Origin: an uncultured Prevotella sp.
GTDB lineage: Bacteria > Bacteroidota > Bacteroidia > Bacteroidales > Bacteroidaceae
NCBI GenBank assembly: GCA_946627325.1
Contig: CAMOVK010000005.1
Location: 1 to 64,000 of the forward strand
Direction of reading: 5' to 3'
DNA length: 64,000 nucleotides
The notes beneath the pieces are model-generated. The model worked only from the letters and a program-made list of their open reading frames with translations, ran no database searches and was not told where the DNA came from. Positions 1-64,000 of this stretch are shown here, in pieces (position 1 is the first letter of the stretch; every line of letters starts with the position of its first letter). The translations under genes were made by a program, and so were the position numbers.

Positions 1-312
1 TTAGTTTTGAGAAAGCCTTGTCATGTTTAGTTGTCGCTCCCACATGATGATAGTATTTTCAGTTTGTTAATCTCTTTTGCTCATTATGAATGATTTGGCC
101 GTTATTCAGGAGCGAGAACTAAGTAAATAAATACGTATTCTTTTCCTTTATGTCGATGTCTTACTATTGTTCAGACGATACAAATATAATTATTTTTATT
201 GATTGGATATAATCATGTCGTTCATTTTTTATCATTTATAGCTTTACTGTAGATAAGCAAAATGTTAAATAGCGGCCTTATTTCATAAAATGCTCTATGA
301 CCAGCTACTTTC

Positions 313-822
313 CTACTCTTCGTCGAGATACCATTTTGAGTATTCTACGTAGTGTCGAGCATAACTTTCAGCTTGGTCTTCATGTGTCATCTTGATGAAT
401 TTTGCAGGCACTCCGCCCCAAATTTCATGGTCGCCAATCTTTGTGCCACCGAGAACCAACGCCCCAGCGGCAACAACAGAGCCGATACCGACCTCTGCAT
501 TGTCGAGAACGGTTGCTCCCATACCTATTAAACAACCGCGTCTTAACGTGCAAGCGTGAACGGTTGCATTGTGACCAATAGTCACGTCGTCTTCCATAAT
601 CGTTGGTCCGACACGGTTGGTCACATGAACAACTGCTCCATCTTGAACATTACAACGATTTCCCATCGTCACCGGAGCGACGTCGCCGCGTACTACAGCA
701 TTGAACCATACTGAACATTCGTCGCCCATAGTCACTTCTCCGACTATCGCGGCATTCTCACTAAAATAACATTCTTTGCCAAATTTAGGTGTCAGACCTT
801 TGACCGATTTAATTATTGCCAT
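313..822 (-). CDS. gamma-carbonic anhydrase-like / left-handed beta-helix acyltransferase-fold protein (YrdA family)
   Basis: 169 aa hexapeptide-repeat protein; motifs VWFNAVVRGD, NVQDGAVVHV, TIGHNATVHACTL typical of the family. Confidence 0.9.
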   Translation of the reverse strand: MAIIKSVKGLTPKFGKECYFSENAAIVGEVTMGDECSVWFNAVVRGDVAPVTMGNRCNVQDGAVVHVTNRVGPTIMEDDVTIGHNATVHACTLRRGCLIGMGATVLDNAEVGIGSVVAAGALVLGGTKIGDHEIWGGVPAKFIKMTHEDQAESYARHYVEYSKWYLDEE

Positions 823-936
823 GTTTCTATGTATCTATTATTCTTGTTTTTGAATTATTGAAAACCCCTTTTTGTGATTTTATTTCTTTTTGTTTTTGTG
901 ATTATATGACATTCTTTGTCTCATAAGCGTTTGCAT

Positions 937-2109
937 TTATCCATACAACTCTTTGCGTATTCTCTTCAGTCCCTCCATCATTTGACTTCTTGGGCACGCT
1001 ATATTCAGTCGGATAAATCCTTCTCCTGCAGTCTGTCCGTACATTGTTCCGCTGTTGACCATTACCTGAGCGTTAGTCAGCAGTCGTTCAGTCAGTGCGT
1101 CGGATGTCATTCCTGTTGGTCGTATGTCAACCCAAACGAGATACGTTCCTTCGATGTTGGTAGTCTTGAGCAGTGGCATTTCTTTTCTGAAGAATTCCTT
1201 CAGTGCTTTTAGGTTACCATAAAGGTATTCGCAGAGTTGTTCTATCCATTCCCCGCTTTCGTTGTATGCTGCCATAAGTGCTTCTACTCCGAAAGGGTTG
1301 ACATCGCATATTTCGTTGTCGTTGATAGCTCTGTCTATTTTGTTGCGTATCTCCTCGTTGTTGCTAATTATGTTGGCTATTTGCAATCCTGCGGTGTTGA
1401 ACGATTTCGATGGTGAGCAACAGACTACAGCATTGTCCCTACAACTATCAGAAATAGACGCGAAAGGCGTGTATTTTTGTCCAGGCATAACGAGTTCGCA
1501 ATGTATTTCGTCGCTAACTACCATTACTCCTTGTTTTCGACAAATATCGTTCATTCGTTCGAGGTCGTTTTTCGACCACACTTTTCCTGCAGGGTTGTGA
1601 GGGTTGCAGAGAATGAATAGTTTTGCTTTGCTATCGCTGCATGCTTTTTCGAGTTCTTCGAAGTCACATTCGTATTTGATGTCTTTGTCTTCGATGAGTT
1701 TGAGTGGTGCTTCGAGCAGTTCGCATCCGTTGTTTTTTATGGATGAGAAAAAGCAGTTATACACAGGTGTTTGTACCACTACCTTATCGCCTGGCTTTGT
1801 CAATGCTTTTATTATAGCCGATATTGCAGGTACTACTCCAGTGGTGTAGATTATCCACTCTCGGTTTATGGTCCAGTTATGTCGTCGGCTGAACCATTTT
1901 ATTATGCTCTCGTAGTATGCTTCTGGTACTTTTGTGTATCCGAAAATGCCTTGTTCTACTCGTTGTTGCAGTGCTTTTCTGATAGGTTCTGCGACTTGAA
2001 AGTCCATGTCGGCGACCCACATTGGTATGACCTCTTTGTTGGGCATTGTGTCCCATTTGACGCAGTTCGTCTGCCACCTGTTGGTCTGTTTGTCGAAGTT
2101 GTAGTTCAT
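937..2109 (-). CDS. MalY/PatB-family PLP-dependent aminotransferase (cystathionine beta-lyase-like)
   Basis: 390 aa; VIPMWVADMDF, YTTGVVPAISAIIKA, LCNPHNPAGKVW, SPSKSFNTAGLQ motifs. Confidence 0.92.
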   Translation of the reverse strand: MNYNFDKQTNRWQTNCVKWDTMPNKEVIPMWVADMDFQVAEPIRKALQQRVEQGIFGYTKVPEAYYESIIKWFSRRHNWTINREWIIYTTGVVPAISAIIKALTKPGDKVVVQTPVYNCFFSSIKNNGCELLEAPLKLIEDKDIKYECDFEELEKACSDSKAKLFILCNPHNPAGKVWSKNDLERMNDICRKQGVMVVSDEIHCELVMPGQKYTPFASISDSCRDNAVVCCSPSKSFNTAGLQIANIISNNEEIRNKIDRAINDNEICDVNPFGVEALMAAYNESGEWIEQLCEYLYGNLKALKEFFRKEMPLLKTTNIEGTYLVWVDIRPTGMTSDALTERLLTNAQVMVNSGTMYGQTAGEGFIRLNIACPRSQMMEGLKRIRKELYG

Positions 2110-2954
2110 TTCTTGCGTATTATGATTTCGCAGTTGTTTGGTTGTCGCACGTTTTCGTCGATTGTTACTGAACCGATTTGGTCGGCAGTTATTTGTCCGC
2201 TTGTTGGGTTTTTAATGTTTGTTATTGTTCCTCTTATATCTGCTTTTAGTGTAGAGTATTCGAATGCTCTGTCGCAGTCGGCTCCGAACGTGCAGTCTTC
2301 GAGTATGAGGTCGTGCGCGTAGCATAGAGGTTGTTCTCCAGTGATGTGGCATCTGACGAGTTTCAGGTTGTGTGAGTGCCATCCCAGATATTCTCCATTT
2401 AGTTCCGAGTCGTAGATTGTCACGTTTTCCACTTCCCAGAAAGCATCTTTTGTGGTGATTTTAGCATTGTGTATTTCTACGTTTTTCACGTATTGGAACA
2501 CGTATTTTGCATCGCTTATGAGTCCATCGACATAGATATCCTCGCTGAACATGAAAGGGTATGTTCCGTCGTGGAGTTTCAAGTTTTCTACTTTCAGGTT
2601 TTTAATTTTCCAGAATGTTTCGTCAGCGTCGTTTATAACAACGTTTTTTATCGTTAGGTTTTTTTGTTCGCGGAATAGTTTTGGTGCGTTTATTACAGTG
2701 TCTTCCACAATCATATCGTCGCTATACCATATTGCAGAGCGTGAGCCTGGTTCGAATAGGCAGTCTTTAATGATTGACCTATCGACGTGCCAGAATGGGT
2801 ATTTCCCTATGAATTTGCATCCTATGGCTTCTATATCGCTGCAGTGTTTGATTCCCGACTCGCCTTCTGTGATTGTCACGTTGACGAGTCTTGTGTCATG
2901 AATGGCAAACAATGGACGTTCGCCTCCGAAGCTTTGGTCTTTTATTTCTTTCAT
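2106..2954 (-). CDS. DUF3737-family protein (predicted beta-helix)
   Basis: 282 aa repetitive DCxF/ENVTI-type repeats; 4-nt overlap with the downstream MalY-like gene. Confidence 0.8.
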   Translation of the reverse strand: MKEIKDQSFGGERPLFAIHDTRLVNVTITEGESGIKHCSDIEAIGCKFIGKYPFWHVDRSIIKDCLFEPGSRSAIWYSDDMIVEDTVINAPKLFREQKNLTIKNVVINDADETFWKIKNLKVENLKLHDGTYPFMFSEDIYVDGLISDAKYVFQYVKNVEIHNAKITTKDAFWEVENVTIYDSELNGEYLGWHSHNLKLVRCHITGEQPLCYAHDLILEDCTFGADCDRAFEYSTLKADIRGTITNIKNPTSGQITADQIGSVTIDENVRQPNNCEIIIRKK

Positions 2955-3019
2955 ATTTTCTTTTAGTTATATCCCTTATTATTTTTGTTTATGTTATGTA
3001 TGGATTTTTAGTTGTTTAT

Positions 3020-5569
3020 TTAGAGATTTTTTTTCGGATACATAGCGTTCCACCATGCGTCGTCGTCTTTTAGCCACTTAGCGAACCATGCGTATATGGT
3101 TTGTTGCCATTTCATTCGTTTTGAATATTCGTTTATGCCGTGGTTTTCTCCTTCTACTACTACGAGTGCTGTTGGTTTGTTGAGCAGTTTCAGTGCAGTG
3201 TACATCTGCAGGCTTTCTCCTATAGGTACGTTTGTGTCTGCTGTTCCGTGTAGGAATAGTATTGGTGTGTTTATTTTATCGGCATTGAATAGTGGGCTTT
3301 GGTCAACGTATAGGTCTTTTCTTGTCCATGGGTAGCTGTTTGCCATTGATACTTGGCTGTATGAGTATCCCCAATATCCTTCTCCCCAGTAGCTTGTGTG
3401 GTTGCTTATTCCAGCGTGTGATACTGCAGCTGCGAAAATATCGGTTTGTGTTTGCAGGTATTGAGTCATAAATCCTCCGTATGATGCTCCCATACATCCT
3501 ATTTTTTTCTCGTTGACGTATGTGTGTTCTTTGCAGAATTGTTTTGTTCCTTCTATTATGTCTTCTGCTGGTCCTTGTCCTGCAGTATTGACGTGTCGTG
3601 CTGCGAATTCCTGTCCGAATCCCGCGCATCCGCTTGGTTGTAGCACGTACACGATGTATCCTTGTGCTGCGTAAGTGTGGAATGGGTATCTGGTGTCGAA
3701 GTTTCGTGGTACAGGAGAGCATCCACCGTAGTAGTACACTATCATTGGATATTTTTTCGTTTTGTCGAAATGTGGAGGCAGGTAGTATCTTCCGCAGATG
3801 GTGTCGCCTTTAGAGTTGACGAAGTCCCATGCTCGACATTCTCCGAGTGTGGCTTCTTTGAGTCGTCGTGCTGAAGTGTCGTCTTTGATGGTTGGTCGTA
3901 GTGTTTTCAGGTTCAGTTGGTATAGTCGGCTGGCATTATTGGCACTTTCTCCTATTATTGCTGCAGTAGGTGTTGTTTGTGCTATGCTCAAGCTTGTAAT
4001 GACTTCTTCCGGCAGGTTTATTTTTTCTATTTTATAGTTCTTTTTTGTGTTGCATTGGAACAGGTTTACGCAGTCGCGGTCGTTTGCTGTGAAGTATATC
4101 ATTCCGTCGGCTTTGTTCCATAGGAATTGTTCTATTGAAGGGTTGAATTGTCGTGTTATTGGGTTCACTTTTTTTGTTGCAATGTCCATGATGTAGAGTT
4201 GGTAGTCGTACATGCTTGGTGTCATTCCTTCTGGCAGGTTTTTGCCTATTCCTCCGAATGCTTCTGGTGAGCCTTTCACTAAAATTTGTTTTGCGTCGGG
4301 TGAGAACAGTGCGCTTGCTATAAATCCGTCTTTTTCAATGAGCATTTTTTCGGTCATTGTTTCGAGGTCTATCAGCATGATTGATGAGCGTTCAGTTGGT
4401 CGTTCTCCGAGTATGCTTTCGCTGATTGACGCGAGCAGTAGTCGTCCGTCGCTCGATACGTCGTTGATGTATATGTTTCGGTGTCCGTATGTCAGTGGTT
4501 GTTTCAGTCCTGTCTTTGGGTCGAATAAGTACAGGTTGTATCTGTTTCTCCATCCAGGTTGTCGGTCGTCGGGTGTGATGAATTCATGTACGTCGGCATC
4601 GTCTTTTGTTCCTTCGTCCATGTGTGAGAGTATCATTTTGTTGCCGTTAGCTTTTCTGTTTGGCAGTAAATAGAAGTAGTCGTTAGGCATTTGCTCGCTC
4701 ACTGTTTCTCTTTCGCCAGTCAGTGGGTTGCATATTGTCAGTCGTTTTCCTTTAGCTCCGTAGTCGCTTTCGTAGTAAAGGTCTTCGTCTGTGAGCCATG
4801 TTATTTGGTTTGTCGTTGTTGTTATTATGCGGTTTGTCTGCCAGTCAGTCAGTCGGTATGTCCATGTTGCTTTTCCGCTGTTGTCGGTGGTTGACATTAG
4901 GGTTATTGCAAATCGTCCTGATGGTGACAGGCTTACGCTTCTCAGGTGTTCTCCCAACACTACATTATTTATATTATACAGTGATGTTGTATTGTTGTTG
5001 ATTTCTATTTTTGCGCTGTCGGCTGTTGTTAGAGTCACTTTTGCGTATTCTGTTGAGTCGGCTTTGACGAGGCATTTTATAGTTACATTGTGGCTGCCCG
5101 GTGTCAGTCTGACGTCTCTTCCGTCTGAACTTGCTCCGTCGATGGCGAGTCTGTAGGTTGAAAGTCCTTCTACCTTGATTGCTGTTGATGCGTATGTCTC
5201 GTTGTCGATGTTGAATCGTAGCATGTAGATTGCTGCTTTGCTGCTTCCTTTGAGTGGTTCCTCGTCGGTTGACTTTCTGCATTGGCTGAATCCGTCGATA
5301 GTCAGGTCAGAGTCGAGAATGGTCTGAATGTCGAACGTCTGCGATGCAGCATTGGTCGAATCGATCATTATCGGGTAGGCAATTTCTATTGGTCCTGCCT
5401 TCATGAAATGTTTTACTTTGATGTCGGAAGCCCAGATTGTGGCAGTTGAAAACATACACGCCAGAGCGATAGTCAATGCTTTCGGCATGGAGAAGTTGTG
5501 GCTGTTCATGGTAGAAATCGTGTTATTGTGTTTTGAAATTGATTTGCAAAGTAACGATAAATAATTCAT
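3020..5569 (-). CDS. S9 family peptidase (prolyl oligopeptidase / DPP-like), secreted
   Basis: 849 aa; N-terminal signal-like segment; catalytic GASYGGFMT, late HGTADTNVP and GENHGI motifs. Confidence 0.92.
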   Translation of the reverse strand: MNYLSLLCKSISKHNNTISTMNSHNFSMPKALTIALACMFSTATIWASDIKVKHFMKAGPIEIAYPIMIDSTNAASQTFDIQTILDSDLTIDGFSQCRKSTDEEPLKGSSKAAIYMLRFNIDNETYASTAIKVEGLSTYRLAIDGASSDGRDVRLTPGSHNVTIKCLVKADSTEYAKVTLTTADSAKIEINNNTTSLYNINNVVLGEHLRSVSLSPSGRFAITLMSTTDNSGKATWTYRLTDWQTNRIITTTTNQITWLTDEDLYYESDYGAKGKRLTICNPLTGERETVSEQMPNDYFYLLPNRKANGNKMILSHMDEGTKDDADVHEFITPDDRQPGWRNRYNLYLFDPKTGLKQPLTYGHRNIYINDVSSDGRLLLASISESILGERPTERSSIMLIDLETMTEKMLIEKDGFIASALFSPDAKQILVKGSPEAFGGIGKNLPEGMTPSMYDYQLYIMDIATKKVNPITRQFNPSIEQFLWNKADGMIYFTANDRDCVNLFQCNTKKNYKIEKINLPEEVITSLSIAQTTPTAAIIGESANNASRLYQLNLKTLRPTIKDDTSARRLKEATLGECRAWDFVNSKGDTICGRYYLPPHFDKTKKYPMIVYYYGGCSPVPRNFDTRYPFHTYAAQGYIVYVLQPSGCAGFGQEFAARHVNTAGQGPAEDIIEGTKQFCKEHTYVNEKKIGCMGASYGGFMTQYLQTQTDIFAAAVSHAGISNHTSYWGEGYWGYSYSQVSMANSYPWTRKDLYVDQSPLFNADKINTPILFLHGTADTNVPIGESLQMYTALKLLNKPTALVVVEGENHGINEYSKRMKWQQTIYAWFAKWLKDDDAWWNAMYPKKNL

Positions 5570-5665
5570 AAAACATCGCAGAAATGTAGAAAAAAATGTA
5601 ATTTTGCAGCGAATTTTCAGTCAGGCGAAAAGTCCCTCGAAAAGTATATCAATTCCTTTCAATTT

Positions 5666-5748
5666 GGAAAGACCTGCTTTCCGTCGTGGAAAGCATATCT
5701 TTTCGGTTCGGAAAGCATATCTTTCCAACTCGAAAAGCATACCTTTCC
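5666..5748. repeat. 22-nt-period palindromic array, locus A (four units)
   Basis: Units at 5666, 5688, 5710, 5732: GGAAAGACCTGCTTTCC-GTCGT-GGAAAGCATATCTTTTC-GGTTC-GGAAAGCATATCTTTCC-AACTC-GAAAAGCATACCTTTCC. Confidence 0.96.
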
Positions 5749-5826
5749 GAATGGGGTTTGTAACTGATTGATATTCAACAGATAGACGATAAGAAACAGA
5801 TAACAGTCAAAACCATTATTCAGAAT

Positions 5827-7344
5827 ATGACAAACCGACGTGTTCGTGTGCGTTTTGCGCCCAGTCCCACTGGTCCGTTGCATATCGGCGGCGTTCGCAC
5901 AGCGCTCTACAACTACCTCTTTGCTCGCCAGCATGGCGGCGATTTCGTCTTCCGCATTGAAGACACCGACTCTACGCGCTTCGTACCCGGAGCCGAAGAA
6001 TATATCATCGAAGCCTTCCGCTGGCTCGGTATTAAGTTCGACGAAGGAGTATCCTTCGGTGGAAAGTATGGTCCCTACCGTCAGAGCGAGCGCAGGGAAA
6101 TCTATCGTCAATACGTTGACCAACTGCTCGACAGTGGCAAGGCATACCTCGCCTTCGACACCCCAGAGGAGCTCGATGCCAAGCGTAAAGAGACCGACAA
6201 TTTCCAATACGACTCGAAAACCCGCCTCGCGATGCGCAACTCTCTCTCCCTGCCAAAGGAAGAGGTTGACCGACTGATGGCAGACGGTGTGCAATACGTC
6301 GTTCGCTTCAAGGTGGAACCCGGCGAAGAGGTCCTCGTAAACGACATGATACGAGGCGAAGTCGTTGTCAAGAGCGACATCCTCGACGACAAAGTGCTGT
6401 ACAAGAGTGCCGACGAACTGCCAACCTATCACCTCGCCAACATAGTCGATGACCATCTGATGGAAATATCGCACGTCATCAGAGGCGAGGAATGGCTACC
6501 CAGTGCGCCCCTCCACGTCTTACTCTATCGCGCCTTTGGATGGGAAGAAACGATGCCTCAGTTTGCCCATCTGTCGCTACTGCTCAAACCAGAGGGCAAA
6601 GGAAAACTATCGAAGCGCGACGGCGACCGACTCGGATTTCCGGTGTTCCCACTCGAATGGCACGACCCGAAAACCGACGAAGTATCGTCGGGCTATCGCG
6701 AAAGCGGATATTTCCCAGAGGCAGTGGTCAACTTCTTAGCACTGTTAGGATGGAATCCCGGAGGCGAGCAGGAAGTGTTCGCGCTCGACGAATTGGTAAA
6801 ACTCTTCGACATCACACGCTGTCAGAAGGCAGGAGCGCGGTTTGACTATCAGAAAGGACAATGGTTCAACCATGAGTACATCCTTCGCAAGAGTCCCGAA
6901 GAGATAGCACGCTTGTTTGCACCAACCGTTGCCGGCAACGGAATAGAGGAGCCAATGGAGCGAATAGTAGAAGTGGTCAGAATGATGAAAGACCGCGTGT
7001 CATTCGTAAAAGAACTATGGCAACTCTGCTCATTCTTCTTCATCGCACCTACCGAATACGACGAAAAGACAGTGAATAAACGTTGGAAGGAAGACTCGGC
7101 ACGCGAGATGACAGCCCTCGCCGAACTGCTTGAAGGAATCGACGACTTCTCCGTAGAAAATCAAGAACGCATCGTTCACGACTGGATAGAAAAGAACGAG
7201 TTGAAGATGGGCAACATCATGAACGCTTGGCGACTGACCCTCGTGGGCGAAGGCAAAGGACCGGGAATGTTCGACATATCAGCCTTCCTCGGAAAAGAAG
7301 AAACCCTCCGACGAATGCGACGCGCAATAGAAATACTCAAGTAA
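5827..7344 (+). CDS. gltX: glutamate--tRNA ligase
   Basis: 505 aa; [25 protein letters not shown] and KLSKRDG (KMSKS-like) motifs. Confidence 0.97.
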
Positions 7345-7346
7345 AA

Positions 7347-8582
7347 GTGTACCATTTTATAATATACATATACCAGTTCGGAGTAGCCGTGTATAGCCTT
7401 TTCAACGAAAAGGTAAGGAAAATGTGGCGCGGTGAGCGCGAGGCAGTGAAAACACTCCGACAAAAGGTTGACCCAAATGCCCACTACGCATGGTTTCATG
7501 CTGCATCGCTCGGAGAGTTCGAACAAGGACGTCCGCTGATTGAACAACTCCGACGCTCGCACCCAGAAATGAAGATACTGCTAACGTTCTTCTCGCCATC
7601 GGGATACGAAGTAAGGAAGAACTATGAGGGTGCCGACATCGTATGTTACCTGCCACTCGACACACCAACCAATGCCCGACGCTTCCTCAGAGCCATACGA
7701 CCAGAGGTGGCATTCTTCATCAAATACGAGTTTTGGTTCAACTATCTACACATACTAAAACACAGGAAAGTGCCAGTATATAGTGTGTCGAGCATATTCA
7801 GAGACGACCAAGTCTTTTTCAAGTGGTATGGCAAACAATACGGAAGGGTGCTAAAATGTTTCACTCACTTCTTCGTCCAGAACAAGAAAAGTCAGGAACT
7901 GCTCCACAATATAGGTATCGACTGCGTGACCATTACCGGCGACACCCGCTTCGACCGCGTGCTAAACATACAGCAACAAGCAAAAACACTACCCGCAGTA
8001 GAACGATTCGTACAACGCAATAGTAAACCTACATTCATCGTGGGAAGCAGTTGGGAAGCCGACGAAGACATTTATCTGCCATACTTTGAGCAACGTCCCG
8101 AAGTCAACATCATCATTGCCACTCATGTAGTTAGCAACGACCGACTCGAGCGACTCATGCAACGCCTGCGCAGCTTAGGGCGCAATCCCATCAGATACTC
8201 ACAAGTCGAGAACGAAAAAACAATCGACACCAATGCCGACACATTGCTCATCGATTGCTACGGACTGCTATCAAGCATATACCAATATGCCGATATCGCC
8301 TATGTAGGAGGAGGCTTCGGCGATGGACTGCACAATATTCTCGAAGCAGCAGTATGGGGAAAACCTGTAGTTTTCGGACCAAACAATGCCCGATTCCAAG
8401 AGGCACAAGACATGAAAGCCTGTGGAGGAGGAATGGAAGTGTGCTGCGGAAAATCGTTCAAGCGCACAATTGATATGCTACTCGACAACGAGAGCCAAAG
8501 AAAAACTGCCGGAGAGAAAGCAAAGAATTATGTAGCCCAGCACGCGGGAGCATCACAGCGCATCTTAGATTTTTGTTTCTGA
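7347..8582 (+). CDS. waaA: 3-deoxy-D-manno-octulosonic acid transferase (KdtA/WaaA)
   Basis: HAASLGEFEQGRPLIEQLR, LLTFFSPSGYE, GGGFGDGLHNILEAAVWGKPVVFGPN motifs. Track ORF 7227..8582 is over-extended into gltX; GTG at 7347 is the likely start. Confidence 0.92.
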   Translation: MYHFIIYIYQFGVAVYSLFNEKVRKMWRGEREAVKTLRQKVDPNAHYAWFHAASLGEFEQGRPLIEQLRRSHPEMKILLTFFSPSGYEVRKNYEGADIVCYLPLDTPTNARRFLRAIRPEVAFFIKYEFWFNYLHILKHRKVPVYSVSSIFRDDQVFFKWYGKQYGRVLKCFTHFFVQNKKSQELLHNIGIDCVTITGDTRFDRVLNIQQQAKTLPAVERFVQRNSKPTFIVGSSWEADEDIYLPYFEQRPEVNIIIATHVVSNDRLERLMQRLRSLGRNPIRYSQVENEKTIDTNADTLLIDCYGLLSSIYQYADIAYVGGGFGDGLHNILEAAVWGKPVVFGPNNARFQEAQDMKACGGGMEVCCGKSFKRTIDMLLDNESQRKTAGEKAKNYVAQHAGASQRILDFCF

Positions 8583-9155
8583 CAACTCGTCGCTTAGCAT
8601 ACGAGCAACAGCAGCAGGCACACAGCGAGCCACCGACTTGCCCTCAGCCAATCGAGAACGTATCTGAGTGCTGCTGATGTTTATGCGCTCAACGTCAAGC
8701 ACACCAACATTCAAAGGCAAATCAGCATCGTTTATGGGAAAACCAGTGCGAGGATAGACTATTATACGATAGCGCTCCAAAATTTGTTCGTGGTTTTTCC
8801 AAAGTCCAAAATTATGCCAATTATCAGCCCCGATGAGGAGTGAAAAACTATAATTGGGAAACGACTGTTCAAGGTGTTGCAACGTATTCCAAGTGAACGA
8901 GGGACGCGACAAACCAAATTCAAAGTCAGATGCAACAATTCCTTTATACCTTTCTACAGCCTTTTGCACCATCGCAAAGCGAAAATCGTCGGGCATAAGC
9001 TCCCGATTTTTCTTCAAAGGGTTCTGTGGCGACACCATCAGCCACACCTCGTCGAAGCCAATCCTGTCGCGAGCGGCTTTAGCCAAGCGAAGATGACCAT
9101 AGTGGACGGGGTTGAACGAACCACCAAAGATGCAGATATTCTTATGAACAGGCAT
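8565..9155 (-). CDS. nadD: nicotinate-nucleotide adenylyltransferase
   Basis: IFGGSFNPVHYGHLRLA, LLIGADNWHNFGLWK, ISSTQIRSRL motifs; start at MPVHKN (9155) preferred over the track start 9257. Confidence 0.93.
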   Translation of the reverse strand: MPVHKNICIFGGSFNPVHYGHLRLAKAARDRIGFDEVWLMVSPQNPLKKNRELMPDDFRFAMVQKAVERYKGIVASDFEFGLSRPSFTWNTLQHLEQSFPNYSFSLLIGADNWHNFGLWKNHEQILERYRIIVYPRTGFPINDADLPLNVGVLDVERINISSTQIRSRLAEGKSVARCVPAAVARMLSDELSETKI

Positions 9156-9225
9156 TGAAAGGTTAAAGGTTTGAAAAACTATAGTCTCAGTATAGGAGAT
9201 AGCAACTACACTAATCAGAAGAAAA

Positions 9226-9795
9226 TCATTTGTCGAGAAAATCCTTGACAGCCTCAAATGTGTCTTGCTTAGCTTGCTCCAAGTCGTCGTTGACTATCAC
9301 CTTGTCGAAACGGTTGGCAGCCGACAATTCGTATTCGGCACGCGCTATGCGGTCGGCTATGACTTCGGCAGAGTCGGTACCACGCTTCTCCAGACGTTCA
9401 CGGAGAATTTCTATCGATGGCGGCATGATGAAAATGCTCATCGCACGACTGCCAAAATACTCCTTCAAACGACATCCTCCATTGACATCGACATCGAATA
9501 CTACGGTCTGACCAGCAGCAGACTGACGCTCAACCTGCGACTTCAAAGTGCCGTAGAAACGATCTTTATAAACCTCTTCGTACTCCAAAAACTCATCGTT
9601 TGCTATACGCTGCCGAAACTCTTCGGCTGAAATGAAGAAGTATTCCACTCCGTTGCGCTCCTCGCCACGAGGCTCACGAGAAGTGCAGGAGATAGAAAAT
9701 GCAAGCCGGAGCTCGGGATGAACAGTCATCAGATGTTTGATAATGGTGCTCTTGCCGCTACCACTCGGAGCCGAAAAAATCAATAGTTTGTTCAT
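9226..9795 (-). CDS. gmk: guanylate kinase
   Basis: 189 aa; IFSAPSGSGKSTI P-loop, SCTSREPRGEERNGVEYFF. Confidence 0.97.
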   Translation of the reverse strand: MNKLLIFSAPSGSGKSTIIKHLMTVHPELRLAFSISCTSREPRGEERNGVEYFFISAEEFRQRIANDEFLEYEEVYKDRFYGTLKSQVERQSAAGQTVVFDVDVNGGCRLKEYFGSRAMSIFIMPPSIEILRERLEKRGTDSAEVIADRIARAEYELSAANRFDKVIVNDDLEQAKQDTFEAVKDFLDK

Positions 9796-9798
9796 CTC

Positions 9799-10674
9799 TT
9801 ACAACACATTTAAGACCTGTTCCTTGATTTGCTCGAGTTCATCTTTCATCATCACGACAAGGTTTTGCATCTCAGCGTGGTTGCTTTTCGAACCCGTAGT
9901 GTTGATTTCGCGACCCATCTCCTGAGCGATGAAACCGAGTTTTTTGCCCTGTCCTGGCGAGTCAGCCATCGTCTGGCGGAAATAATCAAGATGGTTGGCA
10001 AGTCGTTGTTTCTCCTCAGAGATATCGAGCTTCTCAATATAATAAATCAGTTCCTGCTCAAGTCGATTGTTATCGTATTTGGCTTCGGGTATCTGCTGAA
10101 GGTTTTCACGCAGTCTCCCCTTGATTTTCTCTACTCGTTCTTGCTCAAACTCCTCGATGTGCTTAAGATAGTTGGCGATGTTTGAAACCTTTTCGTTAAA
10201 CTTTTTTTCAAGGGCTGCACCCTCTTGACGACGGAACTCGCTGAGCTGGCGGAGGGCTTCGCTTATGACCGATTGAGCCACTACCCACTCTTCGTCGTCG
10301 AGCGACTCAGGCTCGTTGTGGAGTATCACATCGGGCAAACGCAATATGGTAGTAAAATAGTCTTGCGGCTCAGGTATGCCGCCATCCTCGACCATCGACC
10401 TAATCTGTTCGTAGTATGCCTTCACAGCAGCTGGATTGATAGGAGTGACAGTTGAGGCAGCGTCTTTCTCTATCCAAAGGGCAAAATCGACCTTGCCACG
10501 AACAACCTCGGAGGCAACCATCTGGCGAATATCCATCTCATGTTCGCGGTAGGACGGAGCCATACGCAACGACAAATCGAGTGATTTACTATTGAGCGAC
10601 TTTACTTCGACGTGGATTTTCTTGTCTTTATACGTTGCTACCGAACTGCCGTAGCCAGTCATAGAGAGAACCAT
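9799..10674 (-). CDS. YicC family endoribonuclease-like protein
   Basis: 291 aa; MVLSMTGYGSS start and ...GREINTTGSKSNHAEM...VVMMKDELEQIKEQVLNVL end diagnostic of YicC. Confidence 0.95.
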   Translation of the reverse strand: MVLSMTGYGSSVATYKDKKIHVEVKSLNSKSLDLSLRMAPSYREHEMDIRQMVASEVVRGKVDFALWIEKDAASTVTPINPAAVKAYYEQIRSMVEDGGIPEPQDYFTTILRLPDVILHNEPESLDDEEWVVAQSVISEALRQLSEFRRQEGAALEKKFNEKVSNIANYLKHIEEFEQERVEKIKGRLRENLQQIPEAKYDNNRLEQELIYYIEKLDISEEKQRLANHLDYFRQTMADSPGQGKKLGFIAQEMGREINTTGSKSNHAEMQNLVVMMKDELEQIKEQVLNVL

Positions 10675-10845
10675 AATAGAGAATGTTTTTCCTTGAAAAA
10701 TAGTGTTTTAGGAACGCGAAAATACGATTAAGTAATCTAATAGCAAAGGAAACAGTCATAAATTTTTCCCTGTTTGAGTATGAATGAGTAACTTTGTCGT
10801 TATAATTGCAATACAGAGAATTAACAAAACAAACGATAAACCAAT

Positions 10846-13725
10846 ATGATGAACCGACTGAAACAAATCTTTTTAGCGTGTTTTTTCGGAGTGATACCAG
10901 CATTGGCACAAGACGCTCTGAATGTGAAAGAATTTACTTTGAGTAACGGTATGCGAGTGATGCTCAACGAAGACCATGCGCGACCGACAGTGTTTGGAGC
11001 AGTAGTGGTAAGGGCTGGAGGAAAAGATGCACCCAATACGGGTATTGCACACTATTTCGAGCATATCATGTTTAAGGGCACAGACCGAATAGGGACTATC
11101 GACTACCCTGCGGAAAAAGTGTGGCTCGATAGCATATCAGCACAGTACGACCTGCTGGCACAGACAACAGAGGAAACCAAACGAATAGAAATACAAAAGA
11201 AAATAAATAGCCTAAGCAAGCAAGCAGCTGACTATGCAATACCAAACGAGTTCAACCGACTAATCTCACTCTATGGAGGAACAAATCTAAATGCCTATAC
11301 ATCGCAAGACGAAACAGTCTATCACAATAGTTTTTCATCGCAATACATCGAACAATGGTGCTGGCTAAACTCCGAAAGGCTACTGACACCAGTGTTCCGA
11401 CTCTTTCAAGGCGAACTCGAAACAGTTTATGAAGAGAAGAACAGAGCAGCTGACAACATACTCTCGACAGCCCTCGAAAAGATAATGGAGCACATATACA
11501 AAACGCAACCCTATGGCTATTCAATAATAGGAAGTACCGAAAACCTGAAGAATCCGCGACTGTCGGAGATGAAAGAATTTTTCGATAAGTATTATGTGGG
11601 TAAGAATATGGGGCTGGTTCTCAGTGGCGACATAGATGCAGAAAACATTCTTCCATTGCTCGAAAAGACCTTCGGACGAATAAGAAGTGGAGAAGCGCCA
11701 GAGAGAACGAAATCGACAATGCCCGATATTGTTGGCAATAGTACAGTGGAAATCAAACTGCCCATACCCATTATCAATGCAGAAGCCATCGCATGGAAAA
11801 GCGTTACGGAAGAACATGAAGATTATCCAGCACTCGCAATGGCGCTTATGCTAATGACAAATGGTAGCGCAGGAATGCTTGACTCACTGACAAACGAAAA
11901 CAAAGTGCTTGCGGCAATGATGATACCTGCCAATTTTAACGACGCGGGAGCAATAGGAGCAATCATTATTCCGAAACTATTAGGAAAGAAAGCAGTGGCA
12001 GAATCGCTCGTAATGGAACAAATAGAGCGACTGAAAAAAGGCGATTTCACCGACGAAACCATCGAAACAATCCGACAAATGGTGGTGAAAGACAAACTGA
12101 TGGCAATAGAAACCGCAGACGATCGAGCATCGCTGATGATAAATGCAATAACAAAAGGACTCACTTGGGAACAAACACTCGACCAAATTGAACAACTTAA
12201 AACAGTCGGAAAAGACGATATCGTAAGAGTGGCAAACAAGTATCTCAACGATAATTTCATTCGATTCGTTAAGAAATTCGGTAACTATACCAAAGATAAG
12301 CTCAAACAACCAGGCTACGAACCTATTGTTCCGAAGAACATAGATGCCGAGTCAGATTTTGCAAAACAACTTCGACAGATTCCAACAGGCAGTCAGGGAA
12401 TACGCCTGCTCGATTACGATAAGGATGCTAAAGAAATAAAACTCGGTAGGCATACTACACTCTATGCCACTGAAAACACAATGAACGATATCTTCAGCAC
12501 AACGATAACCTTCTACAGAGGCACTAAAGGCAACCCACAATTAGACATAGCCGTTGATTATATCAACCAACTCGGCACCGACTCGCTGACACGTCATCAA
12601 TTAGAAAAAGCACTCTATAAACTCGGTTCAACGATGACAGCCGAATGTGATAAGAACACCGTAAGGTTTGATTTGACGGGTTGGGATAAAAATTTTGAAG
12701 CCACAATGCGACTGTTTAGCCATTTTATCAACAATGTGAAGGCTGATAAAGAAGTGATGAAAGAACTGAAAAAGAGCGTAAAGGCTGACTATAAAGCCTT
12801 TGAAGAAGACAATAACGAAGTGTTTGGAGCCGTTCTCAGCCGTGTGGTATATGGCAATCGAAGCCCGTATTTGCGACAGCCATCGGTAGGGGAGGTTAAA
12901 GCAATGAATGAAACACAGCTAATCGATGTGTTCAAAGACCTGCTCAACACAGAAACAACTGTGACCTATTGCGGAAGAAAACCAATTTCCGAAGTGGAAT
13001 CAATACTACGTTCTACTATCGATGTGGAACGCCCTTCACGTTCAGCCGATGACAATTTCCTACAGGTTGAGCAGTATCAAGAACCAGTAATCTTCGTCTA
13101 TAATTTGCCGAAAGCTCGTCAAACTCTTTTTGCTACCTACGACATCTGTCCGCCAAGTCCGTCCAAACGCGACAGAGCAGTTCAACTTCTGCATGCCGAC
13201 TACTATGGTGGCGGAATGTCGTCGCTGCTCTTTCAAGAAATAAGAGAATTTAGATCAATGGCTTATTCTACTGCTGCAAAATTACTTACTAACAGCCGTC
13301 AACTTTATCCAAATGCCCCCTCGGCATTGGTTACCATGGTTGGCACGCAGGCAGACAAGACAATGCGAGCCCTTCAAACAGTTGATTCGTTGCTCAACGA
13401 TATGCCTATCCGCCAGCAAACATTTGACGTTGCACGCCGCGACTTTATCAACGAGATACAGAATGGTTATCCCTCTTTCCGTGGAGTGGCGACAACAATA
13501 GCAAATGCAAAGGTGCGCGGCATAAACGAAAATCCAAACAAAGACTACGAAGAGATTGTTGCTGACATTTCAATCGACGATATCCGCAAATTCCATGAGC
13601 AGAATTTTGACCCTAAACATCGCGTGTATCTACTCGTAGGAAACATGAAACAAATGGATATGAAGCGACTTCAACAAATGGGAAAAGTGTTAGTTCTAAA
13701 GAAATCAGACATCATTAGAAAGTGA
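10846..13725 (+). CDS. M16 family zinc metallopeptidase (pitrilysin-like), secreted
   Basis: 959 aa; signal peptide and HYFEHIMFKG (HxxEH) motif, two-domain M16 architecture. Confidence 0.93.
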   Translation: MMNRLKQIFLACFFGVIPALAQDALNVKEFTLSNGMRVMLNEDHARPTVFGAVVVRAGGKDAPNTGIAHYFEHIMFKGTDRIGTIDYPAEKVWLDSISAQYDLLAQTTEETKRIEIQKKINSLSKQAADYAIPNEFNRLISLYGGTNLNAYTSQDETVYHNSFSSQYIEQWCWLNSERLLTPVFRLFQGELETVYEEKNRAADNILSTALEKIMEHIYKTQPYGYSIIGSTENLKNPRLSEMKEFFDKYYVGKNMGLVLSGDIDAENILPLLEKTFGRIRSGEAPERTKSTMPDIVGNSTVEIKLPIPIINAEAIAWKSVTEEHEDYPALAMALMLMTNGSAGMLDSLTNENKVLAAMMIPANFNDAGAIGAIIIPKLLGKKAVAESLVMEQIERLKKGDFTDETIETIRQMVVKDKLMAIETADDRASLMINAITKGLTWEQTLDQIEQLKTVGKDDIVRVANKYLNDNFIRFVKKFGNYTKDKLKQPGYEPIVPKNIDAESDFAKQLRQIPTGSQGIRLLDYDKDAKEIKLGRHTTLYATENTMNDIFSTTITFYRGTKGNPQLDIAVDYINQLGTDSLTRHQLEKALYKLGSTMTAECDKNTVRFDLTGWDKNFEATMRLFSHFINNVKADKEVMKELKKSVKADYKAFEEDNNEVFGAVLSRVVYGNRSPYLRQPSVGEVKAMNETQLIDVFKDLLNTETTVTYCGRKPISEVESILRSTIDVERPSRSADDNFLQVEQYQEPVIFVYNLPKARQTLFATYDICPPSPSKRDRAVQLLHADYYGGGMSSLLFQEIREFRSMAYSTAAKLLTNSRQLYPNAPSALVTMVGTQADKTMRALQTVDSLLNDMPIRQQTFDVARRDFINEIQNGYPSFRGVATTIANAKVRGINENPNKDYEEIVADISIDDIRKFHEQNFDPKHRVYLLVGNMKQMDMKRLQQMGKVLVLKKSDIIRK

Positions 13726-13742
13726 AAACAAGCAAAAACAAT

Positions 13743-13773
13743 TTTGCCGTTTGAATGCTTAATGCTATCTTTG
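13743..13773 (+). promoter_or_regulatory. Bacteroidota-type sigma70 promoter upstream of tsaB
   Basis: TTTG (13743-13746), 19-nt spacer, TATCTTTG (13766-13773). Confidence 0.7.
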
Positions 13774-13801
13774 CACGCTATATAAAAATGTTGCACTAAG
13801 A

Positions 13802-14506
13802 ATGGCTTGCATATTAAGCATAGAAACAAGTACAGACGTTTGTTCAGTGGCTTTGAGCGAGGATGCCCACTGCATTTTTGAGCAGACAGATTTCGATGGT
13901 CCCAATCATGCCGTCAAGCTCGGTGTGTTCGTTGACGAGGCTCTGTCGTTTGCCAATAGCCATGCAATACCATTAGATGCGGTTGCTGTAAGCAGTGGAC
14001 CAGGTTCCTATACAGGGCTTCGCATTGGTGTGTCTATGGCAAAGGGTGTTTGTTATGGCTACGACGTGCCGCTCATTGCTGTGCCTACGTTGGAGCTGCT
14101 ATGTGTGCCAACACTTCTTTTCGATGCGAATCTCCCCGACGATGCGCTGCTCTGCCCTATGATAGATGCTCGCCGAATGGAAGTTTATAGCGCTGTTTAC
14201 GACCGTGCCTTAAAACCTATAAAAGAAGCAACAGCCGAAGTTATAGATGCAGAAAGCTATAAGGAACTGCTCGATAATCATGAGGTGTATTTTCTTGGCA
14301 ATGGCTCTGAGAAGTGCAAGGATATAATCCGACACCCAAATGCCCATTTCATCGACAATCAGAAGCCACTGGCTAAATGGATGTTCCCCCTCGCCGAGAA
14401 AAACCTTCTCAATGGTCGGACGGAAGATACGGCATACTACGAACCTTTCTATTTGAAACCCTACGTTGCCAAAAAGGCAGACAATGTGATTGATAAATTA
14501 AGATAA
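13802..14506 (+). CDS. tsaB: tRNA threonylcarbamoyladenosine biosynthesis protein TsaB
   Basis: 234 aa; ILSIETSTDVCSVAL, VSSGPGSYTGLRIGVSMAKG. Confidence 0.95.
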   Translation: MACILSIETSTDVCSVALSEDAHCIFEQTDFDGPNHAVKLGVFVDEALSFANSHAIPLDAVAVSSGPGSYTGLRIGVSMAKGVCYGYDVPLIAVPTLELLCVPTLLFDANLPDDALLCPMIDARRMEVYSAVYDRALKPIKEATAEVIDAESYKELLDNHEVYFLGNGSEKCKDIIRHPNAHFIDNQKPLAKWMFPLAEKNLLNGRTEDTAYYEPFYLKPYVAKKADNVIDKLR

Positions 14507-14566
14507 CGAAACTAAATAGCTGTTTCTCAGCCGCCTGATGGCAGGCGCGACAATCAGAAAACGATT

Positions 14567-15172
14567 ATGAACATTGAAGGACTTGACTACAACACTCAGC
14601 GCGAACAACTCCGTATGCCAGAGTATGGACGCGAGATTCAGAAGATGATAGACCATGCGTGCACACTGAAAAGCAAGGAGATGCGACAGGCATGTGCTGA
14701 GTCAATCATTAGGGCAATGATGAAGATGCAAACCAATGGACGTGCCTCTAAAGACTATAGGCAGAAACTTTGGAATCATCTTGCTATCATGAGCGACTTC
14801 AAACTCGATATCGACTATCCCTGCGATATATCAGATGCTCTTAAAATAGCACTTAAGCCCGAGCCATTGTCATACCCGCATGACGAAATAGAGGTGCGAC
14901 ACTATGGCAAAATGCTTGCAAAAGTCTTTGAAAAACTCAAGACCATGCCCGAAGGACGACAGCGCGACGAGCTCATCAGAGCCGCTGCCAACCAGATGAA
15001 GCGCGACCTTTATCAATGGGGGCACGGTCAGATGGAAAACGAAAAGATTGCTGCCGACCTTGAAAGACTGACCGATGGAGCAGTGAAACTCGATCTTAAG
15101 ACGTTCAAGTTTGAACGGATCAATCCCAACGACTTTATTGAAAAGAAAACGAAAGGAAAAAAGTCGAAATAA
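14567..15172 (+). CDS. DUF4290 domain-containing protein
   Basis: 201 aa; DYNTQREQLRMPEYGREIQKMIDH resembles the conserved Bacteroidota family usually found next to murA. Confidence 0.85.
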   Translation: MNIEGLDYNTQREQLRMPEYGREIQKMIDHACTLKSKEMRQACAESIIRAMMKMQTNGRASKDYRQKLWNHLAIMSDFKLDIDYPCDISDALKIALKPEPLSYPHDEIEVRHYGKMLAKVFEKLKTMPEGRQRDELIRAAANQMKRDLYQWGHGQMENEKIAADLERLTDGAVKLDLKTFKFERINPNDFIEKKTKGKKSK

Positions 15173-15207
15173 GAAACCATTACCTATCATCATATACATC
15201 AACGACA

Positions 15208-16515
15208 ATGAGCCAATTCATCATTGAGGGTGGACACCAACTCAGCGGAACTATTACTCCTCAGGGTGCCAAAAACGAAGCCTTGCAGGTGATATCAGCA
15301 ACACTGCTGACAAGCGAAAGAGTGACGATTGACAACATACCCGACATACTCGACGTAAAAAACCTAATTCTTTTGCTCAAAGACATGGGTGTGGAAGTGG
15401 AGAAAGTGAGTAGAAATTGCTATACGTTCTGCGCTCACAACCTTAATCCAGACTATCTCGAAAGTGATGAATTCGTAAAGAAAAGTTCGTCATTGCGAGG
15501 CAGTGTCTTGACTATTGGTCCGCTGCTGGCGCGTTTTCGTCGGGCTATAATAGCCAAACCGGGTGGCGATAAGATAGGTCGTCGCCGACTCGACACCCAT
15601 TTTCTCGGTTTCGAAAAACTCGGTGCCAAGTTCAATCACATAGAAGGACGCGACGTATATGAGTTGAAAGCACGTCAATTACGTGGATGCTATATGCTTC
15701 TTGACGAGGCTTCGGTCACGGGAACTGCCAACATCATTATGGCATCTGTACTTGCACGAGGAACAACAACCATTTATAACGCTGCTTGCGAACCATATAT
15801 CCAACAACTATGCAAGATGCTCTGCCAGATGGGAGCACATATAGAGGGCATTGGTTCTAATCTTCTGAAAATCGAAGGGGTTAAATCTCTTTGTGGAACA
15901 AGTCATCGCATACTGCCCGACATGATTGAAGTGGGTTCGTTTATAGGTATGGCAGCGATGGTAGGCAATGGCATTAGGATAGAGAACGCAGGAGTGGACC
16001 ATCTCGGAATTATTCCCGACACTTTCCGCCGATTGGGAATAAAGATTAAGATTGAGGGCGACGACATTGTAATTCCCCGACAGCCACACTATGCAATAGA
16101 CTCTTTTGTCGATGGAACAACTATGACACTTGCCGACGCGCCATGGCCAGGACTGACGCCCGACTTGCTCTCTGTGTTTATAGTAGTGGCTACTCAGGCA
16201 CGCGGTAGCATTCTCATTCACCAGAAAATGTTCGAAAGTCGGCTCTTCTTTGTTGATAAACTCATTGATATGGGAGCCCAAATCATACTTTGCGACCCAC
16301 ATAGAGCGGTCGTGGTTGGACACGATAGAAAAAAGAAGCTGCGCCCCCAGCGGATGACAAGCCCTGACATTCGCGCTGGTATTGCACTGCTCATAGCCGC
16401 CATGAGTGCCAACGGAACGAGTTATATCGACAATATAGCCCAAATAGACCGCGGATATGAGAATATAGAATACCGATTAAACTCTCTCGGGGCTCACATT
16501 AAGAGAGTAGAGTAG
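15208..16515 (+). CDS. murA: UDP-N-acetylglucosamine 1-carboxyvinyltransferase
   Basis: 435 aa; GGHQLSGTITPQGAKNEALQVISATLLT, RPQRMTSPDIRAGIALLIAA. Confidence 0.96.
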   Translation: MSQFIIEGGHQLSGTITPQGAKNEALQVISATLLTSERVTIDNIPDILDVKNLILLLKDMGVEVEKVSRNCYTFCAHNLNPDYLESDEFVKKSSSLRGSVLTIGPLLARFRRAIIAKPGGDKIGRRRLDTHFLGFEKLGAKFNHIEGRDVYELKARQLRGCYMLLDEASVTGTANIIMASVLARGTTTIYNAACEPYIQQLCKMLCQMGAHIEGIGSNLLKIEGVKSLCGTSHRILPDMIEVGSFIGMAAMVGNGIRIENAGVDHLGIIPDTFRRLGIKIKIEGDDIVIPRQPHYAIDSFVDGTTMTLADAPWPGLTPDLLSVFIVVATQARGSILIHQKMFESRLFFVDKLIDMGAQIILCDPHRAVVVGHDRKKKLRPQRMTSPDIRAGIALLIAAMSANGTSYIDNIAQIDRGYENIEYRLNSLGAHIKRVE

Positions 16516-16550
16516 TGGATATATTGTAGCAAGAGATACAAACCTTTAGT

Positions 16551-17066
16551 ATGATTTCCCACGACGATGTTTATAGAATAGGACGCATAGGAAAGTCGCA
16601 CGGCGTAAGTGGCGAGGTTGTTATGCACTTCGACGATGATGTTTTTGATCGTGTCGAAGCAGACTATGTAGTGCTGGAAATCGACGGAATACTTGTGCCT
16701 TTCTTTTTTGAGGAATATCGGTTTCGCAACGATGCGACAGTGATTGTGAAATTCGAGGGTGTAGATAGTGAACAACGAGCACGCGAACTTACCCACGCAG
16801 AAGTGTTTTTCCCTCGCAATCTAGCCGATGAAGCTGGCGATAATCCGTCGTTGGCAATGCTCGTGGGTTATCGGCTCATCGATGAGGTGTCGAAAAAGGA
16901 GGTGGGCAAAATCAAGTCGGTCGATGATACTACGATAAATATCCTCTTCGAAGTTACCAATGCGGAGGGCACAGACATTCTTATCCCTGCTGCCGACGAA
17001 CTGATAAAGGAAATCAACACACGCGAGAGATTAATCATAATGAACATACCCCAAGGACTTATATGA
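16551..17066 (+). CDS. rimM: ribosome maturation factor RimM
   Basis: 171 aa; YRIGRIGKSHGVSGEV and PRC-barrel-like LVGYRLIDE..IGKI..ILIPAADELI. Confidence 0.93.
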   Translation: MISHDDVYRIGRIGKSHGVSGEVVMHFDDDVFDRVEADYVVLEIDGILVPFFFEEYRFRNDATVIVKFEGVDSEQRARELTHAEVFFPRNLADEAGDNPSLAMLVGYRLIDEVSKKEVGKIKSVDDTTINILFEVTNAEGTDILIPAADELIKEINTRERLIIMNIPQGLI

Positions 17067-18220
17067 AACAACAAATATGTATTTTAGGCTCTACAGGCTC
17101 TATAGGCACACAGGCTCTCGATGTGGTTCGCAGTTATAGTGACCGTTTTGAGATTTATGCTCTGACTGCTAACAACAATGTTGAGCTGCTCGCCAGTCAG
17201 GCTCGCGAGTTTCGCCCGGCAGCTGTTGTCATAGCCAATGAAGCCCATCTCGACTCCCTGCGGCAAATGCTTGCCGACTGTAACGACGTGAAAGTCTATG
17301 GTGGTGCGAAGGCTATTGAGGAGATTGTGGCATCAGAACCGATAGACATGGTGCTCACAGCGATGGTCGGTTTTGCTGGTCTTGCTCCTACTATCAGCGC
17401 CATACGAGCGAGGAAAAAAATCTGCTTGGCTAACAAGGAGACTCTCGTCGTTGCAGGTAAGTTAATCTGCGACCTTGCTATGGAACATCATGTGCCTATT
17501 CTTCCGGTTGATAGCGAGCACTCGGCTATATTTCAGAGCATTGTTGGTGAGGGCAACAACGAGGTTGAGAAGATTCTTCTGACAGCTTCGGGTGGTCCGT
17601 TTCGCAATTTGACTACAGAACAAATAGCTTCTGTGACTAAAGCCGATGCCCTGCGCCATCCCACATGGACAATGGGTGCAAAGATAACAATCGATAGTGC
17701 AACGATGATGAACAAGGGTTTTGAGGTTATTGAGGCGCGATGGCTCTTTGGAGTAGAGGCTTCGAAGATACAGGTGCTTGTCCATCCCCAGTCAATCGTT
17801 CACAGTGCAGTGCAGTTTGTCGATGGCAGTGTAAAAGCGCAGTTGGGAGTGCCCGACATGAAGTTGCCAATACAGTATGCCTTCACTTTCCCCGACCGTT
17901 TGCCTATGGAAGGAAATCGATTGAACCTCTTCGAAAAACCATTAGAATTTTTCGAGCCCGACATGGAGAAGTTCCGCTGTCTGGCATTGGCTTACGACTC
18001 GCTTGAAAAGGGTGGTAATATGCCATGCATAATGAATGCTGCCAACGAGGTGGTCAATCGTGCTTTCCTTGAAAATAAATGCACGTTCCCCGCTATGGCT
18101 GACATAATTGAACAGACGATGATGAAAGCCTCGTTCTTAAGCAGTCCTTCCTACGATGACTTGATAAGTTCCGACCATGAGGCACGGCGTATCGCTGCCG
18201 ACTTGCTTGGATGCAGATAA
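17063..18220 (+). CDS. dxr: 1-deoxy-D-xylulose-5-phosphate reductoisomerase
   Basis: 385 aa; ILGSTGSIGTQALDVV, LANKETLVVAGKL, PVDSEHSAIFQ, 4-nt overlap with rimM. Confidence 0.97.
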   Translation: MKQQICILGSTGSIGTQALDVVRSYSDRFEIYALTANNNVELLASQAREFRPAAVVIANEAHLDSLRQMLADCNDVKVYGGAKAIEEIVASEPIDMVLTAMVGFAGLAPTISAIRARKKICLANKETLVVAGKLICDLAMEHHVPILPVDSEHSAIFQSIVGEGNNEVEKILLTASGGPFRNLTTEQIASVTKADALRHPTWTMGAKITIDSATMMNKGFEVIEARWLFGVEASKIQVLVHPQSIVHSAVQFVDGSVKAQLGVPDMKLPIQYAFTFPDRLPMEGNRLNLFEKPLEFFEPDMEKFRCLALAYDSLEKGGNMPCIMNAANEVVNRAFLENKCTFPAMADIIEQTMMKASFLSSPSYDDLISSDHEARRIAADLLGCR

Positions 18221-18281
18221 CGAACTAAGTGATATAATAAACAACTTTATTTTTGAAAACTTAATACTCAATTAGACGATA

Positions 18282-19673
18282 ATGGAAATTTTTCTTATAA
18301 AACTTTTGCAGTTCCTTCTTGCCATTTCTCTGCTCGTGTTACTTCACGAGGGAGGACATTTTTTCTTCTCAAAGCTCTTCGGGGTGCGAGTTGAAAAGTT
18401 CTATATGTTTTTCGACCCAAGCATTTGGAAGTGGGACGGCAGTATCTTTAAGTGGAAACCCAAGAAGAGCGATACCACCTATGGTATTGGTTGGCTGCCA
18501 CTCGGTGGTTACTGCAAGATTTCGGGAATGATTGATGAGAGTTTCGATACCGAGCAGATGAAGCAGCCCGTACAGCCGTGGGAGTTTCGTTCCAAACCTG
18601 CTTGGCAGCGACTTCTTATTATGATAGGCGGTGTGCTGGTGAATTTCCTTTTGGCTTTATTTATTTATGCCATGGTGCTTTTCACGTGGGGCGATACTTA
18701 TTTGTCGCCGAACGACATGACTATGGGTATGAAATTCAACGACGAGGCAAAGGCTTTGGGTTTCAAGGATGGCGATATTCTTGTAGGAACTGACAAGAAA
18801 ACGTTTGAGAAATTCGACGTTGACGTCTATCGCGACATGACAAAAGCCAACCAAATCATTGTTCTTCGCGATGGCGCACAAGTTGCTATACCTGTCTCTG
18901 AGCCTCTCAGTCTGCTGGAAATGCTCAAGACACAGCCTGCTTTCGCACGCCCATTCGTGCCTTCTGAAATAGATAGTGTGATGGCTGGAACACCCGCTTC
19001 GGAACTCGGATTGAAAAAAGGTGACCATATAGTTGCTCTCAATGATAAGGAAATCGACTCGTGGAATAGTTTCGACTACGAGATGAGCCGACTCCAAGAC
19101 GCTATGACAGGAGCTAAGACTGCTGCCGACTCGTTGAGCATTCGCACGGTGACGCTGGCTTATCAGCATGGAGACAAAGGAGAAACCGACACTGTGGCTG
19201 TTCAACTTACAGAGGACCTTCGATTGGGAATCATCAAGACGACGTTGATGAACTACTACAAGGAAACGCATCGTGAGTATGGATTCTTCGAGAGTTTGCC
19301 TGCCGGAATAGGCTACGGATGGAACGTGTTGCGTGGATATGTAGGCGACTTGAAATATCTCTTCACGTCGGACGGAGCAAAGTCGCTCGGTGGTTTTGGC
19401 GCTATCGGCAGCCTTTTCCCTGCACAATGGGACTGGCAGATGTTCTGGCTCATGACTGCTTTCCTGTCGATTGTCCTTGCGTTTATGAACATACTGCCCA
19501 TACCGGCACTCGATGGCGGACACGTTTTGTTCCTACTCTATGAGATGATAACAGGCAAAACACCGAGCGAGAAGTTTATGATTGCAGCCGAATATGTTGG
19601 CTTCGGGCTGATTATCCTGCTGATGTTAGTAGCCAATCTAAACGACGTATTGCGCTGGTTAGGATACATGTAA
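18282..19673 (+). CDS. rseP: RseP-type site-2 intramembrane zinc protease with PDZ domain
   Basis: 463 aa; LLHEGGHFF (HExxH-like) and NILPIPALDGGH motifs, directly downstream of dxr. Confidence 0.93.
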   Translation: MEIFLIKLLQFLLAISLLVLLHEGGHFFFSKLFGVRVEKFYMFFDPSIWKWDGSIFKWKPKKSDTTYGIGWLPLGGYCKISGMIDESFDTEQMKQPVQPWEFRSKPAWQRLLIMIGGVLVNFLLALFIYAMVLFTWGDTYLSPNDMTMGMKFNDEAKALGFKDGDILVGTDKKTFEKFDVDVYRDMTKANQIIVLRDGAQVAIPVSEPLSLLEMLKTQPAFARPFVPSEIDSVMAGTPASELGLKKGDHIVALNDKEIDSWNSFDYEMSRLQDAMTGAKTAADSLSIRTVTLAYQHGDKGETDTVAVQLTEDLRLGIIKTTLMNYYKETHREYGFFESLPAGIGYGWNVLRGYVGDLKYLFTSDGAKSLGGFGAIGSLFPAQWDWQMFWLMTAFLSIVLAFMNILPIPALDGGHVLFLLYEMITGKTPSEKFMIAAEYVGFGLIILLMLVANLNDVLRWLGYM

Positions 19674-19809
19674 ACGTGAATTTTGTCAAAGGAATTCGTA
19701 ATTTAACCCCTTCATACGTAGCGACAAACTCGCCAACTCGAATAATTTTGCGAAATGAGGCACTTTTTAGTGTGCAATACCAAAAGGCTGACTGCCAACA
19801 ATATAAGGC

Positions 19810-20002
19810 GGAAAAACGATGAGTTGTGCAGGAAAAAGTCAGCTTTTTACAGCCAAAAAGACGTGTTTTTCACGCGAATAAAGGCTAATTTCGAGTAGAA
19901 AAAGATAACTATTCAGTGTGAAAAGATATGCTTTCCAATTCGAAAAGCATATCTTTCCGAATTGGAAAGTATAGACAACGAAGGTGAAAAGATAAAAAAT
20001 CG
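19810..20002. repeat. 22-nt-period palindromic array, locus B (two well-kept units 19920-19936 and 19942-19958 plus degenerate units in the same register)
   Basis: Units starting at 19810(?), 19832, 19854, 19876, 19898, 19920, 19942, 19964, 19986, every 22 nt; core GAAAAGATATGCTTTCC-AATTC-GAAAAGCATATCTTTCC. Confidence 0.7.
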
Positions 20003-20031
20003 GCTAATAACAAATTTATTAGCCGATTTTT
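19995..20031. terminator. bidirectional rho-independent terminator between convergent rseP and CoA-transferase genes
   Basis: Perfect 16-bp stem AAAAATCGGCTAATAA / TTATTAGCCGATTTTT with 5-nt loop. Confidence 0.88.
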
Positions 20032-20080
20032 CGTTTGTGTCTATTGTATAAATTTTTCGTAATTTCCGAATAACGTAATT

Positions 20081-21586
20081 CTATTTAACGTATTCTGCGA
20101 AGTCGGTCAGTCTCATGTCGCCTTTGCGTGCGAGAGTGTCGTGCAGCGCGAAAGCAGCAGGCAAGTTGTGCTTTGTGTGTCCGCCCTTGGCAATCTTCAG
20201 ATAGTCCCAAAGGAGTTGTTTATAGTCGGGGTGAGCACAGTTTTCGATGATAAGTTCTGCTCTCTGTGCTGGTGTCTTTGCGCGTAGGTCTGCTACTCCT
20301 TGCTCGGTTACGATTACGTTTACGTCGTGCTCCGAGTGGTCTTGGTGAGATACGAATGGTACTATCGACGAGATAAGACCGCCTTTAGCCGTAGAAGCAC
20401 ATGTAAATATAGATATGTAGGCATTGCGCTCGAAGTCGCCAGAACCACCAATACCATTCATCATCTTTGTTCCAGATATGTGGGTAGAGTTAGCGTTGCC
20501 GTAAATATCAACCTCAATGGCTGTGTTGATGGCAATAACACCAAGACGGCGGATAACCTCAGGACTGTTGCTTATCTCTTGCGGACGTATGGTCAGGTGG
20601 TCTTTGAAGTGGTTGATATGGTCGTAAACCTGCATCAAACACTCGTTCGACACACTCAGCGAACAGGTAGAACCATTTTTAACACGTCCTTCGAGCATCA
20701 TCTCGATAACGGCATCCTGAATTACTTCGGTGTAAACATTGAAATCAGGCACGTTCTTATCCTTGCCCAGCGCACCGAGAATAGCGTTGGCTGTTGAACC
20801 TACACCACTCTGTAAAGGCAGGAACGATGAAGGAATAACACCGCGGTGCATATCGTTAACGAGGAATTCAGCCACGAGATGTCCGATAGTGTCTGTAACA
20901 GGGTCGCTATCTTTGAAGCCGCGAGCCTCGTCGGGGATGTTGCACTCAACAACACCAACAATCTTCTCGCGAGGAATCTCTACGTATGGCTTGCCAATAC
21001 GGTCACCTACATTAACGATAGGAATTGGCTGACGGAGTGGAGGATCAGCAGGTTCATATACGTCGTGGATGAGTTTAGAGTTCGGACTGTGGAACGTGTT
21101 GTGTTCTATAATCACACGCTTAGCCAAGCGGGCTGCTGTGGGAGCAATACCGCCAGCGGCTGTCAGGTAAGCCTTGCAGGTGGTTTCGCCCTCTTCAAGG
21201 TCGCTAACCTCAATGATAGCCCAATCAACCTCACCCATGAAACCATAACGCAACTCTTGCGCCATGTGGCTCAAATGGAGGTCGTTGTAGCAAACCGCAC
21301 CAGCATTGACAGCCTTGCGGAAGTCGCCGTTGGTAGTGTAGGGTGCGCGATACTTGATAGCATCGGCAAGCGTAAGTACGCCATCGGTACTCTGACCTGT
21401 GCTCGCACCTGTGAAAAGTCCTACCTTGAAAGGACGGCCAGCTGCGTGCTCTGACTCAGCTATCTTAGCCAATTCTTTTGTAACTGCTTTAGGAGAACCA
21501 GCAGGAGTGAAACCACTCATGGCGATGTTCTCATCATTCTTAATCAATGCGGCGGCTTCGGCAGCCGTCATTCTGTTGTATGCCAT
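20081..21586 (-). CDS. acetyl-CoA hydrolase/transferase family protein (succinate/butyrate:acetate CoA-transferase-like)
   Basis: 501 aa; MSGFTPAGSPKAVTKELA, VGSTANAILGAL, GIGGSGDFERNAYIS, EQGVADLRAKTPAQRAELII. Confidence 0.93.
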   Translation of the reverse strand: MAYNRMTAAEAAALIKNDENIAMSGFTPAGSPKAVTKELAKIAESEHAAGRPFKVGLFTGASTGQSTDGVLTLADAIKYRAPYTTNGDFRKAVNAGAVCYNDLHLSHMAQELRYGFMGEVDWAIIEVSDLEEGETTCKAYLTAAGGIAPTAARLAKRVIIEHNTFHSPNSKLIHDVYEPADPPLRQPIPIVNVGDRIGKPYVEIPREKIVGVVECNIPDEARGFKDSDPVTDTIGHLVAEFLVNDMHRGVIPSSFLPLQSGVGSTANAILGALGKDKNVPDFNVYTEVIQDAVIEMMLEGRVKNGSTCSLSVSNECLMQVYDHINHFKDHLTIRPQEISNSPEVIRRLGVIAINTAIEVDIYGNANSTHISGTKMMNGIGGSGDFERNAYISIFTCASTAKGGLISSIVPFVSHQDHSEHDVNVIVTEQGVADLRAKTPAQRAELIIENCAHPDYKQLLWDYLKIAKGGHTKHNLPAAFALHDTLARKGDMRLTDFAEYVK

Positions 21587-21645
21587 AATGGATAATTTAT
21601 AATGTTATTGTTGTTAATTTGTTGTTTCAAAGTGATTTGCGAGCG

Positions 21646-21677
21646 CAAAAGTAAGAAAAAATCAAAAAGCAGTCAAA
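21646..21677 (-). promoter_or_regulatory. Bacteroidota-type promoter for the CoA-transferase gene
   Basis: On the minus strand TTTG (21677-21674), 20-nt spacer, TACTTTTG (21653-21646). Confidence 0.65.
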
Positions 21678-21931
21678 AGATTTTACTCATAATTAGAAAA
21701 AGAAGTGTTGTTTTTCAAAACAAATATGCTAATCCGCATAAATAAGTACCGATGAAACCGATGAAAATCGAAAGGTTGTTAGGAGGTAAATACGATTTTA
21801 TTAACATCGAAACTGAGAAAAATAGCGCCGATGAAATCGGCAATTTTCGATGATTTGGACAAAATCTCCATCACCACTTTTTTAAGAATTTTGGCAATTT
21901 GTTTTAATTGAAAAGAATAAAATGAAAAAAG

Positions 21932-21963
21932 TTTGCCAGCATAGTAAACACAAATTACCTTTG
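21932..21963 (+). promoter_or_regulatory. Bacteroidota-type promoter driving a short non-coding/leader transcript
   Basis: TTTG (21932-21935), 20-nt spacer, TACCTTTG (21956-21963). Confidence 0.7.
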
Positions 21964-21969
21964 CACCGC

Positions 21970-22097
21970 AATTAAGAACAAAGTAAAAAAATAAAGTAAA
22001 ATAATTTCTTCATAATAAAATCGTTTCATAAGTTTATAAATCTTCAACTATGAGAACACAAAAGGCCTGCTTGCGAAAAGTCGGCCTTTTATTTTGA
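21970..22097 (+). ncRNA. candidate short transcript (sRNA or leader) ending at an intrinsic terminator upstream of ptb
   Basis: Follows a canonical promoter and ends in AAAAGGCC-(15 nt)-GGCCTTTTATTTT; contains only a 15-codon ORF (22050-22097). 5' end is estimated. Confidence 0.4.
22060..22094 (+). terminator. rho-independent terminator-like hairpin
   Basis: AAAAGGCC (22060-22067) pairs with GGCCTTTT (22083-22090), followed by ATTTT. Confidence 0.65.
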
Positions 22098-22249
22098 AAA
22101 AAAACTTAACGAAATCTTAGTCTGAACAAACGAAAACGGAAAAAGCAGAAACTTTTTTGCACATTTTTAATATAAAGTGTGCAATTACTGAAATAAATAA
22201 ATTAATTTTGCACGCAAAATTGAAAAATAAAATATAATAATCACACATT

Positions 22250-23155
22250 ATGGAACCAATAAAAAATTTCGAAGAACTACTCTCTCACCTCTCCTCTAAA
22301 GGGGAGAAAAAACGCGTAGCCGTAGTCTGCGCAACAGATGCATCAACACAATATGCCGTAGGTAAAGCCCTCGAAGGAGGATTTATCACTGCAATCTTCG
22401 TTGGCGGGCGTGCCGAAATAGAAGCTAATGCAGAACTGATGGCTATGAAAGACAATTTCTCAATCATCGATGCTACCGATGCCGACGACGCAGCAGCAAA
22501 GGCCGTCGCTCTCGTACGCGAAGAAAAGGCTGACGTACTGATGAAGGGACTTATCAATACCGACAACATGCTGCGTGCAGTATTGAACAAAGAAACAGGT
22601 ATTCTTCCAAAAGGACGAGTGCTTACACATATCGCCTGCGGACAAATACCAACCTACAACAAACTCTTGTTCTTTACAGATGCCGCAGTAATTCCATATC
22701 CAACTCACGAACAACGCATCGAACAGGTACGCTACGTCGCTGACATGGCACGCTCTTTTGGAGTTGAAGAACCAAGAATAGCACTCATCCATAGTTCGGA
22801 AAAAATACAGGAAAAGCACTTCCCATTTACCGCCGGATACCCAGAAATCATCGAAAAGGCTAAGAATGGAGAATTTGGTAAATGTATCGTTGACGGACCA
22901 ACAGACTTGAAATGTGCCTGCAACGCTGAAGCTCTCAAGAAGAAAGGACTCACATCGCCAATCAATGGTGAGGCTGACGCGCTTATCTTCCCAGATATCG
23001 AGGCAGGAAACGCATTCTATAAGGCTGTGACATGCTTCTGCCACGCTGATATGGCAGCAACATTGAGAGGTCCGCTCGTACCTGTTGTGCTGACTTCAAG
23101 AGGCGATAGCAAGCAATCGAAACTTTATAGTCTCGCACTTGCAGTGATGAGCTAA
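22250..23155 (+). CDS. ptb: phosphate butyryltransferase (phosphate acyltransferase)
   Basis: 301 aa; VLMKGLINTDNMLRAVLNKE, LPKGRVLTHIA, GPTDLKCACNAEALKKKGLTSPINGEADALIFPDIEAGNAFYK; followed by buk. Confidence 0.92.
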   Translation: MEPIKNFEELLSHLSSKGEKKRVAVVCATDASTQYAVGKALEGGFITAIFVGGRAEIEANAELMAMKDNFSIIDATDADDAAAKAVALVREEKADVLMKGLINTDNMLRAVLNKETGILPKGRVLTHIACGQIPTYNKLLFFTDAAVIPYPTHEQRIEQVRYVADMARSFGVEEPRIALIHSSEKIQEKHFPFTAGYPEIIEKAKNGEFGKCIVDGPTDLKCACNAEALKKKGLTSPINGEADALIFPDIEAGNAFYKAVTCFCHADMAATLRGPLVPVVLTSRGDSKQSKLYSLALAVMS

Positions 23156-23227
23156 TAAACACGATGTAAAGAATACTACAACGAATAACTAAAAAACATA
23201 ATAACCAAATCAGAACAAAACACAACA

Positions 23228-24292
23228 ATGAAGATCTTAGTAATCAACCCTGGCTCGACTTCAACAAAGATTGCTGTCTTTGAAGACGAAAAGCAAATTT
23301 TCAAACACAGCATCTCTCACTCTTTGGAGGAGTTGGCTGACTATAAAACAGTTATCGATCAGTTAGATTTCCGTCGTCAACTCGTGCTCGATGAAATAGC
23401 AAAAGCAGGTCTGTCACTCGACTTTGCAGCAGTTATCGGACGTGGAGGATTGCTCAAACCACTCGAAGGAGGAACCTACGAAGTAAATGAACTGATGAAA
23501 CAAGACATCCGAACATCGACACATTCACATGCCAGCGACCTCGGATGCCTCATCGCCAGCGACATAGCAGCAACAATCGACGGATGCAGAAGTTTTATAG
23601 CAGACCCAGTAGTCGTTGACGAATTGTGTGACGAAGCACGCATTAGCGGCTCGCCACTAATGCCACGAATAAGCATTTGGCACGCACTAAACCAAAAAGC
23701 AATGGCAAGAAGATTTGCTAAAGACAATGGAAAACGTTACGAAGATCTTAACCTCATTGTTTGCCACCTCGGTGGAGGAATATCTGTAGCAGCACATAAA
23801 GAAGGACGATGCATAGATGTAAACAATGCACTCGACGGAGAAGGACCAATGGCGCCAGAACGCGCCGGAACACTTCCTGCTGCAGACCTCGTGCGTTTGT
23901 GTTTCAGCGGAAAGTACGACATGAAGAAAGTCCTTTCGTTTATATCAGGAAAAGAGTCGGGAATGTCGGCACACCTCGGAACAAACGATATGAGAGAAGT
24001 GGAAAACAGAGTCAATGCTGGTGATGAAAAGGCAAAGAAAATAGTTGACGCAATGATTTATCACGTTGCAAAGAGCATTGCTGCACAAGGAGCAGTGTTC
24101 TGCGGAAAGGTTGACGGAATCATTATAACAGGTGGTATTGCTCACTGGAAATACATTGCAGAGGAGCTAACCAAGCGCGTAAGTTACCTCGCACCAGTAC
24201 ACATTTACGCTGGTGAAGACGAACTCGAAGCACTCGCTCTAAACGCATTAGCGGTACTCCACGGAGAGCAAACAGCTAAAGAATATAAATAA
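23228..24292 (+). CDS. buk: butyrate kinase
   Basis: 354 aa; ILVINPGSTSTKIAVFEDE, HLGGGISVAAHKEGRCIDVNNALDGEGPMAPERAG. Confidence 0.96.
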   Translation: MKILVINPGSTSTKIAVFEDEKQIFKHSISHSLEELADYKTVIDQLDFRRQLVLDEIAKAGLSLDFAAVIGRGGLLKPLEGGTYEVNELMKQDIRTSTHSHASDLGCLIASDIAATIDGCRSFIADPVVVDELCDEARISGSPLMPRISIWHALNQKAMARRFAKDNGKRYEDLNLIVCHLGGGISVAAHKEGRCIDVNNALDGEGPMAPERAGTLPAADLVRLCFSGKYDMKKVLSFISGKESGMSAHLGTNDMREVENRVNAGDEKAKKIVDAMIYHVAKSIAAQGAVFCGKVDGIIITGGIAHWKYIAEELTKRVSYLAPVHIYAGEDELEALALNALAVLHGEQTAKEYK

Positions 24293-24316
24293 TTCTTGAC
24301 AGAAAGAATATAAAAC

Positions 24317-24367
24317 TGGCGGGTAAACAAGTCAAAACTAATTATTTGACAACTTGTTTACCCGCCA
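24317..24367. terminator. bidirectional terminator between convergent buk and the hypothetical gene
   Basis: Perfect 16-bp stem TGGCGGGTAAACAAGT (24317-24332) / ACTTGTTTACCCGCCA (24352-24367), followed by AATTTTT. Confidence 0.85.
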
Positions 24368-24392
24368 AATTTTTATATATTACAATAGGTAA

Positions 24393-25151
24393 TTATTCCG
24401 AATCAATCCTTGGAACAGGTTGGAGTTGCGTCTCTTCACTTACGTGTTCCGTAGTGCTTGGTTCAACATCCTTTGTCACTTCCTCTTCTTCTTCCGACTG
24501 TTCGGAGCGTCTTCGACGTGTTGGTTTATCGTCGTCGTCGTCTTTTTTGTCGGTTTCATCGATGTTTTCGTTGTGCAACATCTCGCTTATCTTGTCGCCG
24601 ACAGCATTGAAATGAGCTTCAAGTTCTTTCTCAAAAACGATAAATCCACTGCCGTTTTGTTCCACTTTTCCTATTGACAGAACATTTATGTTGCGCCTCA
24701 TCAAATCGTATCGATAAAGTCCACGCTCCGTTTCTTTGGGACCTGTGGCAGCTACAATCATGATACACGTCTCATCGCCATCGACTTTTGCAGTCAGAAT
24801 ACCACCATCGGCATGGCTGACAAGGGCTGCAACGTTGAGCTTATGAGGCTCAATCTCCTCCGTTTTGTTCTTATCTGCATCGAAAATGAAAAGCTTTCCG
24901 TTTTGCAAATAAACGAGACTATATTGTCGTTCGTTGCTTATTCGTGATACGATACGCGCATCTTCTGGCAGGTGAGCAGCCATTGTGTCGAGCAATTCGC
25001 TGAATGCCAACTCCTCTTCGGGTGTGAAACTGCGGCTGCGACGTTTCTCGTCAGACATTGATGTGGTGGCTATTACGAGTATGGCAACGACTACTGACAT
25101 TATTGCTACTGCAGTAATGACAATCTTTTTCAATCGTTTGTCGTCAATCAT
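24393..25151 (-). CDS. hypothetical membrane-anchored protein with acidic/basic low-complexity C-terminal region
   Basis: 252 aa; one N-terminal TM segment (IVITAVAIMSVVVAILVIATT), C-terminal KKDDDDDKPTRRRRSEQSEEEEEV. Confidence 0.75.
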   Translation of the reverse strand: MIDDKRLKKIVITAVAIMSVVVAILVIATTSMSDEKRRSRSFTPEEELAFSELLDTMAAHLPEDARIVSRISNERQYSLVYLQNGKLFIFDADKNKTEEIEPHKLNVAALVSHADGGILTAKVDGDETCIMIVAATGPKETERGLYRYDLMRRNINVLSIGKVEQNGSGFIVFEKELEAHFNAVGDKISEMLHNENIDETDKKDDDDDKPTRRRRSEQSEEEEEVTKDVEPSTTEHVSEETQLQPVPRIDSE

Positions 25152-25171
25152 AGGTTGTTATTTTGTTATTG

Positions 25172-26659
25172 TTATTTGTTTAATTTCCATGTAGCTCCGT
25201 CTTTTGTGTCTTTTATTTCAAATCCAGCGGCAGCCAGTTCGTCGCGTATTCGGTCGCTTGTCGTCCAGTCTTTGTTGGCTTTTGCCTTTGCTCTGAGATC
25301 GAGAACCATATCTACTACTTTTCCAAAAGCCTCTTCTCGCTCGTCGCTTCCATTGGCATGGTCGTCTTGCAATCCGAGTATATCGTTGGTAAAGAGTGTC
25401 ATTGTCGATTTTAATTCGTTGAGGTCCTTTTCGTCGATGGTCGCCTTATGGTCTATAAGTTTATTTATTATGGTGCATCCCTCAAACAGATTGACTATGA
25501 CGAGCGGTGTTGCGAAGTCGTCGTTCATGGCATCGTAGCATTTTTGTCGGAGTGAATCCACCAGTGTTTTGGTTTCTTTGTCGGTTTGTTTCGCTGGAGT
25601 TATTCTTTCTATATCTCGCAGTCCGTTCATCAATCTTTCCAATCCGCGTTCGCTCGAGGTGAGTGCTTCGTTTGAGAAGTCAACTGTTCCTCGATAGTGT
25701 GCTGATAGGATAAAGAATCGTATGGTCATCGGCGAGAATGCTTTTTCAAGTTTTTCGTGCTTTCCGGTGAAGAATTCTTCGAGTGTAATGAAGTTTCCGA
25801 GCGATTTTCCCATCTTCTTTCCGTTGATTGTGATCATGTTGTTGTGCATCCAATAGTGTACCATTTGGTCTCCTTGCGATGCCACTGCCTGTGCTATTTC
25901 ACATTCGTGATGAGGGAAAACGAGGTCCATTCCGCCTCCGTGAATATCGAAATGGTCGCCGAGATACTTACGTCCCATAGCTGTACATTCGCAATGCCAG
26001 CCTGGAAATCCGTCGCTCCATTCCGAGGGCCAGCGCATTATATGTTCTGGTTGTGCTTTCTTCCAGAGTGCAAAGTCTGCTTGATTACGCTTTTCGCCTA
26101 TTCCTTCTAGTTGTCTCGATGCATCTTTCATGTCTTCGAGGTTGCGTCCAGAGAGGATGCCGTAGTGATGTTTTTTGTTGTATGCTTCGGTGTCGAAATA
26201 GACTGATCCATTCGATTCGTATGCAAATCCGTTGTCGATTATCTGCCTTACGAGTTGTTGTTGTTCTATGATATGTCCTGTAGCGTGTGGCTCGATGCTT
26301 GGTCTGAGAACTCCGAGCATATCCATTGCCTTGTGGTATCTGTTGGTATAGAATTGTGCCACTTCCATCGGCTCGAGTTGTTCGAGTCGTGCTTTCTTTG
26401 ATATTTTGTCTTCTCCTTCGTCGGCGTCATTTTCTAAGTGTCCCACGTCGGTTATGTTTCTGACGTAACGCACTTTATATCCAATGTGTTGTAGGTATCT
26501 GAACACGATGTCGAATGTTATTGCTGGTCTTGCGTGTCCGAGATGTGGGTCTCCGTAAACTGTTGGTCCGCAGACGTACATGCCTACGTTAGGTGCGTGC
26601 AGTGGTTTGAATAGTTCCTTTTGTCGTGTGAGAGTGTTGTATATAAGCAATGGTTGCAT
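25172..26659 (-). CDS. cysS: cysteine--tRNA ligase
   Basis: 495 aa; [49 protein letters not shown]. Confidence 0.97.
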
Positions 26660-26734
26660 GGCTATATTATTATTCGATTGTTTGGTGCAAATTTACGCTT
26701 TTTCGTTCAAAGTGGCGAAAAAAAGGCTTTTTAT

Positions 26735-26765
26735 TTTGCTCTTTGCACCTTTTACGTTACATTTG
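26735..26765 (+). promoter_or_regulatory. Bacteroidota-type promoter upstream of the DUF4254 gene
   Basis: TTTG (26735-26738), 19-nt spacer, TACATTTG (26758-26765). Confidence 0.7.
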
Positions 26766-26789
26766 CAGGAAGAAACCCTATGTAATATC

Positions 26790-27398
26790 ATGAAAATAAG
26801 CACAGCCCTTTGCAATGAAATTTTCGACAAGGTGATAGTTGATTATCATGTTACAGACGATGTAGATACTCCTATCAACAACCCTTTCGACCGTGATTCT
26901 ATTGAAAATCGTCTCTATTTGAAATGTTGGATTGATACTGTTCAATGGCATTTGGAGGATATTATCCGTGACCCTCATATTGAACCCGTTGCTGCTCTTC
27001 AGTTGAAGCGTCGCATAGACCATTCGAATCAGGATCGTACCGACTTGGTTGAGCAAATCGATAGTTATTTCCGTGGTGTTTATTGCAATGTTGTTGTTGC
27101 TCCCGATGCCCGTATCAATACTGAAAGTCCGGCTTGGGCTATTGATCGTTTATCGATTCTTGCTTTGAAGATTTACCATATGCGTGAACAAGTGGAGCGT
27201 TCTGATGCTTCGGAAGTTCATCGCCAGAAATGTCAGGACAAGTTGAATGTCTTGCTTGAGCAGCGCGTTGACCTTTCTACGGCTATCGATCAGCTTCTTG
27301 AAGATATTTCTGAAGGTCGCAAGTACATGAAGGTTTATCGTCAGATGAAGATGTACAATGATCCTTCTACCAATCCTGTTCTTTACAAAAACGCCTGA
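26790..27398 (+). CDS. DUF4254 domain-containing protein
   Basis: MKISTALCNEIFDKVIVDYHVTDD...; DRLSILALKIYHMREQ; precedes a glycosyltransferase family 9 gene. Track ORF start 26580 is over-extended beyond the promoter. Confidence 0.85.
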   Translation: MKISTALCNEIFDKVIVDYHVTDDVDTPINNPFDRDSIENRLYLKCWIDTVQWHLEDIIRDPHIEPVAALQLKRRIDHSNQDRTDLVEQIDSYFRGVYCNVVVAPDARINTESPAWAIDRLSILALKIYHMREQVERSDASEVHRQKCQDKLNVLLEQRVDLSTAIDQLLEDISEGRKYMKVYRQMKMYNDPSTNPVLYKNA

Positions 27399-27401
27399 TT
27401 T

Positions 27402-28409
27402 TTGTCGTCACATTTGCTCATAATGCGTTTCTCTGCAATGGGTGATGTTGCCATGACAGTCCCTGTTGTGAAGGCTCTTGCAGAGCAATATCCTGATTTG
27501 CGTATAACTTTTCTCAGTCGGGAGTTTGCCCGTGCGTTTTATACTGATTTGTCTCCGAATGTTGGTTTCATGTCTGCCGATTTTCGCAATGAGTATCGTG
27601 GCGTTCATGGTCTCAATGTTCTCTATCGTCGTTTGCGTGCGAAGCATTTTACTTCGGTTGCTGATTTCCACGATGTGTTGCGTTCCAAGTATCTGCGTTG
27701 GCGTTTTTCTTTATCTCTGACTCCTACAGCCCACGTTGACAAGCATCGTTGTGAGCGGAGAAATCTTACTCGTAAGGGTGCGCTTGCTTCTTCTCCTCTG
27801 CCTTCAGTGTTCGACAATTACGCTGATGTGTTGGCTCGTTTGGGCTATCCCATAGTGCTTGATAAGACTGCTAACCTCTGCGGTGACGTTTCAGTAGAGC
27901 GTGTTCGCAATCGTATAGGTTTTGCTCCTTTTGCAGCTCATCAAGGCAAAATTCTTCCTCTGGAAACTACTCAACACTTTCTTTCTGTTCTCGATGCTCG
28001 TGGCGATGTTGAGGTTTACCTTTTCAGTGGTCGTGGTGTTGAGCGCGATCAGGTGAAGGATTGGTGTTCTCGTTATCGTTGCTGCGTTGACGCTTCTTCG
28101 TTAGCTTCGTCGCTTTCCGACGAGTTGTCGATGATGAAAACGCTCAGTGTGATGGTCTCGATGGATAGTGCCAATATGCATTTAGCGTCGCTTGTTGATA
28201 CTCCAGTTGTGAGTATTTGGGGCGCTACTCATCCGTCGGCAGGTTTTCTGGGTTGGAATCAGAGTCTCGACGATGTGGTTGAGAAGTCGTTCGCTTGTCG
28301 TCCCTGTTCTATTTATGGTAATCGTCGATGTCGCAAGGGCGACTATCCTTGTCTCCGTTCGATAACGTCTGACGATATATTGACGAAGATAATAAAGTAT
28401 ATATCTTAG
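27402..28409 (+). CDS. glycosyltransferase family 9 (heptosyltransferase-like)
   Basis: 335 aa; LIMRFSAMGDVAMTVPVVKAL, VSMDSANMHLASLVDTPVVSIWGATHP. True start may be TTG 27402 or ATG 27423. Confidence 0.9.
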   Translation: MSSHLLIMRFSAMGDVAMTVPVVKALAEQYPDLRITFLSREFARAFYTDLSPNVGFMSADFRNEYRGVHGLNVLYRRLRAKHFTSVADFHDVLRSKYLRWRFSLSLTPTAHVDKHRCERRNLTRKGALASSPLPSVFDNYADVLARLGYPIVLDKTANLCGDVSVERVRNRIGFAPFAAHQGKILPLETTQHFLSVLDARGDVEVYLFSGRGVERDQVKDWCSRYRCCVDASSLASSLSDELSMMKTLSVMVSMDSANMHLASLVDTPVVSIWGATHPSAGFLGWNQSLDDVVEKSFACRPCSIYGNRRCRKGDYPCLRSITSDDILTKIIKYIS

Positions 28410-28475
28410 CAAAACAATAAGAAATTAGCGTGTTATATTATTAATTTATTCACTAACTTATAATCGATTCACATT

Positions 28476-28637
28476 ATGAAAAAGTATGTTTGCGATGTAT
28501 GCGGGTACGTTTACGACCCTGCAGTAGGTGATCCCGACGGCGGAATAGCTGCGGGTACAGCGTTTGAAGACATTCCAGCCGATTGGGTTTGCCCTCTTTG
28601 CGGTGTGGGAAAGGACGACTTTTCGCCTATGGATTAA
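28476..28637 (+). CDS. rubredoxin
   Basis: 53-aa ORF below the track cutoff: [53 protein letters not shown]; two CxxCG motifs. Confidence 0.96.
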
Positions 28638-28641
28638 GGTT

Positions 28642-28680
28642 AAAGGGAGATGACTATGATAATCGGGTTATCTCCCTTTT
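28642..28680. terminator. terminator hairpin between convergent rubredoxin and P-type ATPase genes
   Basis: AAAGGGAGAT ... ATCTCCCTTTT. Confidence 0.7.
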
Positions 28681-31341
28681 TGTTTTCGAATAAATCTCTC
28701 TTATTACTACTACTAATGGGGAGAGTGCGATTATCAATATCCATTCGTTTCTACCGAGCGGTTCCACGTTGAAGAAGTCGTTGACTATTGGTATCTGTAC
28801 TATCAATATCTGTCCGATGGCGATTATTATTGCCGTTACTGCAAATTCTCCGCAGCCTTTCAAGTTCAGTCCGCTTCCTCTCGATTTGTATGCTCTTGAG
28901 TTGAATAGATACCAGAAATGTGTTGTAACGAATATCGTAAAGAGCAGTGTAAGTTCGTGCTTGTTGAGTCCGTCTTTATGCCATTCGGTTACTTTTGTCA
29001 GTTCGAAAATGCTGTTTATTGTGCAGTGTTCGAAGCAGTATAGCATCGCTGCGAGCAGTGCGAAGAATGTAAGTCCCACTCCGAATATGTTTATTAGCAT
29101 ATCTTTGTCGAGTATGAAGGCTCGTCGGTTGCGTGGTTTTGTTGTCATGAGGTCTTTGTCTGGTGGCAGTGCTGAGAGTGCAAATGCTGCGAATGTGTCC
29201 ATGATGAGGTTTATCCATAGCATTTGTGTGACTGTCAGTGGTGTTTCCGTGCCAGTGAATGCTCCTGTTAGCACGAGCAGGCAGGCAGCCACGTTGACTG
29301 TCAACTGAAAGAGAAGAAATCTCTGTATGTTTCTATACAATGCCCGTCCCCATTCCACTGCGCGTGCGATGCTTGCAAATGAGTCGTCGGTGATTGTTAT
29401 GTCTGATGCTTCTTTTGCCACTTTTGTTCCGCTTCCCATCGACAGTCCGATGTGTGCTTGATGCAGTGCTGGTGCGTCGTTTGTTCCATCTCCCGTCACT
29501 GCTACTACTTCTCCGCGTTGCTGTAGTGCTCTTACCAGTCGTTGTTTATCCATTGGTCGTGCTCGGCAAACAATCTTCAGCTGTTTTGCACATTCGCTCA
29601 GAGCGTCGTCGGAGAGAGCCGACAGTTGTTCGCCAGTGATGATGTTGCTGTCGGAGTAGTTTGGTTTCCATATTCCAATCTTCTCGGCTACGTTTCGTGC
29701 CGTCGTTCCGTTGTCGCCAGTAACTATTATGATGTCTATTCCAGCCTCTTGACATTTGTTTACAGCTTCGGCAACATCGTTTCTGACGGGGTCTTCTATG
29801 CCTATTGTGGCGAGCATTGTCAGTTTCAGTTGGTCGATGGTTTCGGGAGTTATTTCTGTGTTTGTGGCATCGGTTTCGGTGTATGCCAGGCTGATGGTTC
29901 TTAGCGTTTCTCCCTTTGGAGGGTTGTTGCCACACATTCGTGCCACTATCTCGGGCGCTCCTTTCACGTAGAGTATGGCTTTTTGTCCTGCCTCTTTGGG
30001 TTCGACTAATGTAGCCATGTATTTCCTTTCGGTAGAGAATGGTATTACTGCGGCTATTTTGTTGTTTTCTCTAATGTTTCGGTAGTCGTGTCCTTTGCCG
30101 AGTATCCATTTCAGCAGTGCTCCCTCCGTAGGGTTGCCAATCACTTTGTCGTGTTCGAAGTCGATGTTTGCAGTGCTGTTTAAGGCTATGTTCTCTGTCA
30201 GTAATTGTTCTCTTTTGTCGTTGTCGAGTTGTTCGTTGAAGGTTGTTTTAGCCACTGCCATTCGGTTTTCTGTGAGCGTTCCCGTCTTGTCGGTGCATAT
30301 TACTGTTGCTGCTCCCATCGTTTCGCAGGCATGAATACGCCTTACGAGGTTGCCCGTTTTGAGCATTTTTCTCATAGAGTTGGCAAGTGCCAGCGACACA
30401 GCCATAGGTAGTCCTTCGGGTACAGACATGACTACGAGCGTCACGGCAATCATCAGTGTCTGGAAGAGATACGTCAGGAAGTGGCTCACGGTGCCATCAG
30501 TCACGAGTGTATATCCATTGCTGAAGTACATTATCATTCGCCCGACGATTACCAAGAGTGCTATGGCATAACTCATTTGGGCTATCATTCGCCCGAGTCG
30601 TCCAAGTTGTTCGTCGAGTGGTGTCTTTACGTCGGAGCGTATAGGGTCGGCAGCGGTTAGTGTGAGCATAATCTTTCCCTGCTCGGTCTTGTCGCCTACG
30701 GTTGTCACTTCGGCATGTGCGTTGCCTTCTACGACGAATGTTCCGCGATAGAGTCTGTCGGTTGGATAAGTTGTTTCTTGTTCGTGTTCAGTTTTGGTGG
30801 TGTTTGTGTTCAGCGTGCCTTTGTGATGTGGCGGTTCCCCTGTCAGTGTCGATTCATCTACGAGCAGGCTGTGGGCGTCGATTATTCGTGCGTCGGCACA
30901 CACTTCGTCGCCAGCCTCTACTATGATGATGTCGCCCACAACGATGTCGCATTTGTCGATTTCTGCCACATTGCCATTCCTTATTACCTTCACAGCCGAG
31001 TGTGCATTCTCGTTGTTGAGGATGTTGAATTCGCGCTGCGCCTTTCGCTCGAAATAGAACGAAAGCATCGTTGCGAGACCTATTGCCACGAAAATGCCTA
31101 TCGGCTCGAAGAACACTCGCAGTCCTTCGCCAAGCCATTTGTATTCGTACACAGCCACTGCTACCGACAGAACACCGATGACCATCAGTATGACAATCAG
31201 CGGGTCGCTGAATTTCTCCATGAGCAGTCGCCACGCCGAAACGCTGCGCTGGGGCGACAGAGCGTTGCTGCCGTGTTGGGCGCGACTTGCCAAAACCTCG
31301 CTGTCGGTGAGCCCGCGATATGTGATTTTAGTCTGTTCCAA
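28654..31341 (-). CDS. calcium-translocating P-type ATPase, PMCA-like
   Basis: 895 aa; ICTDKTGTLTENRM, VTGDGTNDAPALHQAHIG, TLTGEP. Confidence 0.93.
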   Translation of the reverse strand: MEQTKITYRGLTDSEVLASRAQHGSNALSPQRSVSAWRLLMEKFSDPLIVILMVIGVLSVAVAVYEYKWLGEGLRVFFEPIGIFVAIGLATMLSFYFERKAQREFNILNNENAHSAVKVIRNGNVAEIDKCDIVVGDIIIVEAGDEVCADARIIDAHSLLVDESTLTGEPPHHKGTLNTNTTKTEHEQETTYPTDRLYRGTFVVEGNAHAEVTTVGDKTEQGKIMLTLTAADPIRSDVKTPLDEQLGRLGRMIAQMSYAIALLVIVGRMIMYFSNGYTLVTDGTVSHFLTYLFQTLMIAVTLVVMSVPEGLPMAVSLALANSMRKMLKTGNLVRRIHACETMGAATVICTDKTGTLTENRMAVAKTTFNEQLDNDKREQLLTENIALNSTANIDFEHDKVIGNPTEGALLKWILGKGHDYRNIRENNKIAAVIPFSTERKYMATLVEPKEAGQKAILYVKGAPEIVARMCGNNPPKGETLRTISLAYTETDATNTEITPETIDQLKLTMLATIGIEDPVRNDVAEAVNKCQEAGIDIIIVTGDNGTTARNVAEKIGIWKPNYSDSNIITGEQLSALSDDALSECAKQLKIVCRARPMDKQRLVRALQQRGEVVAVTGDGTNDAPALHQAHIGLSMGSGTKVAKEASDITITDDSFASIARAVEWGRALYRNIQRFLLFQLTVNVAACLLVLTGAFTGTETPLTVTQMLWINLIMDTFAAFALSALPPDKDLMTTKPRNRRAFILDKDMLINIFGVGLTFFALLAAMLYCFEHCTINSIFELTKVTEWHKDGLNKHELTLLFTIFVTTHFWYLFNSRAYKSRGSGLNLKGCGEFAVTAIIIAIGQILIVQIPIVNDFFNVEPLGRNEWILIIALSPLVVVIREIYSKTKREITRLS

Positions 31342-31470
31342 ACCGTAAAGTATGTGTATCGATAGTGGAAAATGCGCCGCGAAGGTACTAATTTTTTACT
31401 AAAAACTATTGGCAGCGTTGTTAAAAAAATATGACAAGCTAACTCTTTCATTTTCAGCAGTATATATATG

Positions 31471-31565
31471 CGATTTGGAAAGCACGTCTTTCCACCGCGA
31501 AAAGCATGCCTTTCCAACTCGAAAAGCATGTCTTTTCAACTCGGAAAGCATATCTTTCCAAAACG
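31471..31565. repeat. 22-nt-period palindromic array, locus C (four units)
   Basis: Units at 31477, 31499, 31521, 31543: GGAAAGCACGTCTTTCC-ACCGC-GAAAAGCATGCCTTTCC-AACTC-GAAAAGCATGTCTTTTC-AACTC-GGAAAGCATATCTTTCC. Confidence 0.97.
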
Positions 31566-31743
31566 AAGGGATTAAGCAGCCGATTTCGATATGTTTTACA
31601 ACCGAATTGCCGAAGCGGTTTTCCCTGTTAAAAAAAGAGTTAAACAGTAGTGTGGAAATGTTAAATCGAATGAGATAAATAGTTTATATATATAATAATG
31701 TGTACCTTTGCACCCAGATTTTATAAACCAATACCACATAACA

Positions 31744-33525
31744 ATGAAGAATTTATTACTTACACTTATTTTTTTGTGCGGCTTTTCAGCCCTTTATGCA
31801 GCCGATGGCATCACTCTTGGCTATTGTAACGGACAGGTCGTGCGTCAAGGTAAGGTGACAGTTGACGGCGAAGCCACCGTCAGCGCAGCCATACTGCTAA
31901 CAGCCGACATGCTCGCCCCTTATGTAGGCAATAGTGTGGCAGCCATTCGAGTAGGTCTGGCAGCACGTACCAATATCGACAAAGTAAGCGTATGGGTACG
32001 CCAGTCGCTTGACGGAACAGACCTGGCATCAGCCACTATCACTACCGACGCAGGAGAAATAGAGCGCGGATGGAACGAAATCGACCTCGCACAACCCTAC
32101 GACATAGTAGCAAACCAACCACTCTACATAGGCTATACCTATGAGCAAAGAGGTACATCGTCAGCCATTTCGCTCATCGACGGCACTACCGCAGGAGCCT
32201 TCTTCTTCAAGGAAAGTGCAACGTCGGCATGGGCTGACCGTGCAAACGAAGGCATCTTGAGCGTAGAAGCAGTAATAGCAGGCGACAATATCGTCACTTA
32301 CGACATGGAAATGCTATCAGCCGAAGGCTCTTACGACAACAGCGGCAACATAGTTCTGACCACAACACTGCACAATTCAGGTGCAAAAGACATTGAAGGA
32401 TTTCAACTGACTACAACCATTGGCGACCAAATGGAACAAATCAACACGACTTTCACAAACCTCATAACCAAAGGAGAAACAACGACAGTCAACTTCACCA
32501 TATCGCCAACAACAGCCGATGCTGGACGAAAGCACAAACTGACACTCGCGCTGACAGAACTCGCCAGCGGAAACGTCACTGATGAAGTGCCCGAAAACGA
32601 CGCACTGCAAGTCACAATGACATACCCAAGAAAAGTGCTGATTGAAGAATTCACAGGCGAAAAATGCACCAACTGCCCAAGAGCAGCGAAGTTCCTGCAC
32701 GAAGTTCTCGCACAAGGAGAATTCGCAACGACAACCGTCATGACAGCACACCACTCAGGATACTTACCCGACTGGCTCACATTCCGACCAACAGACATCG
32801 ACTACGAATGGTTCTACAACCACACAACACAAATCTATGCACCAGCAATGATGGTAGATAGATACCCCTATGAAGAAACAAGCGAAGGAACAACATACTA
32901 CACTCCATGCTTCAATCCTGGAACAAAAGCAATCATCATAGAACGACTGTCAGAAGCATTGCAACGCAAGACAAATGCATACATCAATGCAGAAGCAACA
33001 CTCACAGCCGACAAGACAGGACTAAACGTGACCATTAACGGAGGACGAACATCGGCAGAGGTAAATTACCCAAGCAGACTGACAGTGTTTATCGTCGAAG
33101 ACCACATACCACAACGCAACCAGGTAAGCCTCGACACATATCCAGAATTCGAACACATGGGAGTGCTCAGAGCAGTAAACGACACATGGGGAGAACCAAT
33201 TCAATGGACTGGCGATGAATTCAACGCAACATACACATTCAACTTCGACGCCGACTGGGAACAAGAAAACCTCAGAGTAGTAGCATTCATAAGCGACTAC
33301 GACGCTAACGACCCAGCCAAATGCGTCGTACACAACTGCGAACAAGTAACCATGACAGACGTCATGGCAGCAGTAAATACAGCAGAAACCAAAGCACAAG
33401 TAGAAAGCGAAACATACTACTCAATCGACGGAAAACAAATATCAAATCCACAACAAAAAGGTATCCTGTTGCAACGACAGAAACTTACCGACGGAACAGT
33501 AGTGGTAAGAAAAATAAAAAACTAA
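31744..33525 (+). CDS. Omp28-related secreted protein with thioredoxin-like CxxC region and C-terminal T9SS-like tail
   Basis: Signal peptide MKNLLLTLIFLCGFSALYA; VLIEEFTGEKCTNCPRAAKFLHE; C-term YYSIDGKQISNPQQKGILLQRQKLTDGTVVVRKIKN. Confidence 0.8.
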   Translation: MKNLLLTLIFLCGFSALYAADGITLGYCNGQVVRQGKVTVDGEATVSAAILLTADMLAPYVGNSVAAIRVGLAARTNIDKVSVWVRQSLDGTDLASATITTDAGEIERGWNEIDLAQPYDIVANQPLYIGYTYEQRGTSSAISLIDGTTAGAFFFKESATSAWADRANEGILSVEAVIAGDNIVTYDMEMLSAEGSYDNSGNIVLTTTLHNSGAKDIEGFQLTTTIGDQMEQINTTFTNLITKGETTTVNFTISPTTADAGRKHKLTLALTELASGNVTDEVPENDALQVTMTYPRKVLIEEFTGEKCTNCPRAAKFLHEVLAQGEFATTTVMTAHHSGYLPDWLTFRPTDIDYEWFYNHTTQIYAPAMMVDRYPYEETSEGTTYYTPCFNPGTKAIIIERLSEALQRKTNAYINAEATLTADKTGLNVTINGGRTSAEVNYPSRLTVFIVEDHIPQRNQVSLDTYPEFEHMGVLRAVNDTWGEPIQWTGDEFNATYTFNFDADWEQENLRVVAFISDYDANDPAKCVVHNCEQVTMTDVMAAVNTAETKAQVESETYYSIDGKQISNPQQKGILLQRQKLTDGTVVVRKIKN

Positions 33526-33562
33526 CTCGACAGTACACAATTATTTATAAATTCAATTAAAA

Positions 33563-36500
33563 ATGAAACGCAAACTAATTACAGCAGTCATCGCCCTACT
33601 CGTGGGAATGACAGCAGCAGCGCAGATTTCGGTAGGTCTTCAAAGACCAATGAACACCGACGGAACCTACGCTGCCTACACTTCGACAGCGGCTTATGCC
33701 AAAAGTCAAGACGGAGTGTCGGTGACGTTCTGGGAGTCGGAGCAGATTCATGCTACACAGACAACCAGCAACACAACGACACTCTACACCAAAGGAGTGA
33801 GCGTGCAATCCGACTTCGCGTGGGGAGTAACATGCTCAGGACCTCAAGCCAAAAAACATCCAGCTGACGGAAAATTCCCAGAAGGATATGCGTTTGGCTT
33901 CGACATGACAGTGCCTAACGGAAAAAAACTGACCATCAACGATATTACTATCGACCTGATGGTATCAGCTTTTCCAACATGGCGCATAAGAATCCTAAAA
34001 GAAAACGGTGAGGAACTCTACAATTCAAACCCTATGGAAGAATATATGGGTTTCCGCACACCAACGAATTACGGTAACTACGGTTACGTAACATCTGAAG
34101 AACTCGTACTCGTATATCCAGGACAAAGCGGAGAATTCGCACTTGCAGCACCAGCAACAGCAATAAGCAAGGGCTTCCAACTGCTGCCAGAAAACTTCAC
34201 TCTGCAAGCAGGAAAATACAGAGTGCTGCTCGATTTCGACTACGATAACACATCCGGACAGCCAAAAGCCCTAAGCTTCGATAGCTATCTCGTTGGGGGA
34301 ACACTCTCCGACGACGCATCAACAGCTCCAAGCGGATACGTACCAACAATCTACGGAGTCGTAATCAATGCCTCGAACTGGTCAACATCAAATCCAAAGT
34401 ATGGAGTTTACTCGTTCATGCCAAGCGAATCGCTAATCTTCCCAACAGAGGAATACCTCGACCAATTGGCATTAGCAAACTGCGGAGGTGTGTGGGAAAA
34501 CAAAAAACTGCACATCATGCGCTCTATAAGCAACTCCAGCGGAAACTATTTCAACAACTATCGCTGCTGGAATACAGACACATGGGAACTCGTTGCCAAT
34601 AAAGACTTGTCTTCAAACGAAATGCATAAACTGGCTGCAGACCTCACATGGGACCCTGTAGATCAGCGAGTTTATGGACTCTTCTTTACACAAAACGGAG
34701 AAGCATACGAATTCGGATGGATAGATTTCACAACCAATTCACCAGAAAAACACTCCATAAGACAACTGCCAATCACTATGGTCGCAATCGCGGCTAACAA
34801 ACAAGGCGAAATATACGGCATCGGAGTGAATGGCTTCTTATACAAGTTCAATAAAGAAACAGGCGTAGCAACAGTCGTAGGTAACACAACTGTACCAGTT
34901 ACAGAATACCGACAGAGCGCCACTTTCGACTTCAGAACAGGAAAACTCTATTGGGCTGCAATGCTTAGCGAAACAGAATCAGCTCTCTTCGAAGTTGATA
35001 CAGAAACCGGAGCAGCAACACGTATCGCTACATTCGCTAACAGCGAAGAAATCACAGCCCTGTACATACCGTTCGGAATAGCTAACGATGATGCACCTGC
35101 ACAAGCAGAAAGCCTCAAAATTACAGCCGAAAACGGAACACGTCAACCAAAAGTAACATTCAGAATACCAACAGAAACCTACAGCGGAGGAACACTGTCA
35201 GGTCCTGTATATTGGGAGCTTTATGTTAACGGAGAAATGATTCGTAGCGGAAGCGGAACACCTGGATCGGAAAGAGCAGCTACAATTTGGGTATATGAAG
35301 GAATGAACACCTTCACAGTATTGCTGAGAAACGATGCTGGAGAAAGCCCAAAAGCTGCACTTACAACATACATTGGAGAAGATACTCCAGTCGCTCCTGA
35401 AAACCTGCAACTGACCGTTGACAACGCAAACTATAAAGCAACACTCAGTTGGAACGCACCATCAAGAGGCGTACACAACGGATATCTAAACCCAGACAAC
35501 ATTTCATACACCATTAAGAGATACCCAGGAGAAGTGGTATTGCAGACCAACTACAAGCAGACAGAAATCATCGACGAACTGCCACACACAGCTGGACAAA
35601 CACAATACTACTACACTGTACAGACTTTCCACGGAGAAAAGGGTAGCGAATTATCAACTACACCAAAGGTAAACGTAGGAGAAGCAATGCCTATACCATG
35701 GAGCGAAGACTTCTCAGATAAAACAAAATTCAGCCAATTTACCGTGATTGACGTCGATAACGACAACTGGACATGGGTACACTCAACCGATAACGGTGGC
35801 TGTGCTGTCGCTAAAAACAACGACCTCTATAACGAAAACGACCAAGACGACTGGCTAATCACACCGCCGCTCGCAATGACAGCCGACCGACTCTATACAC
35901 TTGAGTTCGAAGCATCAAGCAACTGGCTATGGGATAGAGCAAAAGAAGAATATCTCGAAGTAGGCTTCGGCGACAATCCTAACGCTCAAAACTACGAGAT
36001 GGTGGTAGAACGCAGAGTCATACAGCCAGAAACTGAAGGAATTCCAGTGAAGATATCAGTGCAGTTGAGACCACAGACCGATGGTCATTACTACGTAGGT
36101 TTCCACGCAGTATCGCCACTTAGAAATGCAAACAACTTGTATTTGCACAACATTACGGTGAAGGAAGCATCGCTGCTTTCATCGCCCGATTCAGTGACAA
36201 ACCTCAGAGTGGAAGCCGCTGCACGTGGAGCACTGCGCGCAACAGTTAAATTCAACGCACCAACAAAAGACCTCGCAGGTAACAATCTGACCACATTGAC
36301 ACAGATTAAGGTTATTCGCGACGGTCAAACTCAAGAAACTATCGCAACATTCAACGCTCCTACACCAGGACAAGAATTGAGTTACGAAGACACAAAGGCA
36401 GTGAACGGATTTAATTCATATATCGTTCTGCCTATGTCTGGCGACAACGAAGGACAGGCAAGACGTGTGACAGGATATGTGGGAATTGATATTCCTACCA

Positions 36501-38566
36501 AACCTCTTAACATTGTAGCTCGACTTGATGGCAATACCATAAAGGTTACATGGGATGTTCCAAGTGAAGTGGGTGTAAACGGAGGTTATGTTGACGTTGA
36601 TGACGTATTCTATCAAGTATTCGACAAGAATGGAAACATTATGTCTGGTGCTTTGGAACTCTATGATCGCGAATACACTGTGACATCTGTAACGATGACA
36701 GGTCCACAAGCTACTCATCAATACATCGTTCTTCCTATCTCTGAACTTGGTGAGGGCGATCCTGGAGTGAGCAACGTTGTGCTTACTGGCGACCCCTATG
36801 AGCTTCCTATTGAAGAGTCGTTTGCTAACGGCGGAGCGAAGTATCTCTGGTGGATGACACAAGACAACAGTTACTATATGTTTAAGACAACTACTCAGTA
36901 TAGCAGTGATGGCGATAACGGAAGTCTCTATTTCTTGGGTAGTTCTTATCTGAATAACATTTCGGCTTCATTTGGCTCGGGTAAAATCAATATCAAATCG
37001 GCTTCTAATCCAACATGGTCGTTTGCTTATTATCCATACGTTGGCCACGATGTAGTAGCTAAAGTACAGGTTCAGACATCTGACTTTGTTGATCACGATG
37101 TGATGACTATTGACTTTAAGACAATGACTGGTGCCAACGATTGGCGCAAGGCAGTAATCGACCTCACTCCGTTTAAGAATTCTGACTGGGTGGTACTCAA
37201 GATGACTGCTACTATTAGCGGAGCGAGTCAGTTTACTGTTGATGCGATAAAAGTTGAAGACGCGTCTATCAATGATTTGTCGGGTGCGATTTATGTGCCT
37301 AAGTCTATGCGTATTGGAAAGGCTAAGGACGTGAAGGTTACGGTTAAGAATAATGGTGTGAACGATGTTTCAGACTATTCTGTCCGTCTGTTTGCCGATG
37401 ATGTTGAGGTAGCAACTAAGACAGGTAATGCAGTGAGTGGACTCGATAGCACTATTGTTGCGTTCTCGTATGCACCTGCTGTTACGTCGAATGTAGGTAT
37501 TGGTTTCCGTGCAGAAATTGACTATGCCGACGATATTAAGCCTGCTAATAACACTACAAATGAAGGCTGGACAGAGGTGTTGCAACCTACTTTGCCTCCT
37601 GTTGAGAACTTCCAAGGTTCTGAAGATGCTGGCAATGTTACTCTGACATGGAGCGCTCCCGACCTTGATGCAGCAAAGGAAGTGACTGAAGATTTCGAGG
37701 ACTATAGTTCTTGGCTTACTGAAGGCTTTGGCGAGTGGAAGACCATCGACCAGGATAATGGCCGTACTTACAATCTTGAGGGTACAACCTTCTACAACCA
37801 GACTATGCAGATGGGCTTCATGCTCTATAACCACGACGAGACAGTGGGTAAGAAATACTCTGCTATGATGCCTCATTCTGGTCAGCAGTATGCTGCAAGT
37901 TTCGATGCTATTGCAAACTATTCGCCTATTGGAAAGACTGAGGACTGGCTCATTTCGCCTGAGCTTTCTGGCGAGGCACAGACCATTAGTTTCTTTGCTC
38001 GCAGTGTTGCAGAGGCTTACCTTGAGAAGATGGAAGTGGCATATACTACTGGTGACGCTATGACACGCAGCGGATACACTTCTGTGAAGACTGTTGACGG
38101 AGTGCCAAATGGCTGGACAGAGTATAGTGTTGACCTCCCTGCAGGTGCTAAACACTTTGCTATTAAGAACATTTCGACAGACATGATGGCTCTCATCGTT
38201 GACGATGTGACTTACGCTCCAGTGCCTCTCGTGCTGACAGGATATGATATTTATGTTGATGGCGAGAAGGTTGGTCATGTTGGACCTGACACATTTGAGT
38301 TCAACACCATTGGTGACACCTCTCATTCTTACCAGATTGTGGCAGTTTATACCACTGGTGAGTCTGCTCTCTCTGCGGTATTTGGAACGAATGGTATAGG
38401 TAACGTTCTGACAACGATTGACCTAAACGCTGAAGACATGACTGCTTACACTCTCGACGGAGTGAAAGTGGCACAGGGTGTAGGTGTTTACAATCAGTTG
38501 AAGCGTGGTGTCTATATTCTCAAGTTCAATGCAACTGGCAAGACGATGAGAGTAGTTAAGCGTTAA
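33563..38566 (+). CDS. large secreted multidomain protein with fibronectin type III / choice-of-anchor-J-like domains and C-terminal T9SS-like tail
   Basis: 1667 aa; signal peptide; repeated LTWNAPS/VTWDVPSE Fn3-like strands; PWSEDFSDK.. DDWLITPPL and EDWLISPELSG modules; C-term MTAYTLDGVKVAQGVGVYNQLKRGVYILKFNATGKTMRVVKR. Confidence 0.85.
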   Translation: MKRKLITAVIALLVGMTAAAQISVGLQRPMNTDGTYAAYTSTAAYAKSQDGVSVTFWESEQIHATQTTSNTTTLYTKGVSVQSDFAWGVTCSGPQAKKHPADGKFPEGYAFGFDMTVPNGKKLTINDITIDLMVSAFPTWRIRILKENGEELYNSNPMEEYMGFRTPTNYGNYGYVTSEELVLVYPGQSGEFALAAPATAISKGFQLLPENFTLQAGKYRVLLDFDYDNTSGQPKALSFDSYLVGGTLSDDASTAPSGYVPTIYGVVINASNWSTSNPKYGVYSFMPSESLIFPTEEYLDQLALANCGGVWENKKLHIMRSISNSSGNYFNNYRCWNTDTWELVANKDLSSNEMHKLAADLTWDPVDQRVYGLFFTQNGEAYEFGWIDFTTNSPEKHSIRQLPITMVAIAANKQGEIYGIGVNGFLYKFNKETGVATVVGNTTVPVTEYRQSATFDFRTGKLYWAAMLSETESALFEVDTETGAATRIATFANSEEITALYIPFGIANDDAPAQAESLKITAENGTRQPKVTFRIPTETYSGGTLSGPVYWELYVNGEMIRSGSGTPGSERAATIWVYEGMNTFTVLLRNDAGESPKAALTTYIGEDTPVAPENLQLTVDNANYKATLSWNAPSRGVHNGYLNPDNISYTIKRYPGEVVLQTNYKQTEIIDELPHTAGQTQYYYTVQTFHGEKGSELSTTPKVNVGEAMPIPWSEDFSDKTKFSQFTVIDVDNDNWTWVHSTDNGGCAVAKNNDLYNENDQDDWLITPPLAMTADRLYTLEFEASSNWLWDRAKEEYLEVGFGDNPNAQNYEMVVERRVIQPETEGIPVKISVQLRPQTDGHYYVGFHAVSPLRNANNLYLHNITVKEASLLSSPDSVTNLRVEAAARGALRATVKFNAPTKDLAGNNLTTLTQIKVIRDGQTQETIATFNAPTPGQELSYEDTKAVNGFNSYIVLPMSGDNEGQARRVTGYVGIDIPTKPLNIVARLDGNTIKVTWDVPSEVGVNGGYVDVDDVFYQVFDKNGNIMSGALELYDREYTVTSVTMTGPQATHQYIVLPISELGEGDPGVSNVVLTGDPYELPIEESFANGGAKYLWWMTQDNSYYMFKTTTQYSSDGDNGSLYFLGSSYLNNISASFGSGKINIKSASNPTWSFAYYPYVGHDVVAKVQVQTSDFVDHDVMTIDFKTMTGANDWRKAVIDLTPFKNSDWVVLKMTATISGASQFTVDAIKVEDASINDLSGAIYVPKSMRIGKAKDVKVTVKNNGVNDVSDYSVRLFADDVEVATKTGNAVSGLDSTIVAFSYAPAVTSNVGIGFRAEIDYADDIKPANNTTNEGWTEVLQPTLPPVENFQGSEDAGNVTLTWSAPDLDAAKEVTEDFEDYSSWLTEGFGEWKTIDQDNGRTYNLEGTTFYNQTMQMGFMLYNHDETVGKKYSAMMPHSGQQYAASFDAIANYSPIGKTEDWLISPELSGEAQTISFFARSVAEAYLEKMEVAYTTGDAMTRSGYTSVKTVDGVPNGWTEYSVDLPAGAKHFAIKNISTDMMALIVDDVTYAPVPLVLTGYDIYVDGEKVGHVGPDTFEFNTIGDTSHSYQIVAVYTTGESALSAVFGTNGIGNVLTTIDLNAEDMTAYTLDGVKVAQGVGVYNQLKRGVYILKFNATGKTMRVVKR

Positions 38567-38587
38567 CGACTATAATTATCAAATCAT

Positions 38588-38621
38588 AAATCAGGGTTTC
38601 TTCGATATGAAATCCTGATTT
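38588..38621 (+). terminator. rho-independent terminator-like hairpin
   Basis: AAATCAGGGTTTC / GAAATCCTGATTT, one wobble pair. Confidence 0.65.
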
Positions 38622-38652
38622 ATGGTATTATCAAACAACAATTATCTGACTT

Positions 38653-41079
38653 ATGAAAACCGTATTATTAAAAGGACTCTTGCTGATATCGGCAACGTTT
38701 TTGTTTCTGACAGCGTCTCGTGCTGTGCCAGCCTACAATGGTAAGGTTGTGCTGACTCAGCCCGATGGCAGTCGCGTTGAGTGTCAGATTGTGGGCGATG
38801 AGTCTTGGCACGTCTTTGTTTCCACCGACGGCTTCCTCATGCAGCGCGATGCGAATGGCTATTTGCAATATGTTGAGTCGTCTCGTGGTCGTCTGACGAC
38901 AGCCGATATAGCTTCTTATCGTGCAGAGATGCTCTCGTCGGAGCAGTCTTCGCCGAACGGCATACGCAGGGTTTTCAATCGCCGAAATGCCACACCGATA
39001 CCTAATGGAAACTTCCCCACGACTGGAAACGTGAAGGGTTTGGTGCTGCTTGTTGAGTTTAGCGACAATAGTTTCAATGCATCTTACACTCGCGATGTGT
39101 TCCAGGGATTGATGAACACAGAGAATTTCAGCCAGTTTGGTGCTCAAGGTTCCTCACGCGATTATTTCGTTTCGCAGTCTATGGGACAGTTTACTCCTCA
39201 GTTCGACGTTGTTGGTCCTTTGAAACTGTCGCAGCCAATGTCGTATTATGGTGGCGACGACGATTTAGGTCCCGATGCAAAGGCAGGCGAGATGATAGCC
39301 GATGCCTGTCGCGCAGCCGATGAGCAAGGAATAGACTTCAGCCAGTACGACTATAATAACGATGGTATGGTCGATTTTGTTTTCGTCATTTATGCAGGAT
39401 ATGGTCAGAACTATGGAGCCGATGCCAATACCATTTGGCCTCACACAGCCTCTCTCCCTGATTGGGAAATCAATCTCACGCTCGATGGGAAGCAAGTGGG
39501 CCGTTATGCATGCAGTTGCGAATTGAAATATAATTCAGGCACCCAGCTCGAAGGTATAGGTACTTTCTGCCATGAGTTTGGTCATGTTCTCGGACTGAAA
39601 GACATCTACGACACTCGTCATTCTAACAACCGACAGGTTGGTGTGTGGTCGATAATGGACCAAGGATGCTACAACAACGAGTCGCGCACACCTTGTGCCT
39701 ACTCTGCCTTTGAGCGATGGAGTCTCGGATGGCTTGAACTGACCGAGCTCGACACTCCTTCCGACAACGTGACACTTGCAGAACTGACTCAGAACAACGT
39801 AGCTTACCGCATCAGCACTTCGCGCGAAAACGAGTTTTTCACTCTCGAAAATCGCCAGCAGGTGGGTTGGGATGCCTATCTGCCAGGCAAAGGAATGATG
39901 ATAACTCATATCGACTACGACCAGATAGCATGGAACAACAATACAGTAAACAATGGTGACGACTGCCGTTTACTACTCGTTCCAGCCGACGGAAATCTGT
40001 CGGCAGACACCTATCAGACCGACCTTTATCCATCGGTAGGCAACGACAAGTTTACCGACAATTCCACTCCTAACTCACTGATGCGCAACGGCACAGCCAC
40101 AGGCAAGCCTGTAACGCAAATCAGAGACGTGGAAGGAACAATCTATTTCCGTTTCATGCAGGACGCTCTGCCTAAACCAGAGCCACCTATTGTTGATGAT
40201 GTTCAAGACGGAAGCCTTACCTGTCACTGGGACGAAGTGGCTGGAGCCGTAGGCTATCGACTTGAAGCCGTTGAACTGATTGCAGCCGATGAGAATCCTC
40301 TCGTTGCCGACGAAGATTTCGACAAGATGACCGCAGGAAGTTATTCCAACCCCGATGCAGCCGAAATGGGCACTGTGCTCGATGCCTATACCAATTTGCA
40401 GGGTTGGAGCGGTAATGCTTTGCGCCAGGCGGGAGGTTACCTCTACGTTGGCGAAGGCGGAGAACTGATGTCGCCACTGGTGGATGTTTCAGAGCCCGAC
40501 GGACAGTTTACCGTAGGTATAAGTTGCAAGGCAGAGCAAGGAACATCGGCTAAGTTCAAAATCGTAGCAGCTCGCAACACAGGAAAAGAGATTACATCGA
40601 CCGAGTGCGAGGTGGGTTCCGACGAGCAGACCATCGTGGTAACGATGACTGGCGGCATAGCCCGAACACGACTGAAGGTTGTCACTACCGAAGGAAGCAT
40701 CTACATCAACCGCTTAAGAGTGATGAAAGGCGAAGTGGCAGAAGCCGATATATGGAACGATGTGGTGCACACAGTAGTGGCTGACGGCATCACTGCAACA
40801 AGCCATACGCTCACAGGACTGAAGTCGGACACCGACTACAACCTCACGCTTACTGCCCTCGCAGCAGACCCATCGCTTAATTCCGAACCTTCGGCAGCAG
40901 TACTCGTACATACGAAATACTCAACGGCAATAGCCGAAACAAAAGCGCAAGGAGAAGCGACCTACACATATTATAATATATATGGACAAGAGGTTACTCC
41001 AAACACCAACGGACTTTACATCGAAAAAGCCACCGCAAAGGATGGCACTACGATAGTAAGAAAAGTTGTGAGAAAGTAG
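38653..41079 (+). CDS. M6 family metalloprotease domain protein, secreted, with T9SS-like C-terminal tail
   Basis: 808 aa; signal peptide; HEFGHVLGLKDIYD zinc motif; C-term YTYYNIYGQEVTPNTNGLYIEKATAKDGTTIVRKVVRK. Confidence 0.9.
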   Translation: MKTVLLKGLLLISATFLFLTASRAVPAYNGKVVLTQPDGSRVECQIVGDESWHVFVSTDGFLMQRDANGYLQYVESSRGRLTTADIASYRAEMLSSEQSSPNGIRRVFNRRNATPIPNGNFPTTGNVKGLVLLVEFSDNSFNASYTRDVFQGLMNTENFSQFGAQGSSRDYFVSQSMGQFTPQFDVVGPLKLSQPMSYYGGDDDLGPDAKAGEMIADACRAADEQGIDFSQYDYNNDGMVDFVFVIYAGYGQNYGADANTIWPHTASLPDWEINLTLDGKQVGRYACSCELKYNSGTQLEGIGTFCHEFGHVLGLKDIYDTRHSNNRQVGVWSIMDQGCYNNESRTPCAYSAFERWSLGWLELTELDTPSDNVTLAELTQNNVAYRISTSRENEFFTLENRQQVGWDAYLPGKGMMITHIDYDQIAWNNNTVNNGDDCRLLLVPADGNLSADTYQTDLYPSVGNDKFTDNSTPNSLMRNGTATGKPVTQIRDVEGTIYFRFMQDALPKPEPPIVDDVQDGSLTCHWDEVAGAVGYRLEAVELIAADENPLVADEDFDKMTAGSYSNPDAAEMGTVLDAYTNLQGWSGNALRQAGGYLYVGEGGELMSPLVDVSEPDGQFTVGISCKAEQGTSAKFKIVAARNTGKEITSTECEVGSDEQTIVVTMTGGIARTRLKVVTTEGSIYINRLRVMKGEVAEADIWNDVVHTVVADGITATSHTLTGLKSDTDYNLTLTALAADPSLNSEPSAAVLVHTKYSTAIAETKAQGEATYTYYNIYGQEVTPNTNGLYIEKATAKDGTTIVRKVVRK

Positions 41080-41113
41080 TATTCGATAACGATATTTATC
41101 CAATAAAAAACCG

Positions 41114-41145
41114 AAGCCGCAGAACCCTCTGCGGCTTTAGTTTTT
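41114..41145 (+). terminator. rho-independent terminator after the M6 protease
   Basis: AAGCCGCAGA-ACCC-TCTGCGGCTT followed by TAGTTTTT. Confidence 0.85.
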
Positions 41146-41151
41146 CTATCC

Positions 41152-41244
41152 GATTTGGAAAGCACGTCTTTCCACCGCGAAAAGCACGTCTTTTCAACTC
41201 GGAAAGCATAACTTTCCAACTCGAAAAGCATGCCTTTCCAAATC
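41152..41244. repeat. 22-nt-period palindromic array, locus D (four units with outer inverted flanks)
   Basis: Units at 41157, 41179, 41201, 41223: GGAAAGCACGTCTTTCC-ACCGC-GAAAAGCACGTCTTTTC-AACTC-GGAAAGCATAACTTTCC-AACTC-GAAAAGCATGCCTTTCC; bounded by GATTT...AAATC. Confidence 0.97.
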
Positions 41245-41299
41245 CTATTCTTAAAACATTGAAACTGAATGTGTTAACTTGCCGTCAGGAAGGCGATAT

Positions 41300-42817
41300 C
41301 TATTCCTGCAATTTGAGGAATGTTTGCGGTAGAAATCTGATAATGTCGGATGCTATCATGCTCTCTTTTCCAAGTTCCTTTGCCGCCATGTCTCCCGCCA
41401 TACCATGTATATACATTCCTGCGATGCACGCTTCGGAGTGCGTATAGCCACGCGAGAGCAGTGCCGTTATTATGCCTGTGAGCACGTCGCCACTACCAGC
41501 CGTAGCCATTCCAGAATTACCCGTAGAGTTGAAAAACACTCGCCCGTCTGGCAGGCACAGAGCCGAATAGTGTCCTTTCAGTAGTATATAGGCATGAAGT
41601 CGCTCCGATAAATCACGCGCTTTGGCAAGCCGTTCGTAGTCGTCGTTGCACTGATTGCCATAGAGTCGCTCAAATTCGCGAGGATGAGGCGTCATGATAA
41701 TGTTCTTTGGCAGTTGCTGCATCCATGCGCGATGGTTTGCCAAGATGTTCAGCGCGTCGGCATCGAGCACTATTGGCGCATTGGCTTTGCGCATCTGTGC
41801 TATGAGCGCAACAGCTGTAGTCTCGCTCTGCCCCAGTCCCGGACCGATACCTACGGCATCAATACCCTCCGTATCGACAGCCTCAGAGAAAACATAATCT
41901 TCGTGGTCGATATGCACAATAGCCTCTGGAACCGACATCTGCAATATGTCGTAGTTGCGTCGAGGAGAGTGCACCGTCAGTTTTCCAACTCCACTTCTCA
42001 AGCATGCCTTAGCTGCCAGCACCGATGCGCCAGCCATGCCGTAGCATCCAGCAATAAGCAGAGCATGCCCAATCGTTCCCTTATGGTCAAAGTCGCCACG
42101 CTGGAAAAGTATCTGCCTAACGTCGCGCTCCTCTACAATGTTGAACTGTGAATGAGTCTTTGCAATGAAATCTTGATTTAGGCGAATGTCAATGATTTTC
42201 AACCTACCGATGTATTGCTGAGTGTCGGCAAAGAGAAAACTCAACTTCTTCATCTGTAGCGTCAGCGTCATGTAGGCGCGAATGATGTTCTGATGAATGT
42301 TGTAGGTATTGTCTTCTGCCATCAATCCCGAAGGAATGTCGATAGAAACCACCCTTGCAGCCGACTGATTGATATACTTCACGAGCGATGCAAAGCCTCC
42401 CGAAAGCGGCTTGTTGAGCCCCGTACCAAACAATCCGTCGATAACGAGCGTTCTCGCATCGAGTTGCGGCGGGTCGAACTGCTGAGCCACTTCAGTGAAA
42501 TCTTTTATGCGTCGATTTTCGAGCACACGCTTCTTGTTGAGTTCGCACTCCTCCGACAAATGGTCGTTGATATTGAACAAGTAAACCGATACGTCGTAGT
42601 TCTGGTCGGCAAGCATTCGGGCTATAGCCAAAGCATCGCCACCATTATTGCCAGGACCAGCAAAAACAACTACGGGCACAACATTGCTCCATATCTCTGT
42701 GATGGCTCTCGTTAAAGCGTTTGCAGCGCGCTCCATCAAGTCGATAGGGCGGATAGGCTCGTGCTCAATAGTGTAGCGGTCGAGTTCGTGCAACTGTTGG
42801 GCGGTAAATATCTTCAT
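41300..42817 (-). CDS. nnr: bifunctional NAD(P)H-hydrate epimerase / ADP-dependent NAD(P)H-hydrate dehydratase
   Basis: 505 aa; VFAGPGNNGGDALAIARML, MTPHPREFERL, GNSGMATAGSGDVLTGII. Confidence 0.95.
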   Translation of the reverse strand: MKIFTAQQLHELDRYTIEHEPIRPIDLMERAANALTRAITEIWSNVVPVVVFAGPGNNGGDALAIARMLADQNYDVSVYLFNINDHLSEECELNKKRVLENRRIKDFTEVAQQFDPPQLDARTLVIDGLFGTGLNKPLSGGFASLVKYINQSAARVVSIDIPSGLMAEDNTYNIHQNIIRAYMTLTLQMKKLSFLFADTQQYIGRLKIIDIRLNQDFIAKTHSQFNIVEERDVRQILFQRGDFDHKGTIGHALLIAGCYGMAGASVLAAKACLRSGVGKLTVHSPRRNYDILQMSVPEAIVHIDHEDYVFSEAVDTEGIDAVGIGPGLGQSETTAVALIAQMRKANAPIVLDADALNILANHRAWMQQLPKNIIMTPHPREFERLYGNQCNDDYERLAKARDLSERLHAYILLKGHYSALCLPDGRVFFNSTGNSGMATAGSGDVLTGIITALLSRGYTHSEACIAGMYIHGMAGDMAAKELGKESMIASDIIRFLPQTFLKLQE

Positions 42818-42989
42818 AGTTGCAAAAATACAATAATTCTTTTATTTACCTTATCTATGACAATCTTTTTTTAAAAAAAGTGAAAATTACAAAATAAGGA
42901 TACAGCCTCTTGCGAAGAGTGTATGCCTACAACCAAGAAAAAATAGCAAACTAATAGAAGAGTCTCTATCTCGGAAAACAGCAAATAAA

Positions 42990-43020
42990 TTTGCTTTTCG
43001 CTCTACTTTTCGTAACTTTG
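42990..43020 (+). promoter_or_regulatory. Bacteroidota-type promoter for hpt-adk-obg
   Basis: TTTG (42990-42993), 19-nt spacer, TAACTTTG (43013-43020). Confidence 0.7.
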
Positions 43021-43044
43021 CCGAAACATATCTACCAGAACAAT

Positions 43045-43593
43045 ATGGAAACAATCAGAATCAAAGACAAAACCTTTCGCCCCTTGATAACGGAGGAGCA
43101 AATACTCGAGCGTGTGCAGCAAGTAGCCGACAGAATAAACAACGACATGAAGGACAAAAATCCGCTGCTGCTGGCTGTGCTCAACGGCTCGTTTATCTTC
43201 GCTGCCGACTTGATGCGACGACTGACCATACCATGCGAAATATCATTCGTCAAACTCGCATCATATCAAGGAACAACATCAACCGGAACAATTAAGGAAG
43301 TCATTGGCATCAATGAAGATATTACTGGGCGAACAATACTCATCGTAGAAGACATCGTAGAGTCGGGACTGACAATGAAACGAATGATAGAAACACTCGG
43401 AACGCGCAACCCCAAATCCATACATATTTGCACTCTATTCCAGAAACCCGACCTCCTGCAGGTGGACCTCGACGTAGAATACGTAGCCATACCTATACCA
43501 AACGACTTCATAGTAGGTTACGGACTCGACTACGATCAGCAAGGCAGACAACTGCGCGATGTATATTCTTTAGTCTCGGAGGAAAACCAATGA
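43045..43593 (+). CDS. hpt: hypoxanthine phosphoribosyltransferase
   Basis: METIRIKDKTFRPLI...; LLAVLNGSFIFAADL, ILIVEDIVESGLTM PRPP loop, GYGLDYDQQGRQLRDVY. Confidence 0.95.
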   Translation: METIRIKDKTFRPLITEEQILERVQQVADRINNDMKDKNPLLLAVLNGSFIFAADLMRRLTIPCEISFVKLASYQGTTSTGTIKEVIGINEDITGRTILIVEDIVESGLTMKRMIETLGTRNPKSIHICTLFQKPDLLQVDLDVEYVAIPIPNDFIVGYGLDYDQQGRQLRDVYSLVSEENQ

Positions 43594-44168
43594 AAAACAT
43601 AATCCTATTTGGCGCGCCCGGTTCAGGCAAAGGAACGCAAGGGGCTCTGCTCGCAGGCAGATACGCAATGGCACACATCTCAACAGGAGAACTGCTCAGA
43701 GTGGAAATGAGAAGAGGTACAACATTCGGAATATTTGCAAAGCAACTGACCGATAAAGGACAACTCGTACCCGACGATATGATGATGATGTTGCTCTCAG
43801 CAGAATACGATAGAGTGTCGAAACAGCGACGAGGGGTTGTCTTCGACGGATATCCACGAACACTCGCACAAGCCGACGCACTCAAGAAAATGCTCGAAAA
43901 ACGAGGAGAAAAAGTGTCGGCAATGATAGAACTGACCGCACCCGAAGACGAACTGATAGAAAGAATTGTGGAGAGAGGAAAAGCAAGCGGACGGACAGAC
44001 GATAACCCAGAAACAGCAAAAAAACGACTCGAAGTGTATCACACAACAACGATGCCACTCATCGAATACTATAAAAACGAAGGAATATATCACACCATAA
44101 ACGGGCACGGAGCAATTCACGACATATTCGACACAATATGCGAACTCATTGACAAACTGCCAGAATGA
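43590..44168 (+). CDS. adk: adenylate kinase
   Basis: [41 protein letters not shown] overlap with hpt. Confidence 0.96.
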
Positions 44169-44190
44169 CATCACCGACAGCAAAAATAAT

Positions 44191-45345
44191 ATGGAATCAA
44201 ACTTCGTAGATTACGTCAAGATACATTGTCGCTCAGGAAAGGGAGGCAAAGGCTCGGTACATCTCAAACACCTCAAGTACAATCCAAATGGAGGACCAGA
44301 TGGAGGAGACGGAGGAAGAGGAGGAAACATCTACCTGAGAGGAAACCATAACTATTGGACACTCCTCCATCTGAGATATCAACGACACATTTTCGCAGAG
44401 CATGGAGGAAACGGAGGAAAAGATAAATGCCACGGAACCGACGGAAAAGACGTATATATCGACGTGCCATGCGGAACAGTAGTCTATAACGCAGAAACAG
44501 GAAAATTCGTCTGCGACGTGACTTACGACGGACAAGTCGTAATGCTACTCAAAGGAGGACGTGGCGGACTGGGAAACTTTCAGTTCCGAACAGCAACCAA
44601 TCAAGCACCACGCTACGCACAGCCAGGAGAGCCAATGGAGGAAATGACAGTCATAATGGAACTGAAACTGCTCGCCGATGTAGGACTCGTAGGATTTCCA
44701 AACGCAGGAAAATCAACACTCGTTTCATCGTTATCAAATGCCAGACCTAAAATTGCAAACTACCCATTTACCACAATGGAACCATCGCTCGGCATAGTGG
44801 CATACCACGACCACCAGTCGTTTGTCATGGCAGACATACCGGGAATAATCGAAGGAGCAAGCGAAGGAAAAGGCTTAGGACTGAGATTTCTACGACACAT
44901 TGAAAGAAATTCGCTGCTGCTGTTTATGGTGCCTGGCGACACAGACAACATAAAACGAGAGTACGAGATACTGCTCAATGAACTCCGAAAATTCAACCCC
45001 GAACTGACAGACAAGCACCGAGTGCTCGCAGTGACTAAATCCGACCTGCTCGACAACGAACTGATAGAGATGCTCCGAGAAGACCTACCAACCGATTTGC
45101 CAGTAGTATTCATCTCGGCAGTAACAGGTTTCGGACTGCAAGAACTGAAAGATGTGCTATGGAGAGAACTCAATTCAGAAAGCAACAAACTACAAACAAT
45201 CATCTCAGAAGACACCCTCGTGCATAGAGATAAAGACTTGTCGAAGTTTGTAAAAGAAATAGCCGACGAGGGAGAAGACGATATAGTATATCTCGAAGAA
45301 GATGACATGGAAGATATCGACGACGTAGAGTATATCGATATGTAG
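44191..45345 (+). CDS. obg: GTPase Obg
   Basis: [21 protein letters not shown] glycine-rich Obg fold; [34 protein letters not shown]. Confidence 0.97.
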
Positions 45346-45392
45346 TTAAGAAAAACCGAGACACGAAACATCGCGGCAAAAAACGACAAAAC

Positions 45393-45434
45393 AATTAGGG
45401 CTGGCAGATTCTTTATAGTCTGTCAGCCCTAATT
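45393..45434. terminator. bidirectional terminator between convergent obg and trxA
   Basis: AATTAGGGCTGGCAGA / TCTGTCAGCCCTAATT stem, one G:T. Confidence 0.85.
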
Positions 45435-45476
45435 TGTCAGCCCAACTATACAGGCTGTTTGGAAGATAAGAAACTA

Positions 45477-45791
45477 TTAAAGCAGTGCATCAAACTTCTC
45501 TTGTATCTTGGCTTTCGAAGCAGCACCAACCATCTTATCTACCACTTTGCCATTTTTGAAGAATAGTATTGTAGGGATATTGCGTATGCCAAATTCCATA
45601 GCAATGTCATCGTTTTCCTCTACATCGCACTTGCCTACGACAACTTTACCATCGTATTCTTCTGCCAATTCACCAATGACAGGGGCAATCATCTTGCAAG
45701 GTCCACACCAAGTAGCCCAAAAATCAACTACCAAAGGCAGACTACCATTCTTTAACTCTTCAAAATTCTCAGTTGTGATTTGTACTTCCAT
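45477..45791 (-). CDS. trxA: thioredoxin
   Basis: 104 aa; VVDFWATWCGPCKMIAPV, NIPTILFFKNG. Confidence 0.97.
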   Translation of the reverse strand: MEVQITTENFEELKNGSLPLVVDFWATWCGPCKMIAPVIGELAEEYDGKVVVGKCDVEENDDIAMEFGIRNIPTILFFKNGKVVDKMVGAASKAKIQEKFDALL

Positions 45792-45924
45792 TGTGTTTAA
45801 GTTTTTAAGTTTATAAATTCATTAGTTATTGAGTCGTAACAAAAACAAAGCTTTCAACCATCACAGCAGGATGAAAAAAGAATTGCTCTCTTGACGTATT
45901 GTTTTGCAAATACCGTGCCAATTA

Positions 45925-48900
45925 TTATGATATACTATATTGATACATTTTAGAATTATCGAAAAAGTTTATTAAATCTTTGTTTATAGACACCTTCATC
46001 GAACGGCTCTTGACAGTGAGATTATCACCAGTACTACTGTCGTGGAAAACAAAATAAATAGGAATGTCGCCAGCATTCGAACTCAAAATGCCATAGAGTT
46101 CATCTACCGACTGCTCATCAACGTCGGACTGATTGACGATAATCGTAAACTGATGGAATGCTTCTGCTTTCACATCTTGCATGAATTGAACCGATTGAAC
46201 AGTAAGTCCAAGCTGAGTGGAATTAGGAAAACGAAGTCCAGCCTTGCCGCGTATAAGTACAAAAGAACCCCGAGTAAGGAAGTTTTGCCATTGAGCCCAA
46301 TCGTTCTTAAACAACGCCACCTCGCCAGAACCATCGTAATCCTCTATCGTAACAATGCCAAAATTGGAGCCGCGCTTGCTCACACCAGTACGAACATTAG
46401 TGACAATGCCACCAAAAACAACCTCGCCACGCTTCGACAACTCTTCCAAATTCTCCTTGATTTCAGAGCATTTCGTGTTGCAAACGTATTTGAGAACAAG
46501 GCTGTACTCATCAAGTGGATGGGCAGAAAGATAAATACCGATAAGCTCGCGCTCCTTGTTTAATCGCTCCATAGTACTCCATTCATCACACTTAGGAATA
46601 GTTGGAGTCTTAACAATCACACTATCCATATCGCCGAAAAGCGAATTTTGTGCTTGTTGTTTCTCCAACTGATAGAGCTGACCATAGCGCATTATTTGGT
46701 CGAGGAACGTATCTCCTTTTGCAGTCAATGTAAAATAAGTTTCGCGAGGTATGCCAAAACTGTCGAACCCACCACTGAGAGCCAAACTCTCGAATGCTTT
46801 GCGATTGACGTTGCTTAAGTTTATGCGTTGCACAAAGTCGAAAATATCGCTGAAAGGACCATTCTTTTCGCGCTCAGAGATAATAGCTTCTGCCGCAGAC
46901 TCACCCATACCCTTAATGGCTGCCAAGCCAAAACGAATTTCGCCTTTCTTGTTTGCACCAAATTTCAGATAACTCTCGTTGACATCGGGACCAAGAGTAG
47001 GAATGTTCATCGACTTACATTCGTCCATCAACTTAGTGATTTCCTTTATGTCGTTGCGTCGTCGGCTCATGATAGCAGCCATGAATTCAGAAGGGAAGTG
47101 AGCCTTCATGTAAGCCGTCTGATATGCAACCCATGAGTAACAGGTTGCATGGCTCTTATTGAAAGCATATTCGGCAAACTTCTCCCAATCTTTCCAAATT
47201 TTCTCAAGGACGTTTTTGGGATGCCCATTCTTTATACCACCCTCAATGAATTTAGGCTTCATGGCATCTACAATGTTCTTCTTTTTCTTTCCCATAGCCT
47301 TTCTCAAAGAGTCGCTTTCGCCTCTTGTGAAATCGGCAAGCTGTCGAGAAAGGAGCATGACTTGCTCTTGATAGACCGTAATGCCATACGTATCCTTGAG
47401 GTATTGTTCCATGCAAGGCAGGTCATAGCTAATCAGCGAAGGGTTATGTTTACGCTTTATGAAGTCGGGGATATACGCCATGGGTCCCGGACGATAAAGG
47501 GCGTTCATGGCGATGAGGTCTTCAAAGACTGTAGGTTTCAGTTCGCGGAGGTGTTGTTGCATGCCCACCGACTCGAATTGGAATGTTCCTATTGTGCGCC
47601 CTTCTTGATATAGTTTGTAAGTCAGTTCGTCATCGAGTGGGATATTGTCGAGATTTACTTCTATTCCTTTCGATATTCTCACGTTTTCGACAGCCTCTTT
47701 CAACTCGGAGAGCGTTTTAAGCCCAAGGAAGTCCATCTTGATGAGTCCTGTTGATTCTATTACGTGTCCGTCGTATTGTGTGCATAGCACTTTTTCTCCT
47801 TTGTTGTCGGGGTCGTCGGCTGTTGATACTGGGACCCAATCGCTTATTGCGTCGCGGCAAATTATGGTTCCGCAAGCGTGAATACCTGTTCCGCGAACTG
47901 TTCCCTCAAGCATTTTGGCATACTTTATCGTGTTTGCCTCTTGTGGATTTGCTGACGATTCTGCATCTTTTAGTTCCTTTACGTACTTGATTGCGTTGAC
48001 GAGGTTCATCTTAGCTTTGTCAGGTAGTCGGTCGGGTATTGCCTTGCATAGAGCGTTGCTTTTGTCTAATGGTAGTTTTTCCACACGTGCTACGTCTTTA
48101 ATTGAGTTTTTCGTAGCCATTGTACTATACGTAATAATGTGTGCGACTTTATCGTGTCCGTATTTATCTTCTACCCATTTGAGAACTTTTCCTCGTCCGT
48201 CGTCGTCGAAATCGGTATCAATATCAGGTAGTGATATACGGTCAGGATTGAGGAAACGCTCGAACAGTAGGTCATATTTGATGGGGTCTATTTTCGTAAT
48301 TCCAAGACAATATGCTACTACAGAGCCAGCTGCCGAGCCGCGTCCAGGTCCTACCATCACTCCAAGTTGGTCTCTTGCAGAGTTGATGAAGTCTTGAACA
48401 ATGAGGAAATATCCTGGAAATCCCATTGTTTTCATGGTGTGTAGTTCGAAATCGATGCGCTTTTTCAACTCTTCGGAGAGCGGTGTGGGGTATAGTTTTG
48501 CTGCCCCGTCGTAGGTAAGTTTCTTCAGATATTCGGCTTCGAACTTTATTCTATATAGTTTGTCGTATCCTCCGAGCGATTCGATTTTTTTCTCTCCCTC
48601 TTCTTTTGGCAGTGTATTTTCGCCGTTTTCATCGCTTGAAAACTCTTTAAGAAGTTCTTCTTGTGTGTATTTTTGTCGTATATCCTCTTCCGTTCCGAAG
48701 TCTTCTGGAATTGGGAAGAATGGCATTATTGGTGCGTGGTCTATGCTGTAGAACTCTACTTTGTCGAGTATTTCTATTGTGTTGCTCAGTGCTTCTGGTT
48801 GGTCGGCAAAGATTGCGTTCATTTCTTCTCGTGTCTTGAACCACTCTTGTTTTGAGTATAGCATTCGTGTTTCGTCGTCGAGGTCTTTGCCAGTTGATAG

Positions 48901-49635
48901 GCATAGTAGGTGGTCGTGTGCTTCCGCGTTTTCTTGGTCGACGAAATGTGCGTCGTTAGTGCAGATGAGCTTTATGTTGTATTCTTTTGCAAGTTCAATT
49001 AATACTTTGTTTGCTCGTTGTTGCAGTGGAAAAGTTTCTCTGTTTGCTCTGATGTTTGGGTCTGTCACTTCGTGTCGTTGTAGCTCGAGATAGTAGTCTT
49101 CTCCGAATGTTCGTTTGTACCATTCTATTGCTTCTCTTGCTCCTTCGATGTCGTCGTTTAGTATTTTTGCGGGCACTTCGCCTGCTATACAAGCTGAGCA
49201 AACGATTAGTCCTTCATGGTATTGTTCGAGGTCGGCTCTGTCGGTACGTGGTCTGTAGTAGTATCCGTCAACCCATGCTCTTGAGACGAGTTTTATCAGG
49301 TTTTTATATCCTTTGTAGTTTTTAGCCAAAACGATTAGGTGGTATCCGCTATTGTCGCCGTTTTCCTTTATTTTATCTTCTTTTCTGTGATGTGCGACAT
49401 ACATTTCGCATCCCAAAATGGGTTTGAATGGTTCCAGTCCTTCTTCTTCTCGTTTTTTGTTTATGCTGTTGCAGTGGTCGAATAGTTCTTTTGCTCCGAA
49501 CATATTACCATGGTCAGTGAGTGCCATTCCTCGCATTCCGTTGTCGATGGCTTTGCTAACGAGTTTCTTGATGCTGGATTGTCCGTCGAGAATAGAGAAA
49601 TATGTGTGTACGTGCAGGTGTACGAAGTCTTCCAT
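45925..49635 (-). CDS. dnaE: DNA polymerase III subunit alpha
   Basis: 1236 aa; [18 protein letters not shown] domain, [34 protein letters not shown]. Confidence 0.97.
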
Positions 49636-49739
49636 ATAGTTTGTTTGTTATATATGTAAATATGTGTAAAAGAGGGGGAGTTTTCGTGCTTCAAAATTAC
49701 TCAAAAAAGCCGTTATTGCCAAAAGAAAGCTCTATAAAG

Positions 49740-49770
49740 TTTGTCGTTTGTAAAAAAATGTTTACCTTTG
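49740..49770 (+). promoter_or_regulatory. Bacteroidota-type promoter for psd-pssA
   Basis: TTTG (49740-49743), 19-nt spacer, TACCTTTG (49763-49770). Confidence 0.7.
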
Positions 49771-49799
49771 CCTTGCATTTGAAAAGCGTATCCATCTTT

Positions 49800-50501
49800 A
49801 TGGGAGCTCGTATTAAGAAACTCAAGAAGATTAGAATACATCGCGAGGGCACAGATACTCTTATATTCAGTCTGTTTGTTCTTGTTGCAGTCGCTGTAGT
49901 TTTGTGGCGTGCATTTGATAATAAGTGGCTTTTTTGGGCTTTTGTAGTTGTGTTTGGAGCTTTGTATGGGGTGGTAATCAATTTTTTCCGTTGTCCTATT
50001 CGTCGGTTTCCTTCCGACGAGACCGATTTGCTTGTTGTTGCTCCTGCTGACGGCAAGGTAGTGGTTGTGGAAGAGGTTGATGAGACCGAGTATTTCCATG
50101 AGCGTCGGTTGATGGTTAGTATCTTTATGAGTTTGTTTAATGTTCATGCTAACTGGTTCCCCGTTGACGGTCAGGTCAAGATGGTGAAGCATTTCGATGG
50201 CAATTTCTATAAGGCTTGGTTGCCTAAGGCGAGCGAGGAGAATGAACATGCAGATATATTGATTGAAGCCACGAATGGTCAGCAGGTTCTTTGCCGTCAG
50301 GTGGCTGGAGCCGTTGCTCGTCGCATTGTTACTTATGCCAAGGATGGTGAAGACTGTTACATCGACGAGCATCTTGGATTTATTAAGTTTGGTTCGCGCG
50401 TTGACGTTTATCTTCCTTTGGATGCTAAGGTAAACGTGGTGATGGGTCAATCGACCACAGGCGACCAGACAATCATAGCAAAATTGAATTCTAATCCTTG
50501 A
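49800..50501 (+). CDS. psd: phosphatidylserine decarboxylase family protein
   Basis: [17 protein letters not shown]...; [47 protein letters not shown]. Track start 49602 overlaps the promoter. Confidence 0.94.
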
Positions 50502-51214
50502 TTTTTCCTATGCGACGACACGTTCCCAACACTATTACCTGTTGCAATCTGCTCTCGGGTTGCGTTGCCATTGTCATGGCTTTTTATGGTTCGGAGTGGG
50601 CTATATGGTTTATTGTTCTTGGTGCAGTGTTCGACTTTTTTGATGGTATGGTAGCTCGTTTGCTTGGTGTTCAGTCGCCCATAGGCAAGGAGCTTGATTC
50701 TCTTGCCGATGTGGTAACGTTTGGTGTGGCTCCTTCAACGATGCTTTTCACATATCTTTGTCAGTTGTCGGCAAGCCTTCCAAGTGACACTCTCTCTCAT
50801 ATTTTGCCTTTTTCTGCCTATCTGATATCAGCTTTTTCAGCTTTGCGACTGGCAAAATTCAATCTTGACGATCGTCAGACTTCGTCGTTTATAGGTCTTC
50901 CTACGCCGGCAAATGCTCTTTTTTGGGCATCGTTGATAACCGTGATGAATGGTCAGCCATCGACCAATCCTTTTGCGTTGTACGTTGTTCTTGTTCTGAT
51001 ATTGGTGTCGTGCTGGTTGCTTGTTGCTGAGTTGCCTCTATTTGCCTTAAAGTTCAAGCAATGGTCGTGGCGTGGCAACGAGGTGAGATACATCTTCTTG
51101 CTCTCATGTGTGCCGATATTGTTGTTTTTCGGTTTACCAGGCATTGCCGTTGTAATAGCATGGTATGTAGTGTTGTCAGTAATTACCAATAGTAAGCAAA
51201 AGTTATCAGCCTGA
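50498..51214 (+). CDS. pssA: CDP-diacylglycerol--serine O-phosphatidyltransferase
   Basis: 238 aa; [54 protein letters not shown]-alcohol phosphotransferase motif. Confidence 0.94.
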
Positions 51215-51462
51215 TGTTTATCATTCGCTTTCTTCTACTTGTTTTTGTTCTGCTCATCGTTCTCGGTGTAGTGGGCGTAGTAGTGTTTTTCAGTTCTATA
51301 CGCAACATTAAGCGCCAGTTTGATCGTATGAGCAATGGTTCGGGCGCAGACAGGCACAACACTACCACCACCGTTCGCGACGATCGTAGTGCTGCAGAGC
51401 GCAACAAGCGCATCATTGCCGATGGCGAAGGCGAATATGTTGACTTTGAAGAAGCGGATTGA
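51214..51462 (+). CDS. DUF4834 family protein
   Basis: 82 aa; N-terminal TM, short basic/acidic tail ending EGEYVDFEEAD; overlaps pssA stop. Confidence 0.75.
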   Translation: MFIIRFLLLVFVLLIVLGVVGVVVFFSSIRNIKRQFDRMSNGSGADRHNTTTTVRDDRSAAERNKRIIADGEGEYVDFEEAD

Positions 51463-51465
51463 TTA

Positions 51466-52176
51466 TTATGCGTGTACGAGCGTTCCTATGTCTTCGCCCT
51501 CTATCACGCGACGCAGATTTCCTACCTTGTCCATATTGAAAACGTAGATAGGCAGGTTGTTTTCCTTGCACATAGTAGTGGCAGTCAGGTCCATTACCTT
51601 TAGTCCGCGGTTGTATATTTCGTCGAAAGTGATTTCGTTGAATTTCGTTGCCGTAGGGTCTTTTTCTGGGTCTGCTGTATAAACTCCGTCAACTCGTGTT
51701 CCTTTGAGCATCACATCGGCTTCTATTTCTATTCCTCTAAGCGATGAACCGGTATCGGTAGTGAAGTATGGCGAGCCTGTTCCAGCAGAGAAAATGCACA
51801 CTTCGCCATTTTTCATTGCTTCTATTGCGCGCCATTTGGTGTAAAATTCGCCGATTGGTTCCATGCGTATTGCTGTCAGTACGCGGTTTTTGACGCCCTC
51901 TGCTTCGAGTGCCGAGCTCAGTGCGAGCGAGTTGATTACAGTGGCGCACATACCCATCTGGTCGCCTTTCACTCTATCGAAGCCTTTTTGGGTACCGCTC
52001 AGTCCACGGAAAATGTTGCCTCCACCGATTACTATACCAATTTCCACTCCCATGTCGTGGATTTCTTTTATCTGTCGGGCATAGTCGTTCAGTCGGTCGG
52101 CATCGATGCCGTAGCCCTGCTGTCCCATCAGACTTTCACCGCTCAATTTGAGCAAAATCCTCTTAAAACGTACCAT
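51466..52176 (-). CDS. pyrH: UMP kinase
   Basis: 236 aa; RILLKLSGESLMGQQGYGID, VIGGGNIFRG, GTGSPYFTTDTGSSLRGIEIEADVMLKGT. Confidence 0.97.
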   Translation of the reverse strand: MVRFKRILLKLSGESLMGQQGYGIDADRLNDYARQIKEIHDMGVEIGIVIGGGNIFRGLSGTQKGFDRVKGDQMGMCATVINSLALSSALEAEGVKNRVLTAIRMEPIGEFYTKWRAIEAMKNGEVCIFSAGTGSPYFTTDTGSSLRGIEIEADVMLKGTRVDGVYTADPEKDPTATKFNEITFDEIYNRGLKVMDLTATTMCKENNLPIYVFNMDKVGNLRRVIEGEDIGTLVHA

Positions 52177-52209
52177 ATCAGTTATGTTTTTTATTTGTGT
52201 TTCTATTTG

Positions 52210-52908
52210 TTATATGATGTAGTTTACTTCTTTGAATGTATATTTCCTTATTGTTCCCTCTCTGTCGCGCAGCGAAAGGAGTCCGTTGGTAGCCACGTCG
52301 ATTATCTCAGCCTCCATTTCGCCGTTGCTGTCGCGGTAGCGATAGAACCCATTTCGTCGATAGAGCAGCGATTTGTAGATGGGTAAAATGTCGGTTTCGA
52401 TAGTCTCAAAATGCTGAAGAATACTGTTCAGCACCTCGTGCCTGTCGGTCTCTCTGCTAATAATTTGAAACATGGAGATGGGATTAGGCGCATCGCTCAC
52501 GAATTGTTGCTGGTTGACGTTTAGCCCTATGCCGATGATGCAGTCGGCTATCTCGCCATCGCGCAGGCTGTTTTCTATCAATATACCCCCGAGTTTGCTG
52601 TCGCGGAAGTATATGTCGTTAGGCCATTTTACGGTTGTCTGTATTCCGTAGTCACTCATTGCTCTGCATATAGCCACAGCTATCTGCATTGAAATGATGA
52701 ACTGGTCGCGCACGGCAATACCTTTCGGACGATAGCGCAGCGAGCATATCAGGTTTTTCCCTGCTTCACTTTCCCATTGGTTACCTCCACATCCGCGCCC
52801 TTTTGTCTGGTTTTCGGCAAAAAGAACGATGGTCTCACTGCCGTCGAAGGCGAGCGAGCGGATGCTGTCGTTGGTAGAAGTGGTCTCGTCGATGCGCAGA
52901 ATAGTCAT
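52210..52908 (-). CDS. birA: biotin--[acetyl-CoA-carboxylase] ligase
   Basis: LRIDETTSTND, ENQTKGRGCGGNQWESEAGKNLICSL, VKWPNDIYFRDSKLGGILIE; start at MTILRIDE (52908) preferred. Confidence 0.93.
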   Translation of the reverse strand: MTILRIDETTSTNDSIRSLAFDGSETIVLFAENQTKGRGCGGNQWESEAGKNLICSLRYRPKGIAVRDQFIISMQIAVAICRAMSDYGIQTTVKWPNDIYFRDSKLGGILIENSLRDGEIADCIIGIGLNVNQQQFVSDAPNPISMFQIISRETDRHEVLNSILQHFETIETDILPIYKSLLYRRNGFYRYRDSNGEMEAEIIDVATNGLLSLRDREGTIRKYTFKEVNYII

Positions 52909-53010
52909 TGCAAAAATCGATAATAAACAATGCAAAATTAAGTTTTTTCCTTTAGTAATCAAACAAAAACACCTACTTTTGCTCATCGTTTTACCGATAA
53001 TACTCTTATT

Positions 53011-53469
53011 ATGACCAACGAACTCACATCGCCACCATCTGCCGACGAACGCTGGATGCGTCGCGCCCTTGCTGAGGCTGAGGAGGCATTCGCTCGCGGA
53101 GAGGTTCCCATAGGCGCCATAATCGTTGCCGATGGACGTATGATAGCCTCGTCGCATAATCTGACAGAGGCTCTATGCGACGTCACTGCACATGCAGAGA
53201 TGCAGGCAATCACGTCGGCAGCAAATACTCTTGGCGGCAAGTATCTGACCGATTGCACTCTCTATGTCACTGTTGAGCCATGTGTCATGTGTGCCGGAGC
53301 CATCGGCTGGGCGCAGATTAAGCGCGTTGTCTATGGTGCTGCCGACGAGAAACGCGGATATACACGGTTGGCTCCAAATGCCCTTCACAAGCGAACGGAG
53401 GTGTGCAGCGGCGTGTTGGAAGAAGAGTGCCGCACACTGATGCAGAAGTTTTTCAAAGATAAAAGATAG
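53011..53469 (+). CDS. tadA: nucleoside deaminase / tRNA adenosine(34) deaminase
   Basis: 152 aa; DVTAHAEMQAI and TLYVTVEPCVMCAGAIGWAQI zinc motifs. Confidence 0.93.
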   Translation: MTNELTSPPSADERWMRRALAEAEEAFARGEVPIGAIIVADGRMIASSHNLTEALCDVTAHAEMQAITSAANTLGGKYLTDCTLYVTVEPCVMCAGAIGWAQIKRVVYGAADEKRGYTRLAPNALHKRTEVCSGVLEEECRTLMQKFFKDKR

Positions 53470-53475
53470 TTAGGT

Positions 53476-54216
53476 ATGAAAAAGCACATTAAGTTTGCAA
53501 CACTATTATTGTCGTTGACGCTTGTCGCGTCGTTGTTCCTCGGTGCTTTGAGTCGCGACGATGCAGGTGTTGACGCGTTGCGACGTTGGCAAGCAGGTGT
53601 GGTGGTAACAGCCAAAGCCGTCAATGCGATAGGCGAACAGAACTGTTTCTGCGCCCTGCCAATAAGCGACGAGGTATTCAATAGAATGCGAGGTAAATCC
53701 TACCCGCAGAACTGCAACATCTCTCGCGACGAGCTGCGCTATGTCAAACTCTTGCACAAGAATATCAATGGCCAGATTGTTATAGGCGAAATGGTGGTCA
53801 ACAAAGCCATTGCAGCCGATGTGGTAGAAATTTTCAGGAAACTCTATAAAGCCTCTTACCCCATCGAACGGATGGTGCTTATTGATAATTACGATGCCGA
53901 CGATGAGCGTTCGATGCGCGATAACAATACGTCGTCGTTCTGCTATCGACAGGTAAAAAACACTAACAAACTATCGGCTCACTCGCGGGGAATGGCTGTC
54001 GATGTCAACACCCTATATAATCCCTACTACAAAGACCTCAAAAATGGCACCCGAATGGTGCAACCCTCAACGGCAAGCCGATACTGCGACCGCAGCAAGA
54101 ATTTTCCCTATAAGATAACCAAAGGCGACTTATGCTATCGGTTATTCATTGAGAAAGGTTTCCAATGGGGTGGCTCGTGGAAAAGCTGTAAGGACTTTCA
54201 GCACTTCGAGAAATGA
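53476..54216 (+). CDS. M15 family metallopeptidase (D,D-carboxypeptidase-like), secreted
   Basis: 246 aa; signal segment; NKLSAHSRGMAVDVNTLYNPYY, CYRLFIEKGFQWGGSW. Confidence 0.88.
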   Translation: MKKHIKFATLLLSLTLVASLFLGALSRDDAGVDALRRWQAGVVVTAKAVNAIGEQNCFCALPISDEVFNRMRGKSYPQNCNISRDELRYVKLLHKNINGQIVIGEMVVNKAIAADVVEIFRKLYKASYPIERMVLIDNYDADDERSMRDNNTSSFCYRQVKNTNKLSAHSRGMAVDVNTLYNPYYKDLKNGTRMVQPSTASRYCDRSKNFPYKITKGDLCYRLFIEKGFQWGGSWKSCKDFQHFEK

Positions 54217-54272
54217 CATCACGTTTTCAAAAGAATAACATCTTGAAAATCAGGAGATTGTGAATACAGTTT

Positions 54273-54355
54273 GGAAAGCACGTCTTTTCACCGCGGAAAG
54301 ACGTGCTTTCCAGCTCGAAAAGATATGCTTTCCACGTCGAAAAGGCATGCTTCCC
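54273..54355. repeat. 22-nt-period palindromic array, locus E (four units, mixed core orientation)
   Basis: Units at 54273, 54295, 54317, 54339: GGAAAGCACGTCTTTTC-ACCGC-GGAAAGACGTGCTTTCC-AGCTC-GAAAAGATATGCTTTCC-ACGTC-GAAAAGGCATGCTTCCC. Confidence 0.95.
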
Positions 54356-54462
54356 GAAAACGATAGTAATACGATTGCTTTTCGAAGGAGCCTTCTCACT
54401 CGTTTTGCAGATAACAAAAAAATGCCGAAACCGAAGTTTCGACACTTTCATTATTAACCCCT

Positions 54463-54539
54463 TGGTAGCGGGAGCCGGGATTGAACCGGCGACCTCATGA
54501 TTATGAATCATGCGCTCTAACCAGCTGAGCTATCCCGCC
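54463..54539 (-). tRNA. tRNA-Met (anticodon CAT), CCA end encoded
   Basis: Minus strand GGCGGGATAGCTCAGCTGGTTAGAGCGCATGATTCATAATCATGAGGTCGCCGGTTCAATCCCGGCTCCCGCTACCA; full cloverleaf, anticodon loop TTCATAA. Confidence 0.95.
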
Positions 54540-54676
54540 AAAACAGCTAAAAGCGGGTGCAAAGGTAATGATTAGTTTTTAACTGCCAAAAAATAATTAG
54601 TCTTTTTTTATCGAATATGAAAGAATAATCGTATTTTTGTAGCGTTGATATAAATCTAATAATAACAGACAACGAC

Positions 54677-55072
54677 ATGACAAAGGAGAAACTCTATATA
54701 GAACACGAACTCAAGTCGCGCTCGGAGAATATCATCTGGCAGTTGATAAGTACCGAAACCGGTTTGCAGAACTGGATAGCCGACAGCGTGTCGGAACAGG
54801 AAGGCAAGATAACTTTCACTTGGGGACAAGATTGGGCTATTCACGAACAACGCACAGCCATAATCGTGGAACGTGTCAAAAACTCTCACATACGCTTCCA
54901 TTGGGAAGACGAAGACGACGATTTCTACTGGGAGATGCGAATGGTCTATAGCGACCTGACCAACGACTATATACTCCAAGTGACCGACTTCGCAGAGCCC
55001 GACGATATGGAAATGCTAAAATCTATATGGGACAAAAATTTCGAAACATTATACCGAGTGACAGGACTATAA
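54677..55072 (+). CDS. START-like domain (SRPBCC) protein
   Basis: 131 aa; YIEHELKSRSENIIWQLISTETGLQNWIADSV; conserved Bacteroidota family upstream of LptF/G-type permease. Confidence 0.85.
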   Translation: MTKEKLYIEHELKSRSENIIWQLISTETGLQNWIADSVSEQEGKITFTWGQDWAIHEQRTAIIVERVKNSHIRFHWEDEDDDFYWEMRMVYSDLTNDYILQVTDFAEPDDMEMLKSIWDKNFETLYRVTGL

Positions 55073-55088
55073 CCACCTGCATGAGCAA

Positions 55089-56987
55089 ATGCTTCGGATA
55101 AGAAAACTCGACATATTCATAACAAAGCAGTTCGGACTGCTATTCGTCGGCACATTCTTCATCTGTCAGTTTGTGCTGATGATGCAATTCCTGTGGCAAC
55201 ACGTCGATAAACTCATCGGAAAGGGACTATCGATAGAAGTGTTGGCACAGTTTTTTGGATATGCAGCACTCTTCCTCGTACCACAAGCACTACCGCTCGC
55301 AATACTACTCTCGTCGCTTATAACATTCGGAAACCTCGGCGAGAGCTCCGAACTGACAGCCATAAAAGCATCGGGAATATCGCTGATGCAAGCGCTGCGA
55401 CCGCTCATCGTAGTGGCAATAATAATAGCCTGCGGCTCGTTTTACTTCCAAAACAATATCGGTCCGAATGCAAACCGACAGATGACGCAGTTGCTCGTGT
55501 CGATGAAACAACAAAGCCCAGAACTCGAAATACCCGAAGGAGTGTTCTACGACGGACTGCCTGGAAGCAACATCTATGTGCAAAAGAAAAACATGGAGAC
55601 AGGTAGCCTCTACGGAATAATGATTTACCGAATGACTTCCAGCTACGAAGACGCAGCCATAATACTCGCCGACTCAGGAATGTTGCAATCAACAGCCGAC
55701 AAGAAGCACCTGCTGCTGAACCTCTACAACGGCGAGTGGTTCGAAAATATGCGCTCACAACAACTGGCAGGAAGCGCAAGCGTACCATACAGACGAGAAT
55801 CGTTCATGCACAAAAATCTCGTCATCGACTTCGACGGAGAATTCAATCTTGCCGACGCAGGAACACTCATCAACAACGCACGAGGAAAAAGCCTGCGACA
55901 GATACAAACCGCAATAGACTCGCTGAACAATCACTACGACAGCATAGGAACCCGATTTTACGAAGATGCACAACGAACAGTCTTCTCCATACCGACAAGA
56001 AGCAAGAAAGACTCTATACGCATAGCACAAGCGATAGACAAAACAATAGTGTTCGACACCATAGTCAGACGACTGTCAGCCGCTGAACAACGAAGCGCAA
56101 TGAGCGCAGCAATGTCGAGAGTGCAGCAACAAATCTCAGACCTCGAATTCCGACAAATGCTTACAACCGATGGCGACAAAATCATACGACAACACCACAT
56201 CGAAGCGTGGAACAAATTCACACTGGCGCTGTCGTGCATTATATTCTTCTTCATAGGAGCACCACTCGGAGCAATCATACGAAAAGGCGGACTCGGAGTG
56301 CCAATAATAGTGAGCGTCTTGGTGTTCATAATTTACTATATACTCGACAACACCGGCTATCGAATGTCAAGAGGAGGAATATGGGCAATATGGTTCGGAA
56401 AAGGATTGTCAACCGCCGTACTCGCACCAATAGCAGTATTCTTTACTATCAAAGCAAACAACGACTCAGCAGTGTTCAATATCGACGCATATCGAGCACT
56501 AATCATGCGACTGCTCGGACTGAGGCAAAAAAGACCAAGCTACGGAAAGGAAGTAATCATAAACGACCCAATGTACGAACAAAGCCGAGAAACACTGATA
56601 CAAATGAATACCGACATTCAAAACTATACAGCAACACATAAACTCAACTCAATGCCCAACGTAGTGAAAAAATTCTTCCACTACCAACCCGACAACGACA
56701 TCGAAAAACTCAACGACCAACTCGAAACAGTAATAGAAAACCTATCAAACTCAACAGACAAAACAATCATCACTGCACTGAGCGAATACCCCATACTAAT
56801 GCCAAAAGCACATACACGACCTTTCGAAAGAAGGTGGCTAAACATCGCAACAGCAATAATAATACCAATAGGAATGTTCTTCTACCTTAGAATGTGCAGA
56901 TACAGGAGAAGACTAAACAAAGACCTAAAACGAATAACAAATATAAATAACACCATAATAAAACAGATAAAAACAATAACCGAATAA
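55089..56987 (+). CDS. LptF/LptG-family (YjgP/YjgQ) LPS export permease
   Basis: 632 aa; multiple TM segments; LDIFITKQFGLLFVGTFFICQFVLMMQFLW, FFFIGAPLGAIIRKGGLGVPIIVSVLVFIIYYILDNTG. Confidence 0.9.
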   Translation: MLRIRKLDIFITKQFGLLFVGTFFICQFVLMMQFLWQHVDKLIGKGLSIEVLAQFFGYAALFLVPQALPLAILLSSLITFGNLGESSELTAIKASGISLMQALRPLIVVAIIIACGSFYFQNNIGPNANRQMTQLLVSMKQQSPELEIPEGVFYDGLPGSNIYVQKKNMETGSLYGIMIYRMTSSYEDAAIILADSGMLQSTADKKHLLLNLYNGEWFENMRSQQLAGSASVPYRRESFMHKNLVIDFDGEFNLADAGTLINNARGKSLRQIQTAIDSLNNHYDSIGTRFYEDAQRTVFSIPTRSKKDSIRIAQAIDKTIVFDTIVRRLSAAEQRSAMSAAMSRVQQQISDLEFRQMLTTDGDKIIRQHHIEAWNKFTLALSCIIFFFIGAPLGAIIRKGGLGVPIIVSVLVFIIYYILDNTGYRMSRGGIWAIWFGKGLSTAVLAPIAVFFTIKANNDSAVFNIDAYRALIMRLLGLRQKRPSYGKEVIINDPMYEQSRETLIQMNTDIQNYTATHKLNSMPNVVKKFFHYQPDNDIEKLNDQLETVIENLSNSTDKTIITALSEYPILMPKAHTRPFERRWLNIATAIIIPIGMFFYLRMCRYRRRLNKDLKRITNINNTIIKQIKTITE

Positions 56988-57083
56988 CTAAAAGATAACC
57001 ATTTACACATTATTATATATATAACATTACAATAAACCAAACACAATCGCGTTAATAACATACAAAGAAAAACAACAAACAAA

Positions 57084-58292
57084 ATGGAACAATTCAAACT
57101 AAATACAATAGAAGAAGCACTCAACGACTTTCGTGAAGGACAATTCGTAATCGTAGTAGACGACGAAGACCGAGAAAACGAAGGCGACCTGATAATAGCA
57201 GCAGAGAAGATTACACCAGAAAAAGTAAACTTCATGCTCAAAAACGCACGAGGAGTACTATGCGCACCGATAACACTCAGCAGATGCAAAGAACTCGACC
57301 TGCCACGCCAAGTAAGCGACAACACATCAGTGCTCGGAACACCATTCACAGTAACAGTTGATAAACTCGAAGGATGCTCAACAGGAGTATCAGCATCAGA
57401 CAGAGCAGCAACAATACAAGCACTTGCCGACCCAAAATCAACACCACAAACATTCGGCAGACCAGGACACATCAACCCACTATATGCACAAGACCACGGA
57501 GTGCTCAGAAGAAGCGGACACACAGAAGCAGCTGTTGACCTGTGCCGACTGGCAGGACTATACCCAGCAGGAGCACTCATGGAAATAATGAACGAAGACG
57601 GAACAATGGCAAGAATGCCAGAACTGCAAAAAATGGCAAAACAATGGAATATGAAAATCATATCCATAAAAGACCTCATTGCATACCGACTAAAAAAAGA
57701 ATCAATTATAGAAGTGGGAACAGAAGTAGATATGCCAACAGCATACGGACACTTCAGACTCGTACCATTCAGACAGCAAAGCAACGGACTCGAACACTTC
57801 GCACTAATCAAAGGAGAATGGCGCGACAACGAACCAATACTCGTCAGAGTACACTCATCATGTGCAACAGGAGACATACTCGGAAGCATGAGATGCGACT
57901 GCGGAGAACAACTTCACAAAGCAATGCAAATGATTGAAAAAGAAGGAAAAGGAGTGCTCATTTACATGCAACAAGAAGGACGAGGAATAGGACTGATGAA
58001 CAAAATCGAAGCATACAAACTGCAAGAAGAAGGGTACGACACAGTAGATGCAAACCTACACCTCGGATTCAAAACAGATGAAAGAGACTACGGATGCGGA
58101 GCACAAATGCTAAGACACCTCGGAGTGAAAAAAATGAAACTCATGACAAACAACCCAGTAAAACGAGTAGGACTCGAAGCATACGGACTGGAAATAGTAG
58201 AAAACATACAAATAGAAACAACACCAAACAAATATAACCTCAGATACCTACAAACAAAAAAAGACAAAATGGGACACAACCTACACCTATAA
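57084..58292 (+). CDS. ribBA: bifunctional 3,4-dihydroxy-2-butanone-4-phosphate synthase / GTP cyclohydrolase II
   Basis: 402 aa; [63 protein letters not shown]. Confidence 0.97.
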
Positions 58293-58375
58293 AACAAAAA
58301 AAATAAATACAAAAACATTAAAATCAATACAAAAAATCAATAAATAATAAAAAAACGTAGAAAAAAAATGAAATA

Positions 58376-58408
58376 ATTGCGGTAGTTGAAACGATTTTCA
58401 TATCTTTG
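58376..58408 (+). promoter_or_regulatory. Bacteroidota-type promoter upstream of the exbB-tonB operon
   Basis: ATTG (58376-58379), 21-nt spacer, TATCTTTG (58401-58408). Confidence 0.55.
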
Positions 58409-58516
58409 CAAAGTTGAAGAATAGAAATCAGCCGAAATAAAAGACCGAAAAAATCAACAAAAAAGACATAATCAACAAATCAAATTTTTAATAACTAAAA
58501 CCAAAAAAACAAAATT

Positions 58517-59341
58517 ATGGCAACAACAAAAGCAGCAAGCCCTAAACAGAATCAGGGCTTCCAAGGAGTTAGAGGTGCATTCTGGATTATCTTAGTTTGC
58601 GCTGTCGTAGCAATTTTATTCTTCATCTTCTGGTTCGGACACCCATCACACTTCGCAGATGCAAGTAAAGAACAAGAAGTTGACGTTTGGGGTACCATCT
58701 ATAAGGGTGGTGTCGTTGTGCCTGTACTACATGCACTTTTGCTTACTGTTATCGCTATGTCAATCGAACGTTGGCTCGCTCTCAAAACCGCTTTTGGTAA
58801 AGGAGCACTGCCTAAATTCGTAGAAAACATTAAGACAGCCCTCAACAACAATGACTTGGCAAAAGCAAAAGACCTCTGCAACAAGCAGAAAGGTTCTGTT
58901 GCAAACGTAGTATTTGCTTCTCTCAAAGCTTATGACGAAATGAATAGCACTTCAGGTCTTAAGAAGGCACAAAAAGTAGCTAAAATCCAACAAGCACACG
59001 AAGAGGCTACACAACTCGAAATGCCAACACTTACAATGAACATGCCTATCATCGCTACTATGGTAACACTCGGTACACTGACAGGTCTTTTCGGTACCGT
59101 TGTAGGTATGATTCGTTCGTTCTCGGCTCTGTCTGATGGTGGTGGTGCTGACTCTGCAGCCCTCTCAAAAGGTATCTCTGAGGCCCTTATCAATACCGCA
59201 TTCGGTATCTTCACATCTTGGTTTGCAGTTGTATCTTACAACTATTTCACAAACAAGATTGATAAGTTGACTTACGCCCTCGATGAGGTTGGTTACTCAA
59301 TCGCTCAGACCTACGAAGTAAACCATACAGAAGAAGCTTAA
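58517..59341 (+). CDS. exbB: MotA/TolQ/ExbB proton channel family protein
   Basis: 274 aa; IATMVTLGTLTGLFGTVVGMIRSFSAL, SEALINTAFGIFTSWFAVVSYNYF. Confidence 0.94.
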   Translation: MATTKAASPKQNQGFQGVRGAFWIILVCAVVAILFFIFWFGHPSHFADASKEQEVDVWGTIYKGGVVVPVLHALLLTVIAMSIERWLALKTAFGKGALPKFVENIKTALNNNDLAKAKDLCNKQKGSVANVVFASLKAYDEMNSTSGLKKAQKVAKIQQAHEEATQLEMPTLTMNMPIIATMVTLGTLTGLFGTVVGMIRSFSALSDGGGADSAALSKGISEALINTAFGIFTSWFAVVSYNYFTNKIDKLTYALDEVGYSIAQTYEVNHTEEA

Positions 59342-59372
59342 TTTTTTGCTAACCCTTTAATCTTTTATCGCT

Positions 59373-60017
59373 ATGGGTAAAGTAAAAATTAAGAAAAGTG
59401 ACACATGGATAGACATGACACCAATGTCTGACGTGATGACGCTGCTCTTGACTTTCTTCATGCTTACGAGTACATTCGTTAAAAGCGAACCAGTGAAAGT
59501 CAATACACCAGGGTCTGTGTCAGAAAGGAAGGTGCCAGAAAACGGTGTCTTAACAATCCTTGTCAGCCCCGAAAAGGATGCCACAGGCAAGCCTACGGGA
59601 GAAGGACAAGTGTTTATGAGCATAGATAATGTAGATAATTTGGAGTCTTCACTGATGGATATGACATCGCAGTTCAATGTTAGCCTTGATGGAGAACAGA
59701 TAAAGAACTTTAAGGGAGAAGCAACTTTCGGCGTTCCAATGGCTGAATTGAAGCAATATCTCTCACTGTCAAGCCAAAACAGAGCGAAGACTATCGGCAC
59801 AAAAGGAATCCCTCTTGACAGCATAAATGGTGGCATGAGCGAATTTCAGATGTGGGTAAATGCAGCGCGTACTGCAAACCAAGACATCAAAATTGCACTC
59901 AAAGCCGACGCTACAACACCTTATAAAACTGTCAAGAAAGTCATGAACGAGCTTCAAGACATGGACGAAAGCCACTACTACATGATTACTAATCTTAAGA
60001 AGGCGGAGGACGAGTAA
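59373..60017 (+). CDS. exbD: ExbD/TolR biopolymer transport protein
   Basis: 214 aa; TWIDMTPMSDVMTLLLTFFMLTSTFVK single-TM ExbD signature. Confidence 0.92.
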   Translation: MGKVKIKKSDTWIDMTPMSDVMTLLLTFFMLTSTFVKSEPVKVNTPGSVSERKVPENGVLTILVSPEKDATGKPTGEGQVFMSIDNVDNLESSLMDMTSQFNVSLDGEQIKNFKGEATFGVPMAELKQYLSLSSQNRAKTIGTKGIPLDSINGGMSEFQMWVNAARTANQDIKIALKADATTPYKTVKKVMNELQDMDESHYYMITNLKKAEDE

Positions 60018-60670
60018 TGGCAAAGAAGAAAGAAAGCAAACAGAAAAAGATGGACGTCCGCGTCGATTTTACGCCGATGGTGGACATGCTTATGCTTCTT
60101 ATCACCTTCTTCATGCTCTGTACAACATTGAGCAAACCTCAAACAATGGAGCTCACCATGCCGAGCAACGAAGACGTACAAGATGAGAAGAAAAACGAAG
60201 CAAAGGCTTCTGAGACCATCACTCTCTATGTAGCTGCCGACAATAAGATTTACTATGGAGAGGGAATACCTCAGTACACTGATCCCGCTTGGCTCAAAGA
60301 AACACGCTGGGGCAACGGAAAAGAAGGTGTTAGAGACATTCTCAGAAACCACGCAACTGAAGATGGAACAGTTCCTGTAAAGCAAATCGAACTTGCAGTT
60401 AAGAAACTTAACGCAGACAAGGCAAAAGATCCAAAGATGTGGCCAGACTCTATTTTCCAGAAAGAATTGAGTCGCATCAAGCGCGGAGAACTTGACTCTG
60501 GCAAGATACCTACACTGACTGTAGTTATTAAACCAACCGACAATGCTTCTTATAAGAACATGGTTGACGCTTTGGACGAAATGCAGATATTGAGTATTGG
60601 TACATACGTCATCGACAAACTCAACGACGAAGATAAGCAAATGCTAACCTCTCGTGGTATAAGAATGTAA
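60017..60670 (+). CDS. ExbD/TolR biopolymer transport protein (second copy)
   Basis: 217 aa; RVDFTPMVDMLMLLITFFMLCTTLSKPQ; 1-nt overlap with preceding exbD. Confidence 0.92.
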   Translation: MAKKKESKQKKMDVRVDFTPMVDMLMLLITFFMLCTTLSKPQTMELTMPSNEDVQDEKKNEAKASETITLYVAADNKIYYGEGIPQYTDPAWLKETRWGNGKEGVRDILRNHATEDGTVPVKQIELAVKKLNADKAKDPKMWPDSIFQKELSRIKRGELDSGKIPTLTVVIKPTDNASYKNMVDALDEMQILSIGTYVIDKLNDEDKQMLTSRGIRM

Positions 60671-60707
60671 TGATGGCATATAAATCAAATTAAGAAAAGA
60701 AACAACA

Positions 60708-61541
60708 ATGGCAAAAATAGATTTATTTGACCCCAAATGGGTGGACATGGTGTTTGCCGAAAAGAACCGCGCTTATGGTGCTTACCAGTTGCGCAAGGGT
60801 ACGTCGGGACGTAACATCAAAGCCCTTGTGATTCTGCTCGTAGCTGCATTACTGATTGGAGGCTTTGTCGCTTGGAAGATTGAGACAGACAAGCGCGAAG
60901 CCGAGCGCATTGCCCGTATGGAGGCGATGGAACTCTCTAAATTGCAAGAGCAGGCTCGTGAGAAGAAAGAACAGCCAAAGATTGAAAAGCAAATTGAACC
61001 TGAAAAAGTTAAGGAAGTAGTTCGCGAGACACAGAAGTTTACTGCTCCTGTCATCAAGAAAGACGAACTTGTTAAGGAAGAGAATCAGCTTACCAATCAG
61101 GCAGACTTGAAGGAAGACGTAGCCGTAGGTGCTAAAGACCAAGAAGGAACCAAAGACCGTCTGACAGAGGCTATCAAAGTAGAGGAAGAAGTTGGTACTC
61201 CTCCTCCACCAGAGCCAAAGAAAGAGGTTGCAGAGAAAATCTTCGAGGTGGTAGAAAAGCAGCCCTCATTCAAGGGTAATGTACACCAATGGCTCGGACA
61301 GAACCTCCGTTATCCTCCTGCAGCCGAAGAAAACGGCATCGAGGGTAAGGTTATTGTTCAGTTCGTTGTTGAGAAAGATGGATCGGTTACTCAGGTTAAG
61401 GCTGTGAGAAGTCCCGACCCATCACTTGAGAAAGAGGCTCTCCGCGTGGTATCGATGATGCCTAAGTGGAGTCCTGGTATCAACAATGGTCAGCCAGTGC
61501 GTGTGAGATACACCCTACCTGTAACGTTCAAACTTCAATAA
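60708..61541 (+). CDS. tonB: energy transducer TonB
   Basis: 277 aa; TM plus E/K-rich linker, C-terminal LRYPPAAEENGIEGKVIVQFVVEKDGSVTQVKAVRSPDPSLEKEALRVV. Confidence 0.94.
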   Translation: MAKIDLFDPKWVDMVFAEKNRAYGAYQLRKGTSGRNIKALVILLVAALLIGGFVAWKIETDKREAERIARMEAMELSKLQEQAREKKEQPKIEKQIEPEKVKEVVRETQKFTAPVIKKDELVKEENQLTNQADLKEDVAVGAKDQEGTKDRLTEAIKVEEEVGTPPPPEPKKEVAEKIFEVVEKQPSFKGNVHQWLGQNLRYPPAAEENGIEGKVIVQFVVEKDGSVTQVKAVRSPDPSLEKEALRVVSMMPKWSPGINNGQPVRVRYTLPVTFKLQ

Positions 61542-61651
61542 TTATTGAATGTATCTTATATGTAAGGTGCGTTCTGTAGGTTTTCGATATTGCCTTAAGG
61601 CATAATAGAGGACATACAGAACGCACCTTTCTTTCCAATTTAAAATCATAA

Positions 61652-62614
61652 ATGATGAAAAAGACACTCTCAACCATGTTTTTTGCCACTTTGGCAATTG
61701 TAGTTTTATTTTCAGGATGCAAGAAGCCCGACCGTGGCGAACGTACTGACACGAAGACTTCAGGTACTATTTCGTTTTATGCTGATGAGAGTTTCAGTCC
61801 CATCATCGATGAGTTGCGCGAGCAATTCGAGTACCAATTTCCTAAGTCACACCTTGATGCCATCTATACTGATGAGATTACTGGTCTTCAGCAGTTGAAG
61901 GAGATGAAGACTTGTTTGCTCATTACGTCTCGTGGGCTGACTGAGCCCGAGTTGGCATACTTTAAGAGTAAGCGCCAGAAGCCAGTGGTTATGCCTATCG
62001 GTTACGATGGTTTGGCACTTATAGTTAATAAGCAAAATACTGATACCTGCATTACTGTAGCCGATGTGAAGCGTCTGCTCAGTGGTGAAGTTCAAGATTG
62101 GGGCGATATTTATCCTGGTTCCAATCGAGGCAAGATTGAAGTTGTTTTCGACAACAAGCAGTCTGCTACACTTCATTTTGTAGTTGATTCCATACTTGAT
62201 GGCAAACCCATTGACAGTCCAAATATTGTTGCTGCCAAATCGAGTAAAGACGTTATCGACTACGTTGACAAAACTCCAAACGCTGTTGGTGTCATTGGCT
62301 CGAACTGGTTGAACGATCGTCGCGACACCACCAATACTACTTTTAAGAAGAATATCCATGTCATGAATGTGACATTACGCGATAAAGCCACACCTCAAAA
62401 TAGTTGGAAGCCCTATCAAGCCTATCTTCTTGATGGTCGTTATCCTTTCGTGCGTACTCTCTATGCCATAGCTATCGACCCGCAGTTGGCACTCCCTTGG
62501 AGTTTTGCCAATTTCATTGCAGGTCCAAAGGGGCAGTTAATTATTTTTAAGGCGGGGCTCCTCCCTTATCGTGGCGACATAAATATACGTAAGGTCAATG
62601 TTAAAAAAGAATAA
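61652..62614 (+). CDS. PstS-like phosphate/solute-binding lipoprotein
   Basis: 320 aa; lipobox LFSGC; GTISFYADESFSPIIDEL, GSNRGKIEVVFDN, periplasmic binding protein fold features. Confidence 0.82.
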   Translation: MMKKTLSTMFFATLAIVVLFSGCKKPDRGERTDTKTSGTISFYADESFSPIIDELREQFEYQFPKSHLDAIYTDEITGLQQLKEMKTCLLITSRGLTEPELAYFKSKRQKPVVMPIGYDGLALIVNKQNTDTCITVADVKRLLSGEVQDWGDIYPGSNRGKIEVVFDNKQSATLHFVVDSILDGKPIDSPNIVAAKSSKDVIDYVDKTPNAVGVIGSNWLNDRRDTTNTTFKKNIHVMNVTLRDKATPQNSWKPYQAYLLDGRYPFVRTLYAIAIDPQLALPWSFANFIAGPKGQLIIFKAGLLPYRGDINIRKVNVKKE

Positions 62615-62717
62615 CATTTTGTTACAAATACAATAATTGACAATAAATTTGCGATATAGATATGTACATTTTTATATATTTGCAGCGCAAAAAGAACTAA
62701 TTCATTACTAATATAGC

Positions 62718-64000
62718 ATGACTATGAAGACTATTAACAGATATTTGATTGCAGGTGCGATGATGATAGGACTCTCATCGCCAGCCATGTCACAGGAAAT
62801 GGATTACAAGCAGATGCTTGCTCCTATCACTTCAGCCATTAAGGCCAACCCATCTGGTGTTGATGTGGCTAAAGATTTAGTGAAGAACTACACGAAAGTG
62901 TTTAAGAAGAACCCTGAGGCTCTTGTTGCTCTTGGTAACACTTATTTGAGTGCCAAGCAGTATCAGAAAGCTAAGGAGTGTGCCGATTTGGCTTTGAAGA
63001 AAAGTCCTAACTACGGCAATGCTTTCATTCTGAAGGGCGATGTTGAGGCATTGCAGGACGATGGTGGTGCTGCTGCCAACTGGTATGATCGCGCCATAAC
63101 AGCCGACCCTCAGAATGCAGAAGGTTATCTCCGTTATGCCAATGTGTTCCGTAAGGTAAACCCACAGGAGGCAGAGCGCGTATTGAACGACCTTCGTCGC
63201 ATTAAGCCCGACTTCCCTGTTGAAGCTGAATTAGGTCACTCTAACTATCTTACAAAAAACTACGACAAGGCTCTTGAGTTCTTCCAGAAAGCGAAGCCAC
63301 AGAGCATTGACGAAGAGAAGTTCGTTGAGTATGTTTTCAGTGCTAATATTCTTGGCGACAAGAAAAAATCTCTTGATATTGCAAAGCAGGGTGTTCAAAT
63401 CCATCCTCAAAGTCTTTCGCTCACTCGTTTGGCTGTTATCAATGCTCTCGACCTTGCTGAGCATGCCGATGCCCTCCGCTATGCGAAGATGGTGTTTGCC
63501 GATGATGGTAAGAAAAACGCTACCGATTATATCAACTATGGTCGCGCACTCAATGGCAATGAACAATATGATGAGGCTATCAAGCAGTTCGAAATAGCCT
63601 TGAAGGAAGATGCAGAGAAGGTTGAAGCCTATCGCTATATGTCTGATTCATATAAAGGAAAAGACGATATGACGCGCAGTCTCGACCTCATGCAGAAATA
63701 TCTCAATCTCAACCACGAGGCAAAACCATCCGATTATCGTTCTCTCGCAGCCATCTATATGGAAATGGCTAAGGACGGAGTTGATAAGGACGTAAACTTC
63801 CAGAAAGCGATGACTGTTTATGACGATGTGGCAAAGAAGTATCCAACTCTTGCTGCTTGGGTTTGCTTCGAAAAGGGAAACAATGCCTATGCTGTTGAGA
63901 ACGATGATGTAGCTCTCGAGAACTACAAGAAACTCATCGAGCTTTTGGAAAACAAAGCCGACCGTGATGATTCTGAGACTGCTTACCTAAAGCGTGCATA
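62718..64000 (+). CDS. tetratricopeptide repeat protein, secreted (runs off the window end)
   Basis: MTMKTINRYLIAGAMMIGLSSPAMSQEMDYKQ...; repeated TPR helices; no stop before 64000, so absent from the ORF track. Confidence 0.85.
   Translation, partial: MTMKTINRYLIAGAMMIGLSSPAMSQEMDYKQMLAPITSAIKANPSGVDVAKDLVKNYTKVFKKNPEALVALGNTYLSAKQYQKAKECADLALKKSPNYGNAFILKGDVEALQDDGGAAANWYDRAITADPQNAEGYLRYANVFRKVNPQEAERVLNDLRRIKPDFPVEAELGHSNYLTKNYDKALEFFQKAKPQSIDEEKFVEYVFSANILGDKKKSLDIAKQGVQIHPQSLSLTRLAVINALDLAEHADALRYAKMVFADDGKKNATDYINYGRALNGNEQYDEAIKQFEIALKEDAEKVEAYRYMSDSYKGKDDMTRSLDLMQKYLNLNHEAKPSDYRSLAAIYMEMAKDGVDKDVNFQKAMTVYDDVAKKYPTLAAWVCFEKGNNAYAVENDDVALENYKKLIELLENKADRDDSETAYLKRA

Follow-up and report, generated by a model that had tools for sequence, protein, structure and literature searches.

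Tandem arrays of 17-nt palindromes with a 22-nt period lie between the genes of an uncultured Prevotella, and in three species these arrays are evenly spaced: in the draft genome analysed here (G000; 1,424,940 bases, 73% complete) and in two congeners, G039 and G392 (other G labels denote related genomes). Each array forms the core of a non-coding cassette that is composite and oriented: it often carries a motif termed alpha on one side and a flank termed beta on the opposite side.

Palindromic arrays between genes

The type locus, array C, is one of five array loci in the 64,000-nt stretch of contig that was analysed (the window). Its units consist of 6-bp arms around a 5-nt core, and direct reading confirmed both these units and the spacers as an earlier, sequence-only reading had described them. 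The five loci of that reading were also recovered, in numbers far above chance: the 17-mer RGAAARN5YTTTYY has 23 strand-matches in the window versus 0.75 expected, with a maximum of 5 over 100 shuffles. The description of four loci as four-unit arrays is exact for A, C and D and nearly so for E. The features are as follows.

5639..5665, plus strand: beta-type flank of array A, GAAAAGTATATCAATTCCTTTCAATTT; mixture-model class 0, beta consensus weak
5666..5748: array A, with four units, flanked by an S9 peptidase gene and gltX, which diverge
5760..5778, minus strand: alpha motif belonging to array A, intact and reading TTGAATATCAATCAGTTAC in minus-strand orientation, 11 nt off the array; mixture-model flank class
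19898..19958: array B, intact units at 19920 and 19942 and a degenerate unit at 19898, between convergent rseP and acetyl-CoA hydrolase genes
31447..31465, plus strand: degenerate alpha motif of array C, TTCATTTTCAGCAGTATAT, with mismatches to the alpha consensus, ending 11 nt before the array; mixture-model class
31477..31559: the type locus, array C, made up of four 17-nt palindromes (31477, 31499, 31521 and 31543), cores CACGT, CATGC, CATGT and CATAT, spacers ACCGC, AACTC and AACTC; from direct reading, the pattern against shuffles and the genome scan
41157..41239: array D, four units, flanked by convergent genes
54243..54261, plus strand: alpha motif beside array E, TTGAAAATCAGGAGATTGT, at a distance of 11 nt; mixture-model flank class
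54273..54355: array E, four units, the fourth slightly degenerate (CTTCCC), with a plus-strand gene on one side and a minus-strand tRNA-Met on the other

A lone unit at 28608-28624, GGAAAGGACGACTTTTC, has no partners at 22 nt and may be a chance match or a relic.

A pattern scan of G000 gave 86 arrays after de-duplication. Exactly four units are present in 74 of them, and none of the 86 overlaps a gene called by a heuristic ORF caller. The profile search, which takes in decayed copies, returned 97 arrays at E ≤ 0.01, all 97 intergenic; its reversed-sequence control is uninformative, as palindromes still match when reversed. The exact 22-nt period and the confinement of arrays to the space between genes, both claimed from the window, thus extend to the whole draft genome. 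The unit count of four describes the majority of arrays and is not absolute, since it ranges from two to six in G000; in G392, 45 of the 55 arrays listed consist of four perfect units, and there are no listed arrays of five or more. A check for what would speak against the observation (few copies, copies in genes, a freely varying period and unit count) left it standing, and the view that the arrays are not a slippage microsatellite is supported. By gene context, the sites in G000 lie between divergent genes in 26 cases, convergent genes in 20 and same-direction genes in 32; at the last of these the arrays tend towards the 3′ end of the upstream gene. Judged by eye, array orientation along the contigs appears mixed.

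A composite, oriented cassette

A mixture model of the flanks of 84 G000 arrays assigned 48 to a beta-alpha and 22 to a beta-gamma/delta arrangement, with a single alpha-alpha case. The alpha or gamma/delta class lies on one side of the array and beta, whose consensus is weak, on the other. Alpha is a palindrome, GTAAC..YTGAnnnTCAR..GTTAC, placed rigidly at 11-12 nt from the array. Alpha, YTGANNNTCARNNNNTTRC, ends 11 nt from the array; as read from the sequences, 33 bp, or three steps of 11 bp, separate the centre of TGANNNTCA from that of unit 1. Dyads recur every 11 bp and unit cores every 22 bp, and alpha sits on the same 11-bp grid. Most alpha matches in G000 (46/62) are beside arrays; eight of the remaining 16 fall inside genes and several others beside decayed arrays. 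A fuller form, TTTGTAAC-N-YTGAnnnTCAR-N-GTTACAAA, is found in G420, where some cassettes also have, by eye, a TTTGTAA-like sequence at both outer ends. In a set of array loci from many congeners, alpha was scored in 17 of 80 flanks versus 1.8 in shuffles, and 12 of the 17 have it at 11-12 nt. The motif hardly occurs in other Bacteroidales, 1.4 Mb of whose DNA yielded 2 matches.

There are arrays at different loci that are 79/83 identical, and the matching of their flanks stops at the cassette edge, so that they are dispersed copies of a discrete non-coding cassette, as is the case for a miniature inverted-repeat transposable element (MITE) such as BrickBuilt (see below). Two cassette families recur in G392; family A has TTGAA cores, family B has TGCCA/TTCCC cores, and the spacer order is fixed within each. 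The copies in G000 are mostly divergent: their arms are near-invariant while cores and spacers are far more variable, which points to constraint on the arms in place. Cores and spacers are also found inverted between their arms, and in an apparent orthologue pair (G686 C1:1931808 and G806 C28:136294) one spacer reads ATAGGAGTT versus AACTCCTAT.

Two congeners share a stretch of more than 1.5 kb that is 98% identical, contains an apparent ATPase gene and starts within an array (L246 from 1490, L247 from 1534). The array here stands at the edge of what is probably a horizontally transferred segment.

Spacing of the arrays and their occurrence in relatives

The minimum gap between arrays in G000 is 6.59 kb. 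Gaps below 6.5 kb number 0 versus 29 expected if the same number of arrays is placed randomly in intergenic regions of ≥ 120 bp, and across 5000 such runs there were never fewer than 18; the coefficient of variation of the gaps is 0.46 versus 0.90 in this null. The decayed arrays added by the profile search fell into large gaps and in no case created a short one. G039 (median protein identity 62%) has 41 arrays in 482 kb, with a minimum gap of 5.2 kb (0 observed below this value versus 13.8 expected) and most gaps at 8-11 kb. G392 carries at least 55 arrays in 1.55 Mb, and the minimum gap among the arrays listed, 7.7 kb, was reached in 0 of 20,000 uniform draws; since this genome is a single contig, contig breaks are argued against as the cause of even spacing. 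The three species thus show non-random genome-wide dispersal, as for a family of chromosome-organising sites. Among the arrays listed for G420 there is one gap of 3.6 kb and among those for G718 there are gaps of about 4.9-5.7 kb; the spacing limit is therefore species-dependent or not absolute. We know of no repeat family with such regularity and, to our knowledge, even spacing is not known for interspersed bacterial repeats.

A large array-free gap on C1 (2.6-41.9 kb) contains ordinary genes. The shortest gaps on C1 of G392, among arrays of known class, mostly pair family A with family B, hinting that spacing is perhaps stricter inside one family. Three perfect arrays in G686 (C1:1771757, 1931808 and 2091339) are 160.05 and 159.5 kb apart, possibly by coincidence.

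The assignment to Prevotella was supported by a MurA search, in which MAGs of this genus were the nearest records. If one mismatch is allowed, three-unit AAAG-N5-CTTT arrays are present in 73 of 399 sampled congeners, with the matches numbering 479 in G420, 235 in G392, 199 in G039 and 180 in G118. Few genomes match the reversed control pattern; G385 and G402 do so with many hits, so their counts are untrustworthy. At loci from 22 genomes the 22-nt geometry is constant, AAAG/CTTT arms are shared and the cores are species-specific. A few other genera of the same family carry arrays, in small numbers, and none were found in 40 other families of the order. Array positions in G000 and G039 are mostly not shared (weak enrichment, odds ratio 2.6, p = 0.04), and fixed orthologous positions were rejected on this ground.

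Other tandem palindromes, mostly of period 22, occur in some genomes free of the AAAG type and may or may not be related to it. G026, for example, has four (L131:5778, L131:13886, L132:5894 and L132:10622) with four to six units and unrelated arms; the period is 22 in three of them and 21 in the fourth. Palindromic arrays of 22-nt period with other arms lie near murA in named relatives (L133:14620, L135:6087 and L191:13033), and two of these (L133 and L135) are downstream of rseP, as is array B. The repeats are different, and from sequence comparison the shared site may be chance or a hotspot. In L134, the end of rseP (14656) is followed by a palindrome, GAGTACTC, tandemly repeated at a period of 18 nt.

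Possible roles and comparison with known systems

We tentatively propose, at somewhat less than even confidence, that the arrays belong to a dispersed copying cassette and act as multi-dimer protein platforms that create a kilobase-scale exclusion zone. The cassette of roughly 160 bp (the alpha palindrome and, 11 nt away, the four-unit array followed by the beta flank) would spread by copying among intergenic sites in the manner of a non-autonomous mobile element. Four dimers, one per 17-bp palindrome, would be aligned on one DNA face, an arrangement that the 22-bp period fits, and alpha is a second candidate protein site on the 11-bp grid of the array. The dimeric DNA-binding protein envisaged in the sequence-only reading is consistent with these dyads, cores and the placing of alpha. 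A bound complex would then prevent a second cassette from being established, or tolerated, over several kb, and the exclusion zone would lead to the regular spread of cassettes. Such a zone could reflect target immunity or selection on chromosome layout; we give immunity a modest lead because the distribution is patchy (73/399) and positions are mostly unshared between species. Neither a transposase nor a target-site duplication was found, the sole sign of copying, in comparison between species, being the dispersed similar cassettes. Counting against copying, most G000 copies have diverged save in the arms, which is unexpected for a purely neutral mobile relic; counting against exclusion, the 3.6-kb gap in G420 means that it is not absolute in every species.

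The even spacing, which in G392 also holds across both cassette families, would also be seen if a host protein used the arrays as regular anchors (sites for loops, supercoil domains, nucleoid occlusion or segregation) and selection, irrespective of how each copy arose, kept about one array per 10 kb in the densest species. Arms constrained even in divergent copies, a fixed unit number, the helical period and the avoidance of genes and promoter-proximal positions fit such a role. However, most congeners are without AAAG-type arrays, so the function is not general, the array density varies widely and G000 and G039 have few positions in common; we regard the anchor role as a serious candidate that is on balance unlikely. 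It is close to the nucleoid or domain organiser suggested from the window, a possible role for which even spacing is the strongest argument. A related idea, held with more doubt than belief, is an undescribed chromosome-wide positioning system with four-dimer platforms about every 10 kb (densest species), where some mechanism would measure distance and the species-specific recognition cores would have been replaced throughout the genome, with arms, 22-bp geometry and alpha retained. Species-specific, regular marks could also serve a defence or DNA-processing system by allowing the cell to distinguish its own chromosome from DNA of foreign origin. The even genome-wide spread, species-specific cores and patchy distribution would suit this role and no perfect three-unit array was found among 2.9 million viral contigs, an absence that is nevertheless expected of any chromosomal element; we consider such self-markers improbable.

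The palindromic units, together with the location of same-direction arrays near the 3′ end of the upstream gene, could suggest transcripts with four small hairpins as terminators, processing or stability signals. The sequence-only reading had raised such a row of hairpins and had noted arm changes that are paired in some cases and unpaired in others. These changes are not compensatory: the arms anti-covary (positions 2/16: A-C 115, G-T 90, G-C 101, A-T 33; χ2 21, p = 4e-6) and G-U versus A-C pairs are unbiased on the transcribed strand, which makes RNA hairpins very improbable. Moreover, 26 arrays lie between divergent genes, the arrays have no Rfam match and long-range pairing is lower than in shuffles. 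One long hairpin across the array was likewise rejected (within-array core/spacer complementarity below shuffles in G000, z -5.1 and -3.3). As dispersed, intergenic palindromes with about 100 copies per genome, the arrays resemble REP/BIME elements spread by a RAYT (Y1/HUH) transposase. Such an origin is hardly credible for want of a co-distributed Y1 transposase: Y1_Tnp has no match in the draft G000, is absent from the array-rich G392 (single contig, 99% complete), G420, G118, G359 and G012, and is present in the array-free G016, G042, G059 and G029. An IS21/IstB partner was also discarded, the matches in G392 being weak, partial, inside long frames (the best probably DnaA) and not co-distributed. 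The architecture excludes CRISPR, as had been concluded from the window: about 97 dispersed arrays have 5-nt spacers that recur between arrays, not unique spacers of about 25-40 nt.

About 100 copies held at kilobase distances in three species require either an unrecognised target immunity or layout selection, and both are testable. The 22-bp four-unit geometry, alpha and the species-specific cores provide a handle for finding the binding protein, and together they form a natural series in which to follow how such a protein changes along with its sites. Given that Prevotella is a dominant genus of the rumen and gut, a new feature of its chromosome is of practical use as well.

A search of an open literature library found no description of such arrays, the nearest being BrickBuilt, a minisatellite-bearing MITE of Porphyromonas gingivalis, also of the Bacteroidales, with 19 copies, 1 to 22.8 direct repeats of 23 nt and IS5-like 12-nt terminal inverted repeats (PMC4596501). 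Both are dispersed, intergenic, non-coding cassettes from the same order with tandem repeats of similar length between an unlike leader and tail; in BrickBuilt the repeat number is variable and even spacing is not reported (PMC4596501). In the Prevotella cassette the units are instead palindromes, usually four of them with a 22-nt period, and the copies number about 100 or more and keep kilobases away from each other. REP/BIME elements share the high number (about 100 or more) of intergenic palindromic copies, often in clusters; the Prevotella arrays lack a co-distributed Y1 transposase and have a fixed 22-nt four-unit geometry, even spacing and the extra alpha site. The ends of Tn7/Mu-type elements are arrays of 22-bp transposase sites, and a bound element excludes further insertions over kilobases. 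Site arrays and the scale of exclusion are thus alike, but in Prevotella the units are palindromes that no transposon accompanies; the search for a partner of this type covered the related IstB ATPase family. Iteron and ParR/parC platforms are helix-phased rows of dimer sites, one or few per replicon; the predicted dimer sites of Prevotella are similarly in phase with the DNA helix but are dispersed over the whole chromosome. The array cassette thus belongs to the broad kind of dispersed intergenic repeats, its positioning stands a real chance of being new, and the regularity suggests an undiscovered DNA-binding or copying system.
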